Shown: positions 1 to 42,874 of the stretch, one piece after another
Numbering within the stretch: the first letter of the stretch is position 1
How the letters are laid out: each line of letters opens with the position of its first letter
DNA from: Cetobacterium sp. ZOR0034
Lineage (GTDB): Bacteria; Fusobacteriota; Fusobacteriia; Fusobacteriales; Fusobacteriaceae
DNA: 42,874 bases
Assembly: GCF_000799075.1 (NCBI RefSeq)
Contig: NZ_JTLI01000016.1
Location: forward strand, 1 to 42,874
Reading direction: 5' to 3'
Made by a program: the position numbers and the translations under genes
Notes under the pieces: model-generated
Seen by the model: the letters and a program-made list of their open reading frames with translations, nothing else
Database searches by the model: none
Told to the model about the DNA's origin: nothing

Positions 1-1473
1 ATACTTAATCGTATCTCCTGATTGAACTATCATACCTTCCTTATCCGATATCTTCGATACCACAACTTCTGGTTTAAGTATTGTTACTGTAGCTTGACTC
101 TCGCTCGTTACTTCTTTATTTGGAATCGTTCCTACTATCGTGTTTTTTATTTGATCTGTATCTCCACTAAATGAGTATAATTTTATAGCTAAATTGTATT
201 CTATCTCCAGACGCTCCCCTACATCTAACCTAGGAAGTTGATTCAAATCAGAAGATAGTTTAAATTCTCCAGAAGAATCATATATTAACTCTGTCGGGAA
301 TCCCTGGATAGAAGTTCCTATCCCCTCAGTTAATTGATTAAATTTTTTAGCTATAACATTCGTTGCTACATTATTTACTTTTGATAAATCTATTTTATCT
401 GAAATCGTATATTTTGAGATATTATCTATTCCTAAAGGGTAACTACCTGAATTTTTTATAACTAATCTATAGCTCACCTCTTCCCCTTGAGAAAATATTT
501 TTTCTCCATTTTCGCCTACAGTTCCGTTTAAAATATCCTTTCCTACCGCTAAATCTGGAATTAATTGTAAATAATTTCTAGCACCATCACCACTACTTGT
601 TTGATTATCCAATGTTGTGAAATGTGTAGATACTGGATTAGAGGCTGTCAAATCTACTTTATATATTTTGTTTGTTCCCGATGGATTATAAAACATATTT
701 GTTCCCGCCATGAAAATCGCAACTACAGTTCCTTGATCTGTTGCCAATCCTGTTGTCACTAAAGTAGGTTCTGTTAAAATAGTTCCACTTTTTTCATAAT
801 ATTTTAAACTCCCATCATTTAAAATATAATAAAATCTTTCCTTTCCATCAATCTCCGTATAGCCCCAATCTGCAAATCGATTACTCTCTCTACTTCCAAT
901 AGGAGTAGCTATCCCCGTTCCGTTATCCAATATCGCTATTTTATATATGTTATTATCACCCGTAACATACATGTTTCCTTCTTTGTCAAAATCCCCTACA
1001 AATATAGATTCTCTTGAATTTATTCCTGTAATTGCTTCAACAGAAAATCCTACAGTAGTTCCTTCTCTTCCTATTTTTACTAATTTATACTCATGATTAC
1101 TTCCAAAAGGTTTATTTATTCTTTGAATCCCATAAATATAATCATCTTTTGGATTATAACCAAAAGCATTGTTTGCATTTCCTCCAACCGTTAATGTTTT
1201 AGGTTCTATACTATTACTTCCTGTTACCAAATTTTTCTTATTAACTATAATATTTCCGGAATTAGACCCACTATCTTGAATTATAAAACCATCTGCCTCA
1301 TTTGGATCGAAGCTACTTATTATAGCTCTAGTTTTATTAACCGCTGGTAAAATATTTATTTCAGAATCATTCAACTTTATTCCTTCAGGTATTGCAAAAT
1401 TTAAAATACTTATTGTTACAAATAATATAAAAAATATGAACTGTTTTATAACTAACTTATGCTTTATTATCAT
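1..1473 (-). CDS. DUF11-type secreted surface protein (partial, C-terminus beyond window)
   Basis: Open reading frame with no stop down to base 1, so at least 491 residues with the C-terminus missing. The ATG at 1473 has a GGGAGG ribosome site 9 bases upstream. The N-terminus (MIIKHKLVIKQFIFF...ISILNFA) is a signal peptide. Residues about 60-290 look like a repetitive beta-propeller-like, DUF6923-type region (YIYGIQRINKPFG, GDFDKEGNMYVTGDNNIYKI). From about residue 305 the pattern changes to DUF11/conserved-repeat style (PDLAVGKDIL, GEEVSYRLVIKNSG, LDVGERLEIEYNL). A second such repeat starts at the window edge (VVVSKISDKEG, QSGDTIKY). DUF11 repeats are extracellular beta-sandwich modules of surface proteins. 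The gene follows the large outer-membrane barrel gene by 17 bases, so they are probably one operon, with the barrel a candidate partner or anchor. The exact function is unknown; the domain calls are by eye. Confidence 0.8.
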   Translation of the reverse strand, partial: MIIKHKLVIKQFIFFILFVTISILNFAIPEGIKLNDSEINILPAVNKTRAIISSFDPNEADGFIIQDSGSNSGNIIVNKKNLVTGSNSIEPKTLTVGGNANNAFGYNPKDDYIYGIQRINKPFGSNHEYKLVKIGREGTTVGFSVEAITGINSRESIFVGDFDKEGNMYVTGDNNIYKIAILDNGTGIATPIGSRESNRFADWGYTEIDGKERFYYILNDGSLKYYEKSGTILTEPTLVTTGLATDQGTVVAIFMAGTNMFYNPSGTNKIYKVDLTASNPVSTHFTTLDNQTSSGDGARNYLQLIPDLAVGKDILNGTVGENGEKIFSQGEEVSYRLVIKNSGSYPLGIDNISKYTISDKIDLSKVNNVATNVIAKKFNQLTEGIGTSIQGFPTELIYDSSGEFKLSSDLNQLPRLDVGERLEIEYNLAIKLYSFSGDTDQIKNTIVGTIPNKEVTSESQATVTILKPEVVVSKISDKEGMIVQSGDTIKY

Positions 1474-1490
1474 ACTTTTTGCCTCCCTCT

Positions 1491-4400
1491 TTAGAATTTA
1501 CCTATAATGTTAATGAACCAACCTTTGGCATTATAATCTAAATCACTTAAATCATCATCAAACTTGGTAAAGTTGTATCCTGCTCCCACTTTTAAGTTTT
1601 GTTGTACTTCTTTATAAACACCCAAAATTGCTCCATGCTCATATGCCTCCTCTTCAATATCCCTTAATAAATGATATTCTGCAAAAGCATACCAACTTTT
1701 AATAACTTCATAGTTTAATCTAACTGCATACAGATCAAGTTTTGAATTATACCAATCTCCCTCTCCTCTTCCAGCACGAAATTCCTCTGTCCGAAACGCA
1801 TATTTTCCACCAATATCAAGTTTTTGAGTTAATTCATATATACCTTCCAAAGACAAAATATGAGCTTTCGTATCATTCGTTGAATTAAACTGATTATTTA
1901 TCCCTATATTTTCAACATATTCATATTTTCCTATCAAATTCAGCTTATCATTCCAAACAGGTCTATATCCAAGCCCTAATCCTGTTTCTATCGATCTATC
2001 ATCTTTATTTTCTTTAGCATCTCTGTATAGATAATTAAATTCTCCAAATAAAGTATACTCATCATTTAATATCCATTTTCCTCTATTTATTGTGGCCCAT
2101 CTATCAGCAGATATTCCAGCTCCTCTATCTTTTCCAAATTCTAATTTATTTCTCAACATCATGTCTCTAACATAATATCTGCTGTATATACTTAAAGATG
2201 TTCTAGACAAATTCCCACTATAAGTATCTATATCTCCATGTTGAATTAGAGTTCCCACTGTAATATCTTGTGAATATGTATAATCTATCCCATATGACTG
2301 TAAAAAACCTGTTCCAATACTATCTTTTAAAAATTGATTTTCATGATACATCGACGTTTTAGAATCATATAGATATTTTTGACCCAAAGTCAAAGTGTGC
2401 TCTTTTCCACTACTAGAACCAAACTCATTATTATTATCTAAAGCATATCCTGTATATAAACTGTAATTCTCTGTAAAATCATAAGTTCCTAAAATTTCCA
2501 CACCATTCCCTTTATTTCCTGTGCTTGCTTCAGTATTCAAACGAAACTTATCTGTTAATCTCAATTTTGTCCCTAAAGTATATAGATTATTTACACCATA
2601 CCCTTCGCTCCAGATATCAGTTTGAGCTATTCCGTATACACTTTTATTTGGTTCAAATTCATAGTCAGCTCTAACTCCTATAAGTAAAGCTTTCTCTATT
2701 AAATCATTTCCCGAAATAGTTCTATCTTTTTCTTGATTTTTTATATACTCTAACTCTGTAGATAATTTAAGTTTTTCATTATACTGATAAGAAGTAATCA
2801 TGCTAGCTCTATCTTCTTCTGTCTCAATAAAACTTCTTGTTAAATAACTCGTATCCTTTTCTTTAAATTTACTTGCTCCAAATCCTGCTACCCATTTATT
2901 TGTTAATTGAAAACTACTTTCAAATCCGTAATCATCATGATTGCTGCTATTTGAAAACCCTGCAGATGAAAACCCTGCTTCTTTTTTGTGATACCAGAAT
3001 GTTAATCCATCTCTTGGGTCAAATCTCATATCAATATCTTTAAGTGCAACTTCTCCAGATATTGAATATGCGTCTCCGGATATATTATTAAAATATTTCG
3101 TTGGATTACTTATAATCTCTTCATATTTCTCTCTATCTAAAAACGAATCATATCCTCCATTGTAAGAAAAATTATTTATAAGAGTTTGTGTTCCTTTTGA
3201 ATGGGCATACTCAAATCTTATAAAAGTATTATCTGTTTTTCTTAATGTTAGATCAACTCCTTCTAATTCATAATCTTGAATTTCATCTCCTCTTGTCTCT
3301 GAAACCAATGTTCCTCCAATAGCTAAATTATCAGTTATCCATGTTTTCCCTCTTAATCCATAAGTAGATTTTGCAAAATCTGTATTACTTGAATAGAATT
3401 CATACTCTACAACCAAATTTATACTATCTCCAGAATACGGCAAATCTTTTATAATTCCATTCTCTGTGCTAGAAGCTATTGTTGGTAATGGATTTTTCAA
3501 AATAATTCTTCCTTGAAGATCATTCATACTATAATCTCTGCCTTCTTCTAAAACTATCTCTCTTAAAACTCTTCCTGTTCTTCCATCAGTCACTTGAACT
3601 TTTACTTTTGCACTTCCCGTAACTATATCTTGAAAACTTAAATAGTAAACACTTCCTCCTGTCCCTCTAAATTCATCTCTCGTATAAAGTGTCTCTGGTT
3701 CGCTTACAAAAATATTTCCAATTGTTCTAGAATCACCAAACTTTGTAGAGTCAAGACTATTATAAATACCTTGAGCTCCATATAGACTTCTATTGTAATC
3801 AGTATAATAATTGCCTGTAAAGCCAGTATTATAACTCCCCCATAAAAGACTAGATTGTTGTTTTTCTAATTTTATGTAAAACTTTCCTGTGCTATCTGTA
3901 TCACTATAATAAGTTGATTCATCACCTAAATTAAATTCTATATCATCTCTTTCTAACTTTTCAAATAGATCCCTCGGTCTTCTTTTAGAAAAATCTTTAA
4001 AAATATACTTTGTCTCTTGTTCCCAAGTGTCTGCTTGAGCTGTTAATCTATAATCATCCCACACTTTTTTATAATAAAAGGCCAATCTTCCAGAAGAAAA
4101 AATATTTTCATCATATTTATAACTATCTTGAAGTATTGTATCACTTCCAGACACATAGTTTTGACCAACAAACAAGTCTGCCATTCCTACTGCAAATGTG
4201 TAATTATTAGGTAAATATATCTGCATGTCATAAATATATTGATTCTCTTTATTATCTGATAATAAAACCGGTATTGTTGCCTCTCCTGTATTTTTTGTAT
4301 AATATTCAAATAAAAAATCACCCTTTGAATCTAAATTCACAACTTGATTATTTACAGAAATCTCTTTAACTCCTTGAATATCCTTTCCATAAACTCTAAC

Positions 4401-5051
4401 CTTTGAACCTTTTAAATGAATATTTTTTATGGCTGTATTATCTTTTCCGTAAATACTATTAGCAACATCTATATTTTTATTAGAATCAATCGCTTTTACA
4501 AATTGAATTTCTTGTATTTCAGTTTGATTAAAACGCTCTCCTTCATCAAAAACTTTTAGTGTATAAAAATAGCGTTCCCCCTCTTTTATAGTTTCTTTTT
4601 TATAACTGAACAGTATTGGTTCATTTAACTTTATTTCTGTTCCTTCTATTTTTCCAATTGGATCTAAACGATATAAATCATCTTCTTCATATATCAATAT
4701 CTCCCACCTTTTTATCTCTTCTTCATAATTTGTGTATATAAAAAAATCTATTTTTCCTAACTCTATATCTTGTTTATGATTTGCTTTTATTGATAGTTTT
4801 GAATCTACTGGAATTGGATCGATTATAGAATATATATACCCCCCATTATTTTTTAAAACCATTCTTCCTGGTGTAATCAATTCCTGCTCTTCATATTGTG
4901 ATTCTAAGTCAAAATTCAGACTTTCATCTGTTGATATTTGATCTAAAACTATTATATTTTCTATTTTATTTTCTTGAGTGTAAGTATTTTGTATAACAGT
5001 CATAATTGCAAATAAAAAAAGTGTTTTTTCTAGATGTTTTTGATATCTCAT
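1491..5051 (-). CDS. Large outer-membrane beta-barrel protein with Ig-like N-terminal region
   Basis: A protein of 1186 residues with a signal peptide (MRYQKHLEKTLFLFAIMTVIQ). Residues about 30-280 are soluble and include an Ig-like stretch (LKGSKVRVYGKDIQGVKEIS). A conserved block near residues 465-530 (GTGGSVYYLSFQDIVTGSAK, then GRDYSMNDLQGRIIL) resembles large outer-membrane proteins encoded beside DUF11 surface proteins. The last ~550 residues are alternating amphipathic strands rich in aromatic residues (LSIYSRYYVRD, GLGLGYRPVW) and end in ...WFINIIGKF. A terminal Phe is the usual signal for barrel assembly. The start has the SD GGGGATGATAG just upstream of the ATG at 5051. It is the first gene of an operon with the DUF11 gene and diverges from the HD-GYP gene. 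The outer-membrane location is well supported; the role (secretion pore, anchor or receptor) is not known. Confidence 0.8.
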   Translation of the reverse strand: MRYQKHLEKTLFLFAIMTVIQNTYTQENKIENIIVLDQISTDESLNFDLESQYEEQELITPGRMVLKNNGGYIYSIIDPIPVDSKLSIKANHKQDIELGKIDFFIYTNYEEEIKRWEILIYEEDDLYRLDPIGKIEGTEIKLNEPILFSYKKETIKEGERYFYTLKVFDEGERFNQTEIQEIQFVKAIDSNKNIDVANSIYGKDNTAIKNIHLKGSKVRVYGKDIQGVKEISVNNQVVNLDSKGDFLFEYYTKNTGEATIPVLLSDNKENQYIYDMQIYLPNNYTFAVGMADLFVGQNYVSGSDTILQDSYKYDENIFSSGRLAFYYKKVWDDYRLTAQADTWEQETKYIFKDFSKRRPRDLFEKLERDDIEFNLGDESTYYSDTDSTGKFYIKLEKQQSSLLWGSYNTGFTGNYYTDYNRSLYGAQGIYNSLDSTKFGDSRTIGNIFVSEPETLYTRDEFRGTGGSVYYLSFQDIVTGSAKVKVQVTDGRTGRVLREIVLEEGRDYSMNDLQGRIILKNPLPTIASSTENGIIKDLPYSGDSINLVVEYEFYSSNTDFAKSTYGLRGKTWITDNLAIGGTLVSETRGDEIQDYELEGVDLTLRKTDNTFIRFEYAHSKGTQTLINNFSYNGGYDSFLDREKYEEIISNPTKYFNNISGDAYSISGEVALKDIDMRFDPRDGLTFWYHKKEAGFSSAGFSNSSNHDDYGFESSFQLTNKWVAGFGASKFKEKDTSYLTRSFIETEEDRASMITSYQYNEKLKLSTELEYIKNQEKDRTISGNDLIEKALLIGVRADYEFEPNKSVYGIAQTDIWSEGYGVNNLYTLGTKLRLTDKFRLNTEASTGNKGNGVEILGTYDFTENYSLYTGYALDNNNEFGSSSGKEHTLTLGQKYLYDSKTSMYHENQFLKDSIGTGFLQSYGIDYTYSQDITVGTLIQHGDIDTYSGNLSRTSLSIYSRYYVRDMMLRNKLEFGKDRGAGISADRWATINRGKWILNDEYTLFGEFNYLYRDAKENKDDRSIETGLGLGYRPVWNDKLNLIGKYEYVENIGINNQFNSTNDTKAHILSLEGIYELTQKLDIGGKYAFRTEEFRAGRGEGDWYNSKLDLYAVRLNYEVIKSWYAFAEYHLLRDIEEEAYEHGAILGVYKEVQQNLKVGAGYNFTKFDDDLSDLDYNAKGWFINIIGKF

Positions 5052-5251
5052 ACTATCATCCCCTTTTTTATTATTTATTTTCTATATATTCTTTTATTTA
5101 TAGGCTATTCTCTGCACACATTTCCAATCTAAAAAATTTTAACTTCAAAAATAAAGAAACAAAAAATAAGTTTTTTATTTAAGATTAATTCAACTTTATT
5201 TCTGTCTAACTACTTGCATAAAAACTTCTGTAGTATTTCATTTTTTTCTGA

Positions 5252-5257
5252 TATAAT
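5252..5257 (+). promoter_or_regulatory. -10 element for the HD-GYP gene
   Basis: TATAAT lies 31 bases before the chosen ATG at 5289. No convincing -35 hexamer is visible at the usual spacing, so this may be a weak or activator-dependent promoter. Its position supports the 5289 start, since transcripts from here would not include the upstream in-frame ATG at 5214. Confidence 0.5.
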
Positions 5258-5288
5258 AAGCTTAAGGTCTTTTTTGGGGAGGAATTTC

Positions 5289-7421
5289 ATGTTATTAAAA
5301 CTATTTTTTAGTTTTATATTTATATATTTAAATATATTCGCTATTCAGTTTTCTACTGAAGAGATTAATTGGATTAAAAAAAATTATGACAAAACATTTA
5401 ATGTCTATGTATATAATCCAAAACATATCTATCTTTATGAAAATGAAGATGGAAACTTAAGGGGAGTTTATATAAATTTTTTTGAAAATATTACAAATCA
5501 AACTGGTTTAAATTTTAATTTTAAATCTCTAGAAAAATCGGAAATGCAAGATATTTTAAACAATGGCAAGGGAGATGTCATATTCAATGCTAGCAAATCT
5601 AAAGAGCGAGAAAAGCATTACTCTTTTTTACCAACTCTGAATTCATACACCTTAGGATTATACTCTAAAAGCGATACTATAATTGATTTTCAGAATCTTG
5701 ATAAATATAAAGTTGGTCTTATTCCCACAACGTCCGACTTTATCCTTCTAGACAAATTTTATCCAGATTTAAAAAATAAAGCTATATCTATTAACGATAA
5801 AGAAAACTTCGGATTTTGGGCTCTTGAAAGTGGCTTAGTTGATGCTGTTGTCGGAAAAAGTAGTAACGATATTTTAAAAAATTATCGTTTTACACCATTT
5901 GAAAATATTCCTTCAACCCACCTTTGGATGGCAATCAATAAAAATGAACCAATTTTAGAATCTATTATCTCTAAATTTAAAGTAGAATTTACCACTAAGT
6001 ATGTTGCTAATGTATTAAAAAATGAAAGACCTATTTTCTATAAACAACTATTATCTAAAGAACTTATAATCAAAAGAGTACAAAGACGCTATTCTAGTTT
6101 AAAAGTTTTTATTCCAGAAGCAAAAGGAATGCTACCTCTTTTTTATAAAACAAAATCTGGATATAAAGGATATGTGATTGACAGACTAGAAGAACTCTCG
6201 AAACTCACTGAACTTCCTATAGTTTATACTCAAAATCCAAATGATGACTATGATATAAAAGCAATCGATTCAAAATTATTTGAAAATAATAGCAATGCTT
6301 ACTTTATTCCATACTATAAAGTTCAAGTTGCTGCATTTTCTAATCGTAATCAAAATTTTCTTGATACTTATCAAAGTGCTGAAAATAAAAAGGTTGGTAT
6401 TATCTCTTTTGAGAAAATAAATCCATATTTTTTAAATTTTCTTCCGAATTTTAAATTTTATAAAATATATCCTGATACTGATTCAGCTCTAGATGCTATT
6501 TTAAAAAATGAAATTGATTATGTTTATGCTGATTTTAAAATTATGTCTATGGCCATCGGAAATAGATATTTAGATGATAAAGTTCAAGTTGCTGGTTTTT
6601 TAGGAAATAGTCCTAAAATTGGATTTGGTATCAAAAAAGATCCTGATTTAGCTAAATTAGTTGATAAAATTTTCCCAAATCATCTAGCTGAGATTCAGAT
6701 TCTCCAAACTGAACTAACAGTTCCTAAAAGATTATCACCAAATTATCAGTATCTACTTTTTGTTTTTAGTAGTATGAGTCTACTTATTGCAACTCTTTTC
6801 TATCTTTTAAGAAAAGCTACTATAGCTTCAAAAAAAGAAAAACGTATCACTAAAGCTCTTGTTGAAAGTTTTGAAGCTGCAAATGAGCTCAATGATGAAG
6901 ATACAGGAAACCATATTTTAAGAGTCAACCTATACTCAAAATTTTTAGCTGAAAAGCTAAAATGTTCAAATAAATTTATTAAAGAGATTGGAGAATACGC
7001 ATCTTTACATGATGTTGGAAAAATAGCAATCTCTGATATGATATTAAAAAAACCTGCTAAATTGACAGAAGAAGAGTTCAACGAGATGAAAAAACATGTT
7101 ATCTTTGGAAAAGAACTTGTTCAAAAGATGCAACTTGGACCTATTGCTGAAAATATAGCTCTTTACCATCATGAAAAATGGAATGGAAAAGGCTATTGGT
7201 TTGGATTAAGTGGGGATGCTATCCCTTTAGAAGCTAGAATTGTTGCTTTAGCTGATGTATATGATGCTCTTCGCCAAAAAAGAGTGTATAAAGATGGATT
7301 CACTCATGATGTTGCTGTTGAAATAATAAAAAAAGAACGTGGTGAACATTTCGACCCCGCTCTTGTTGATATTTTCTTAATTCATCATAAAGAGTTTGAT
7401 AAAATCTTTATCTCTCATTAA
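5289..7421 (+). CDS. HD-GYP c-di-GMP phosphodiesterase with tandem SBP_bac_3 sensor domains
   Basis: A 710-residue protein. I start it at ATG 5289, seven bases after a GGGGAGG site (5276-5282); an in-frame ATG 75 bases upstream lacks a ribosome site. Order: signal segment (MLLKLFFSFIFIYLNIFA); two periplasmic binding-protein-type-2 domains (about 25-250 and 275-480; YNPKHIYLYENEDGNLRGVY and LKVFIPEAKGMLPLFY); one membrane span (about 484-508); a cytoplasmic HD-GYP domain. HD residues are present in ASLHDVGK (near 573), with NHILRV, HHEKWNGKGYW, LADVYDALRQKRVYKD and GEHFDP following. Known of the family: HD-GYP enzymes hydrolyse c-di-GMP. The third signature residue is Trp instead of Pro (GYW for GYP). 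The two periplasmic domains suggest sensing of amino acids or similar small ligands. Its last 14 bases overlap the convergent GNAT gene. Activity is probable but not certain given the changed motif. Confidence 0.9.
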   Translation: MLLKLFFSFIFIYLNIFAIQFSTEEINWIKKNYDKTFNVYVYNPKHIYLYENEDGNLRGVYINFFENITNQTGLNFNFKSLEKSEMQDILNNGKGDVIFNASKSKEREKHYSFLPTLNSYTLGLYSKSDTIIDFQNLDKYKVGLIPTTSDFILLDKFYPDLKNKAISINDKENFGFWALESGLVDAVVGKSSNDILKNYRFTPFENIPSTHLWMAINKNEPILESIISKFKVEFTTKYVANVLKNERPIFYKQLLSKELIIKRVQRRYSSLKVFIPEAKGMLPLFYKTKSGYKGYVIDRLEELSKLTELPIVYTQNPNDDYDIKAIDSKLFENNSNAYFIPYYKVQVAAFSNRNQNFLDTYQSAENKKVGIISFEKINPYFLNFLPNFKFYKIYPDTDSALDAILKNEIDYVYADFKIMSMAIGNRYLDDKVQVAGFLGNSPKIGFGIKKDPDLAKLVDKIFPNHLAEIQILQTELTVPKRLSPNYQYLLFVFSSMSLLIATLFYLLRKATIASKKEKRITKALVESFEAANELNDEDTGNHILRVNLYSKFLAEKLKCSNKFIKEIGEYASLHDVGKIAISDMILKKPAKLTEEEFNEMKKHVIFGKELVQKMQLGPIAENIALYHHEKWNGKGYWFGLSGDAIPLEARIVALADVYDALRQKRVYKDGFTHDVAVEIIKKERGEHFDPALVDIFLIHHKEFDKIFISH

Positions 7422-7965
7422 GTTTTTGAAAAACTATACTCCAACCTACACTATCTTCTTTTAAATTGTAAGGTTGAAAACCAAAATTCTGATAGATTTT
7501 TATAGCTACATAGCTACAAGTTTGTGTGGAGAGGTATAATCCCTCTCCCATTTTTTTATCTTTAAATATACTTAACAACTTTGATACAAGAGCTTTTGCT
7601 AACCCTTTTCCACCATGCTTTGGATCGATAGCTATCCAGTGTAAACGATACTCTCTTTTTTTATCATTTTGAAAATGTTTTCCTTCCCAGATAGCTCCAG
7701 TTCCTACAATTTCACCATTAGGACTCTCTATAAAAATCATTAACTCTTCTAACAACTTTTCTTTTTTTAAAAAGACATCCTCAAAATAGTTTTCTCCCTC
7801 TTCTCTTTCTAGAATATGACCTGAATTTAACTGAATATCTACCCATTTATCTTTTAAACCAGAACTATATGCTACAAATTTATATCCCTCTAAAAGCTCA
7901 ATCTCTTTAAATTCTAAATTATCTTTTACCATCAAAAGATGGATATTTTCAACACTTCTATCCAT
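7408..7965 (-). CDS. GNAT family N-acetyltransferase
   Basis: A protein of 185 residues. The acetyl-CoA binding core is visible: HWIAIDPKHGGKGLAKALVS matches motif A (V/I-x-P-x-x-x-G-x-G-x-G/A), preceded by EIVGTGAIWEG and followed by LYLSTQTCSYVAIKIYQNFGF (motif B). The substrate cannot be told from sequence. It is the last gene of the PTS run: its start overlaps the end of the stand-alone EIIC gene by 8 bases, so translation is likely coupled. Its 3' end overlaps the convergent HD-GYP gene by 14 bases, leaving no room for an intergenic terminator. Confidence in the fold is high, in any link to sugar uptake low. Confidence 0.85.
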   Translation of the reverse strand: MDRSVENIHLLMVKDNLEFKEIELLEGYKFVAYSSGLKDKWVDIQLNSGHILEREEGENYFEDVFLKKEKLLEELMIFIESPNGEIVGTGAIWEGKHFQNDKKREYRLHWIAIDPKHGGKGLAKALVSKLLSIFKDKKMGEGLYLSTQTCSYVAIKIYQNFGFQPYNLKEDSVGWSIVFQKLNER

Positions 7966-8911
7966 TTTTTTCTCCTTTTTTCAAGAAATACAACATAAAT
8001 ATTGTTGAAGCAACACCTATGAAAAGAGCACTTAAAAATCCTATCTTATTGTCTATCAGAGGAAGTATAATCATTCCTCCATGGGGTACCATCGACTCAA
8101 CTTTTAAAACTGTCGCTGCTGCAGCTCCTATAGCAGCTCCTATTACTGTAGTTGGAAGAACAGCTATATCTCTTGTCAAAAATAGCAAGGCACCCTCTGT
8201 AATTCCAAGTATTCCTAAAAGTATCGAAATCAATCCAGCTTCTCTTTCTGTTTTAGAAAATCTATTTTTTAATACAAATTGTGATATTCCAAGAGCTAAA
8301 GGTGGGGTTGATATTGCGACTGCTATGGCTCCCATTGCATCTCCCCTACCATATTCCAAGGTGTTTGTAGCATAGACATATGCAACTTTATTAATTGGTC
8401 CTCCTAAGTCTACACCAATCAATCCTCCTAAAACAAAATTTAAAAATATATTATTTTTATCATCTAAACTATTTAGGTATTGTGCTAAGCCATCTAATAT
8501 ATGCTTCATCGGTTCTTGAAAAATATAATGTAGTCCCAATCCAACAAATAAAGTTGATAAAATCGGAATAATAACAATATACATTATCGAAGACATCTCA
8601 ATTGAAGTCTCTATCTTTTTCAATCCATTTATAAAATACCCTAAAAGTATTCCTACAAAAATTCCCCCAAACATTCCAAGACCAATAGTTCCTGATAGAT
8701 ATCCCAATATCATCCCAGGTATAAAGCCGACGCTTCCAGAGATCTCCTTTGCTATACTTCCACCTAAAAGTGGTGGCACCATAAGAAAGCTATAATCACT
8801 GAGTTGCTTTATAAATTGATTATTGCTATAAAGTGAAATAACTGACAATATCCCACCTATTATAAATATAGGAATAATCTGAATAATACTTTTTAACACT
8901 CTTTTTCTCAT
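7958..8911 (-). CDS. Stand-alone PTS EIIC, fructose family
   Basis: A membrane protein of 317 residues, roughly ten hydrophobic segments. It carries the signature blocks of fructose-type EIIC: LGGPINKVAYVYA, IAVAISTPPLALGI, ISILLGILGITEGALLF and MVPHGGMIILPLIDNK. It is clearly paralogous to the EIIC part of the upstream EIIABC gene (GGPINKVAF, GITEGAIPFA, HAPHGGPIVLPV) but lacks EIIA and EIIB domains. It could use the phosphoryl chain of the upstream protein or sense rather than transport; both are inference. It follows the EIIABC gene by 68 bases and overlaps the GNAT gene by 8. Its ribosome site GGGAG lies inside a hairpin (see the attenuator entry), so expression is probably set below that of the upstream gene. 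Confidence 0.87.
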   Translation of the reverse strand: MRKRVLKSIIQIIPIFIIGGILSVISLYSNNQFIKQLSDYSFLMVPPLLGGSIAKEISGSVGFIPGMILGYLSGTIGLGMFGGIFVGILLGYFINGLKKIETSIEMSSIMYIVIIPILSTLFVGLGLHYIFQEPMKHILDGLAQYLNSLDDKNNIFLNFVLGGLIGVDLGGPINKVAYVYATNTLEYGRGDAMGAIAVAISTPPLALGISQFVLKNRFSKTEREAGLISILLGILGITEGALLFLTRDIAVLPTTVIGAAIGAAAATVLKVESMVPHGGMIILPLIDNKIGFLSALFIGVASTIFMLYFLKKGEKNG

Positions 8912-8953
8912 AAAAAACTCCCACGTACTTTTTCTTAAATAGTATCATGGGAG
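8912..8953 (-). terminator. Hairpin with T6 tract between EIIABC and EIIC; candidate attenuator covering the EIIC ribosome site
   Basis: On the minus strand CTCCCATGATAC and GTACGTGGGAG form a stem (six perfect pairs CTCCCA/TGGGAG, then four more across a mismatch and a bulge), followed directly by TTTTTT and the ATG of the EIIC gene at 8911. It has the form of an intrinsic terminator, yet the right arm holds the only Shine-Dalgarno sequence (GGGAG) of the downstream gene. It may end a share of transcripts and also hide the ribosome site on the rest. Read-through must occur for the two distal genes unless a separate promoter exists. Confidence 0.65.
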
Positions 8954-8979
8954 CTAGATTTCATCAATATTTTGTTAAT

Positions 8980-10800
8980 TTACTTTTTTATTTTTTTAAG
9001 AATATTTACCATTATCGCACTAACAAGTGATCCTACAACTATTGCAACTATAAACATAAGTTTATTCTCAACCACTGGTAATACGATTGGTCCTCCATGA
9101 GGTGCATGATCTGCTACTTTTCCTATTGCAGCTATAACTGCTCCAACTCCACTTCCAACCATTATTGATGGAATAACTCTAAACGGATCTGCTGCTGCAA
9201 ACGGAATAGCTCCCTCTGTAATTCCAATAAGTCCCATTGCAAATGCTGCTTTTCCAGCTTCTCTCTCTCCACTCTCATAATTTTTTGGAGCCATCATTGT
9301 AGCTATTCCCATACTTATTGGTGGAATACAGATTGCAACTGCTATTGGTCCCATAACTGTTGGTACACCTTGAGTTATCATAGCTGATCCAAATAGGAAA
9401 GCAACTTTATTTATCGGTCCACCCATATCAAACGAAATCATACATCCTAAAATCAGTGCTAAGAAAATAGAACCTGATTCCATACCCTTTAATACATCTG
9501 TTAACATATTCATAAATCCACTTATAGGTGCACCTATAAAGTACATAATAACTCCAACTAAAGATGTTGAAACCAATGGTATAACAAATATAGGCATAAT
9601 CGGTTTTAATCCCTCTGGAACATTCCAAGATTTAACCCACTTAGCTATATAACCTGCAGCAAAACCGGCAACCATACCACCTAAGAATCCTGCACCAACA
9701 CTATTTGCTAACGCACCTCCAACTAAACCTGGAGCAAGTCCTGGTCTATCGGCTATACTCATAGCTATGTATCCTGCAAGAATTGGAATCATAAGTCCAA
9801 ATGCTGCTGCTCCTAAATCCAACATAGATTTAAAGAACGGATTACTTACATCTGCACCTGACCCAGCTTTAATTCCTGATAATGCTATTGAAAGAGCTAT
9901 TAAAACTCCACCACATACAACCAAAGGAAGCATATGAGAAACACCATTCATAAGATGTTTATAAATTCCAGTTTTTTCCTTTTTATCTCCCTGCTTATCT
10001 TTATTTGAATTTGAAGAAGCCACATAGATATCTCCCTCTCCATTTAAAGTTTTCTCAATTAACTCTTTTGGAACTCTTATAGCTTGCTTTACAGGAACTT
10101 GTATTACTCTTTTTCCAGCAAATCTATCCATATCTATAGTTTTATCCGCTGCTACGATAACTCCAGTTGCTCTTTTTATATCCTCAGCTGTAAGTTCATT
10201 TTTAACTCCTACGCTTCCATTTGTTTCAACCTTTATCTCTACACCAAGCTCTTTCCCTTTATTTACTAAAGAATCTGCTGCCATATATGTATGAGCTATT
10301 CCTACTGGACAAGCTGTAACTGCTACTACAAATCCAGCTCTTTTATCCACTACTTTTTCCTCTACCTTTTTCTCCTCATTTAAAATAGCTAATACCTCAT
10401 CCTCCGTTTTAGCTAACTCTAATCTTTCTCTTAACTCATCATCCAATAATTTATTTGTAAGTTTAGATAGTGTTTCTATATGAGAATCTGTTGCATCCTC
10501 TGGTGCTGCAATCATAAAGAATAGTTTTGATGGTTCTCCATCTAACGAATCAAAGTCAACACCCTCTGATCTTCCAAAAGCTACTGCTGGTTTTCTAACA
10601 GCTTTAGTTTTCCCATGTGGAATAGCTATTCCCTCTTCCAATCCAGTTGATGATGTTGCCTCTCTTTGTTTTACAACTTTTAGAAACTCATCTTTATTTT
10701 CTAATGCTCCACCTTCATTTAGAACCTCTACAAGTTCTGATAATATTTCATCTTTTGTCTTACCAGTTAGCTTTAATTTCATATACTTTTTTTCTAACAT
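8980..10800 (-). CDS. fruA: PTS fructose-type EIIABC permease
   Basis: Phosphotransferase permease with fused domains in the order A-B-C, 606 residues from the ATG at 10800. That ATG has GGGAG seven bases upstream; an in-frame GTG at 10809 sits almost on the ribosome site and is less likely. EIIA occupies residues 1-145 with the phosphorylated His62 in GIAIPHGKTK. EIIB has the phosphocysteine Cys164 in AVTACPVGIAHTYMAADSL. EIIC spans about 275-606 with MGGPINKVAFLFG, GLIGITEGAIPFAAADP and HAPHGGPIVLPVVENK. Family knowledge: imports fructose as fructose-1-phosphate. There is no 1-phosphofructokinase (fruK) or DeoR-type regulator beside it, so the assignment to fructose rather than a related sugar is by family only. 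The gene heads an operon with a second EIIC and a GNAT gene. Confidence 0.9.
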   Translation of the reverse strand: MLEKKYMKLKLTGKTKDEILSELVEVLNEGGALENKDEFLKVVKQREATSSTGLEEGIAIPHGKTKAVRKPAVAFGRSEGVDFDSLDGEPSKLFFMIAAPEDATDSHIETLSKLTNKLLDDELRERLELAKTEDEVLAILNEEKKVEEKVVDKRAGFVVAVTACPVGIAHTYMAADSLVNKGKELGVEIKVETNGSVGVKNELTAEDIKRATGVIVAADKTIDMDRFAGKRVIQVPVKQAIRVPKELIEKTLNGEGDIYVASSNSNKDKQGDKKEKTGIYKHLMNGVSHMLPLVVCGGVLIALSIALSGIKAGSGADVSNPFFKSMLDLGAAAFGLMIPILAGYIAMSIADRPGLAPGLVGGALANSVGAGFLGGMVAGFAAGYIAKWVKSWNVPEGLKPIMPIFVIPLVSTSLVGVIMYFIGAPISGFMNMLTDVLKGMESGSIFLALILGCMISFDMGGPINKVAFLFGSAMITQGVPTVMGPIAVAICIPPISMGIATMMAPKNYESGEREAGKAAFAMGLIGITEGAIPFAAADPFRVIPSIMVGSGVGAVIAAIGKVADHAPHGGPIVLPVVENKLMFIVAIVVGSLVSAIMVNILKKIKK

Positions 10801-10836
10801 CTCTCTCACTCCCTCTGGTTTTTATCTTATGCTCTA

Positions 10837-10865
10837 ACTATACTTTAAACCTTTTTTTCTGTCAA
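10837..10865 (-). promoter_or_regulatory. Sigma-70-type promoter of the fruA operon
   Basis: On the minus strand TTGACA (10860-10865) and TATAGT (10837-10842) are separated by exactly 17 bases. The predicted start of transcription is about 30 bases before the fruA ATG at 10800. Confidence 0.8.
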
Positions 10866-10882
10866 ATTTGCTATTTTTGCTT

Positions 10883-10952
10883 TTTTGTTTCGTCTATTTC
10901 ATATTTTTATATTTTTTATTATCTATTTTTATAATTTTGTTTCGTCTATTTC
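10883..10952. repeat. Two exact 18-bp direct repeats between fruA and the Rep_3-like gene
   Basis: The 18-mer TTTTGTTTCGTCTATTTC occurs at 10883-10900 and again at 10935-10952 (52 bases start to start, near five helical turns). A partial TCTATTT copy lies between them. The repeats sit upstream of the fruA -35 and just upstream of the Rep_3-like gene. They may be binding sites for that protein (iteron-like or an operator) or for another regulator. Confidence 0.75.
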
Positions 10953-11005
10953 TATGATAAAATATAAAAAAATAATTAAAAAAAATTCTATTGAGGTGAA
11001 AAAAT

Positions 11006-12142
11006 ATGAGCTCTCAAATTTTAAATCAGGATATAACTATAGATAAACGTACTTCTAAACTTGAAAACAGTATCTTTCTAACAATTTTAAAAAAAATAGA
11101 GCAATTAAAAAAAGATGATGTTGAACTTAAAACCGATTTTCTTTTAACTGCTGATGACTTTAAAAAATTAAGCGATGATGATATTCAAATCGGATTAAAA
11201 GGGTTGATGGAAAAATATATAGGCTACTCTTACTGTGATGCCGAGAACAGATACACTCGTGTATTTTTCCCCTATGTAAGCTTTTTCTCTGAAACTAATG
11301 GTAAATTCAATATCACTGTTCCACCAATGATTATAAATGCTTTTAAAAAAAACAGTGTTGAGTGTTCAATCTCTTTAAGAACTTTTTTCTACTTCAGAAA
11401 AAGATCTTCTCATAATTTTTTTAATCTTGTTTTGAAGAATAACTCTGAAAACATTAGTTTAACTCTGACGATTGAGGAGTTAAAAGAACTCTTCAATATA
11501 AAAGATGAAGCTTATGATCGTTTTTTTGATTTTGAGAAAGCTCTTTTAAAGCCATTACTTCAAAGCATCAATAGTCACTCTAACTACACCCTAATCTATA
11601 ATAAAATCAAGAAAGGGGATGCTAAAAACAACAAAGTTACAGCTATAGAGTTTCTCTTAAAAAATAATGCTCTTATTCAAAAGAGTGCTGAGACAAACTA
11701 CTTGATTCAGCTTGTCAAAAATAATATTGAGGATTATAAAAACGTTTGGGAATCTATAAATAGTTGTATAAATGATATCGGATTTATTCAATGTAAAAGA
11801 GCTATTTTATTTTTAAAGGAGAATAATTTGACTCTTTCAGATGCCGAGCTTATAAACTACCTAAAAAGAAAAGGTGAAAATATCGAAGAGATTCTTCAAC
11901 TTAATAATCACACTCTTATTAAAGAAAAAATCTCACTATATAAAGATATCTCTACTTTTACAAAAACTATATACAATATAATGATTGGATATAATTTTTA
12001 TTACTCACTTAATTTTAAGTTTCTAAAGGATATAAAAGAGTTTCAAGAGGGCGATACATTCTTCTATAGAGATGAGAACTACATTGTTTTTGGAACCTAT
12101 CTTGAAAATCGTGGAAGCTTTAAAATTTTCCAACCACAATAA
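11006..12142 (+). CDS. Rep_3/RepB-type initiator-fold protein
   Basis: A protein of 378 residues with an AGGTG ribosome site seven bases before the ATG. Residues about 80-220 resemble the two-winged-helix Rep_3 initiator family: SLRTFFYFRKR corresponds to the usual helix of the first wing, LTLTIEELKELFNI plus FDFEKALLKPLLQSIN to the second, and YNKIKKGDAKNNKVTAIEF to the final strand pair. The C-terminal ~150 residues are not recognised. Family knowledge: Rep_3 proteins bind iterons to start plasmid replication and often repress their own genes. Here it sits among housekeeping genes next to a PTS operon, with paired direct repeats upstream. It may be a chromosomal regulator derived from such an initiator or a remnant of an integrated replicon. 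Domain assignment is by pattern only. Confidence 0.6.
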   Translation: MSSQILNQDITIDKRTSKLENSIFLTILKKIEQLKKDDVELKTDFLLTADDFKKLSDDDIQIGLKGLMEKYIGYSYCDAENRYTRVFFPYVSFFSETNGKFNITVPPMIINAFKKNSVECSISLRTFFYFRKRSSHNFFNLVLKNNSENISLTLTIEELKELFNIKDEAYDRFFDFEKALLKPLLQSINSHSNYTLIYNKIKKGDAKNNKVTAIEFLLKNNALIQKSAETNYLIQLVKNNIEDYKNVWESINSCINDIGFIQCKRAILFLKENNLTLSDAELINYLKRKGENIEEILQLNNHTLIKEKISLYKDISTFTKTIYNIMIGYNFYYSLNFKFLKDIKEFQEGDTFFYRDENYIVFGTYLENRGSFKIFQPQ

Positions 12143-12180
12143 AAAAAGCGTATCAGATTTCATCTATCTCTGATACGCTT
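12141..12180 (-). terminator. Intrinsic terminator after the NRAMP-like gene
   Basis: Perfect 12-bp stem AAGCGTATCAGA / TCTGATACGCTT (12146-12157 with 12169-12180). On the minus strand it is followed by a run of Ts (12141-12147), eight bases past the NRAMP-like stop codon. On the plus strand it could also slow polymerase leaving the Rep_3-like gene, but the T-run there is poor. Confidence 0.88.
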
Positions 12181-12188
12181 CATACCTT

Positions 12189-13388
12189 TTAAAGAATTGA
12201 GAATATGCTATCTAATGAAGATATCCCTTCATACCCCATAACTAGAACAATAATAACACCAAATATCGTCAAAACTCTTGAGTGCCTATAATTCCCTACT
12301 ATCTCCTTTTTCCTAGAAGCAAGTAGTGTAATACCTAAAGTTATTGGCAGAATAAGTCCATTCAATGCACCTGCTAAAACTAGAAGTGATACTGGCTTTC
12401 CAATTCCTGCCATAACAATTGTTGAAAGCAGAATAAACCCTATTATAAATCTCTTTTCATATTTTAAAACAAAGGGAAAAAGAGTTTTCAAAAATGAGAT
12501 TGATGTATAAGCCGCACCTACAATTGTTCCTAAAGATGAAGCTAAAATCACAACTCCAAATATCTTATAGCCGATATAACCCGCTCCCTGCATAAAAGCT
12601 GAAGCTGGAGGATTATCTGGATTAAGTTTTGCACCAGAAGATACAACTCCTAAAACCGCCAAGAAAAGTGCTATTCTTATAATCGAAGCTATACTTACAC
12701 CTATAAATAAACTTTTATTTATATTTTTCAAGTTTTCTTCACCTTTAATATTCGCATCTAAAAGTCTATGTCCTCCAGCAAATATTATATAACCTCCTAT
12801 TGTTCCTCCAAGAAGTGTCAGCAGTGAGAAACTCAAATCACTATAACTCTCTGGAAATATTGCACTATAAGCGGCCTCTGTAACAGGTGGTTTACTCTCT
12901 AAAGCCACATACGATATCACCAAAATCATCAAAACCCCAAGTACCTTTGTAAATTTATCAATAAACTTTCCTGCGTCCTTAGAGATAAAAATCATAGCTC
13001 CTATCCCTCCAGCAAGCAGAGCTGAATATGTTAAATCAAATCCAAATAATACATTTAAACCTAATGCTGCTCCTCCAACATTTCCTATATTGAAAGCAAA
13101 TCCACCAAGAGCAACTAAAACAGCAATCAAATACCCTAACCCTGGAACAATTTTATTTGCTAAATCCTGCCCTCTCATCCCTGATACTCCAATAACTCTT
13201 GAGATATTTAGTTGAACCACCAGTGTTATCAAAATAGATAATAAAATAGAGAATGCAAAATTAGCTTTAAATTGCTCTGTAAAAATTGATGCTTGAGTCA
13301 AAAAGCCAGGTCCTACCGCAGATGTCGCCATTAAAAAAGCGGCACCTAAGACAGCACCACCACTCTTTGAACTCATATTGTTTTTCAT
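12189..13388 (-). CDS. NRAMP-superfamily transporter of the metal-motif-lacking (YcsG-like) type
   Basis: A membrane protein of 399 residues with about eleven hydrophobic segments. I start at ATG 13388, which has GGAGGGA nine bases upstream; an in-frame ATG at 13436 has no ribosome site. The fold is recognisable from SAVGPGFLTQASIFTEQF in the first segment, MRGQDLANKIVPGLGYLIAV and GGFAFNIGNVGGAALGLNVL. True Mn/Fe NRAMP proteins carry DPGN in segment 1 and MPH in segment 6. Here those places read FTEQ and IGGY (GGTIGGYIIFAGGHRLLD), so the metal ligands are absent. This resembles the YcsG-type branch found next to 5-oxoproline genes in Firmicutes, so an organic or different substrate is likelier than Mn or Fe (inference). 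It lies 107 bases downstream of the ArsB/NhaD-like gene. Confidence 0.8.
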   Translation of the reverse strand: MKNNMSSKSGGAVLGAAFLMATSAVGPGFLTQASIFTEQFKANFAFSILLSILITLVVQLNISRVIGVSGMRGQDLANKIVPGLGYLIAVLVALGGFAFNIGNVGGAALGLNVLFGFDLTYSALLAGGIGAMIFISKDAGKFIDKFTKVLGVLMILVISYVALESKPPVTEAAYSAIFPESYSDLSFSLLTLLGGTIGGYIIFAGGHRLLDANIKGEENLKNINKSLFIGVSIASIIRIALFLAVLGVVSSGAKLNPDNPPASAFMQGAGYIGYKIFGVVILASSLGTIVGAAYTSISFLKTLFPFVLKYEKRFIIGFILLSTIVMAGIGKPVSLLVLAGALNGLILPITLGITLLASRKKEIVGNYRHSRVLTIFGVIIVLVMGYEGISSLDSIFSIL

Positions 13389-13435
13389 AAAAAAAATCCC
13401 TCCGTTGTACTTATAAAATAAATAATGCTCAGACA

Positions 13436-13441
13436 TTATAT
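13436..13441 (-). promoter_or_regulatory. -10 element upstream of the NRAMP-like gene
   Basis: TATAAT on the minus strand, about 48 bases before the ATG at 13388, suggests the NRAMP-like gene can be transcribed separately from the two genes upstream. No good -35 is seen. Confidence 0.4.
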
Positions 13442-13495
13442 ACCTTTATTAGTACTTTTACTAGAGGGAATTTTATTTTTTTATTACAAAATATT

Positions 13496-14773
13496 TTACA
13501 TATATCTAAGCTTTAGATATATACCAGCAATTACAAGAGTTTGTACAGCTATAAGTGCTCCAAATTTTAAGAATTGTACGAAATCTATTTTACAACCAGA
13601 TTTCCCTGCTACTCCTACAGCTACAACGTTTGTTGCTGAACCTAGTATCGAGATGTTTCCACCTAAACATGATCCAAATGATAGTGCCCACCAAAGAGCA
13701 TCAGTATGAACACCATTAAATGTAGGTGCCATAACATCTATAATCTTTGAAACTGTCGCTGCATTTGCTACGTTACCTATAATTGATGTAAATAGTGCTG
13801 ATAGAGTCATTATAGAGTAAGTTGCAAATTGGAAGTTTCCTTTTGTAAGTTTTATCATCTCTTCACCAATCACATCTATAACATGGATTTTTTCTATTCC
13901 AAGAACCATCATAAATAGTCCTATGAAGAAGAACAGTGTATCCCACTCAACATGTTTAAATACATCTGCAGGTTTTCTCTTAGCTATTGTTACAAGAAGT
14001 ATTGCTCCACTTAAAGAGATTATTGCAAGCCCTTTATTTATAAAGTTGTTTAATACAAATCCAAGAATAACCAACGAGAATATAATCCCAGCTTCTTTTA
14101 ATAACTTTTTATCTTTTAAAGTTCTGCTTGGATTCATCTCCATGATTCTAGCTTTTAGCTCTGTTGAAACATGGAAATCTTTTCCGTAGATAAAGTATAC
14201 ATTCACTAGTAAAACTACCATAGATATTATAGCTACTGGTGATGTATTGAATAGAAACTCATTGAACCCAAGACCACTCTCATGCCCGATGATCAGTTGA
14301 GTTGGATCTCCAATCAGTGTTGCATTTCCACCTATATTCGCAGCCATAATCTCTGTTATTACAAATGGGAATGGATTTAATTTTAACTCTCCCGCAAGTA
14401 AAATCGATATAGGCGCCATTAACAATATCGTTGTAACGTTATCTAAAAACGCCGAACATATAGCTGTTACTATCGCTAAAAATACTATCAGAAGGAATGG
14501 TTCCCCTCTAACAAATTTAGCTAACGTAATTGCAAACCATTGGAAAACACCAGTTTCTGATATCAAATGAACTATAATCATCATACCTATCAATAGGAAT
14601 AAAATCTCTAATCTACTTGCTATTGCATGTAGTGCTTCCTCTTCATTAAATAAACCAACCATAGACATAGCTAAACCACCAATCATAGTTGCCCATGCCC
14701 CTGGGACTTTCTCTGTTATTATACAGTAGAACACTGCAATAAATATAGAGAGTCCTAATACTAAGCTTAACAT
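13496..14773 (-). CDS. ArsB/NhaD-type ion transporter
   Basis: A membrane protein of 425 residues of the ion-transporter superfamily that includes ArsB, NhaD and P-permeases. Two related halves are visible: AFLDNVTTILLMAPISILLA and IMAANIGGNATLIGDPTQLI in the first, IIGNVANAATVSKIID and SCLGGNISILGSATNVVAVG in the second. These paired Asn/Gly-rich hairpins form the substrate site in the family. The substrate (Na+/H+ exchange, arsenite or an organic anion) cannot be decided; no ars genes are nearby. It follows the EIIA-CBS gene by 14 bases with an AAGGAAGTGAG ribosome site, so the two form an operon, and the EIIA-CBS protein is a plausible regulator of this transporter. Confidence 0.88.
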   Translation of the reverse strand: MLSLVLGLSIFIAVFYCIITEKVPGAWATMIGGLAMSMVGLFNEEEALHAIASRLEILFLLIGMMIIVHLISETGVFQWFAITLAKFVRGEPFLLIVFLAIVTAICSAFLDNVTTILLMAPISILLAGELKLNPFPFVITEIMAANIGGNATLIGDPTQLIIGHESGLGFNEFLFNTSPVAIISMVVLLVNVYFIYGKDFHVSTELKARIMEMNPSRTLKDKKLLKEAGIIFSLVILGFVLNNFINKGLAIISLSGAILLVTIAKRKPADVFKHVEWDTLFFFIGLFMMVLGIEKIHVIDVIGEEMIKLTKGNFQFATYSIMTLSALFTSIIGNVANAATVSKIIDVMAPTFNGVHTDALWWALSFGSCLGGNISILGSATNVVAVGVAGKSGCKIDFVQFLKFGALIAVQTLVIAGIYLKLRYM

Positions 14774-14787
14774 AAACTCACTTCCTT

Positions 14788-15711
14788 TTATATATGTAAT
14801 ATTTTTCTTATAATATCCGACCTTAGAATAATTCCAAGATACCTTCCATTTTCAATAACATATATTCTAGTAACTCCACGATTCATAAATAGATATGAAA
14901 CCTCCATTAAAGATGCTTCTTTATCTACTGTTACAACTCCATCTTGTCTATAAAGTTCTTCTATCGTAGTTGTTTTCTCATTTATTAGGTAGTTCTCAAA
15001 AGGTTCTCCAACAGTCATAAAGTTTAAATCATTTAAAATTGTTGTATACTTTGGCATTCCAAAGGCGATAAGCTCTCTTTCAGTTATCTCTCCTAAGAAC
15101 TTGTTATTTTTATCCACAACAGGAATTCCACTTACCTTTTCCATAACTATTCTCTTTGCTATATCCTCTAGTGTATTAGTTACACTTGCAGGTCCTGGAG
15201 TATTTGTCATCAAATCTTCAGCTGTTATGTTGTGATCTATCTCTATATTTTCAGCTTTTAATATCTTTATTGTTTGAACAGGATCTTTTCCTGCTATTAT
15301 TTTATCTAAAACATCTCTATTTTTTATAGCTAATTTAGAGATTCCTGACATTATTTTTAATATTTTTTTACTTTTTAATACATCAGCAAGTACAAGGATA
15401 ACTATTTTTAATTCCTCTTCTTTATTATCTAAAGTTTTTACTTTAATAGGTTTTTCTGGGAAACCAATTGCTACTAATATATCATCATAGTGCTCTAACC
15501 TCGCGTGTGGGATAGCTACTCCATACCCTAAGTATGTTGATGCTTCTTCCTCTCTCTTCAAAACAGCCTTTTTCATAATCTCTTTTTCAAGTTTTAACAC
15601 TTTGTTGTTTTCAACTAATTGATTCAACATATTCTCTACCAACTCGTTTATATTACTCCCTTTTATGTTGGGAATAATTACCTTTTCTGATAGATAGCTA
15701 GACAGCTTCAT
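14788..15711 (-). CDS. PTS EIIA (fructose/nitrogen type) fused to a CBS pair
   Basis: A cytosolic protein of 307 residues. Residues 1-150 are a type-2 EIIA domain with the phosphorylatable His69 in YGVAIPHARLEHYDDILVA. Residues about 165-305 are two CBS motifs (TPGPASVTNTLEDIAKRIV with GIPVVDKNNKFLGEITEREL; KEASLMEVSYLFMNRGVTRI with GRYLGIILRSDIIRKI). CBS pairs usually bind adenine nucleotides. No EIIB or EIIC is encoded with it; its operon partner is the ArsB/NhaD-type transporter. By analogy with regulatory EIIA(Ntr), it may report PTS phosphorylation and energy state to that transporter; this is inference. The ATG at 15711 has a GGAGG site eight bases upstream. Confidence 0.9.
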   Translation of the reverse strand: MKLSSYLSEKVIIPNIKGSNINELVENMLNQLVENNKVLKLEKEIMKKAVLKREEEASTYLGYGVAIPHARLEHYDDILVAIGFPEKPIKVKTLDNKEEELKIVILVLADVLKSKKILKIMSGISKLAIKNRDVLDKIIAGKDPVQTIKILKAENIEIDHNITAEDLMTNTPGPASVTNTLEDIAKRIVMEKVSGIPVVDKNNKFLGEITERELIAFGMPKYTTILNDLNFMTVGEPFENYLINEKTTTIEELYRQDGVVTVDKEASLMEVSYLFMNRGVTRIYVIENGRYLGIILRSDIIRKILHI

Positions 15712-15759
15712 TTGAACACCTCCGTTATTTTTACACTACTTTGTTTTTTGTTCATTTTT

Positions 15760-15787
15760 AGTATAGCACATTTTTACAAAAAGTAAA
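15760..15787 (-). promoter_or_regulatory. Promoter of the EIIA-CBS / ion transporter operon
   Basis: Minus-strand TTTACT (15782-15787), 16-base spacer, TATACT (15760-15765). It lies about 50 bases before the ATG at 15711. Confidence 0.6.
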
Positions 15788-15810
15788 GTCTTTTTGAACC
15801 GCGAGTCAAA

Positions 15811-15870
15811 TTTGTAGATAAAAACTAAAAAACCTTCTTCAGATTAATCTAAAGAAGGTTTGTCTACAAA
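15811..15870 (-). terminator. Terminator after the GGDEF-EAL gene
   Basis: AAACCTTCTT (15830-15839) pairs with AAGAAGGTTT (15852-15861). An outer helix TTTGTAGA / TCTACAAA (15811-15818 with 15863-15870) extends it. On the minus strand the inner hairpin is followed by TTTTAGTTTTT. It lies about 40 bases past the stop codon of the GGDEF-EAL gene. Confidence 0.75.
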
Positions 15871-15909
15871 TATATACCTTATATATTTTAATTTCCTTTT
15901 AAATTTTTA

Positions 15910-18678
15910 TTATAATTTTTCTTCAAATTCATCCTTTGTTATAGGTTTACTAAATATATAACCCTGTCCTATCCTTACATTAGAACTAGCTAGGAATAGT
16001 AATTGTGCTTCAGTTTCAATTCCCTCTGCAACAATCATAACATTTAAATCCTTCACAAGACCTATAAGTGCACTATAGATATTAGAAGCTACTAAGTTAT
16101 CCTTTGTTCCTATGGCATCTAGTATACCTTTATCAAATTTTACAACTTCAAGTGGTAAAAGTGGAAGTAAACTAACTGTGGAATGCCCTGCTGTGAAATC
16201 ATCCATAGCGAGAGATAATCCGAGTCTTTTTAATTCATCTATCTTCAATAGTGTAGTTTTTAAATTTGTTGAGAAAATCGATTCTGTTATTTCAACTTCT
16301 AACCATTTTCCTAAAACATCATTTTTTTCTAACAGCTCTTTTATCTTTTGAACAACATCGTCTCTTTCTAAAGTATTCATAGAAAGATTGAATGACAACT
16401 TAAACTCATCATCAACTAACTCATTCTCTTTTAAATCCCTAATAAACTTTATAGTCTCATCAGCTATTTTATAATCCACTAAATGAATCAGATTTATCTC
16501 CTCAGCTATTGGAATAAACTCAGCTGGTGATATAAATCCTAGCTCTTTATCAGACCATCTAGCTAAGCTTTCTCCACCAATAACTCTCTTTGTTTTTATA
16601 TCAAACTTTGGTTGATACACAGCATAAAGTCCTGATAAATCTTTATTTCTTAAAAGAGATTTTATCGAATACTCTCTCTTCTTTATTTTTAAAAGCTCCT
16701 CTGTTGCTTCTAAATAATAAGTTCCATTTCTTTTCTTTGCTTCCTCCATAGCCATATAAGCATGTTTAAAAGCATTTTCTAAATCCTCTGTTCCACTCTT
16801 TTTATAGTAACCTATACTCAAATCTAATTGATATGCTAACTTCAAAGCTTTCAATTCCTCTTTTAAAGAGTTTAATCTCTCTATTAAAAACTCCTCTTGA
16901 ACAAATACATCAAACTCATCTCCAGAAACTCTATAGATATACTGCTCTGGGAATATTTTTTTTAAACACTGTCCTACAGCTTTTAAAAGATAATCTCCAG
17001 ATGCTTGACCATATTTGTCATTTATCTCTTTAAAGTTATCAATATCCATAGTTATTGCATATCCTTTTAAAATTTTTCTCTTTGAAATAAAATTCAAAAA
17101 CTCCGTTCTATTTGGCAGTCCTGTAATTAAATCTTTTTTTAACTCTCTTGTCACTTTATAGTTTGAAAGAATCTTATAGATAGAAGCCATTCCAAGTAAG
17201 CATGAGATTCCTAGCAAAATATACAATATTTTGTTTGTCATTTGAAACTTCTGATATTCATTAAAAGCTTCCTGCTTTTTTATTATATTCGCTTCCTCTT
17301 CTAATTTTTTTAGATTTAATCCATTCTTTATCCCCTTATTTAAAATGTTTGTTAACATCGCATCCTCTTCATGAAGAGCTAAGGAGATTGGTATTTTTAC
17401 AAATTCATCAACTCTGAACTTGCTCGTATCCATTTTATTTATATCAAATTGTAGCGCTGTGTTTATCTCATGTCTATTTAAAGCTTTTTCTAATTGATCA
17501 TAATTTCCATACAGCTTTATATCCCCATTTGAATAGAAATCCCTTGCAAACGTCTCTTCTACAGATCCTTTTACAACGCCTACTTTAGTATTATGAGTAT
17601 AAAAGCTCGATATTTTATACAAAGTTGGAGTATATATCGCCTTTGTAAATATTAATTTCTTATTCCACTCTTTATTCTCTGGAAGAGGAACAATTCTTAT
17701 TTTTTTATTTAAAAAATCTGCATAAGTATTGTTCCAATTATTATTTTTGTCATTTATTATTTTAAATTTTATACCTGTTCTTTTTGATAAGTTTTCAATA
17801 AAGAATGGTATAACACCAATAAATTTATTCAAACCTTTAGAGTAATAGCTCAAAGTATGATTTGAATCTAAAGCTATTGAGATTTGTGATAATCCTTGAA
17901 GATAAACCTTCTCCTCATCTGTCAAAGAGGACATAAATTTATTTTGATATGTTATATGTGTTCTTCTTTCTAAATGTCTATTTATTTTACCTTGGTACTT
18001 TTCTAAAAGAGCATTATTTATAATCTCTATTAAATCTCCTAGCTCTTTTTTGAGTGCTATTGACACATCTGGAAGATAACCAACTTTTATGCTTTCATCC
18101 CAACTCAAGACATTATATTTAGATGTTAAAAAAATCTTATCTTTTCTTTCGTAACTATCTTTAACTTCTATAATCTTTGCATCTATATCATTATATTTTA
18201 AAAATTTTTCTAAATACTCAATATAAAGAGAGCTTTCTGTTGCATATATCTCTTTTCCATTTAAAGATTCTAAATTATTTGGATCAAATTTCCCCTTACT
18301 TGAAGATGAAATATATATTAAATCGTCATATATAGGTAAACTGAAAACAGAACTTTCTTTTCTCTGCTCGTTTTGAGTCATTGTTCCCATGATATCAATC
18401 TCTTTATTTTTATAAAGTGTGATTACCTCATTCCAATCGCTCTTTATTACTCTGATATTCAAATTTAGATAATCTACTAACATCTCTTCAATTATACTAT
18501 TCAAAGACTCTCCATCAATCATAGTATTATCAAAATCTGATGATTTTAATCCTAAAACCAACTGACGCCCTTTATAACTCTCTAATATCTTTTCCTCTTT
18601 AGTATTTTTTGGTATGTAGTTAGCAGAAAATATAATCTGAGTTAATAAAAGAAAATACAATACAAAAACCTTTCGCAT
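15910..18678 (-). CDS. GGDEF-EAL c-di-GMP protein with tandem SBP_bac_3 sensor domains
   Basis: A protein of 922 residues. Signal peptide (MRKVFVLYFLLLTQIIFSA), two periplasmic binding-type-2 domains (about 30-250 and 265-470), a membrane span near 483-505 (ILYILLGISCLLGMASIYKI), then GGDEF and EAL domains. The GGDEF domain begins with DLITGLPNR and has SGDEF (near 585) in place of GGDEF; SGDEF variants can be active. The EAL domain reads GGESLARW (near 701, Ser for Ala) but keeps the other catalytic positions: SFNLS, ITES, MDDFTAGHS, VKFDKG, VAEGIET and GQGYIFSKP. A working phosphodiesterase is therefore likely and cyclase activity possible. The layout repeats that of the HD-GYP protein. The ATG at 18678 has a GGGAGG site and its own strong promoter. 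Confidence 0.92.
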   Translation of the reverse strand: MRKVFVLYFLLLTQIIFSANYIPKNTKEEKILESYKGRQLVLGLKSSDFDNTMIDGESLNSIIEEMLVDYLNLNIRVIKSDWNEVITLYKNKEIDIMGTMTQNEQRKESSVFSLPIYDDLIYISSSSKGKFDPNNLESLNGKEIYATESSLYIEYLEKFLKYNDIDAKIIEVKDSYERKDKIFLTSKYNVLSWDESIKVGYLPDVSIALKKELGDLIEIINNALLEKYQGKINRHLERRTHITYQNKFMSSLTDEEKVYLQGLSQISIALDSNHTLSYYSKGLNKFIGVIPFFIENLSKRTGIKFKIINDKNNNWNNTYADFLNKKIRIVPLPENKEWNKKLIFTKAIYTPTLYKISSFYTHNTKVGVVKGSVEETFARDFYSNGDIKLYGNYDQLEKALNRHEINTALQFDINKMDTSKFRVDEFVKIPISLALHEEDAMLTNILNKGIKNGLNLKKLEEEANIIKKQEAFNEYQKFQMTNKILYILLGISCLLGMASIYKILSNYKVTRELKKDLITGLPNRTEFLNFISKRKILKGYAITMDIDNFKEINDKYGQASGDYLLKAVGQCLKKIFPEQYIYRVSGDEFDVFVQEEFLIERLNSLKEELKALKLAYQLDLSIGYYKKSGTEDLENAFKHAYMAMEEAKKRNGTYYLEATEELLKIKKREYSIKSLLRNKDLSGLYAVYQPKFDIKTKRVIGGESLARWSDKELGFISPAEFIPIAEEINLIHLVDYKIADETIKFIRDLKENELVDDEFKLSFNLSMNTLERDDVVQKIKELLEKNDVLGKWLEVEITESIFSTNLKTTLLKIDELKRLGLSLAMDDFTAGHSTVSLLPLLPLEVVKFDKGILDAIGTKDNLVASNIYSALIGLVKDLNVMIVAEGIETEAQLLFLASSNVRIGQGYIFSKPITKDEFEEKL

Positions 18679-18709
18679 TCATCCTCCCGCTCTTTTTATA
18701 ATGACTTAT

Positions 18710-18738
18710 ATTATATCAAATTTTATACGGCCGGTCAA
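18710..18738 (-). promoter_or_regulatory. Promoter of the GGDEF-EAL gene
   Basis: Minus-strand TTGACC (18733-18738), 17-base spacer, TATAAT (18710-18715), about 32 bases before the ATG at 18678. The spacer contains a CGGCCG palindrome that stands out in this AT-rich region. Confidence 0.8.
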
Positions 18739-18770
18739 ATTAATACTACTGTTTTTGTATGTTTCTTTCA

Positions 18771-20465
18771 CTACCAGCTTCCGCCTCCGCCTCCACCAGC
18801 TCCACCACCAGAAGAGCCTCCACCCATAGATGAACCTCCCCCTCCAAAGTTAGTCGGTGCCTTCGGTGAAGATAACATACTTTCATTCAAAGCTCCCATA
18901 GAGTTATTTATTCCTCTCATGAACGCTGTCATAACAAATACATTTCCAACACTATTTCCTCCATACCACTGTGGTGGTGGAACTTGTAAATCCTTGAATT
19001 TATCAGCCCATACATCACTCACACCTAAAACTATTGTATAGGGAAGTATGTTGTAGAAATATCCAGGATTTTCATCTATAAGCATCTCTAATTTTCTTTT
19101 TTCAGCTGTTTCTAAGAATCTTTTAAACCCTTGAACACGTCCTAAAATCTCTCTACCATACTCCGTTCTCTTTTTTATCTTCGCACTGATTCCAACTGTT
19201 ACTAGAATTGATATCCCAGCTAGAATCACTGTCATTCCCAACTCTAATATATCTCTAATATTGAAGTAGTTAACATATATAATAGTAGCAACAATAACTA
19301 AAAGTATTGACGCTCTGACGCTATCCCCAATCCTTAAAGACTTTGAATCATATAAAGTTTTTTTATTCATAATCAAATCAATCTCTAAAACTTCACTCGC
19401 TTTCTCCATATGCTTATAAAATCTATTTTTCAAACTTGATATTTTAACTTTTCCATCTAAATTTTTAAAGCTTTCTAAAGCTCTAAACATATAGTTTTCA
19501 AACTCTTTTGAAATATCATTTCCAGATTTTAAAAACTCTATTTCGAAATCATCTTTTGAGAAAAGTCCACTGCTTTTTATCTCATTTAATTTTAGATAAC
19601 CCTTATCAGCCCAATAGAAAATTAAACTTGTTAAATCTTTGCTATGAACTACACCATCTATATAATATCCTACCTCTGTTGGAGTAAGATTATCCGGTGG
19701 ATAAAACTCCACAGTTGGAATAACCTGCTTTTCATCTCTAAACTTCTTCCAAACTATAAAAGCTATTGCTGGAATAGCTATATAAACTATATACAGCAAA
19801 GTTTTTAAAAGATAGTATATACTTTTCTCTGCACTAAAATCAAAGTATCCCTCTGGAAGCGGTAAAGCTATGGTTACACTCTCTTTCGGTCCTAAAGGTT
19901 GAACTGTATACCCCGAGATTGTATTTCCCGTCACGCTCCATTTTACGCCTTCATTGTTCGTACTACCACGAACACCTGAAGTGAAGTTAATTTTACTTTT
20001 ATCAAATGATTTTGGAAGTGTTATCGTAAACTCTAATTTTTCTATAGTAGTATCCCAATCGTTTCCAATTAGATTATAATAAACCTCATCATATGAGCTC
20101 TCTCTATCCCATCCTAAATCATGATTGAATTTGATGAGATAATTTTTTATTCCTGTCACATAAAGATTTGGATTTCCCATTCTCAAATATATGTAATCTC
20201 CCTCATCTTTAGCTGAAGTTTGAACATTCGTCTGAACATTCCTAACTTTTATATCTCGACCATTAAACACCTCAGGAATAACTCTATATATCCCTCTTCG
20301 TGGCTCTTTAAAATCTACAGTTATATTTTCTGAAACCTGATATATATTTTTCTCATCTATAGTTATATCTACTCGATAGTTATCTATAACATATCCTGAA
20401 TCTGCAAATATGTTACTAGCTAAAGAAACTAAGAGTAGAAATAAACTAAAACTGTACCTTAACAT
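18771..20465 (-). CDS. DUF2207-type membrane protein with Gly-rich tail
   Basis: A protein of 564 residues from ATG 20465, which has a GAGGAAAG ribosome site five bases upstream; frames extending to 20531 have no ribosome site. Signal peptide (MLRYSFSLFLLLVSLASNIFA), extracytoplasmic DUF2207 domain (DYRV-like start, PRRGIYRVIPEVFNG, GDWDTTIEKLEFTITLP), a membrane span near residue 225 (LLKTLLYIVYIAIPAIAFIV), a cytoplasmic region (PPDNLTPTEVGYYIDG, DLTSLIFYWADKGYLKL), further spans near 390-430, and a Gly/Ser tail ending in GGGGGGSW. The start overlaps the end of the lemA gene by 20 bases, the usual pairing for this family. Cellular role is unknown; LemA/DUF2207 pairs are linked to the envelope. 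Confidence 0.88.
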   Translation of the reverse strand: MLRYSFSLFLLLVSLASNIFADSGYVIDNYRVDITIDEKNIYQVSENITVDFKEPRRGIYRVIPEVFNGRDIKVRNVQTNVQTSAKDEGDYIYLRMGNPNLYVTGIKNYLIKFNHDLGWDRESSYDEVYYNLIGNDWDTTIEKLEFTITLPKSFDKSKINFTSGVRGSTNNEGVKWSVTGNTISGYTVQPLGPKESVTIALPLPEGYFDFSAEKSIYYLLKTLLYIVYIAIPAIAFIVWKKFRDEKQVIPTVEFYPPDNLTPTEVGYYIDGVVHSKDLTSLIFYWADKGYLKLNEIKSSGLFSKDDFEIEFLKSGNDISKEFENYMFRALESFKNLDGKVKISSLKNRFYKHMEKASEVLEIDLIMNKKTLYDSKSLRIGDSVRASILLVIVATIIYVNYFNIRDILELGMTVILAGISILVTVGISAKIKKRTEYGREILGRVQGFKRFLETAEKRKLEMLIDENPGYFYNILPYTIVLGVSDVWADKFKDLQVPPPQWYGGNSVGNVFVMTAFMRGINNSMGALNESMLSSPKAPTNFGGGGSSMGGGSSGGGAGGGGGGSW

Positions 20466-20997
20466 TTTGTCTTTCCTCTTCATTTTCAACTTTGAAGAAT
20501 GGATATTTTTTGAATCCAAAGTTATTTGCAACTATTAAGCTTGGGAAAGTCTCACACATAGTATTATAAACTCTTACACTTCCATTGTAATATTTTCTAG
20601 CTTGAAGAATATCCTCTTCAATTTTTACAAGTTCATCTTGGAGTTTCATAAAGTTTTGATTTGCTTTTAACTCTGGATATGCCTCAGTTATAGAGAATAA
20701 TCTACCTAAAGCTCCCGTAATCATATTTTCATTTTCTATTTTCTCCTCTGTTGTCGTTGCACTCATATATCTATTTCTAGCTGCTATAATTCTTTCTAAA
20801 GCTCCACCTTCATAATCTTTATAACCTTTTACTGTCTCAACTAAGTTTGGAATCAGATCATATCTTTTCTTCAAATACGCATCGATTGTTGAAAACGCCT
20901 CATCCACAAAGTTTCTCTCTTTAACAAGCTTATTGTAGATTCCTACACCATAAGCTACTAATAATGCTAGTAACACTAAAACAACTATTAAAATCAT
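20446..20997 (-). CDS. lemA: LemA family protein
   Basis: A protein of 183 residues with one N-terminal membrane anchor (ILIVVLVLLALLVAYGVGIY) followed by an all-helical LemA domain: YNKLVKERNFVDEAFSTIDA, LKKRYDLIPNLVETVKGY, ARNRYMSA, LFSITEAYPELKANQNFMKL, RKYYNGSVRVYNTMCETFPS. The order and length match the family. The ATG at 20997 has GGAGG seven bases upstream, and a TATAAT (minus strand, 21036-21041) lies 38 bases before it. It is co-transcribed with the overlapping DUF2207 gene. Function in bacteria is not settled. Confidence 0.93.
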   Translation of the reverse strand: MILIVVLVLLALLVAYGVGIYNKLVKERNFVDEAFSTIDAYLKKRYDLIPNLVETVKGYKDYEGGALERIIAARNRYMSATTTEEKIENENMITGALGRLFSITEAYPELKANQNFMKLQDELVKIEEDILQARKYYNGSVRVYNTMCETFPSLIVANNFGFKKYPFFKVENEEERQNVKVQF

Positions 20998-21035
20998 ATA
21001 AATCCTCCTCTAAATCTTTATTTACTTCTTTGTCT

Positions 21036-21041
21036 ATTATA
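21036..21041 (-). promoter_or_regulatory. -10 element of the lemA operon
   Basis: TATAAT on the minus strand, 38 bases before the lemA ATG. The -35 is not convincing. The element lies just beyond the speE terminator, so the operon is likely insulated from spermidine-gene transcription. Confidence 0.5.
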
Positions 21042-21063
21042 CAATATCTTGGTTAAAAATCCT

Positions 21064-21096
21064 CAAAAAAAAGAGGCAAAGATATCTCTTTTCCTC
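21064..21096 (-). terminator. Terminator after speE
   Basis: GAGGCAAAGA (21073-21082) pairs with TCTTTTCCTC (21087-21096) with one mismatch. On the minus strand it is followed by a run of eight Ts. It lies 25 bases past the speE stop codon. Confidence 0.8.
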
Positions 21097-21120
21097 TCAT
21101 TTTTATAGATATATATAGAT

Positions 21121-21972
21121 TTATTTTTCTAATTGCTTTTTCACATAGTTTGGCAGTGCGAATGCCGCTCTTTGGATATCTGTGTTATAGTAGTTTGTCT
21201 CTAATCCTAAAGCGTTCCATGCACTCTCATTACAATCTGACACTGGGTCATACTTTTTAGAAGCAAATCCAAATAGCCAATGCCCCGAAGCGTAAGTTGG
21301 TTGATGGAATTGGTATACCTTTGCAATTGGGAAGATATTTTTTATCTTCTCATGAGCTTTTTTCATCTCAGTAGCATATCTTTCATAGTATGGTGATTCG
21401 TGTTGATTTACTAAAATCCCATCCTCTTTTAAAACTCTAAAACAGTTCTTGTAGAACTCAGTTGTAAACAATCCCTCTCCTACTGAGATAGGGTCTGTTG
21501 AGTCAACCAAAATAAGATCGTAAGCCTCACTCTCACACTCCTCAACGAACTTTAATCCATCGTCAAAAATAAGAGTTACTCTCTCATCCTCTAATCTATC
21601 CGAAGTAAACGGTAGATACTTTTGAGACAGTCTCACAACTCTCTCATCAATCTCGACCATATCGATTTTTTCAATAGAGTTGTATCTTGTAAGTTCTCTT
21701 ACAGTTCCTCCATCTCCTCCACCGATAACTAAAACTCTCTTTATATTTAAATTCGTACACATAGGAACGTGAGCTATCATCTCGTGATATATAAACTCAT
21801 CTTTCTCTGTTATCATAATCATTCCATCTAATGTAAAGAATCTTCCATACTCATCTGATGTAAAGAAATCTATCTTTTGAAAAGGTGTCTCTTCTGAATA
21901 TAGATGCTCTTTAACCTTTATAGAAAACTTTGTATTTTCTGACCACTTCTCTGTAAACCATAAATCTAACAT
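21121..21972 (-). CDS. speE: Spermidine synthase
   Basis: Aminopropyltransferase of 283 residues that makes spermidine from putrescine and decarboxylated S-adenosylmethionine. The Rossmann methyltransferase-like fold is evident: VLVIGGGDGGTVRELTRY at 80-97 (nucleotide loop), KIDMVEIDERVV (acidic residue for the ribose), ILVDSTDPISVGEGLF (catalytic Asp and substrate gate) and YQFHQPTYASGHWLFGFAS. Length is normal for bacterial SpeE. It starts four bases after the speD stop with a GAGGAG ribosome site, giving a two-gene operon. Confidence 0.96.
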   Translation of the reverse strand: MLDLWFTEKWSENTKFSIKVKEHLYSEETPFQKIDFFTSDEYGRFFTLDGMIMITEKDEFIYHEMIAHVPMCTNLNIKRVLVIGGGDGGTVRELTRYNSIEKIDMVEIDERVVRLSQKYLPFTSDRLEDERVTLIFDDGLKFVEECESEAYDLILVDSTDPISVGEGLFTTEFYKNCFRVLKEDGILVNQHESPYYERYATEMKKAHEKIKNIFPIAKVYQFHQPTYASGHWLFGFASKKYDPVSDCNESAWNALGLETNYYNTDIQRAAFALPNYVKKQLEK

Positions 21973-21976
21973 CTTT

Positions 21977-22393
21977 TTACTCCTCCTCAGGTTTGAAGGT
22001 AATTTTTCCTAACTCTTTTGTCGAATAGTTTCTGATTTTATCTACCATTCCTCTAGGTACCTCTATCGATTCACTTCTATCTGATTTAAATACATCCTCT
22101 AAGAATTTAAAGGCTGTCCATGGATCTATTTTATCCCCACATGTAAACACATCTACTGCTGCATATCCATACTCTGGCCATGTGTGTATCGCAAGGTGTG
22201 ATTCCGATATTATTACCGCTCCTGATACTCCATATGGATTAAAGTGATGAAATACTGACTCTACTATAGTGGCATTAGCTATTCTTGCCGCCTCATTCAT
22301 GTGCTTATCCACAAGAACTGGATCCTTTAGTATCTCCTCATCACAGTTGTAAAATTCAATTAATATGTGTCTTCCAAGTGTTTCTAATTTCAA
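21977..22393 (-). CDS. speD: S-adenosylmethionine decarboxylase proenzyme
   Basis: Pyruvoyl-dependent enzyme of 138 residues, class 1B (short bacterial/archaeal form). The self-cleavage site is in ISESHLAIHTWPEYG: cleavage between Glu64 and Ser65 turns Ser65 into the pyruvoyl group. His70 and Cys85 (VFTCGD) are the expected processing and catalytic residues. The start codon is TTG at 22393 with a strong GGGGAGG site five bases upstream; no better ATG exists. It feeds speE, directly downstream. It diverges from an XRE-cupin regulator gene. Confidence 0.95.
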   Translation of the reverse strand: MKLETLGRHILIEFYNCDEEILKDPVLVDKHMNEAARIANATIVESVFHHFNPYGVSGAVIISESHLAIHTWPEYGYAAVDVFTCGDKIDPWTAFKFLEDVFKSDRSESIEVPRGMVDKIRNYSTKELGKITFKPEEE

Positions 22394-22467
22394 TTTTTCC
22401 TCCCCGATTTCAGTTTTTTAACAAACTTTTTACATTATTTTAACAAAAAATTAAATTCAATTCTTAA

Positions 22468-22538
22468 AATATTAAACTTTTGTTTAAAAAAATATATTTG
22501 AAATTTAATATTTTTAACTTTTACAATATAATATTAAA
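22468..22538. promoter_or_regulatory. Triplicated AATATTAAA / TTTAATATT motif between speD and the XRE-cupin gene
   Basis: The 9-mer AATATTAAA occurs at 22468-22476 and 22530-22538, and its complement TTTAATATT at 22504-22512. They are evenly placed in the 223-base divergent region and could be operator sites for the XRE-cupin protein. The base composition here is extremely AT-rich, so chance is a real alternative. Confidence 0.3.
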
Positions 22539-22584
22539 TTTTTAGATTTTTGTCAATTGATTTTTTCTAGAAAAGAGAATATAC

Positions 22585-22590
22585 TATAAT
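22585..22590 (+). promoter_or_regulatory. -10 element of the XRE-cupin gene
   Basis: TATAAT 27 bases before the ATG at 22617, followed by the AAGGAGAG ribosome site. The nearest TTGATT lies 22 bases upstream, too far for a standard -35. Confidence 0.5.
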
Positions 22591-22616
22591 TATCGATAAT
22601 TTAAGGAGAGATTTAG

Positions 22617-23156
22617 ATGGAAATCGGAAAAAAATTAAAAAGACTAAGACAGGAGAAATACCTTACTCAGGATGAATTAGCTAGCCGTTGCGAACTTTCA
22701 AAAGGTTTTATATCTCAAGTAGAAAGAGACCTTACATCTCCATCTATCGCAAATTTAGGAGATATCCTTGAGGGTCTTGGAACAAATTTAAAAGATTTCT
22801 TTAGTGATGACGGTGAAGAAAAAATCGTCTTTGATGAAAATGACGCTTTTGAAGTCATCGATTCAAAATTAAAGTACAAAGTTGAGTGGATTATTCCGAA
22901 TGCTCAAAAAAATCAGATGGAACCTATTCTTTTAACTATTGAAGAGGGTGGGAGATATAAAGAGGAGATTGCTCACGATGGACAGGAGTTTGGATATATT
23001 CTAGAGGGAGAGATAAATATCCATTTAGGCGATAAAATTTTTAAAGCTAAAAAAGGAGAATCTTTTTATTATAGCTCTGGAAAAAACCACTACCTTTCTA
23101 ACTGTGGAAAAGGAATCGCTAAAGTTCTGTGGGTTTCAAATCCACCATCATTTTAA
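22617..23156 (+). CDS. XRE-family regulator with cupin domain
   Basis: A protein of 179 residues. Residues 1-62 are an XRE helix-turn-helix (MEIGKKLKRLRQEKYLTQDE, LSKGFISQVERDLTSPSIAN). Residues about 100-175 are a cupin_2 barrel (GGRYKEEIAHDGQEFGYILE, GEINIHLGDKIFKAKKGESF). The PuuR-like XRE-cupin layout is common in regulators of polyamine genes. Its position, divergent from speD-speE, supports control of spermidine synthesis, with the cupin as ligand sensor (inference). The ligand is not known; the transporter genes often found with such regulators are not adjacent. Confidence 0.9.
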   Translation: MEIGKKLKRLRQEKYLTQDELASRCELSKGFISQVERDLTSPSIANLGDILEGLGTNLKDFFSDDGEEKIVFDENDAFEVIDSKLKYKVEWIIPNAQKNQMEPILLTIEEGGRYKEEIAHDGQEFGYILEGEINIHLGDKIFKAKKGESFYYSSGKNHYLSNCGKGIAKVLWVSNPPSF

Positions 23157-23187
23157 AAGATATAGAGTCAATCTGTATCTTTTTTTA
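23156..23187 (+). terminator. Terminator after the XRE-cupin gene
   Basis: AAAGATATAGA (23156-23166) pairs with TCTGTATCTTT (23172-23182), including one G-T wobble, then a T-rich tail. It begins at the stop codon. Confidence 0.75.
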
Positions 23188-23271
23188 TTTCTAAATATGA
23201 ACTTTTTTACCCATTTTTTTTCATTCATCATGAAATTTTTCGTATTTTCTAGTTGTCTCTTTTATGCTACT

Positions 23272-23290
23272 ATACTAACAGTATTAGTAT
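23272..23290. promoter_or_regulatory. Inverted repeat ATACTAA-N5-TTAGTAT upstream of the first Mga-like gene
   Basis: Seven-base perfect inverted repeat, 25 bases before the ATG at 23315 and overlapping a TATACT (23271-23276) that may be the -10. It is a candidate operator, possibly for autoregulation. Confidence 0.4.
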
Positions 23291-23314
23291 TACTAAAAAG
23301 GGGGCGGGAATACT

Positions 23315-24706
23315 ATGAATTCTACAAATGTAAATATTTTAAAACTTTTATCTCAAGGGAGTTTTTCTCCAGAATCATTGGCTTTATATGTCAATGTTGA
23401 AAAAAACTCTATTCAAAAAAATATTGTACAGATCAATGAATTTCTAAAAGACAACTCTTTTGACTGTATTAAAGTAAAGGATTCTGAATTTTCTTTAACA
23501 TTGAGTATTAAACAGTGGGAAAATATATTTTCAAGAAAGGATTTTATCACTTCTAATGAGATTTCAGATTATCTTTTTATTAAATTTATACACAATAAAT
23601 TTATAAACTTAGAGGTTGAAAAAGAGATTTTAGATCTTTCTAGAAGCTCTATTGTTAGATACTTCAAAGATATCAAAAAGATATTAGATTCGACTGGTAC
23701 TACATATACATACCAAAGCGGTAAAGGAGTTAGAATCACTCACGTTTCAGAGGAGTGCAAGTATGTTTTCTGCAAGAAGCTTGTAAAATTCTTCATCAAC
23801 GGAGATTTTACCCTAAAAAAAGATTCGCTTTTAGCTTCAGTTTTAGTTGAATATAACTTTATGAAACTTTTTGAAAAATTATATACTACATTAAAAAAAG
23901 CTGAGATTTCTAGCACTAATTTTATAATTTCATTCCTTTCAACACTTTTTGTGTTGAACAAAACTCTTGGTGGCTTTGATTTAAAAGTACCTAATTTAGA
24001 TTATTCAAAATATAAAGATTTGAAAGATTTTATATCTCTAACAATGAAAGAGTATGATAAAAGTTTTCAAGAACAAACCTTCATTTTTATGGTCAATATA
24101 AAAAACAATCTCTCTTTCTTCGAAAAAGAGATTGGAAATAAAGGAGATATTCTTATATCGAAAATAAAAGAAAGATTAAATTTTTCAAAATTAGATTCAG
24201 ATTTAGAAACAATTCTTCTAAGAAAAATCTGTATCTCATTTTTTAAATATGAAAACAAAATACTTAAAGTAAAAAATATTCCTATTGACCAGTCAGATGA
24301 GAAATTAATCGATATTTTAGATGATATTTTAAAAGAATTAAATTTCAAACTATTTTTCCATGATAAAATCTCAATTGTGAGCATTTTAAAAAAGATTATA
24401 ATTGAACATAATAAAGAGTTAGTAAAGGATGTCCTTTTACTATTTAATGAGATTACAATATCCGATGATCACTACTTAAAAGATAATTTAAAAGTAAAAG
24501 CTCCTGATATAAATTTTCATATCGAGCCTGCATTCCTCTATAAATTGAATACAACTTTGTATAACCATAAGTATAATCTGGTTTTAAGTGATGAAAGTTA
24601 TATCTACCAAAATATTAAACTTTTAGATTCATATAACTATCTAAATATACTTAATCTTGTTAACAACCATATCTTAGAGGAAGTTTTAAAAGGTCTTAAC
24701 TTATAA
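23315..24706 (+). CDS. Mga/BglG-like transcription regulator, paralogue 1
   Basis: A protein of 463 residues with two N-terminal winged helices: ILKLLSQGSFSPESLALYVN, then EILDLSRSSIVRYFKDIKKI followed by the wing GKGVRITHVS, which is the pattern of Mga/BglG-family regulators. The middle (about 150-360) is helical and PRD-like but has no clear regulatory histidines. The last ~95 residues (DVLLLFNEITISDDHYLKDN, YNLVLSDESYIYQ) have the spacing of a PTS EIIB fold without the active cysteine. It is plainly paralogous to the gene at 35017. The ribosome site is GGGGGCGGG, eight bases before the ATG. No PTS or surface-protein target gene is adjacent; the following gene is another regulator. Targets unknown. 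Confidence 0.72.
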   Translation: MNSTNVNILKLLSQGSFSPESLALYVNVEKNSIQKNIVQINEFLKDNSFDCIKVKDSEFSLTLSIKQWENIFSRKDFITSNEISDYLFIKFIHNKFINLEVEKEILDLSRSSIVRYFKDIKKILDSTGTTYTYQSGKGVRITHVSEECKYVFCKKLVKFFINGDFTLKKDSLLASVLVEYNFMKLFEKLYTTLKKAEISSTNFIISFLSTLFVLNKTLGGFDLKVPNLDYSKYKDLKDFISLTMKEYDKSFQEQTFIFMVNIKNNLSFFEKEIGNKGDILISKIKERLNFSKLDSDLETILLRKICISFFKYENKILKVKNIPIDQSDEKLIDILDDILKELNFKLFFHDKISIVSILKKIIIEHNKELVKDVLLLFNEITISDDHYLKDNLKVKAPDINFHIEPAFLYKLNTTLYNHKYNLVLSDESYIYQNIKLLDSYNYLNILNLVNNHILEEVLKGLNL

Positions 24707-24721
24707 TTAAGACCTTTTTTT
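24690..24721 (+). terminator. Terminator of Mga-like gene 1
   Basis: GGTCTTAA (24692-24699) pairs with TTAAGACC (24707-24714), then seven Ts. The stem spans the stop codon, so the last codons form the left arm. Confidence 0.88.
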
Positions 24722-24748
24722 GATTTATTCCTTTTTTCATGTTATAAT
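24720..24748 (+). promoter_or_regulatory. Promoter of Mga-like gene 2
   Basis: TTGATT (24720-24725), 17-base spacer, TATAAT (24743-24748). The -35 touches the T-run of the preceding terminator, so the second regulator gene is an independent unit. Confidence 0.8.
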
Positions 24749-24787
24749 ATTGCCCAATGAAATAATAATTTTAAGGAGCAGTTTGCT

Positions 24788-26179
24788 ATGAAAATAAATA
24801 TTAATACAAACCACATAAGAATCTGTAAATTATTAGAATATACGTCATACAAAACGACAGATTTTATCGCAGAGTTTTTGAAAATGGATAAACAAAATGT
24901 TAATCTTTATATAAAACAAATCTACTCCTTCACAGATTCAGAAGAGTCCAAACCTACAATCCAATCTATGATTAACTGTATTTGTAAAAATACAACTCTT
25001 CTAGGTGATTTGAAAAAGGAGCAACGTTTTACAAAAGAGAATAGAGTTCTTTATATAATTTTAATTCTTTTAAGAGATAGATACATAAATTTAAATAGTC
25101 TTTCTAGCTTGTTAGAGGTTTCAAGAAGGGTTATCGGAACTGACTTGGCTTTCGCTAAAGAAGCTCTTAGCATCTATGATTTAGATATCAATAGCTCAAA
25201 TGCGAAGGGGATATCTATTTCGGGAAGTGAAAAAAACTTAAAGCTTGCTAGTTTATCATATCTTTATAAACTATTTGTTGAGTTTGAAGAACTTCCAACT
25301 ATAATTACAAAAGATTATCTTGATTTTTTTGATGAACAATTTCATATGAAATTGAATAAAGATGTCGATACCTTTATAAATGAGTATAGCTTTGATTATT
25401 TTTCACAAAACAAAAATCTTCTAAAAGCTTTCTTTATAATCTATGGTAATTTAGCGGATCCAGATGAACCTACAATAGACTCTTTGAGTTTCAATGAGTT
25501 CAAAATATATTTTAAAGATTTTATAGGAAATCAGAAACTGAAATCTTGCTATAGTTTTTTTAAAATCTCTTTTATGGGCAAGATACTTTTAAAAAACTTA
25601 AACATATTTTTAGATACTTTAAAATTCTGTGATGGTGGTTTATACGAAAGGAGAAATTCACTTTCAAAAGAGATTAACACTGTAAAAGCGATGGTTTTTA
25701 AAAATCTATCTCTACTGATAACAAAAACAAACTTCTTGGAGAAATTTGTCAACAAAGTGAGCTTAGCTCATGACAAAAGTATTCCTTTAAAAATATGTGA
25801 CTTAGAGTTTTTACGATTCAATCTACCTGAAGAGGATAGATTAAAATGTCTTCAACTTTTCTTTACTCTAAGAAAAATCTATCAAAATATACAATTTTCA
25901 AATGTTATCTTTTTATATATGTGGAGTTCCCACGAGGAAAGTTTAAGTAGCGTTAAAAATACACTTGTTGTTTTTGACCGTATTCCAACATTCCTCTTCC
26001 CAATTATAAAAAATAGATTTCTTCTAAAAGAAAATATGAATATTTTGAATTTTATAAAAGCAGATGAATTAGAAAACTATCTTTCTAACTCTGATATAAA
26101 CTGTGTTATAACTTTTGAAAAACTGAATTCCGATAAAGAGTATCCTTTTATCAAAGCGTATACTCTTCCAATTTTATAA
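24788..26179 (+). CDS. Mga/BglG-like transcription regulator, divergent paralogue 2
   Basis: A protein of 463 residues, the same length as the gene upstream but much more diverged. A first helix-turn-helix is suggested by SYKTTDFIAEFLKMDKQNVN. The clearer one is LNSLSSLLEVSRRVIGTDLA (near residues 97-116) followed by the wing NAKGISISGSEK, matching the Mga/BglG pattern. The remainder is helical and Lys/Phe-rich. The C-terminus (NTLVVFDRIPTFLFPIIKNR) could be a further eroded EIIB-like region, but I am unsure. It has its own promoter and an AAGGAG ribosome site, and ends at a bidirectional terminator. No target is evident. Confidence 0.6.
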   Translation: MKININTNHIRICKLLEYTSYKTTDFIAEFLKMDKQNVNLYIKQIYSFTDSEESKPTIQSMINCICKNTTLLGDLKKEQRFTKENRVLYIILILLRDRYINLNSLSSLLEVSRRVIGTDLAFAKEALSIYDLDINSSNAKGISISGSEKNLKLASLSYLYKLFVEFEELPTIITKDYLDFFDEQFHMKLNKDVDTFINEYSFDYFSQNKNLLKAFFIIYGNLADPDEPTIDSLSFNEFKIYFKDFIGNQKLKSCYSFFKISFMGKILLKNLNIFLDTLKFCDGGLYERRNSLSKEINTVKAMVFKNLSLLITKTNFLEKFVNKVSLAHDKSIPLKICDLEFLRFNLPEEDRLKCLQLFFTLRKIYQNIQFSNVIFLYMWSSHEESLSSVKNTLVVFDRIPTFLFPIIKNRFLLKENMNILNFIKADELENYLSNSDINCVITFEKLNSDKEYPFIKAYTLPIL

Positions 26180-26183
26180 AATA

Positions 26184-26213
26184 AAAAACTCCTTTATTTT
26201 TGAAGGAGTTTTT
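26184..26213. terminator. Bidirectional terminator between Mga-like gene 2 and the small wHTH gene
   Basis: AAAAACTCCTT (26184-26194) pairs with AAGGAGTTTTT (26203-26213), giving T-runs on both strands. It overlaps the stop codon of the minus-strand gene (26212-26214). Confidence 0.88.
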
Positions 26214-26505
26214 ATATTTTTACAATTTTTATAAATTTAATTTTACTGTATAAATCTTTTCCTATCTTTGTAGGATGAATTTTGAATACTCTTTTGTCAT
26301 CAAAAGTTCCAAACTTTTGTATAAGTTTTTCCTCTTCTAACTTCTTTAAACATAATGACACAGATCCTTTTGATAACTGCATTCTTTTTGTCAACTCACA
26401 TAATGTAATTCCTGGAGTTTCGTTTATCGTAAATAGTATCTCCTCTTGAGTATAATTGATATGATACTTCTTTAATTCATTTTTAATCTCCATCTTTTTA
26501 CACAT
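26212..26505 (-). CDS. Small MarR-like winged-helix regulator under c-di-GMP riboswitch control
   Basis: A protein of 97 residues that is nearly all one winged helix: YTQEEILFTINETPGITLCE, LTKRMQLSKGSVSLCLKKLE (recognition helix), then wing LIQKFGTFDDKRVFKIHPT. It lacks the long dimerising helices of full-size MarR proteins (about 140 residues). The ATG at 26505 follows an AGGGGTG site. About 95 bases upstream begins a c-di-GMP-I aptamer in the same orientation, itself behind a good promoter, so this gene is very likely a direct c-di-GMP-controlled output. Its own targets are unknown; the neighbouring TRAP/glucuronate operon and the Mga-like genes are only positional candidates. Confidence 0.8.
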   Translation of the reverse strand: MCKKMEIKNELKKYHINYTQEEILFTINETPGITLCELTKRMQLSKGSVSLCLKKLEEEKLIQKFGTFDDKRVFKIHPTKIGKDLYSKIKFIKIVKI

Positions 26506-26597
26506 AGTAACACCCCTAATATTAAAAGTTTTTGACTCTATAAAACAGTTGTATTTTTATAAAAAAAAATACACCTATATTATGAGTTGTTCATAAC

Positions 26598-26680
26598 TAA
26601 GTGCAACTGGCTGCCATTTTAAAGGCCCTATAGCTTTGCGTCATAGAGTTTCCTCTACTTTGCCGTATTTATCTTTCGGT
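26598..26680 (-). ncRNA. Cyclic di-GMP-I (GEMM-I) riboswitch
   Basis: Read on the minus strand, the class I signature appears in order: GGCAAAG; a helix GTAGAG-GAAA-CTCTAT capped by a GNRA tetraloop; the near-invariant ACGCAAAGCTATAGGGCC; the receptor side ATGGCAGCCAG; and the closing GTTGC. These are the conserved elements of c-di-GMP-I aptamers, in the form typical of clostridia. An outer helix ATGAGTT / AACTCAT (26689-26695 with 26582-26588) could enclose the aptamer if transcription began further upstream; with the promoter at 26684-26712 its 5' strand would lie in the promoter. Downstream the only gene on this strand is the small winged-helix regulator. The expression platform is not clear: a UTATGA-type hairpin and a T9 run (about 26551-26597) suggest transcription control, but pairing is weak. 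Confidence 0.88.
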
Positions 26681-26683
26681 ATT

Positions 26684-26712
26684 ATTATAACTCATTTAGG
26701 ATATTTTTGCAA
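26684..26712 (-). promoter_or_regulatory. Promoter of the riboswitch-regulator transcript
   Basis: Minus-strand TTGCAA (26707-26712), 17-base spacer, TATAAT (26684-26689). The predicted start near 26677 places the aptamer at the very 5' end of the RNA, as expected, giving a leader of about 170 bases before the ATG at 26505. Confidence 0.75.
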
Positions 26713-26732
26713 CAATATTTCACCCTAAATAC

Positions 26733-26761
26733 AGACAGGATGGATATTAACCACCCTGTCT
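26733..26761. repeat. Imperfect palindrome upstream of the riboswitch promoter
   Basis: AGACAGG-A-TGG (26733-26743) pairs with CCA-C-CCTGTCT (26751-26761), ten pairs with one A-C mismatch around a 7-base loop. It has no T-run on either strand, so it is not a plain terminator. It could be a regulator site, an RNA element or the end of a degenerate mobile element. Confidence 0.5.
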
Positions 26762-26960
26762 ACTGTATATATTATTAGGATTAGGCAACTTTTTTACAAA
26801 CATCTTCATAAATTTTATAAATCTATTTGGACATCAAAATTAATGTTTTACATTGAATTATAATAACATATTTATATAGTTAATTATATAATCCATTTTT
26901 TATTTTTTTGAATGCAAATTTGACATGTTGAATGTCTTTTATTTTCCTGTAAAAATACAA

Positions 26961-26986
26961 AAAAGACGATTCTAAATCGAATCGCC
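26961..26986 (-). terminator. Terminator of the glucuronate/TRAP operon
   Basis: On the minus strand GGCGATTC and GAATCGTC form an eight-pair stem (one G-U) followed by TTTTTT. It lies about 20 bases past the stop of the large TRAP permease gene. Confidence 0.85.
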
Positions 26987-27005
26987 TTTCCTCTTTTGAA
27001 CTATA

Positions 27006-28310
27006 TTATTTTATTAATCCCATTAATCTTGGTAATGCAGTTGAAAGTTCTGGAATATAAACTACTAGTAGTAATACAAATATTATTACCGCATAATATT
27101 TTATCATCTCTTTCATAACATCTTCCATCTTTAATTTTGCTACCTTTACCCCTACGAACAGTGTATTTCCTACTGGTGGAGTTATATTTCCTATACAAAG
27201 GTTAAATACTATTATGATACCGAATTGAACTGGTGTCATTCCAAACGTTTTAACTATTGGAAGGAATATAGGCGTGAATATAAGTATTGCTGGAGTTACA
27301 TCCATAAATGTCCCTACGAATAGAAGTAATACATTCATAAGTAGAAGAATTATATATTTATTGTCTGTAATTCCTAAAATTAGATTAGAGATTGCTTGAG
27401 GTACTCCTGTGAAAGCCATTACCCATGACATAATTGTTGAAACTCCGATTAGGAAAACAATTATTCCTGTCATCTTTGCACTCTCTTCAAATATAGTCAC
27501 TAACTGCTTTAAATTGATACTTCTATAGAAGAACATAGATAACAGTAAACTATATACAACTGCAACTATCGATCCCTCTGTAGGAGTGAATATACCTTGA
27601 ATAATTCCACCTATAACAATAACTATTAAAGCTAATGATGGAATTGCATCTATAAACGTCGCTAAAACTACTGCTAGCTTTGTTGATGACTTACCTTTCA
27701 TTCCTCTTCCCTTAGCTAAGAAGAACGTTAAAATCATACAACCAAGACCCCATAGAACACCTGGAATATATCCAGCCATAAATAGAGCTGCAACCGAAGT
27801 TCCTCCACTTACTAAAGAGTAAACTATCAGTGAGTTTGAAGGCGGTATTAATAACCCTGTAGGAGCTGTAGCTATATTTACTGTAGCACCTAATTTAGGA
27901 TCATATCCCTCTTCCTCTTCCATAGGTAGTAAGATTCCACCCATAGCAGCACAAGCTGCAACTGAAGATCCAGAGATAGCTCCAAACATCATATTTGCAA
28001 GTATATTTGTTTGCATAAGTGATCCTGGAACTCTTCCAGTTAATGACTGTGCAAACGCAACTAGTTTCTTAGCTATTCCACCTTGATTCATAATGTTTCC
28101 AGCTAAGATAAAGAAAGGAATCGCTATCAATGTAAAGTTAGATATTCCAGAAAATATTCTCTGTGCTCCTGTAATAAGTGTATTATCAAAAGCTAGTGAT
28201 GGTAAAATAGCAAGTATAGATGAGATACCTATACTTATAGCTATTGGGAATCCTAAAATTAGTGTAACTATCAGAACACTAAACATAATTAGAGCTGTTG
28301 TTAAAACCAT
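27006..28310 (-). CDS. TRAP transporter large membrane subunit (DctM type)
   Basis: A membrane protein of 434 residues with about twelve hydrophobic segments. Family blocks are visible: LGFPIAISIGISSILAILPS, IPFFILAGNIMNQGGIAKKL, MFGAISGSSVAACAAMGGIL, ATAPTGLLIPPSNSLIVYSL, FVGTFMDVTPAILIFTPIFL and NLCIGNITPPVGNTLFVG. This subunit carries out Na+-coupled transport with the small subunit. It is the last gene of the uronate operon, starting one base after the small-subunit stop, with a GGAGGAAAA ribosome site. The likely substrate is a hexuronate such as glucuronate (from context). Confidence 0.93.
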   Translation of the reverse strand: MVLTTALIMFSVLIVTLILGFPIAISIGISSILAILPSLAFDNTLITGAQRIFSGISNFTLIAIPFFILAGNIMNQGGIAKKLVAFAQSLTGRVPGSLMQTNILANMMFGAISGSSVAACAAMGGILLPMEEEEGYDPKLGATVNIATAPTGLLIPPSNSLIVYSLVSGGTSVAALFMAGYIPGVLWGLGCMILTFFLAKGRGMKGKSSTKLAVVLATFIDAIPSLALIVIVIGGIIQGIFTPTEGSIVAVVYSLLLSMFFYRSINLKQLVTIFEESAKMTGIIVFLIGVSTIMSWVMAFTGVPQAISNLILGITDNKYIILLLMNVLLLFVGTFMDVTPAILIFTPIFLPIVKTFGMTPVQFGIIIVFNLCIGNITPPVGNTLFVGVKVAKLKMEDVMKEMIKYYAVIIFVLLLVVYIPELSTALPRLMGLIK

Positions 28311-28311
28311 T

Positions 28312-28791
28312 CTACTTTTCCTCCTTTAAATGTTCTAAGATATCTTTTATATTTAGTAGAGAATACATACAAATAATCAATCCACAAATTGGAAGAACAG
28401 CGTATATATATCCCATAGATATTCTTAGAGCTGGAGTTGTTTGAGTCATAGTAAGAGATGTTATTGAAGACCCTCCTCTTACTAAAACTCCTAATGAGAA
28501 TAGAAATATTGCAGCTTCACTGAAAACTCCAAGTAACCCTTGAGTTTTGTGAGTCAATCTATCTATAAAGAAAACCATTCTCATATGATCTCTTTTTCCA
28601 AAGATATACGACGCTGCTAGCATCGCCATCCATGCGAAAGAGTATGATATAAGTTCCTCTGAAACTGTACTTGGTGATCTAAAAATATATCTCGATGAAA
28701 TTTGATAAGTTCCTATCACTGTCATAAACATAAATAGTGCTACACAAGCTCCTAAGATAACTCTATCTAAAATTTTTCTAGTATTATTCAT
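28312..28791 (-). CDS. TRAP transporter small membrane subunit (DctQ type)
   Basis: A membrane protein of 159 residues with four predicted spans. Typical pattern: VIGTYQISSRYIFRSPSTVS, EELISYSFAWMAMLAASYIF, GKRDHMRMVFFID, and a final span YAVLPICGLIICMYSLLNI. It overlaps the upstream binding-protein gene by 8 bases and is followed one base later by the large subunit, so the three are translationally coupled. The ribosome site AGGAGG lies within the end of the binding-protein gene. Confidence 0.9.
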   Translation of the reverse strand: MNNTRKILDRVILGACVALFMFMTVIGTYQISSRYIFRSPSTVSEELISYSFAWMAMLAASYIFGKRDHMRMVFFIDRLTHKTQGLLGVFSEAAIFLFSLGVLVRGGSSITSLTMTQTTPALRISMGYIYAVLPICGLIICMYSLLNIKDILEHLKEEK

Positions 28792-29809
28792 TCTCTTTTC
28801 CTCCTATCATAGACTTTCCAATCTCTTGAATTTGATTGTATATAGGTTCTAATTTAGGACTAGATTTTAACACCTCTTGATGAAGTGGTAAAACTCTCTC
28901 TTGGAATGCTAATACATCAGGATGGAAGAACTGTACGTTCATCTCCTTTGCTCCTTCGATAGATTTCTCTACATATGCTCCCCAAGCTTCTCTTTGAACT
29001 TGAGATATGATTTGGAATCCTTTATCAAAAATCTCTCTCTCCTCTTTTGAAAGAGAACTTAAAAACTTTTCATTTCCTATAACAATATCTGGTACCATTT
29101 GGTGCATGTTATAAGAGTAATATTTTGCTACCTCTCCATGCTTATTACTTGTTAAAGCTGGCTCATTGTTTTCTGCTCCATCAATAACACTTTGCTGAAG
29201 AGCTGTATAAACTTCTCCAAACCCCATTGGAGTTGCTGATCCACCAAATAGTTGCATCATTCTAATATTAGAAGCACTTTGTTGAACTCTAATTTTCATA
29301 CCTTTTAAATCATCAGGTGTAAGAATAGGCTTCTTCACCGTGTAGAAGTTTCTTGTTCCTGCATCTAGCCAAGCTACCGCTTCAAATCCAGATTTCTTTG
29401 TAGATTTAAATATAGGTTCTATAATATCTTTATTGTCCATAACAGCGTGGTAATGTTCTGTACTGCTGAAAAGATATGGTAAGTTAAAGATTTGATATAT
29501 ATCATCAAAACTCTCTAATATAGCATTACTTGCAACTGTAAAATTAATAGCCCCTGTCTGAGTTAGCTCAACTGTATTTACCTGTGAACCTAACAGTTCA
29601 TTTGGAAATATTTGAACATCATACTTATCACCTAAGTGCTCTTCAATATATTTCTCAAAAGCAAGTAGTCCTGTATTTGTTGGATAATCTGCAGCTTGGT
29701 TGTGGGAAATTCTTATGATCTCTTTTCCATCTCCTTGATTACAAGATGTGAAAAGAGCTGCCATAGCAAGCACCATAGTTCCCGTTAAAACCTTTTTCAT
29801 TACTTTCAT
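28784..29809 (-). CDS. TRAP transporter substrate-binding protein (DctP type), lipoprotein
   Basis: A protein of 341 residues. The N-terminus MKKVLTGTMVLAMAALFTSC ends in a probable lipobox Cys. The DctP fold is clear: ISHNQAADYPTNTGLLAFEK, LLGSQVNTVELTQTGAINFT, GTRNFYTVKKPILTPDDLKG, MKIRVQQSASNIRMMQLFGG and PMGFGEVYTALQQSVIDGAE. The Arg in KIRV is the residue that usually grips the substrate carboxylate. It sits 34 bases downstream of uxuB, so it should bind a uronic acid feeding that pathway. The ligand is inferred from context. Confidence 0.92.
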   Translation of the reverse strand: MKVMKKVLTGTMVLAMAALFTSCNQGDGKEIIRISHNQAADYPTNTGLLAFEKYIEEHLGDKYDVQIFPNELLGSQVNTVELTQTGAINFTVASNAILESFDDIYQIFNLPYLFSSTEHYHAVMDNKDIIEPIFKSTKKSGFEAVAWLDAGTRNFYTVKKPILTPDDLKGMKIRVQQSASNIRMMQLFGGSATPMGFGEVYTALQQSVIDGAENNEPALTSNKHGEVAKYYSYNMHQMVPDIVIGNEKFLSSLSKEEREIFDKGFQIISQVQREAWGAYVEKSIEGAKEMNVQFFHPDVLAFQERVLPLHQEVLKSSPKLEPIYNQIQEIGKSMIGGKENE

Positions 29810-29843
29810 CTTTCTAAACTCCCTTTACTTTAAATTACTTTGA

Positions 29844-31439
29844 TTATAGATACTTGTGTAAAGTGTTTCTAACTGCATCCTCCCCAGATAACATTTCCAC
29901 AAAGTAATTCTCTATTAATTCTGAAAGACCAACCTCTTCTAAATTTACTCCAAATATTCTTTCATTTGTAAGTACATTTTTCAGTTGTCCAGTATAAGTT
30001 TCTGGTTTTCCAAACTCGATTCCACTTAATTCATTTTTAAGCATCTCTAACATTGGATCGCTACTAATTGATCTTTCTAATCCTTTATCATCTACCCCTA
30101 AAAGATATCTAAACCATCCAGCTAAAACTAGCGGGATATATTTTAATGATTTAACATCTAAAGTTTCGTCAGCCATATATGACTTTATAGTCTCTCCAAA
30201 TCTGATAGCTATCTTTTGAGAAGTATCTGTAGCTATTCTTTCTGGTTGATCTGGAATATATGGGTTTAAGAATCTTTCGTTTATAACCTCATCTATGAAG
30301 GCTTTTGGATCGATTATTCCTGGGCTTTCAACAACTGCTAAAGCTTCGTTATAACCAACCTCTTTTATTAATCTGTTTAAATCCTCATCACTTGCAGTAT
30401 CGTAGATTGATTTCTTATTTAGAATACATCCGAATATTGCTAGTGTTGTATGTAGTGGGTTTAAACAAGTTGTAACTTTCATTTTCTCTGTCTTTTCAAC
30501 AGTTTCTCTATCTGTTAAGAACACTCCTGCTTCTTCTAGCTTTGGTCTTCCATTAGGGAACTTATCCTCAACTATGAAGTACTCAGGAATCTCAGCATTA
30601 ACAAAAGGAGCTACGAAACTATTTCTATTTGTGATAACTGGTGACATATCTTCAAACCCTAGGTTCTCAAGAGCTACTTTTACCTCTTCAGCTGGTCTTG
30701 GAGTTATCTTATCTATCATAGTTACAGGATAAGCAACCTTAGATTCATCTTTTAAGTAAGTTAAGAACTCAGTCTCAATTCCACCGTTAGTGTTCCAAGC
30801 TGTAGCTATCTCTAAAACAGCTTCTCTTATCTTGTCTCCGTTTCCAGAGCAGTTATCCATACTAACTAAACTTATTGGAGCTCCATTAGTTTTGAATCTT
30901 GAATAAAGTAATCTTGTAATTAAAGTCATCACATGTTTTGGAGAGTGGAATCCATTTTTGAAATCTTCTAAAATAACACCGAAGTAGTTTCCTGCTGGGT
31001 CCTTTAAGTTATATCCTTTTTCAGTTATTGTGAAACTTACCATTTGTAATGATGGATTGTTTACAATAGCCTCTAAAGCTGCGAAGTTTTGAGTTGTAGC
31101 TTCTATTGACTCTACAATACTTCCTAAAATCTCATTTTTGAAATCTCCATTTTTGTTTAACGTCGTTAAGATAGTTAAGTTATCAAATGGTGTATAAGCT
31201 TTCTCGATAATCTCTGTATCGAAACTTTCTGCTACAATAATCCCTGTATTCTCTAGATTTTTTTCAATTAAAACTTGTGCTACTTTCCCCATGTATGCTC
31301 TAAAGATGTTTCCAGCACCAAAGTGTAACCACTTTGGAGTTTTTAATGTGTCCTCTTTTACTTTTTCAATATCATATTTTGGTACGATTACCCCTAATGA
31401 ACCATCTATGTTTTTTATATCCTTTAAGTTTAATTTCAT
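29844..31439 (-). CDS. uxuB: Fructuronate reductase (mannitol dehydrogenase family)
   Basis: An NAD(H)-dependent enzyme of 531 residues that reduces fructuronate to mannonate. The N-terminal nucleotide site is WLHFGAGNIFRAYMGKVAQV. The C-terminal catalytic domain has KVTTCLNPLHTTLAIFGCIL (Asn and His of the active site) and AWFRYLLGVDD-like segments. It lies between uxuA and the TRAP genes and has an AAAGGAG ribosome site. By family alone tagaturonate reductase (uxaB) or mannitol dehydrogenase are alternatives. Adjacency to uxuA and uxaC, and the absence of uxaA, favours uxuB. Confidence 0.88.
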   Translation of the reverse strand: MKLNLKDIKNIDGSLGVIVPKYDIEKVKEDTLKTPKWLHFGAGNIFRAYMGKVAQVLIEKNLENTGIIVAESFDTEIIEKAYTPFDNLTILTTLNKNGDFKNEILGSIVESIEATTQNFAALEAIVNNPSLQMVSFTITEKGYNLKDPAGNYFGVILEDFKNGFHSPKHVMTLITRLLYSRFKTNGAPISLVSMDNCSGNGDKIREAVLEIATAWNTNGGIETEFLTYLKDESKVAYPVTMIDKITPRPAEEVKVALENLGFEDMSPVITNRNSFVAPFVNAEIPEYFIVEDKFPNGRPKLEEAGVFLTDRETVEKTEKMKVTTCLNPLHTTLAIFGCILNKKSIYDTASDEDLNRLIKEVGYNEALAVVESPGIIDPKAFIDEVINERFLNPYIPDQPERIATDTSQKIAIRFGETIKSYMADETLDVKSLKYIPLVLAGWFRYLLGVDDKGLERSISSDPMLEMLKNELSGIEFGKPETYTGQLKNVLTNERIFGVNLEEVGLSELIENYFVEMLSGEDAVRNTLHKYL

Positions 31440-31465
31440 GTCATATCTCCTTTTGTTAATAAATG

Positions 31466-32512
31466 TTACTTTAACTTAGAAAGAGTTTCCCAGATTCCAG
31501 TGATATAACTTGCTCCAAGAGCTCTGTCATATAATCCGTATCCTGGTTTTCCTGTTTCTCCCCAAATCATTCTTCCGTGATCTGGTCTTAAATATCCTGT
31601 GAAGTTGTTCTTATGAAGTGCTTTCATAATATCAACGATGTCTAATGATCCACATCCTGAGTAGTGAGCTGACTCTTCGAAGCTTACACCATCTTCAAGA
31701 AGCTTTACGTTTCTTACATGCATGAAGTGAATTCTTCCCATTGCACTGTACTTATCTACTAATTTCTCCATGTTGTTGAAGTTAGCACATCCTAAAGACC
31801 CTGTACAAAGAGTTAATCCGTTGTTTTTGCTATCTACGATGTTTAATAATCTATCGATGCTCTCCTCAGAAGTTATGATTCTTGGAAGACCGAAGATTGG
31901 CCAAGGTGGATCGTCCGGGTGGATACCCATATCAACATCCGCTTCCTCAGCAACTGGAATGATCTCTTTTAAGAAGTACTCTAGGTTAGCCCATAACCCT
32001 TCTGTTCCGATACTCTTATATCCAGCGAATAGCTCAGCTAATTGCTCTTTTGTGTAACTTGAATCCCATCCAGGTAAAGATAGGTTGCTGTTTAATGGAT
32101 CTAATGCATCAACTTGGTCCTTGTAATAAACAAGAGTTGTTGATCCATCCTCTAACTCTTTATCTAACTGTGATCTAGTCCAGTCAAATACTGGCATAAA
32201 GTTGTAGCATATAACTTTAACTCCAGCAGCTCCTAAGTTTCTTATGTTTTGCTTATAGTTTTCGATTAACTCATCTCTTCTTCCGATACCTAATTTGATA
32301 TCCTCATGAACAGGAACGCTCTCTATAACATCAAACTTTAATCCAGCTTTCTCAACTGTTTCCTTTAAAGCTAATATTTTCTCCATTGGCCAAACCTCTC
32401 CAACTGGAACGTCGTATATAGCTGTTACGATGCTATCCATTGTAGGGATTTGCTTTATATATTCCAGTTTAACTGGATCGTTTTCTCCATACCATCTAAA
32501 TGATAATTTCAC
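31466..32512 (-). CDS. uxuA: Mannonate dehydratase
   Basis: A protein of 348 residues of the xylose-isomerase-like TIM-barrel family; removes water from mannonate to give 2-keto-3-deoxygluconate. Family motifs: [12 protein letters not shown] at the start, [37 protein letters not shown] (metal and substrate residues), [18 protein letters not shown] and [11 protein letters not shown]. The length matches the short Firmicutes-type UxuA. The start codon is GTG with AAGGAGG six bases upstream. It sits between uxaC and uxuB. Confidence 0.96.
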
Positions 32513-32542
32513 TTTTGCCTCCTTAAAATATCTATATATTAA

Positions 32543-33946
32543 TTAAATTTCTAACTTAAAATAGTTCTTTGCATTGATGAAGCATATCTCTTCTATCATA
32601 GCTTTTAAAATCTCCTCATCATATGGAACCTCTCCATCCTCTACCCAAGTTCCTACAAGGTTACAAAGTATTCTTCTGAAATACTCATGTCTTGTATAAG
32701 ATAGGAAACTTCTTGAGTCTGTTAGCATTCCTACAAATCTTCTTAAAAGTCCAAGTTGAGATAGAGCTGTCATTTGACGAATCATTCCATCCTTTTGGTC
32801 ATTAAACCACCATCCAGATCCGAATTGAATCTTTCCTGGAGTATCACTATTTTGGAAGTTTCCAATCATCGTTCCAAGAACTTCATTATCCTTTGGATTT
32901 AAACAGTAAAGAATTGTCTTTGGAAGCTCTCCATTTACATCTAAGCTGTTTAATAACTTTGATAGTACCTCTCCATAGTTATTATCTGCTATTGAATCAA
33001 ACCCTACGTCTGCTCCTAATCTCTTGAACATTCTTTCGTTGTTGTTTCTAAGAGCACCCATATGTAGTTGCATTCCTAAATCATTTTTGTAGTAGATTTT
33101 TCCAAGTGCTAGGAATATCTCAGTTTTATAGATATCCGCTTCCTCTTTAGTTAGCTTTTCATCAGCTAATCTCTTCTTGAAAATCTCTTCGATTTTATTT
33201 TCTGTATCTCTAGTGAAGAATGGTGCTTCTAAGCTGTGGTCTGTTACTAGACATCCATTAGCCTTAAAGTATTCTACTCTAGTTTCTAACACTGCTACTA
33301 ATTTTTTGAAAGAGTCTATCTTTTCATTTGATACACTCTCTAATTTGCTAAGCCAAATTAGGTAATCCTCTTTCTCTAGGTAGATAGCCTTATCAGGTCT
33401 AAACGTTGGAAGAACTTTAACTTTGAAGTTCTCATCTTTTAAAATCTCTTGGTGGTACTCTAATGTATCGATTGGATCATCAGTTGTACAAAGAGCTTTT
33501 ACGTTTGATCTTTCAATCAATTTTTTTGCTCTGAACTCCTCTGTTTTTAAAAGTTCATTTGCTTTGTTCCAGATAATCTCTGCTGTCTTTCTATTTAAAA
33601 CTTCCTCTATTCCGAAGTATCTTTTTAACTCTAGGTGTGACCAGTGGAAAAGTGGATTTCCATAAGCATACTCCATCGTCTCTGCAAAAGCTAAGAACTT
33701 CTCAAAGTCAGTTGCATCTCCTGTTATATACTTTTCATCTATTCCATTACTTCTCATAGCTCTCCACTTGTAGTGGTCTCCATATAACCAGATCTGTGTT
33801 ATATTTTCATAGCTTTTATTTTCTGCTATCTCCTTTGGATTAAGGTGACAGTGATAATCAAATATTGGCATTTTCTCTGCGTATTCATATAACTTTTTAC
33901 TAACATCGCTTTTTAATAAAAAGTCTGAGTCCATAAATTTTCTCAT
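32543..33946 (-). CDS. uxaC: Glucuronate (uronate) isomerase
   Basis: A protein of 467 residues that interconverts glucuronate and fructuronate. Amidohydrolase-like metal site in MPIFDYHCHLNPKEIAENKS; other family blocks are WRAMRSNGIDEKYITG, LCTTDDPIDTLEYH, VLPTFRPDKA, LQLHMGALRNNNERMF, GMLTDSRSFLSYTRHEYFRR and NLVGTWVEDGE. I start at ATG 33946, seven bases after GGAG; an in-frame TTG at 33952 abuts the ribosome site. First structural gene of the uronate operon, directly behind a strong promoter. Confidence 0.96.
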   Translation of the reverse strand: MRKFMDSDFLLKSDVSKKLYEYAEKMPIFDYHCHLNPKEIAENKSYENITQIWLYGDHYKWRAMRSNGIDEKYITGDATDFEKFLAFAETMEYAYGNPLFHWSHLELKRYFGIEEVLNRKTAEIIWNKANELLKTEEFRAKKLIERSNVKALCTTDDPIDTLEYHQEILKDENFKVKVLPTFRPDKAIYLEKEDYLIWLSKLESVSNEKIDSFKKLVAVLETRVEYFKANGCLVTDHSLEAPFFTRDTENKIEEIFKKRLADEKLTKEEADIYKTEIFLALGKIYYKNDLGMQLHMGALRNNNERMFKRLGADVGFDSIADNNYGEVLSKLLNSLDVNGELPKTILYCLNPKDNEVLGTMIGNFQNSDTPGKIQFGSGWWFNDQKDGMIRQMTALSQLGLLRRFVGMLTDSRSFLSYTRHEYFRRILCNLVGTWVEDGEVPYDEEILKAMIEEICFINAKNYFKLEI

Positions 33947-33987
33947 CCGCAACTCCTTTTAAACTTTTGTATTAGTTGTATGCAAGT

Positions 33988-34016
33988 ATGATAACTAGTT
34001 TTTTTTATTTTGTCAA
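33988..34016 (-). promoter_or_regulatory. Promoter of the uxaC operon
   Basis: Minus-strand TTGACA (34011-34016), 17-base spacer, TATCAT (33988-33993), about 42 bases before the uxaC ATG. The leader just downstream (ACTTGCATACAAC) has a loosely symmetrical TTG-CAA core that could be the GntR-family operator, but I would not assign it. Confidence 0.8.
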
Positions 34017-34073
34017 CAAAAACTTTTGTTCTAATTCCAAACTTTACTGTTCGTTTTAAAATAAAAGACACCT

Positions 34074-34121
34074 AAAAACTCAGATTTTTCAATCAAATTT
34101 CAGGTGTCTTTAATTATTTAT
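34074..34121. terminator. Terminator between gntR-type regulator and uxaC
   Basis: AAAGACACCT (34074-34083) pairs with AGGTGTCTTT (34112-34121) around a 28-base AT-rich loop, just past the regulator stop codon. The tail on the minus strand is T-rich but interrupted. It separates the regulator transcript from the uxaC promoter. Confidence 0.65.
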
Positions 34122-34133
34122 TTTTTTTATTTT

Positions 34134-34829
34134 TTACTTATCACAAAAATATTCTGGATATTTTTGCTCATATTTTTTTATCATATCTTTATAGTTTAAA
34201 AGATGTTTCTCAACTGAGCACTCTATCTTCTCTATATTTTTTGATTTGATTAACTCTACAATATCTATATGCTGGTCTAAAGTTGCTTTAATGTTTGTCT
34301 TCTCTAAAGCATCTAAAAGTCTAAGTCTATCATAGTGTGTCGAAAGTCTCTTTATGGCTTTCCAACTATTCTTTTTATTGTAGTGGTCAAACAGAATATA
34401 ATGAAACTCATTATCTAATGTAAAGAACTCATGAAGATCCTCATTAAAATTTAGAACTATCTTTTGATACTCTATATTTTTCTCTAACTTACTTATCAAT
34501 TCATCTACATTTTTATCTTGGCAAGCCATTTTCAAAATTCTACTCTCACATGTCTCTCTTACAAATATCGCTTCGCCAACCAAATTCAGATTGATCTTTG
34601 ATACGAACGATCCCTTCTGTGGGAAAACCTCTAAAAGCTTCTCCTCTATCAATTGAACTATCGCTTCTCTAAGGGGTGTTCTACTAACATTTAAAACCTT
34701 ACTTAACTCTATCTCTCCTATAGACTCTCCAGGTTTTAAGTTTAAATTCATTATGTTCTCTCTAAGGACTCTATATATATACTGCCTAGTATTCTCCTTT
34801 GATTTTTTTATAACTCCTTCTAATGCCAT
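34134..34829 (-). CDS. GntR-family (FadR/FCD) regulator, probable uronate repressor
   Basis: A protein of 231 residues. Residues 15-80 are the GntR winged helix (YIYRVLRENIMNLNLKPGES, LSKVLNVSRTPLREAIVQLI, then the wing FPQKGSFVSKIN). Residues 90-220 are the FCD ligand domain with its metal-binding pattern (DNEFHYILFD, and His in DQHIDIVELI and VEKHLLNY). Family members UxuR and ExuR respond to fructuronate or uronates. Position directly upstream of uxaC-uxuA-uxuB-TRAP supports the same role here. It appears to have its own transcript and terminator. Confidence 0.88.
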   Translation of the reverse strand: MALEGVIKKSKENTRQYIYRVLRENIMNLNLKPGESIGEIELSKVLNVSRTPLREAIVQLIEEKLLEVFPQKGSFVSKINLNLVGEAIFVRETCESRILKMACQDKNVDELISKLEKNIEYQKIVLNFNEDLHEFFTLDNEFHYILFDHYNKKNSWKAIKRLSTHYDRLRLLDALEKTNIKATLDQHIDIVELIKSKNIEKIECSVEKHLLNYKDMIKKYEQKYPEYFCDK

Positions 34830-34954
34830 TTTCTCTTTCTCCCGTCATCTATATTTTCATAATATTATAACAGGAATCTTTGATGTATGCTAGTCATATA
34901 ATAAAATATAATTAACCTTGTGAAAAAATTAATTCCACAGATGAAATAATTTTT

Positions 34955-34983
34955 TTGACTTACTACGATTCTAAAGTTATAAT
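34955..34983 (+). promoter_or_regulatory. Promoter of Mga-like gene 3
   Basis: TTGACT (34955-34960), 17-base spacer, TATAAT (34978-34983); the ATG follows 33 bases later with a GAGGTGATG ribosome site. Confidence 0.82.
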
Positions 34984-35016
34984 GTTAAGAGAAGTATATT
35001 GAAGAGGTGATGCTTA

Positions 35017-36432
35017 ATGAATAACACAGCTGCTAATATTTTAAAGATTCTATCTCAGAGCGAGATGTCAATAGAAGATATGCACCTGTATTTAAGAGTA
35101 GAAAAAAGTTCAATTTTGAAAACGATTACGCAAATTAACGATTTTTTAGTTTCACTTAACTTACCCATAATAGAGAAAGAGGATACAACTTTTACACTCC
35201 CTTTATCTAAAGATCAGTGGCGAACTCTCTTTAAAAATTTTAATATTTTAACGTCTGAAGAGAAAATCGATTACCTTTATATCAAATTTATCGCTTACGG
35301 TTTTCTTAACTTAGAGAAAGAAGCAGAGTTTCTAGATATCTCTAGAAGTACTATTCTTAGATGTTTTCAAACTGTAAAAGAGGAGTTCTCTAAAAATGGA
35401 TCTAACTATGAATACCTACATGGAAAAGGTCTATCATTGACAGAGTTAAGTAATCTAGATAAACATCTTTTTTATAAAAAGGTCATGAAGCTATTTATTG
35501 AAGAGGATATTCTCGTTCCTCCTCTTAAAACTTTACTAAAAAGTATAAAAAAATTCGATACTAAAGTTAGATTGAGTCAACTTTATCCTATACTTAAACA
35601 CGTAAAAATATCTATCAACTATTTTTTACTATCATTTATTTGCTCTTTAGAAGTTTGCACAGACCTATTCGATGGTTTAAACTTCCAAAAAGATAGATAT
35701 AGAGGAACAAAAGAGTTTAAAGAACTGACTGCACTAATCAACAAGTATGGAAAAGATTTTACTCCTAAGTACAAAGAGGAACTAGCCTTTTTCCTAAGTG
35801 CTTTAAATAACAACGATAATATTTTAGAAGACAATCTAAGAGATAAAACTCTAGACTTTATGAGTGATTTAAAAGAGCAATTTGGAATTAAATTCTTAAA
35901 TCCTGATTTAGAAAAAATGCTTTTTAGCAAACTTTATCTTTCTTTCTTTAAATTTGAAAACAAAATCTTAAAACTTAAAAGTGTGAGATTTGACAAAACA
36001 CAAAAAATTATTTTACATAAATTAGAAACTATACTTTCTGAGCACTCTTGTGATTTATATCTAATAGATAAGTTTGCAATTATTTTTGTTCTTCGAAGAG
36101 CATTGATAGAGGAAAATTTTACAAATATAAAAAATGTACTACTTCTTTTTAATGAAGTAAGTGCTAGCGATCACAACGTGTTCAAAAAAACATTAGCAAA
36201 ATTAGTTCCTCATGTCAATTTTGAACTAGAAGCAACTTTTTTCCATAAAAAAAATATTATAGCAAAGTATGAGAAATACGACCTTATTATCAGTGATGAA
36301 AAGATTAACTCTGATGTTATAGTTATTGATTTTTACAACAGTTCTAAGGTTCATGACATCATAGAAAAAAAAGCTTTCGAAATAGGAGTTAATAAACTCA
36401 ATGCTATTAATACAGCTACAAAATATTTATAA
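35017..36432 (+). CDS. Mga/BglG-like transcription regulator, paralogue 3
   Basis: A protein of 471 residues, clearly paralogous along its length to the gene at 23315 (MNNTAANILKILSQ versus MNSTNVNILKLLSQ; LDISRSTILRCFQ versus LDLSRSSIVRYFK). Two N-terminal winged helices, with the Mga/BglG-type recognition helix SRSTILRCFQTVKEEF and wing GKGLSLTELS. The central helical region is PRD-like. The C-terminal ~95 residues (NVLLLFNEVSASDHNVFKKT, KYDLIISDEKINSDVIVIDF) follow the EIIB spacing without a cysteine. It has its own promoter, is divergent from the GntR gene, and ends at a bidirectional terminator. Target unknown; the adjacent uronate operon is a positional candidate only. Confidence 0.75.
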   Translation: MNNTAANILKILSQSEMSIEDMHLYLRVEKSSILKTITQINDFLVSLNLPIIEKEDTTFTLPLSKDQWRTLFKNFNILTSEEKIDYLYIKFIAYGFLNLEKEAEFLDISRSTILRCFQTVKEEFSKNGSNYEYLHGKGLSLTELSNLDKHLFYKKVMKLFIEEDILVPPLKTLLKSIKKFDTKVRLSQLYPILKHVKISINYFLLSFICSLEVCTDLFDGLNFQKDRYRGTKEFKELTALINKYGKDFTPKYKEELAFFLSALNNNDNILEDNLRDKTLDFMSDLKEQFGIKFLNPDLEKMLFSKLYLSFFKFENKILKLKSVRFDKTQKIILHKLETILSEHSCDLYLIDKFAIIFVLRRALIEENFTNIKNVLLLFNEVSASDHNVFKKTLAKLVPHVNFELEATFFHKKNIIAKYEKYDLIISDEKINSDVIVIDFYNSSKVHDIIEKKAFEIGVNKLNAINTATKYL

Positions 36433-36434
36433 AT

Positions 36435-36466
36435 AAAAAACTCCTTAAAAATCTAAGGAGTTTTTT
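36435..36466. terminator. Bidirectional terminator between Mga-like gene 3 and the Rpn gene
   Basis: AAAAAACTCCTTA (36435-36447) pairs with TAAGGAGTTTTTT (36454-36466), perfect 13 pairs with T-runs on both strands. It serves both convergent genes. Confidence 0.92.
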
Positions 36467-36471
36467 CTAAT

Positions 36472-37314
36472 TTACTTCAATAACTCTATCTCTTCTATAC
36501 TTAATCCTGTTATACCTGATATTATTTCAAAGCTCAATCCATTTTTAAGAGCTGTTTTAGCTATTTCTAATTTCGCCACCTTCTCTCCTTCGGCTCTACC
36601 TCTAACTACGCCTTTATCTTCGGCTTCTAAAAGAGCATTCATTCTTTCACTCATAGCATTTTGACGCAGTCTATAATACTCCGCTTCTTTCGGGTCTCTA
36701 CTCATTCTTGCTAATTCTATTTTAGCTTCGTGAAGCTCTACTACCCTACTCTCTAACTCTATTATTTTTTCATCATTTGGATCATTTATAAATCCTGTCC
36801 AAACACTCAAAAGATCGTCTGGATCTATCTCTTTCATTTTAGGTAACTCTATAAAATGAAGCTCTATAACATCTGTTAACACATCATTATTTTTATCATT
36901 TTTCAAAACATACTTATTATGGTAATTTTCTTCTGCCAGTAAATTAAAATCCAACACATTTACACACACTGTTCTTGGAAGTTCACTGTATCTACTCTTT
37001 CCACCGTACTCTCCTGAAAAAGCTTTTGACCAATAGTAAAGACTACGTTTTATCATATTTTTTTCATCAGCTCTTTGCATCTCAATGTTTATTATCTCAC
37101 CTTTATCTGTTTTAGCTAAAATATCCAACCTTGAAAAACTATCCTCTATATACTCTTTTGTCAATTCACTATTTTTTATTTGAGCACTCACTATTGGACT
37201 CTCTGGTTTAATGCAAGCATTCAAAAAAGATATCAATATTTTGGGATGCTTCTCTGATCCAAACAAATTCTTAAATATATAATCTACCTTCGGTTTGAAT
37301 AAAACTGTACACAT
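36472..37314 (-). CDS. Rpn family PD-(D/E)XK nuclease/transposase-like protein
   Basis: A protein of 280 residues from ATG 37314 (AAGGATGTG ribosome site); the longer frame to 37413 runs through the neighbouring terminator and is rejected. Family start FKPKVDYIFKNLFGSEKHPK, then the nuclease core SRLDILAKTDKGEIINIEMQ with Asp64, Glu78 and Gln80 (D...ExQ). The middle has NMIKRSLYYWSKAFSGEYGG. The C-terminus GLSFEIISGITGLSIEEIEL is the small repeat-like helix pair usual for the group. Rpn proteins are often called transposases, but act as nucleases promoting RecA-independent recombination and in some cases phage defence. The catalytic residues look intact. It stands alone between terminators. 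Confidence 0.88.
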   Translation of the reverse strand: MCTVLFKPKVDYIFKNLFGSEKHPKILISFLNACIKPESPIVSAQIKNSELTKEYIEDSFSRLDILAKTDKGEIINIEMQRADEKNMIKRSLYYWSKAFSGEYGGKSRYSELPRTVCVNVLDFNLLAEENYHNKYVLKNDKNNDVLTDVIELHFIELPKMKEIDPDDLLSVWTGFINDPNDEKIIELESRVVELHEAKIELARMSRDPKEAEYYRLRQNAMSERMNALLEAEDKGVVRGRAEGEKVAKLEIAKTALKNGLSFEIISGITGLSIEEIELLK

Positions 37315-37411
37315 ACTATCACATCCTTTTTTTAATATATTATACCATATTCTAAAGATCTCATCAAAAAAGAGATGATCTAAAATTCTATATTTATAAG
37401 TAAAAAATAAC

Positions 37412-37444
37412 AAAAATGAGAGTCATTATCTGGCTCTCATTTTT
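37412..37444. terminator. Terminator after the amino-acid-binding protein gene
   Basis: AAAAATGAGAG (37412-37422) pairs with CTCTCATTTTT (37434-37444). It has T-runs on both sides and lies 12 bases past the stop of the gene at 37456. Confidence 0.85.
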
Positions 37445-37455
37445 CATTTTTCACT

Positions 37456-38208
37456 CTAATTTACATTATATTTCTTTTTCAGGTTCTCAATCGTTCCATC
37501 TTTTATAAGCTCTAAAAGAGCTGCATTTATTTTGTCATAATCCTTATCATCTTTTGATAGAGCAATAGCTTTTGGTTCCCCCTCCAAAACACCAACTAAA
37601 GATAGTTCTGAGTTATTTTTTACATACTCATAAGCCACGCTTTCATCTAAAACAATCCCATCGATCTGATTATTTTTTAGTGCTAATAGTGCCGATGTAT
37701 TATTTTGATATGGAACTACTGTTGTTCCTGCTATCGATTTTGCTGTAGCCTCTTTTGTTGTTCCTAACTCTGCTCCATACTTTTTATTTTCTAAGTCGTC
37801 CATACCCTTGATTGGAGCAGTCTTATTTGTTATAATTGCCACATTTGATGTCAAATAGGGATCTGTGAAATGAACCATCTTAGCTCTTTCTGGAGTTATA
37901 CTCATTCCAGCTATAACGACATCTATCTTTCCAGTTTGAAGTGCTGATATAAGTCCACCAAACTCCATGTTTGCCCACTTATATTGATAACCCAACTTCT
38001 GAAATATAGCTTCTATTATATCTGGGTCTAATCCCACAATTTTCCCGTTTTCTAAATACTCAAACGGAGGATATTCAGCATTCGTTCCTATAACGAAAAC
38101 TCTCTCAGTCTTTGCTGTTTCTTTTTTTCCTCCACAACTAAACATAATAAGTCCAATCAATACTAAAAAAATCCCCTTCATAACCTTTTTCATTTTTAAA
38201 ATTTTCAT
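37456..38208 (-). CDS. ABC transporter substrate-binding protein, polar amino acid family (lipoprotein)
   Basis: A protein of 250 residues. Lipoprotein signal KGIFLVLIGLIMFSC followed by GGKKE. SBP_bac_3 fold: VIGTNAEYPPFEYLENGKIV, GLDPDIIEAIFQKLGYQYKW, GLISALQTGKIDVVIAGMSI, TPERAKMVHFTDPYLTSNVA, and DGIVLDESVAYEYVKNN. The Arg in TPERAK and the Asp in IVLDES are the usual contacts for the amino-acid carboxylate and amine. No permease or ATPase gene is nearby, so it must use components encoded elsewhere. It follows the MetQ-like gene by 18 bases with an AGGAGG ribosome site, and is thus expected to be under the same Fur box. Confidence 0.9.
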   Translation of the reverse strand: MKILKMKKVMKGIFLVLIGLIMFSCGGKKETAKTERVFVIGTNAEYPPFEYLENGKIVGLDPDIIEAIFQKLGYQYKWANMEFGGLISALQTGKIDVVIAGMSITPERAKMVHFTDPYLTSNVAIITNKTAPIKGMDDLENKKYGAELGTTKEATAKSIAGTTVVPYQNNTSALLALKNNQIDGIVLDESVAYEYVKNNSELSLVGVLEGEPKAIALSKDDKDYDKINAALLELIKDGTIENLKKKYNVN

Positions 38209-38226
38209 AGTGACCTCCTAAAGAAT

Positions 38227-38997
38227 TTAAAATAGCGGTATAATTCCACCTTGATACTTTTCTAATATGAACGTTCTAACCCTGTCACTCCTTAGAACTT
38301 TCATTAGAATTGCTATCTCCTCTTTATTTTCGTCACCCTTTCTAACCGCTACCACATTCCCGTAAGCACTCTCCGTTCCCTCTACGATAAGAGAGTCCTC
38401 TTGAGGTGAAAGCCCTGCATCTAAAGCGTAGTTGCAATTGATGATAGCTAAATCTACATCATCTAAAGCTCTTGGTAGCTGAGCTGCTTGCAGCGAAACA
38501 ATCTTTAATTTTTTTGGATTTTCTACAATATCAAACTCAGTAGCCATTAAATCCGTCGGATCAGATAACTTGATCACTCCTTTGTTATGAAGTAAAATCA
38601 GTGCTCTTCCTCCATTTGTTGGATCATTTGGTATAGCTACTTTATCCCCTGTTTTCAGTTCTTCTACTGATTTGTACTTTTTCGAATACCCTCCTAGTGG
38701 TGGTACATAGATATCCTCTAAAGGTACTAAATCCAATTTTTTCTCTTTCATAAAGTTAGCTAAATAGGGTTTGTGTTGGAAGAAGTTAGCGTCTAAAGAT
38801 CCATCTGCCAAGGCTAAATTTGGCATTATATAATCCGTAAACTCTACAATCTCTATATCTAATCCCTCTTTTGCTAAATCCCCCTTTATTTCATTTAGTA
38901 TCTCCCCCGCTGGAATTGGAGTAGCTCCAATTTTAAACACATCTTTTCCCAAAGCTAAATTTGAAACTAAACAAAATAGTAATAGTGCTCTTTTCAT
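38227..38997 (-). CDS. MetQ/NlpA-type ABC substrate-binding protein
   Basis: A protein of 256 residues. Signal peptide MKRALLLFCLVSNLALG; unlike most MetQ proteins there is no clear lipobox Cys at its end, so it may be periplasmic. Family blocks: FKIGATPIPAGEILNEIKGD, DYIMPNLALADGSLDANFFQ (contacts to the methionine backbone), HKPYLANFMKEK, KVAIPNDPTNGGRALILLHN and DLAIINCNYALDAGL. No MetN or MetI gene is adjacent. It is first in a two-gene unit with another binding protein, and its promoter carries a strong Fur box, unexpected for a plain methionine system. The ligand is most likely methionine or a related amino acid, but that is not certain. Confidence 0.88.
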   Translation of the reverse strand: MKRALLLFCLVSNLALGKDVFKIGATPIPAGEILNEIKGDLAKEGLDIEIVEFTDYIMPNLALADGSLDANFFQHKPYLANFMKEKKLDLVPLEDIYVPPLGGYSKKYKSVEELKTGDKVAIPNDPTNGGRALILLHNKGVIKLSDPTDLMATEFDIVENPKKLKIVSLQAAQLPRALDDVDLAIINCNYALDAGLSPQEDSLIVEGTESAYGNVVAVRKGDENKEEIAILMKVLRSDRVRTFILEKYQGGIIPLF

Positions 38998-39023
38998 GAA
39001 ACCGCCCCCTCAATCAATGTTTA

Positions 39024-39042
39024 GAAAATGATAATCATTTTC
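39024..39042. promoter_or_regulatory. Fur box (iron-responsive operator)
   Basis: GAAAATGATAATCATTTTC matches the 19-bp Fur consensus GATAATGATAATCATTATC at 17 positions and is fully palindromic apart from the centre. It covers the -10 of the MetQ-like gene promoter (see next entry), the classic place for repression by Fe-Fur. It lies 132 bases before the plus-strand dehydrogenase ATG, upstream of that gene's promoter. Confidence 0.88.
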
Positions 39043-39056
39043 TGCTCTTTTGTCAA
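39028..39056 (-). promoter_or_regulatory. Promoter of the MetQ-like operon, overlapped by the Fur box
   Basis: Minus-strand TTGACA (39051-39056), 17-base spacer, TATCAT (39028-39033). The -10 and part of the spacer are inside the Fur box. Confidence 0.8.
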
Positions 39057-39104
39057 TCTTTTTTTCATTTTATTTTTTAAAAAAAATATTTTTTTATTTT
39101 TTCT

Positions 39105-39133
39105 TTTACATATGCCAAGTTTTGTGATATAAC
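39105..39133 (+). promoter_or_regulatory. Promoter of the dehydrogenase-aminotransferase operon
   Basis: TTTACA (39105-39110), 17-base spacer, TATAAC (39128-39133) preceded by TGA (extended -10). It lies 41 bases before the ATG, which has a strong GGGGAGG ribosome site. Confidence 0.7.
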
Positions 39134-39173
39134 TATCTAAATTTTATTTTTATTTTTTGGGGAGGTAATAGTT

Positions 39174-40208
39174 ATGATTTTAACAGATGTATATATGGAA
39201 AGTTCTATTTGGAAGAGCCTTGCTGAAGAGATTAAAGATTATAAAAACATCTTAGTTATCCACGGTACTAAATCTTTAGAAGCTGTAAAACAAGATTTAT
39301 TCAAAATTTTATCAAACAAAGATTTTAGCTTTTTTCATTATGGCGATGAGTGCTCTTACTCTTTTCTAGACTATAATTTACATGATCTAGAAAAGAACAA
39401 CTACGACCTTATCATTGGAATCGGAGGTGGAAAGGCTATCGATCTTTCAAAACTTTTGATGGATAAGCTAGATATTCCTCTTTTCACAGTTCCAACAATC
39501 GCTTCTACTTGTGCTGCAGTATCATATATCTCTGTGATGTATCATGAGAATCACGTTTTCCAAGAGTTATATTTCTTGAAAAGACCACCTCACAAAACAT
39601 TTATAAATCTTGAAACTATTTTAAATGCGCCAAAGAGATATCTATGGGCAGGGATTGGAGACACTCTTGCCAAGTACTACGAGATGAATATGAAGGCCGA
39701 GGGACAAAGACTTAACTTCAATACAACTATGGGTGAAAAACTCTCTCTTCTTTGTAAAGAATCTATGCTCAATTACGGTGCCTCTGCTCTTTTAGCCACA
39801 GAGGTCACTCAGGATTTTGAAGAGGTCGCTGGAGTTATTCTAGTTACAACAGGTATAGTTTCAAACCTTATCGATTTTAAATACAATGGAGCTTTGGCTC
39901 ACTCTATATTTGATTCTCTCACTCAGATTAAAAGAGTCGAAGAGGAACATCTTCACGGTGAGGTTGTAGCCTTTGGAATTTTGGTTCAATTGGAACTAGA
40001 AAAAAAATTCGACGAATTGGAAAGATTAAAAACATTCTATAAAAATATAAAACTTCCAACTGATTTAAATGAAGTTGTTATCAGAGAGGAGTATTTAGAG
40101 AAAAAAGAGCTTGTCATTGGAAAAATCTTAGATTCAGCTGCTTACTCTGATATCCCTTTAAATTTCACTAGAGATGAGTTTATTGCTATTTTAGAAAAAA
40201 ATATATAA
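39174..40208 (+). CDS. Iron-containing alcohol dehydrogenase, glycerol dehydrogenase/HcxA-like
   Basis: A protein of 344 residues of the GldA branch of Fe-type alcohol dehydrogenases. The NAD-binding GIGGGKAIDLSK is at 82-93. Metal ligands can be placed at Asp163 (AGIGDTLAKYYE), His243 (NGALAHSIFD) and His261 (EEEHLHGEVVAFG), with the 18-residue gap seen in the family. The substrate is not evident. It forms an operon with an aminotransferase 11 bases downstream. In E. coli the related pair hcxA(ybdH)-ybdL combines a 2-oxoacid reductase with a methionine aminotransferase, so 2-oxoacid reduction is a fair guess (inference). The divergent MetQ-like gene points the same way. Confidence 0.85.
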   Translation: MILTDVYMESSIWKSLAEEIKDYKNILVIHGTKSLEAVKQDLFKILSNKDFSFFHYGDECSYSFLDYNLHDLEKNNYDLIIGIGGGKAIDLSKLLMDKLDIPLFTVPTIASTCAAVSYISVMYHENHVFQELYFLKRPPHKTFINLETILNAPKRYLWAGIGDTLAKYYEMNMKAEGQRLNFNTTMGEKLSLLCKESMLNYGASALLATEVTQDFEEVAGVILVTTGIVSNLIDFKYNGALAHSIFDSLTQIKRVEEEHLHGEVVAFGILVQLELEKKFDELERLKTFYKNIKLPTDLNEVVIREEYLEKKELVIGKILDSAAYSDIPLNFTRDEFIAILEKNI

Positions 40209-40219
40209 GGAGAAAACAT

Positions 40220-41365
40220 ATGAGTGGAGATAAATTTTTAGCAAAGAGATTTCAAAATAAACAGGAAACAACTTTCAAATCTATCGACGGACCTGAAAAA
40301 GCAAAAATTATCAATTTAGGAATTGGTGACTTAGATGTGCATACTCATGAAATTGTTATAAATGCAGCTTTTAAAGATACTCTAAACGGTCATACTCACT
40401 ACACAGACCCACTTGGAGATTTAGAGCTTCGAAATGAGATTATAAAATATCATAGAGATGAATTCACTAACTACAACATAGCTCAGGATGAGATTATCGT
40501 TTTATCTGGAGCTTGCCACGGAATGTATCTAGCTCTTCAAGCCACTTTAAATCCTGAGGATGAAGTTATCATCTTAGCTCCTTTCTTCCCTGTATATATG
40601 GATCAGATTGAAGAGGCAAAAGGGATTCCTGTGATTGTTCACACAACTATTGAGAATAGCTATCAAATTGTTAAATCAGATTTAGAAAAAGCTATAACAC
40701 CTAAAACAAAAGGAATTATTATAAATACGCCCTCAAATCCAACTGGCGTTTGTTACTCAAAAGAGAGCTTAGAGATTGTTGCTAATCTTGCAAAAAAATA
40801 TGACCTTTTAATCTATGCAGATGATATCTATGATTTTTATGATTATTCAAACTCATTCCTTCCTATAGCTAGTTTAGATGGGATGAGTGAAAGAACAATT
40901 TCAATCTGTAGCTTCTCTAAGAACTTTGCTATGACTGGTTGGAGAGTTGGTTACAATATAGGACCGAGTGCTATCATAGATACAATTAGAAAACTAAATG
41001 AGGTTATTGTCTATAGCGCATCCTCTGTTTCTCAAAGAGCTGCCCTTGCCGCTCTTCAAAATAGAGACCTTATTAAAGAGAGTGTTGTTCCTCTATATAG
41101 AGATAGAGTTCAATACTCACTAGATAGAATCAATAACATAAAAGGATTAAAGGCCTTCCCACCAGAGGGTGGAATCTACATCTTTGTGGATATAAGTGAA
41201 ACTAATATGAACTCAATCGAGTACTCTAACTACCTTTTCGAAAATCTAGGAATCAAAGTTATCCCTGGAAAACCATTTGGTGATGATAAAGCAGTTAGAA
41301 TAGCTTGTTCAAACCCTTTAGAGACTTTAAAAGAGGCGTTTGATCGAATAGAGTCCATCTCTTAA
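40220..41365 (+). CDS. PLP-dependent class I/II aminotransferase
   Basis: A protein of 381 residues, fold-type I. Residues: ADDIYDFYDYSN (Asp contacting the pyridine ring, near 201), NTPSNPTGVCYS with Asn173, the Schiff-base Lys234 in SICSFSKNFAMTGWRVGYN, and the C-terminal carboxylate-binding Arg in AVRIACSNPLETL. The glycine-rich start reads LGIGDLDVHTHE. The substrate cannot be told from sequence; aspartate, aromatic or methionine-type donors are all possible. It follows the Fe-type dehydrogenase with an AAGGAG ribosome site, implying transamination then reduction of the keto acid. The stop codon begins the first of two 28-bp direct repeats that flank the small-RNA locus. Confidence 0.9.
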   Translation: MSGDKFLAKRFQNKQETTFKSIDGPEKAKIINLGIGDLDVHTHEIVINAAFKDTLNGHTHYTDPLGDLELRNEIIKYHRDEFTNYNIAQDEIIVLSGACHGMYLALQATLNPEDEVIILAPFFPVYMDQIEEAKGIPVIVHTTIENSYQIVKSDLEKAITPKTKGIIINTPSNPTGVCYSKESLEIVANLAKKYDLLIYADDIYDFYDYSNSFLPIASLDGMSERTISICSFSKNFAMTGWRVGYNIGPSAIIDTIRKLNEVIVYSASSVSQRAALAALQNRDLIKESVVPLYRDRVQYSLDRINNIKGLKAFPPEGGIYIFVDISETNMNSIEYSNYLFENLGIKVIPGKPFGDDKAVRIACSNPLETLKEAFDRIESIS

Positions 41366-41413
41366 TCTATTTGAAAAACAATACCTTTTTCTCTAAATTT
41401 TTTATAGATGCTT

Positions 41414-41442
41414 TTGACTTTTTGAAAAAGATAATGTATAAT
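41414..41442 (+). promoter_or_regulatory. Promoter of the antitoxin-like small RNA
   Basis: TTGACT (41414-41419), 17-base spacer, TATAAT (41437-41442). Stronger in consensus terms than the peptide-gene promoter, as expected for an excess antitoxin RNA. Confidence 0.85.
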
Positions 41443-41448
41443 TTGTAC

Positions 41449-41527
41449 ATAAACGAATATAAGCTAATGTTGATTTAAACATTGTAGGAAGAGTTGGAAG
41501 TCGGAAACCAACTCTTTTCTATTTTTT
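41449..41527 (+). ncRNA. Small RNA, candidate type I antitoxin
   Basis: About 75 bases between a near-consensus promoter (expected start about 41449) and an intrinsic terminator: stem AAGAGTTGG / CCAACTCTT (41489-41497 with 41508-41516), then a T-rich tail. It has no reading frame. Two blocks are perfectly complementary to the downstream peptide mRNA. TTGATTTAAACA (41470-41481) matches 41576-41587, between ribosome site and start codon. ACGAATATAAG (41453-41463) matches 41597-41607 in codons 4-7. The first block sits in and beside the loop of a six-pair hairpin (AATGTT-GATTTA-AACATT, 41466-41483), a layout suited to kissing-loop recognition. It is encoded in tandem rather than antisense to its target. 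Expected to block translation of the peptide; no experimental evidence is available here. Confidence 0.82.
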
Positions 41528-41537
41528 GGAATTATGA

Positions 41538-41543
41538 TATAAT
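41538..41543 (+). promoter_or_regulatory. Extended -10 of the peptide gene
   Basis: TGATATAAT (TG + TATAAT at 41538-41543) without a clear -35. The expected start at about 41551 would place GTGGTTACTTA at the extreme 5' end of the mRNA, which is the segment that pairs with the 3' end. Confidence 0.65.
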
Positions 41544-41550
41544 TTTACTT

Positions 41551-41655
41551 GTGGTTACTTACCTCTGAAAGGGGGTGTTTAAATCAAATGTTAAAACTTA
41601 TATTCGTATGGATACTTTTTCTTTTACTAGTTGAAAAAGTGTACTAAGTAACCAC
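41551..41655. repeat. 11-bp inverted repeat enclosing the peptide gene (mRNA 5'-3' end pairing)
   Basis: GTGGTTACTTA (41551-41561) is the exact reverse complement of TAAGTAACCAC (41645-41655). The left arm would be the 5' terminus of the mRNA, the right arm overlaps the peptide stop codon. Such long-range pairing keeps several type I toxin mRNAs (hok, aapA, tisB types) untranslated until processed. In addition ACCTCT (41561-41566) can pair with AGGGGGT (41570-41576) and so hide the ribosome site. Confidence 0.8.
41588..41647 (+). CDS. 19-residue hydrophobic peptide, candidate type I toxin
   Basis: The peptide is MLKLIFVWILFLLLVEKVY: one Lys near the start, a 12-residue hydrophobic run able to enter a membrane, and a polar end. 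The ribosome site AAAGGGGGTG precedes the ATG by about twelve bases. Size and character resemble the Ibs toxins of E. coli (about 19 residues, hydrophobic), though I claim no homology. Its mRNA has its own -10, 5'-3' end pairing, a ribosome-site hairpin and an intrinsic terminator. The upstream small RNA covers the region around its start codon. All this supports a membrane-active toxin of a type I system. A leader or signalling peptide is the alternative. Confidence 0.75.
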   Translation: MLKLIFVWILFLLLVEKVY

Positions 41656-41657
41656 TG

Positions 41658-41690
41658 AACCAAGTGCCGACTCACTTGGTTTTTTATTTT
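41658..41690 (+). terminator. Terminator of the peptide mRNA
   Basis: AACCAAGTG (41658-41666) pairs with CACTTGGTT (41673-41681) around CCGACT, then a T-rich tail. It lies 11 bases past the stop codon. Confidence 0.9.
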
Positions 41691-41765
41691 ATTAAATAAT
41701 CTATTTGAAAAACGATACCTTTTTTTCGTAATAAATTTCAATGTGCTGATTATCACTTTATATGG

Positions 41766-41771
41766 TATAAT
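41766..41771 (+). promoter_or_regulatory. Extended -10 of the MipA/OmpV gene
   Basis: TATAAT preceded by TGG (TGNTATAAT), 36 bases before the ATG at 41808; the -35 is weak. An AGGAGG ribosome site follows. Confidence 0.65.
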
Positions 41772-41807
41772 TTCACCGTAAAATTATACAATCAGGAGGG
41801 AAAAATT

Positions 41808-42551
41808 ATGAAAAAAGTTATTCTTGGTATTTTAGCTCTTTCTTTATCTTCTATGGCTATAGCTAACGATAAAGTTGGAGTTGGATTAGGTGCTGGAGTT
41901 TCTAATAGCATCTTTAAGGGAGCTGACGACAAAGCTTACCCTGTACCACTTTTAGATATCAACTACGGTAACTTCTATGCAAAGGGTATCACAGTTGGGT
42001 ACACTTTCTTTAGAGGAGAGGACCTATCATTATCAGCTTACTTAGATCCTATGGCTGGATTTGCCATTGAAGCTGAGGATATGGGTGCTGGATACAGAAA
42101 TATCGACGATAGAGATACTCAAGCTATGGTTGGATTAAGAGCTGACCTTAACACTGGAATCGCTGGTATCAGAACTGGAGCAACTGTTCAATTTGGTGAG
42201 CACGGTTCAGAAGCTAAAATCAGTGCATTCAAAGCATACCCAATGGGAGAGAAGTTAGTTTTAGTTCCAAGTATCCATATGAAAGGATTCTCTGGAGACT
42301 ATGCTGATTACTACTTCGGTGTTACATCTGAAGAGGCTGGAAGAAATAGATTCGATGGTTTAAGAGAGTACAAAGCTGATACAGCTTTCTCTTACGGAGC
42401 TACTTTAACAGCTGAATACAAGATGAGCGAAAAGCTTTCTCTTATCGGTATCGTAGGAGTTGAAAAGTTCTCTGATGAGATTACTGACTCTCCAATCGTT
42501 AATGACGAAGCAATTGTTTTAGCAAGTATTGGAGCTAAATACTTCTTCTAA
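41808..42551 (+). CDS. MipA/OmpV family outer-membrane protein
   Basis: A protein of 247 residues. Signal peptide MKKVILGILALSLSSMAIA followed by a barrel: VGVGLGAGVSNSIFKGADDK, YPVPLLDINYGNFYAKG (the family's P-L-Y/N-Y-G-F-aromatic block), DRDTQAMVGLRADL, MKGFSGDYADYYFGVTSEEA and a C-terminal strand ASIGAKYFF ending in Phe. MipA/OmpV proteins are outer-membrane barrels, some acting as murein-hydrolase scaffolds or adhesins; the role here is unknown. Codon use is that of a well-expressed gene (many GGA, GCT and AAC codons), with an ideal AGGAGG ribosome site. It is a single-gene unit between its own promoter and a strong terminator. Confidence 0.9.
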   Translation: MKKVILGILALSLSSMAIANDKVGVGLGAGVSNSIFKGADDKAYPVPLLDINYGNFYAKGITVGYTFFRGEDLSLSAYLDPMAGFAIEAEDMGAGYRNIDDRDTQAMVGLRADLNTGIAGIRTGATVQFGEHGSEAKISAFKAYPMGEKLVLVPSIHMKGFSGDYADYYFGVTSEEAGRNRFDGLREYKADTAFSYGATLTAEYKMSEKLSLIGIVGVEKFSDEITDSPIVNDEAIVLASIGAKYFF

Positions 42552-42569
42552 TTCAATTTAAAAAATGAT

Positions 42570-42604
42570 AAAAGGGTGTCACAACTAAAGTGTGACACCC
42601 TTTT
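42570..42604. terminator. Bidirectional terminator between MipA and the sigma-factor gene
   Basis: AAAAGGGTGTCACA (42570-42583) pairs with TGTGACACCCTTTT (42591-42604), perfect 14 pairs with A/T tracts on both sides. It serves both convergent genes. Confidence 0.93.
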
Positions 42605-42632
42605 CTATTAATCCTTATATTTTGGTTTTACT

Positions 42633-42874
42633 TTATTTAGAATACTCCTCTAAGTATCCTAAAATTTTCTTTTTCACCCTTTGAATAGCATTATCTATTT
42701 TTTTAGGTGGCTCATTTAAAAGCTCTGCAATCTCAATATACTTATATTGCTTATATATATAGTAAAACACCTTTTTCTCTAAAGGAGTTAGATTTTGATT
42801 TAGAAAATCTCCAAGTAGATTTACTAGCTCTTTTCCTATCAGTATCTCCTCAGGTGAATAGTAGTTTAATGATG
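42633..42874 (-). CDS. Sigma-70 family sigma factor, SigH-like (partial, N-terminus beyond window)
   Basis: The last 79 codons plus two bases of a reading frame that enters from the right edge. It contains sigma region 4: NLTPLEKKVFYYIYKQYKYI, then the helix-turn-helix IEIAELLNEPPKKIDNAIQR followed by VKKKILGYLEEYSK. The D-N-A-I-Q-R-V-K-K-K pattern is that of the SigH (Spo0H) group of Gram-positive bacteria rather than housekeeping sigma. Regions 1 to 3 are outside the window, so the exact class cannot be fixed. Confidence 0.82.
   Translation of the reverse strand, partial: SLNYYSPEEILIGKELVNLLGDFLNQNLTPLEKKVFYYIYKQYKYIEIAELLNEPPKKIDNAIQRVKKKILGYLEEYSK

Follow-up and report, generated by a model that had tools for sequence, protein, structure and literature searches.

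Some described c-di-GMP riboswitches control other regulators. In Vibrio cholerae, the Vc2 c-di-GMP-I riboswitch controls the transcription-regulator gene tfoY, whose leader contains this class I aptamer, and so relays c-di-GMP into a second regulon (PMC11218506). In C. difficile, c-di-GMP riboswitches head operons with SigD and the response regulators CD630_32650 and CD630_32670 (PMC6200980), and all of the functional class I riboswitches (7/7) are OFF switches (PMC6366702). Control in the ON direction, via transcription read-through, is represented by the Bc2 c-di-GMP-I riboswitch, which lies upstream of cap in Bacillus thuringiensis (PMC6366702). The Geobacter GEMM-Ib riboswitches, which belong to the same aptamer family, use antitermination ON logic as well (PMC6456294), with an A at position 20 and cGAMP as ligand.

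We analysed a stretch of 42,874 nucleotides from Cetobacterium sp. ZOR0034 (hereafter, the window), in which a c-di-GMP-I aptamer precedes the gene of a 97-residue MarR-type protein, here called mini-MarR. Cetobacterium is a bacterium of fish and animal guts, and the locus yields a c-di-GMP circuit, specific enough to be tested, in a fusobacterium associated with the gut. It resembles Vc2-tfoY in that the leader of a regulator gene contains a class I aptamer, but TfoY is not a MarR protein, and V. cholerae riboswitches act without transcription termination (PMC6366702), unlike the terminator layout found here. With the C. difficile systems it shares the control of regulators that relay the signal, whereas in C. 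difficile a sigma factor and response regulators have this role, encoded within larger operons, and the functional class I switches there are OFF while the window switch is predicted to be ON. The predicted logic is that of Bc2, although Bc2 controls an adhesin directly and the window switch precedes a regulator. With respect to the Geobacter riboswitches, the window aptamer has a G, and not an A, at the discriminating position.

A preliminary description of this DNA had suggested that a riboswitch feeding a small transcription factor would pass the second-messenger signal into a secondary regulon. The idea is reasonable, but its implied novelty was overstated, considering the Vc2-tfoY and C. 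difficile SigD/response regulator precedents. A c-di-GMP riboswitch controlling a regulator and a class I ON switch acting via read-through are already known; what is new is that such an aptamer is paired with mini-MarR, that nine Cetobacterium species conserve the pairing, and that the genus has a near-uniform layout predicting ON control. Among open-access papers we found neither a precedent for a c-di-GMP/GEMM riboswitch with a MarR gene of this kind nor a paper linking Cetobacterium with c-di-GMP riboswitches.

The aptamer and its leader

The covariance-model search of the window gave one Rfam family reaching its gathering score, RF01051, which matched the minus strand at 26674-26599 over model positions 1-87 of 87 with 57.7 bits (E 7.6e-9), far over the gathering score of 35 bits. 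The c-di-GMP-I assignment of the preliminary description therefore passed the covariance check; the sequence blocks that it quoted were all found on the minus strand, and its interval, 26505-26712, is correct, with the -35 box at one end and the start codon at the other. By sequence, the window aptamer is a c-di-GMP-I aptamer, with c-di-GMP as its predicted ligand, and is one of seven in the source genome. The source genome gave no match to the c-di-GMP-II riboswitch, but since the control was equally silent, the absence of this class is unproven. The features of the locus are collected in Table 1.

Table 1. Features of the mini-MarR locus, in window coordinates.
Feature	Position	Strand	Basis
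Predicted sigma-70 promoter, TTGCAA-17-TATAAT	26684..26712	-	Consensus, 10/12 matches
c-di-GMP-I (GEMM-I) riboswitch aptamer	26599..26674	-	RF01051, full model
G at the presumed Vc2 G20 equivalent	26664..26664	-	Rfam consensus alignment
C at the presumed Vc2 C92 equivalent, common to aptamer and terminator stem	26603..26603	-	Rfam consensus alignment
Terminator hairpin, 5' arm overlapping the aptamer 3' edge	26570..26605	-	Fold; orthologues have the same layout
Terminator U-tract, 9 T	26561..26569	-	Sequence
Shine-Dalgarno-like AGGGGTG	26511..26517	-	Sequence
97-aa mini-MarR winged-helix protein gene	26212..26505	-	PF01047; orthologues in 8 other genomes
Terminator just 3' of the mini-MarR stop codon, terminator-like on both strands	26184..26213	-	Hairpin

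Equivalents of both c-di-GMP contacts are present in the window aptamer, as G 26664 and C 26603, which we take to correspond to Vc2 G20 and C92, the numbering being mapped via the Rfam consensus. In Vc2, C92 is the Watson-Crick partner of the ligand, and the G20 equivalent selects c-di-GMP over cGAMP. The A20G change shifts selectivity to c-di-GMP (PMC6456294).

A riboswitch score says nothing on binding, and the ligand contacts do drift in the genus, since three leaders have an A and three a C at the G20 equivalent; the aptamer might then sense another cyclic dinucleotide (cGAMP), or have lost ligand binding and left the leader a simple attenuator. We hold this to be very unlikely for the window, because its aptamer and those of all mini-MarR orthologues keep the G, which goes with c-di-GMP selectivity (PMC6456294). 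The variant leaders are L007/L140 (G000 C49:55326-55402), L097 and L105, with C, and L109, L126 and L133, with A. By analogy with Geobacter, the A variants may prefer cGAMP; for the C variants we know of no ligand preference.

c-di-GMP is probably made in the source organism, considering that 14 GGDEF matches in its genome clearly exceed the cut-off and a fifteenth is borderline; many of these matches have an intact GGDEF, GGEEF or SGDEF motif. In the window itself, 15910-18678 (minus strand) encodes a protein of 922 aa that ends in a GGDEF domain with an SGDEF motif and whose N-terminus resembles that of the L002 SBP_bac_3 protein; its gene has no riboswitch in front.

The predicted promoter ends about 10 bases before the aptamer, with the RNA start expected at about 26677. 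By itself, the consensus scan carries little weight (9 sites vs. 6.6 in shuffles), but a TATAAT-like box lies directly 5' of the aptamer in 7 of 8 orthologous leaders and is unclear in that of G003, in keeping with the promoter proposed earlier just upstream of the aptamer. The Shine-Dalgarno-like AGGGGTG is kept in 8/9 orthologous leaders and is GGGGAG in G003. Since a terminator-like hairpin directly follows the stop codon, mini-MarR is probably transcribed alone, as a one-gene transcript. In G003, the aptamer begins within the last codons of an Mga-like gene and has no clear promoter of its own (L090:4100-4370, G003 C33), so that this riboswitch may lie inside a longer transcript.

Further upstream, the window contains at 26785-26735 (minus strand) the element CCTAATCCTAATAATATATA and, after it, a strong inverted repeat, GACAGGGTGG...CCATCCTGTC. 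In sister species a cold-shock gene precedes this element: CCTAATCCTAATAATATATA comes after its stop codon, and the hairpin is its terminator. The window has no such gene at this place. CCTAATCCTAATAATATATA was rejected as a regulatory repeat, as it has one copy in the source genome and follows the cold-shock gene in sister species.

The terminator and the predicted direction of control

Just 3' of the aptamer the leader reads UGCACUUAGUUAUGA-acaac-UCAUAAUAUAGGUGUA, followed by nine U. This terminator (26605-26561, minus strand) has a folding energy of -12.9 kcal/mol (z -4.66), and none of 200 dinucleotide shuffles was as stable. Its 5' arm starts within the aptamer and pairs the C92 equivalent. 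Since the terminator arm uses the C that pairs with the ligand, the ligand-bound aptamer and the terminator are predicted to be mutually exclusive, from which we infer an ON switch by antitermination. Control of the gene by the aptamer, as claimed in the preliminary description, is supported by an expression platform in cis, the terminator, and by a gene linkage conserved in nine genomes, but that description had named neither a platform nor a direction, which the terminator implies to be ON.

We consider it probable that promoter, c-di-GMP-I aptamer, antitermination ON switch and a DNA-binding mini-MarR made at high c-di-GMP form one circuit. The promoter (26712-26684) would make a leader RNA that folds the aptamer. 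In the ligand-free RNA, the aptamer's 3' border (UGCACUUA...) would be captured as the 5' arm of the terminator, and transcription would stop at 26561-26569. At high c-di-GMP, the ligand would pair with the C at 26603 and stabilise the aptamer, which would block the basal half of the terminator stem, so that RNA polymerase would read through and the mini-MarR DNA-binding protein would be made.

In folding calculations, the local hairpin had an energy of -9.7 kcal/mol, which weakened to -4.5 or -0.2 kcal/mol with the 3' strand of P1 blocked. When only G20 and C92 were reserved in the full-leader fold, most of the terminator stayed (-27.1 vs. -28.2 kcal/mol), and the hairpin was lost only once the P1 strand was also taken. 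Because reserving the two contacts alone leaves most of the terminator, switching in this model rests on P1, which in the window aptamer is short and AU-rich, or on kinetics.

The small thermodynamic gap between the two states of the window leader would also suit a genuine c-di-GMP-I riboswitch of the opposite direction, in which ligand binding favours termination, the mode of the C. difficile class I riboswitches, every functional one of which is OFF. This appears improbable to us, since no competing antiterminator was seen in the leader and the terminator arm itself includes both the P1 strand and the C that pairs with the ligand. This overlap holds across the genus: 54 of its c-di-GMP-I leaders could be folded, and 48 of these 54 paired the C92 equivalent in a U-tailed hairpin (mean z -5.7 vs. 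shuffles). The upper terminator stems of the genus leaders vary in sequence between species, with the pairing kept. In the orthologue of G011, the predicted terminator leaves the C92 equivalent free.

We also observed a U/A hairpin after the terminator, the U-tract being followed within a few bases by an A-run, in the window (26569-26549, minus strand) and in the 8 orthologous leaders (9/9).

The mini-MarR protein and its linkage to the aptamer

The MarR-like gene of the preliminary description was confirmed, the open reading frame at 26212-26505 matching PF01047 with 42.5 bits with respect to a curated cut-off of 24.6 bits. All 38 PDB sequence matches (38/38) are MarR-type or related winged-helix regulators, and the best are all of the MarR family. 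Mini-MarR aligns to about residues 20-110 of MarR chains 138-179 aa long. The full-length MarR fold, of about 140 aa with N- and C-terminal dimerisation helices, was not found, these helices being largely absent. The AlphaFold2 model, of low confidence (mean pLDDT 67.8), shows the expected helices and leaves the wing unresolved. These comparisons indicate that the protein is a MarR-type winged-helix domain protein and not a standard full-length MarR; from its family, it would bind DNA.

Among 61 related genomes, a mini-MarR orthologue occurs in 8 other genomes of the genus, with 57-94% identity. In all Cetobacterium genomes that have it (9/9), an RF01051 match lies directly upstream on the same strand, and the conserved CCAG block ends 77-129 nt before the start codon, so that the linkage claimed earlier for this gene proved to be kept at every orthologous locus. 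G001, G004 and G005 have neither the orthologue nor the pair, which is found in at least nine Cetobacterium species. By coordinates, no aptamer lies near the more distant MarR proteins outside the genus in the 61-genome sample. The locus always adjoins large HTH_11/Mga-like regulators.

Typical MarR proteins are longer than mini-MarR by about 45 residues, and it aligns with their central part only; it could thus be the remnant of a MarR protein in decay, or have no role as a DNA-binding regulator, in which case the riboswitch would control nothing important. This we find hardly credible: the orthologues are under strong purifying selection (dN/dS 0.006-0.084), the nine species share 40 invariant columns and the same length of 96-98 aa, and the riboswitch is conserved before the gene. 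As the nine loci keep the pair under such constraint, the comparison indicates that the aptamer-mini-MarR linkage is selected, not accidental.

Paralogues of mini-MarR of about 80-93 aa, without a c-di-GMP riboswitch, are encoded at G009 C2:146285-146509, G009 C1:246299-246487 and G006 C1:46594-46824.

Possible targets and the c-di-GMP-I leaders of the genus

The operator search in the orthologous leaders, in which those of G007, G008 and G009 were judged by eye, found no palindrome conserved before the mini-MarR genes. One palindrome, ATATTGTTGCAAAAATAT, covers the -35 box, but only in G000 and G010; mini-MarR might regulate its own gene there. A second copy with 0 or 1 mismatch was not found in the genome, the 0-mismatch site occurring only at the mini-MarR promoter. 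Limited to two species and lacking a second copy with fewer than two mismatches, ATATTGTTGCAAAAATAT was rejected as a regulon operator, and with no conserved palindrome either, no regulon is proposed. The likeliest guess for the targets, by analogy, is surface-adhesion genes, because most other riboswitch targets of the genus are of that kind.

Cetobacterium genomes carry up to eight c-di-GMP-I riboswitches each. Of these riboswitch leaders in the genus, 58 were read; apart from the Pfam-tested cases, their targets were sorted by eye according to resemblances between N-terminal sequences. On this basis, DUF4402-like secreted proteins of pilin type follow about 16 of the 58 leaders (Pfam tested on two), SBP_bac_3 sensor proteins follow 12, a number of these presumably carrying GGDEF, and PapD-like chaperone genes follow 9 (Pfam tested on one). 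Mini-MarR follows 9 leaders, an Mga-like regulator 2, a small secreted protein with a different platform 4, and others or unread targets 6. Judged in this way, the riboswitches of the genus act directly for the most part on adhesion and signalling genes, as they do in other bacteria, and no other regulator is as widely shared a target as mini-MarR. Nearly all c-di-GMP-I layouts of the genus predict ON control of surface proteins and sensors.

A wider reading is that c-di-GMP-I ON switches form one set across the genus, within which the conserved mini-MarR, without the usual dimerisation helices, would be a common relay to riboswitch-free genes, possibly with the neighbouring Mga-like regulators, one type of which has its own riboswitch in two species. 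We put this forward tentatively, as possible but rather doubtful.

The riboswitches of the Mga-like regulator, at G000 C49:59011-59089 (L001/L139) and G010 C18:13354-13429 (L137), have the same terminator layout; in G000, no more than about 3.7 kb separates it from another riboswitch, that of a chaperone/pilin-like operon. Finally, the leaders before the small secreted protein of about 105 aa (L096, L110, L115 and L121) are without the usual overlapping terminator and seemingly use another expression platform.
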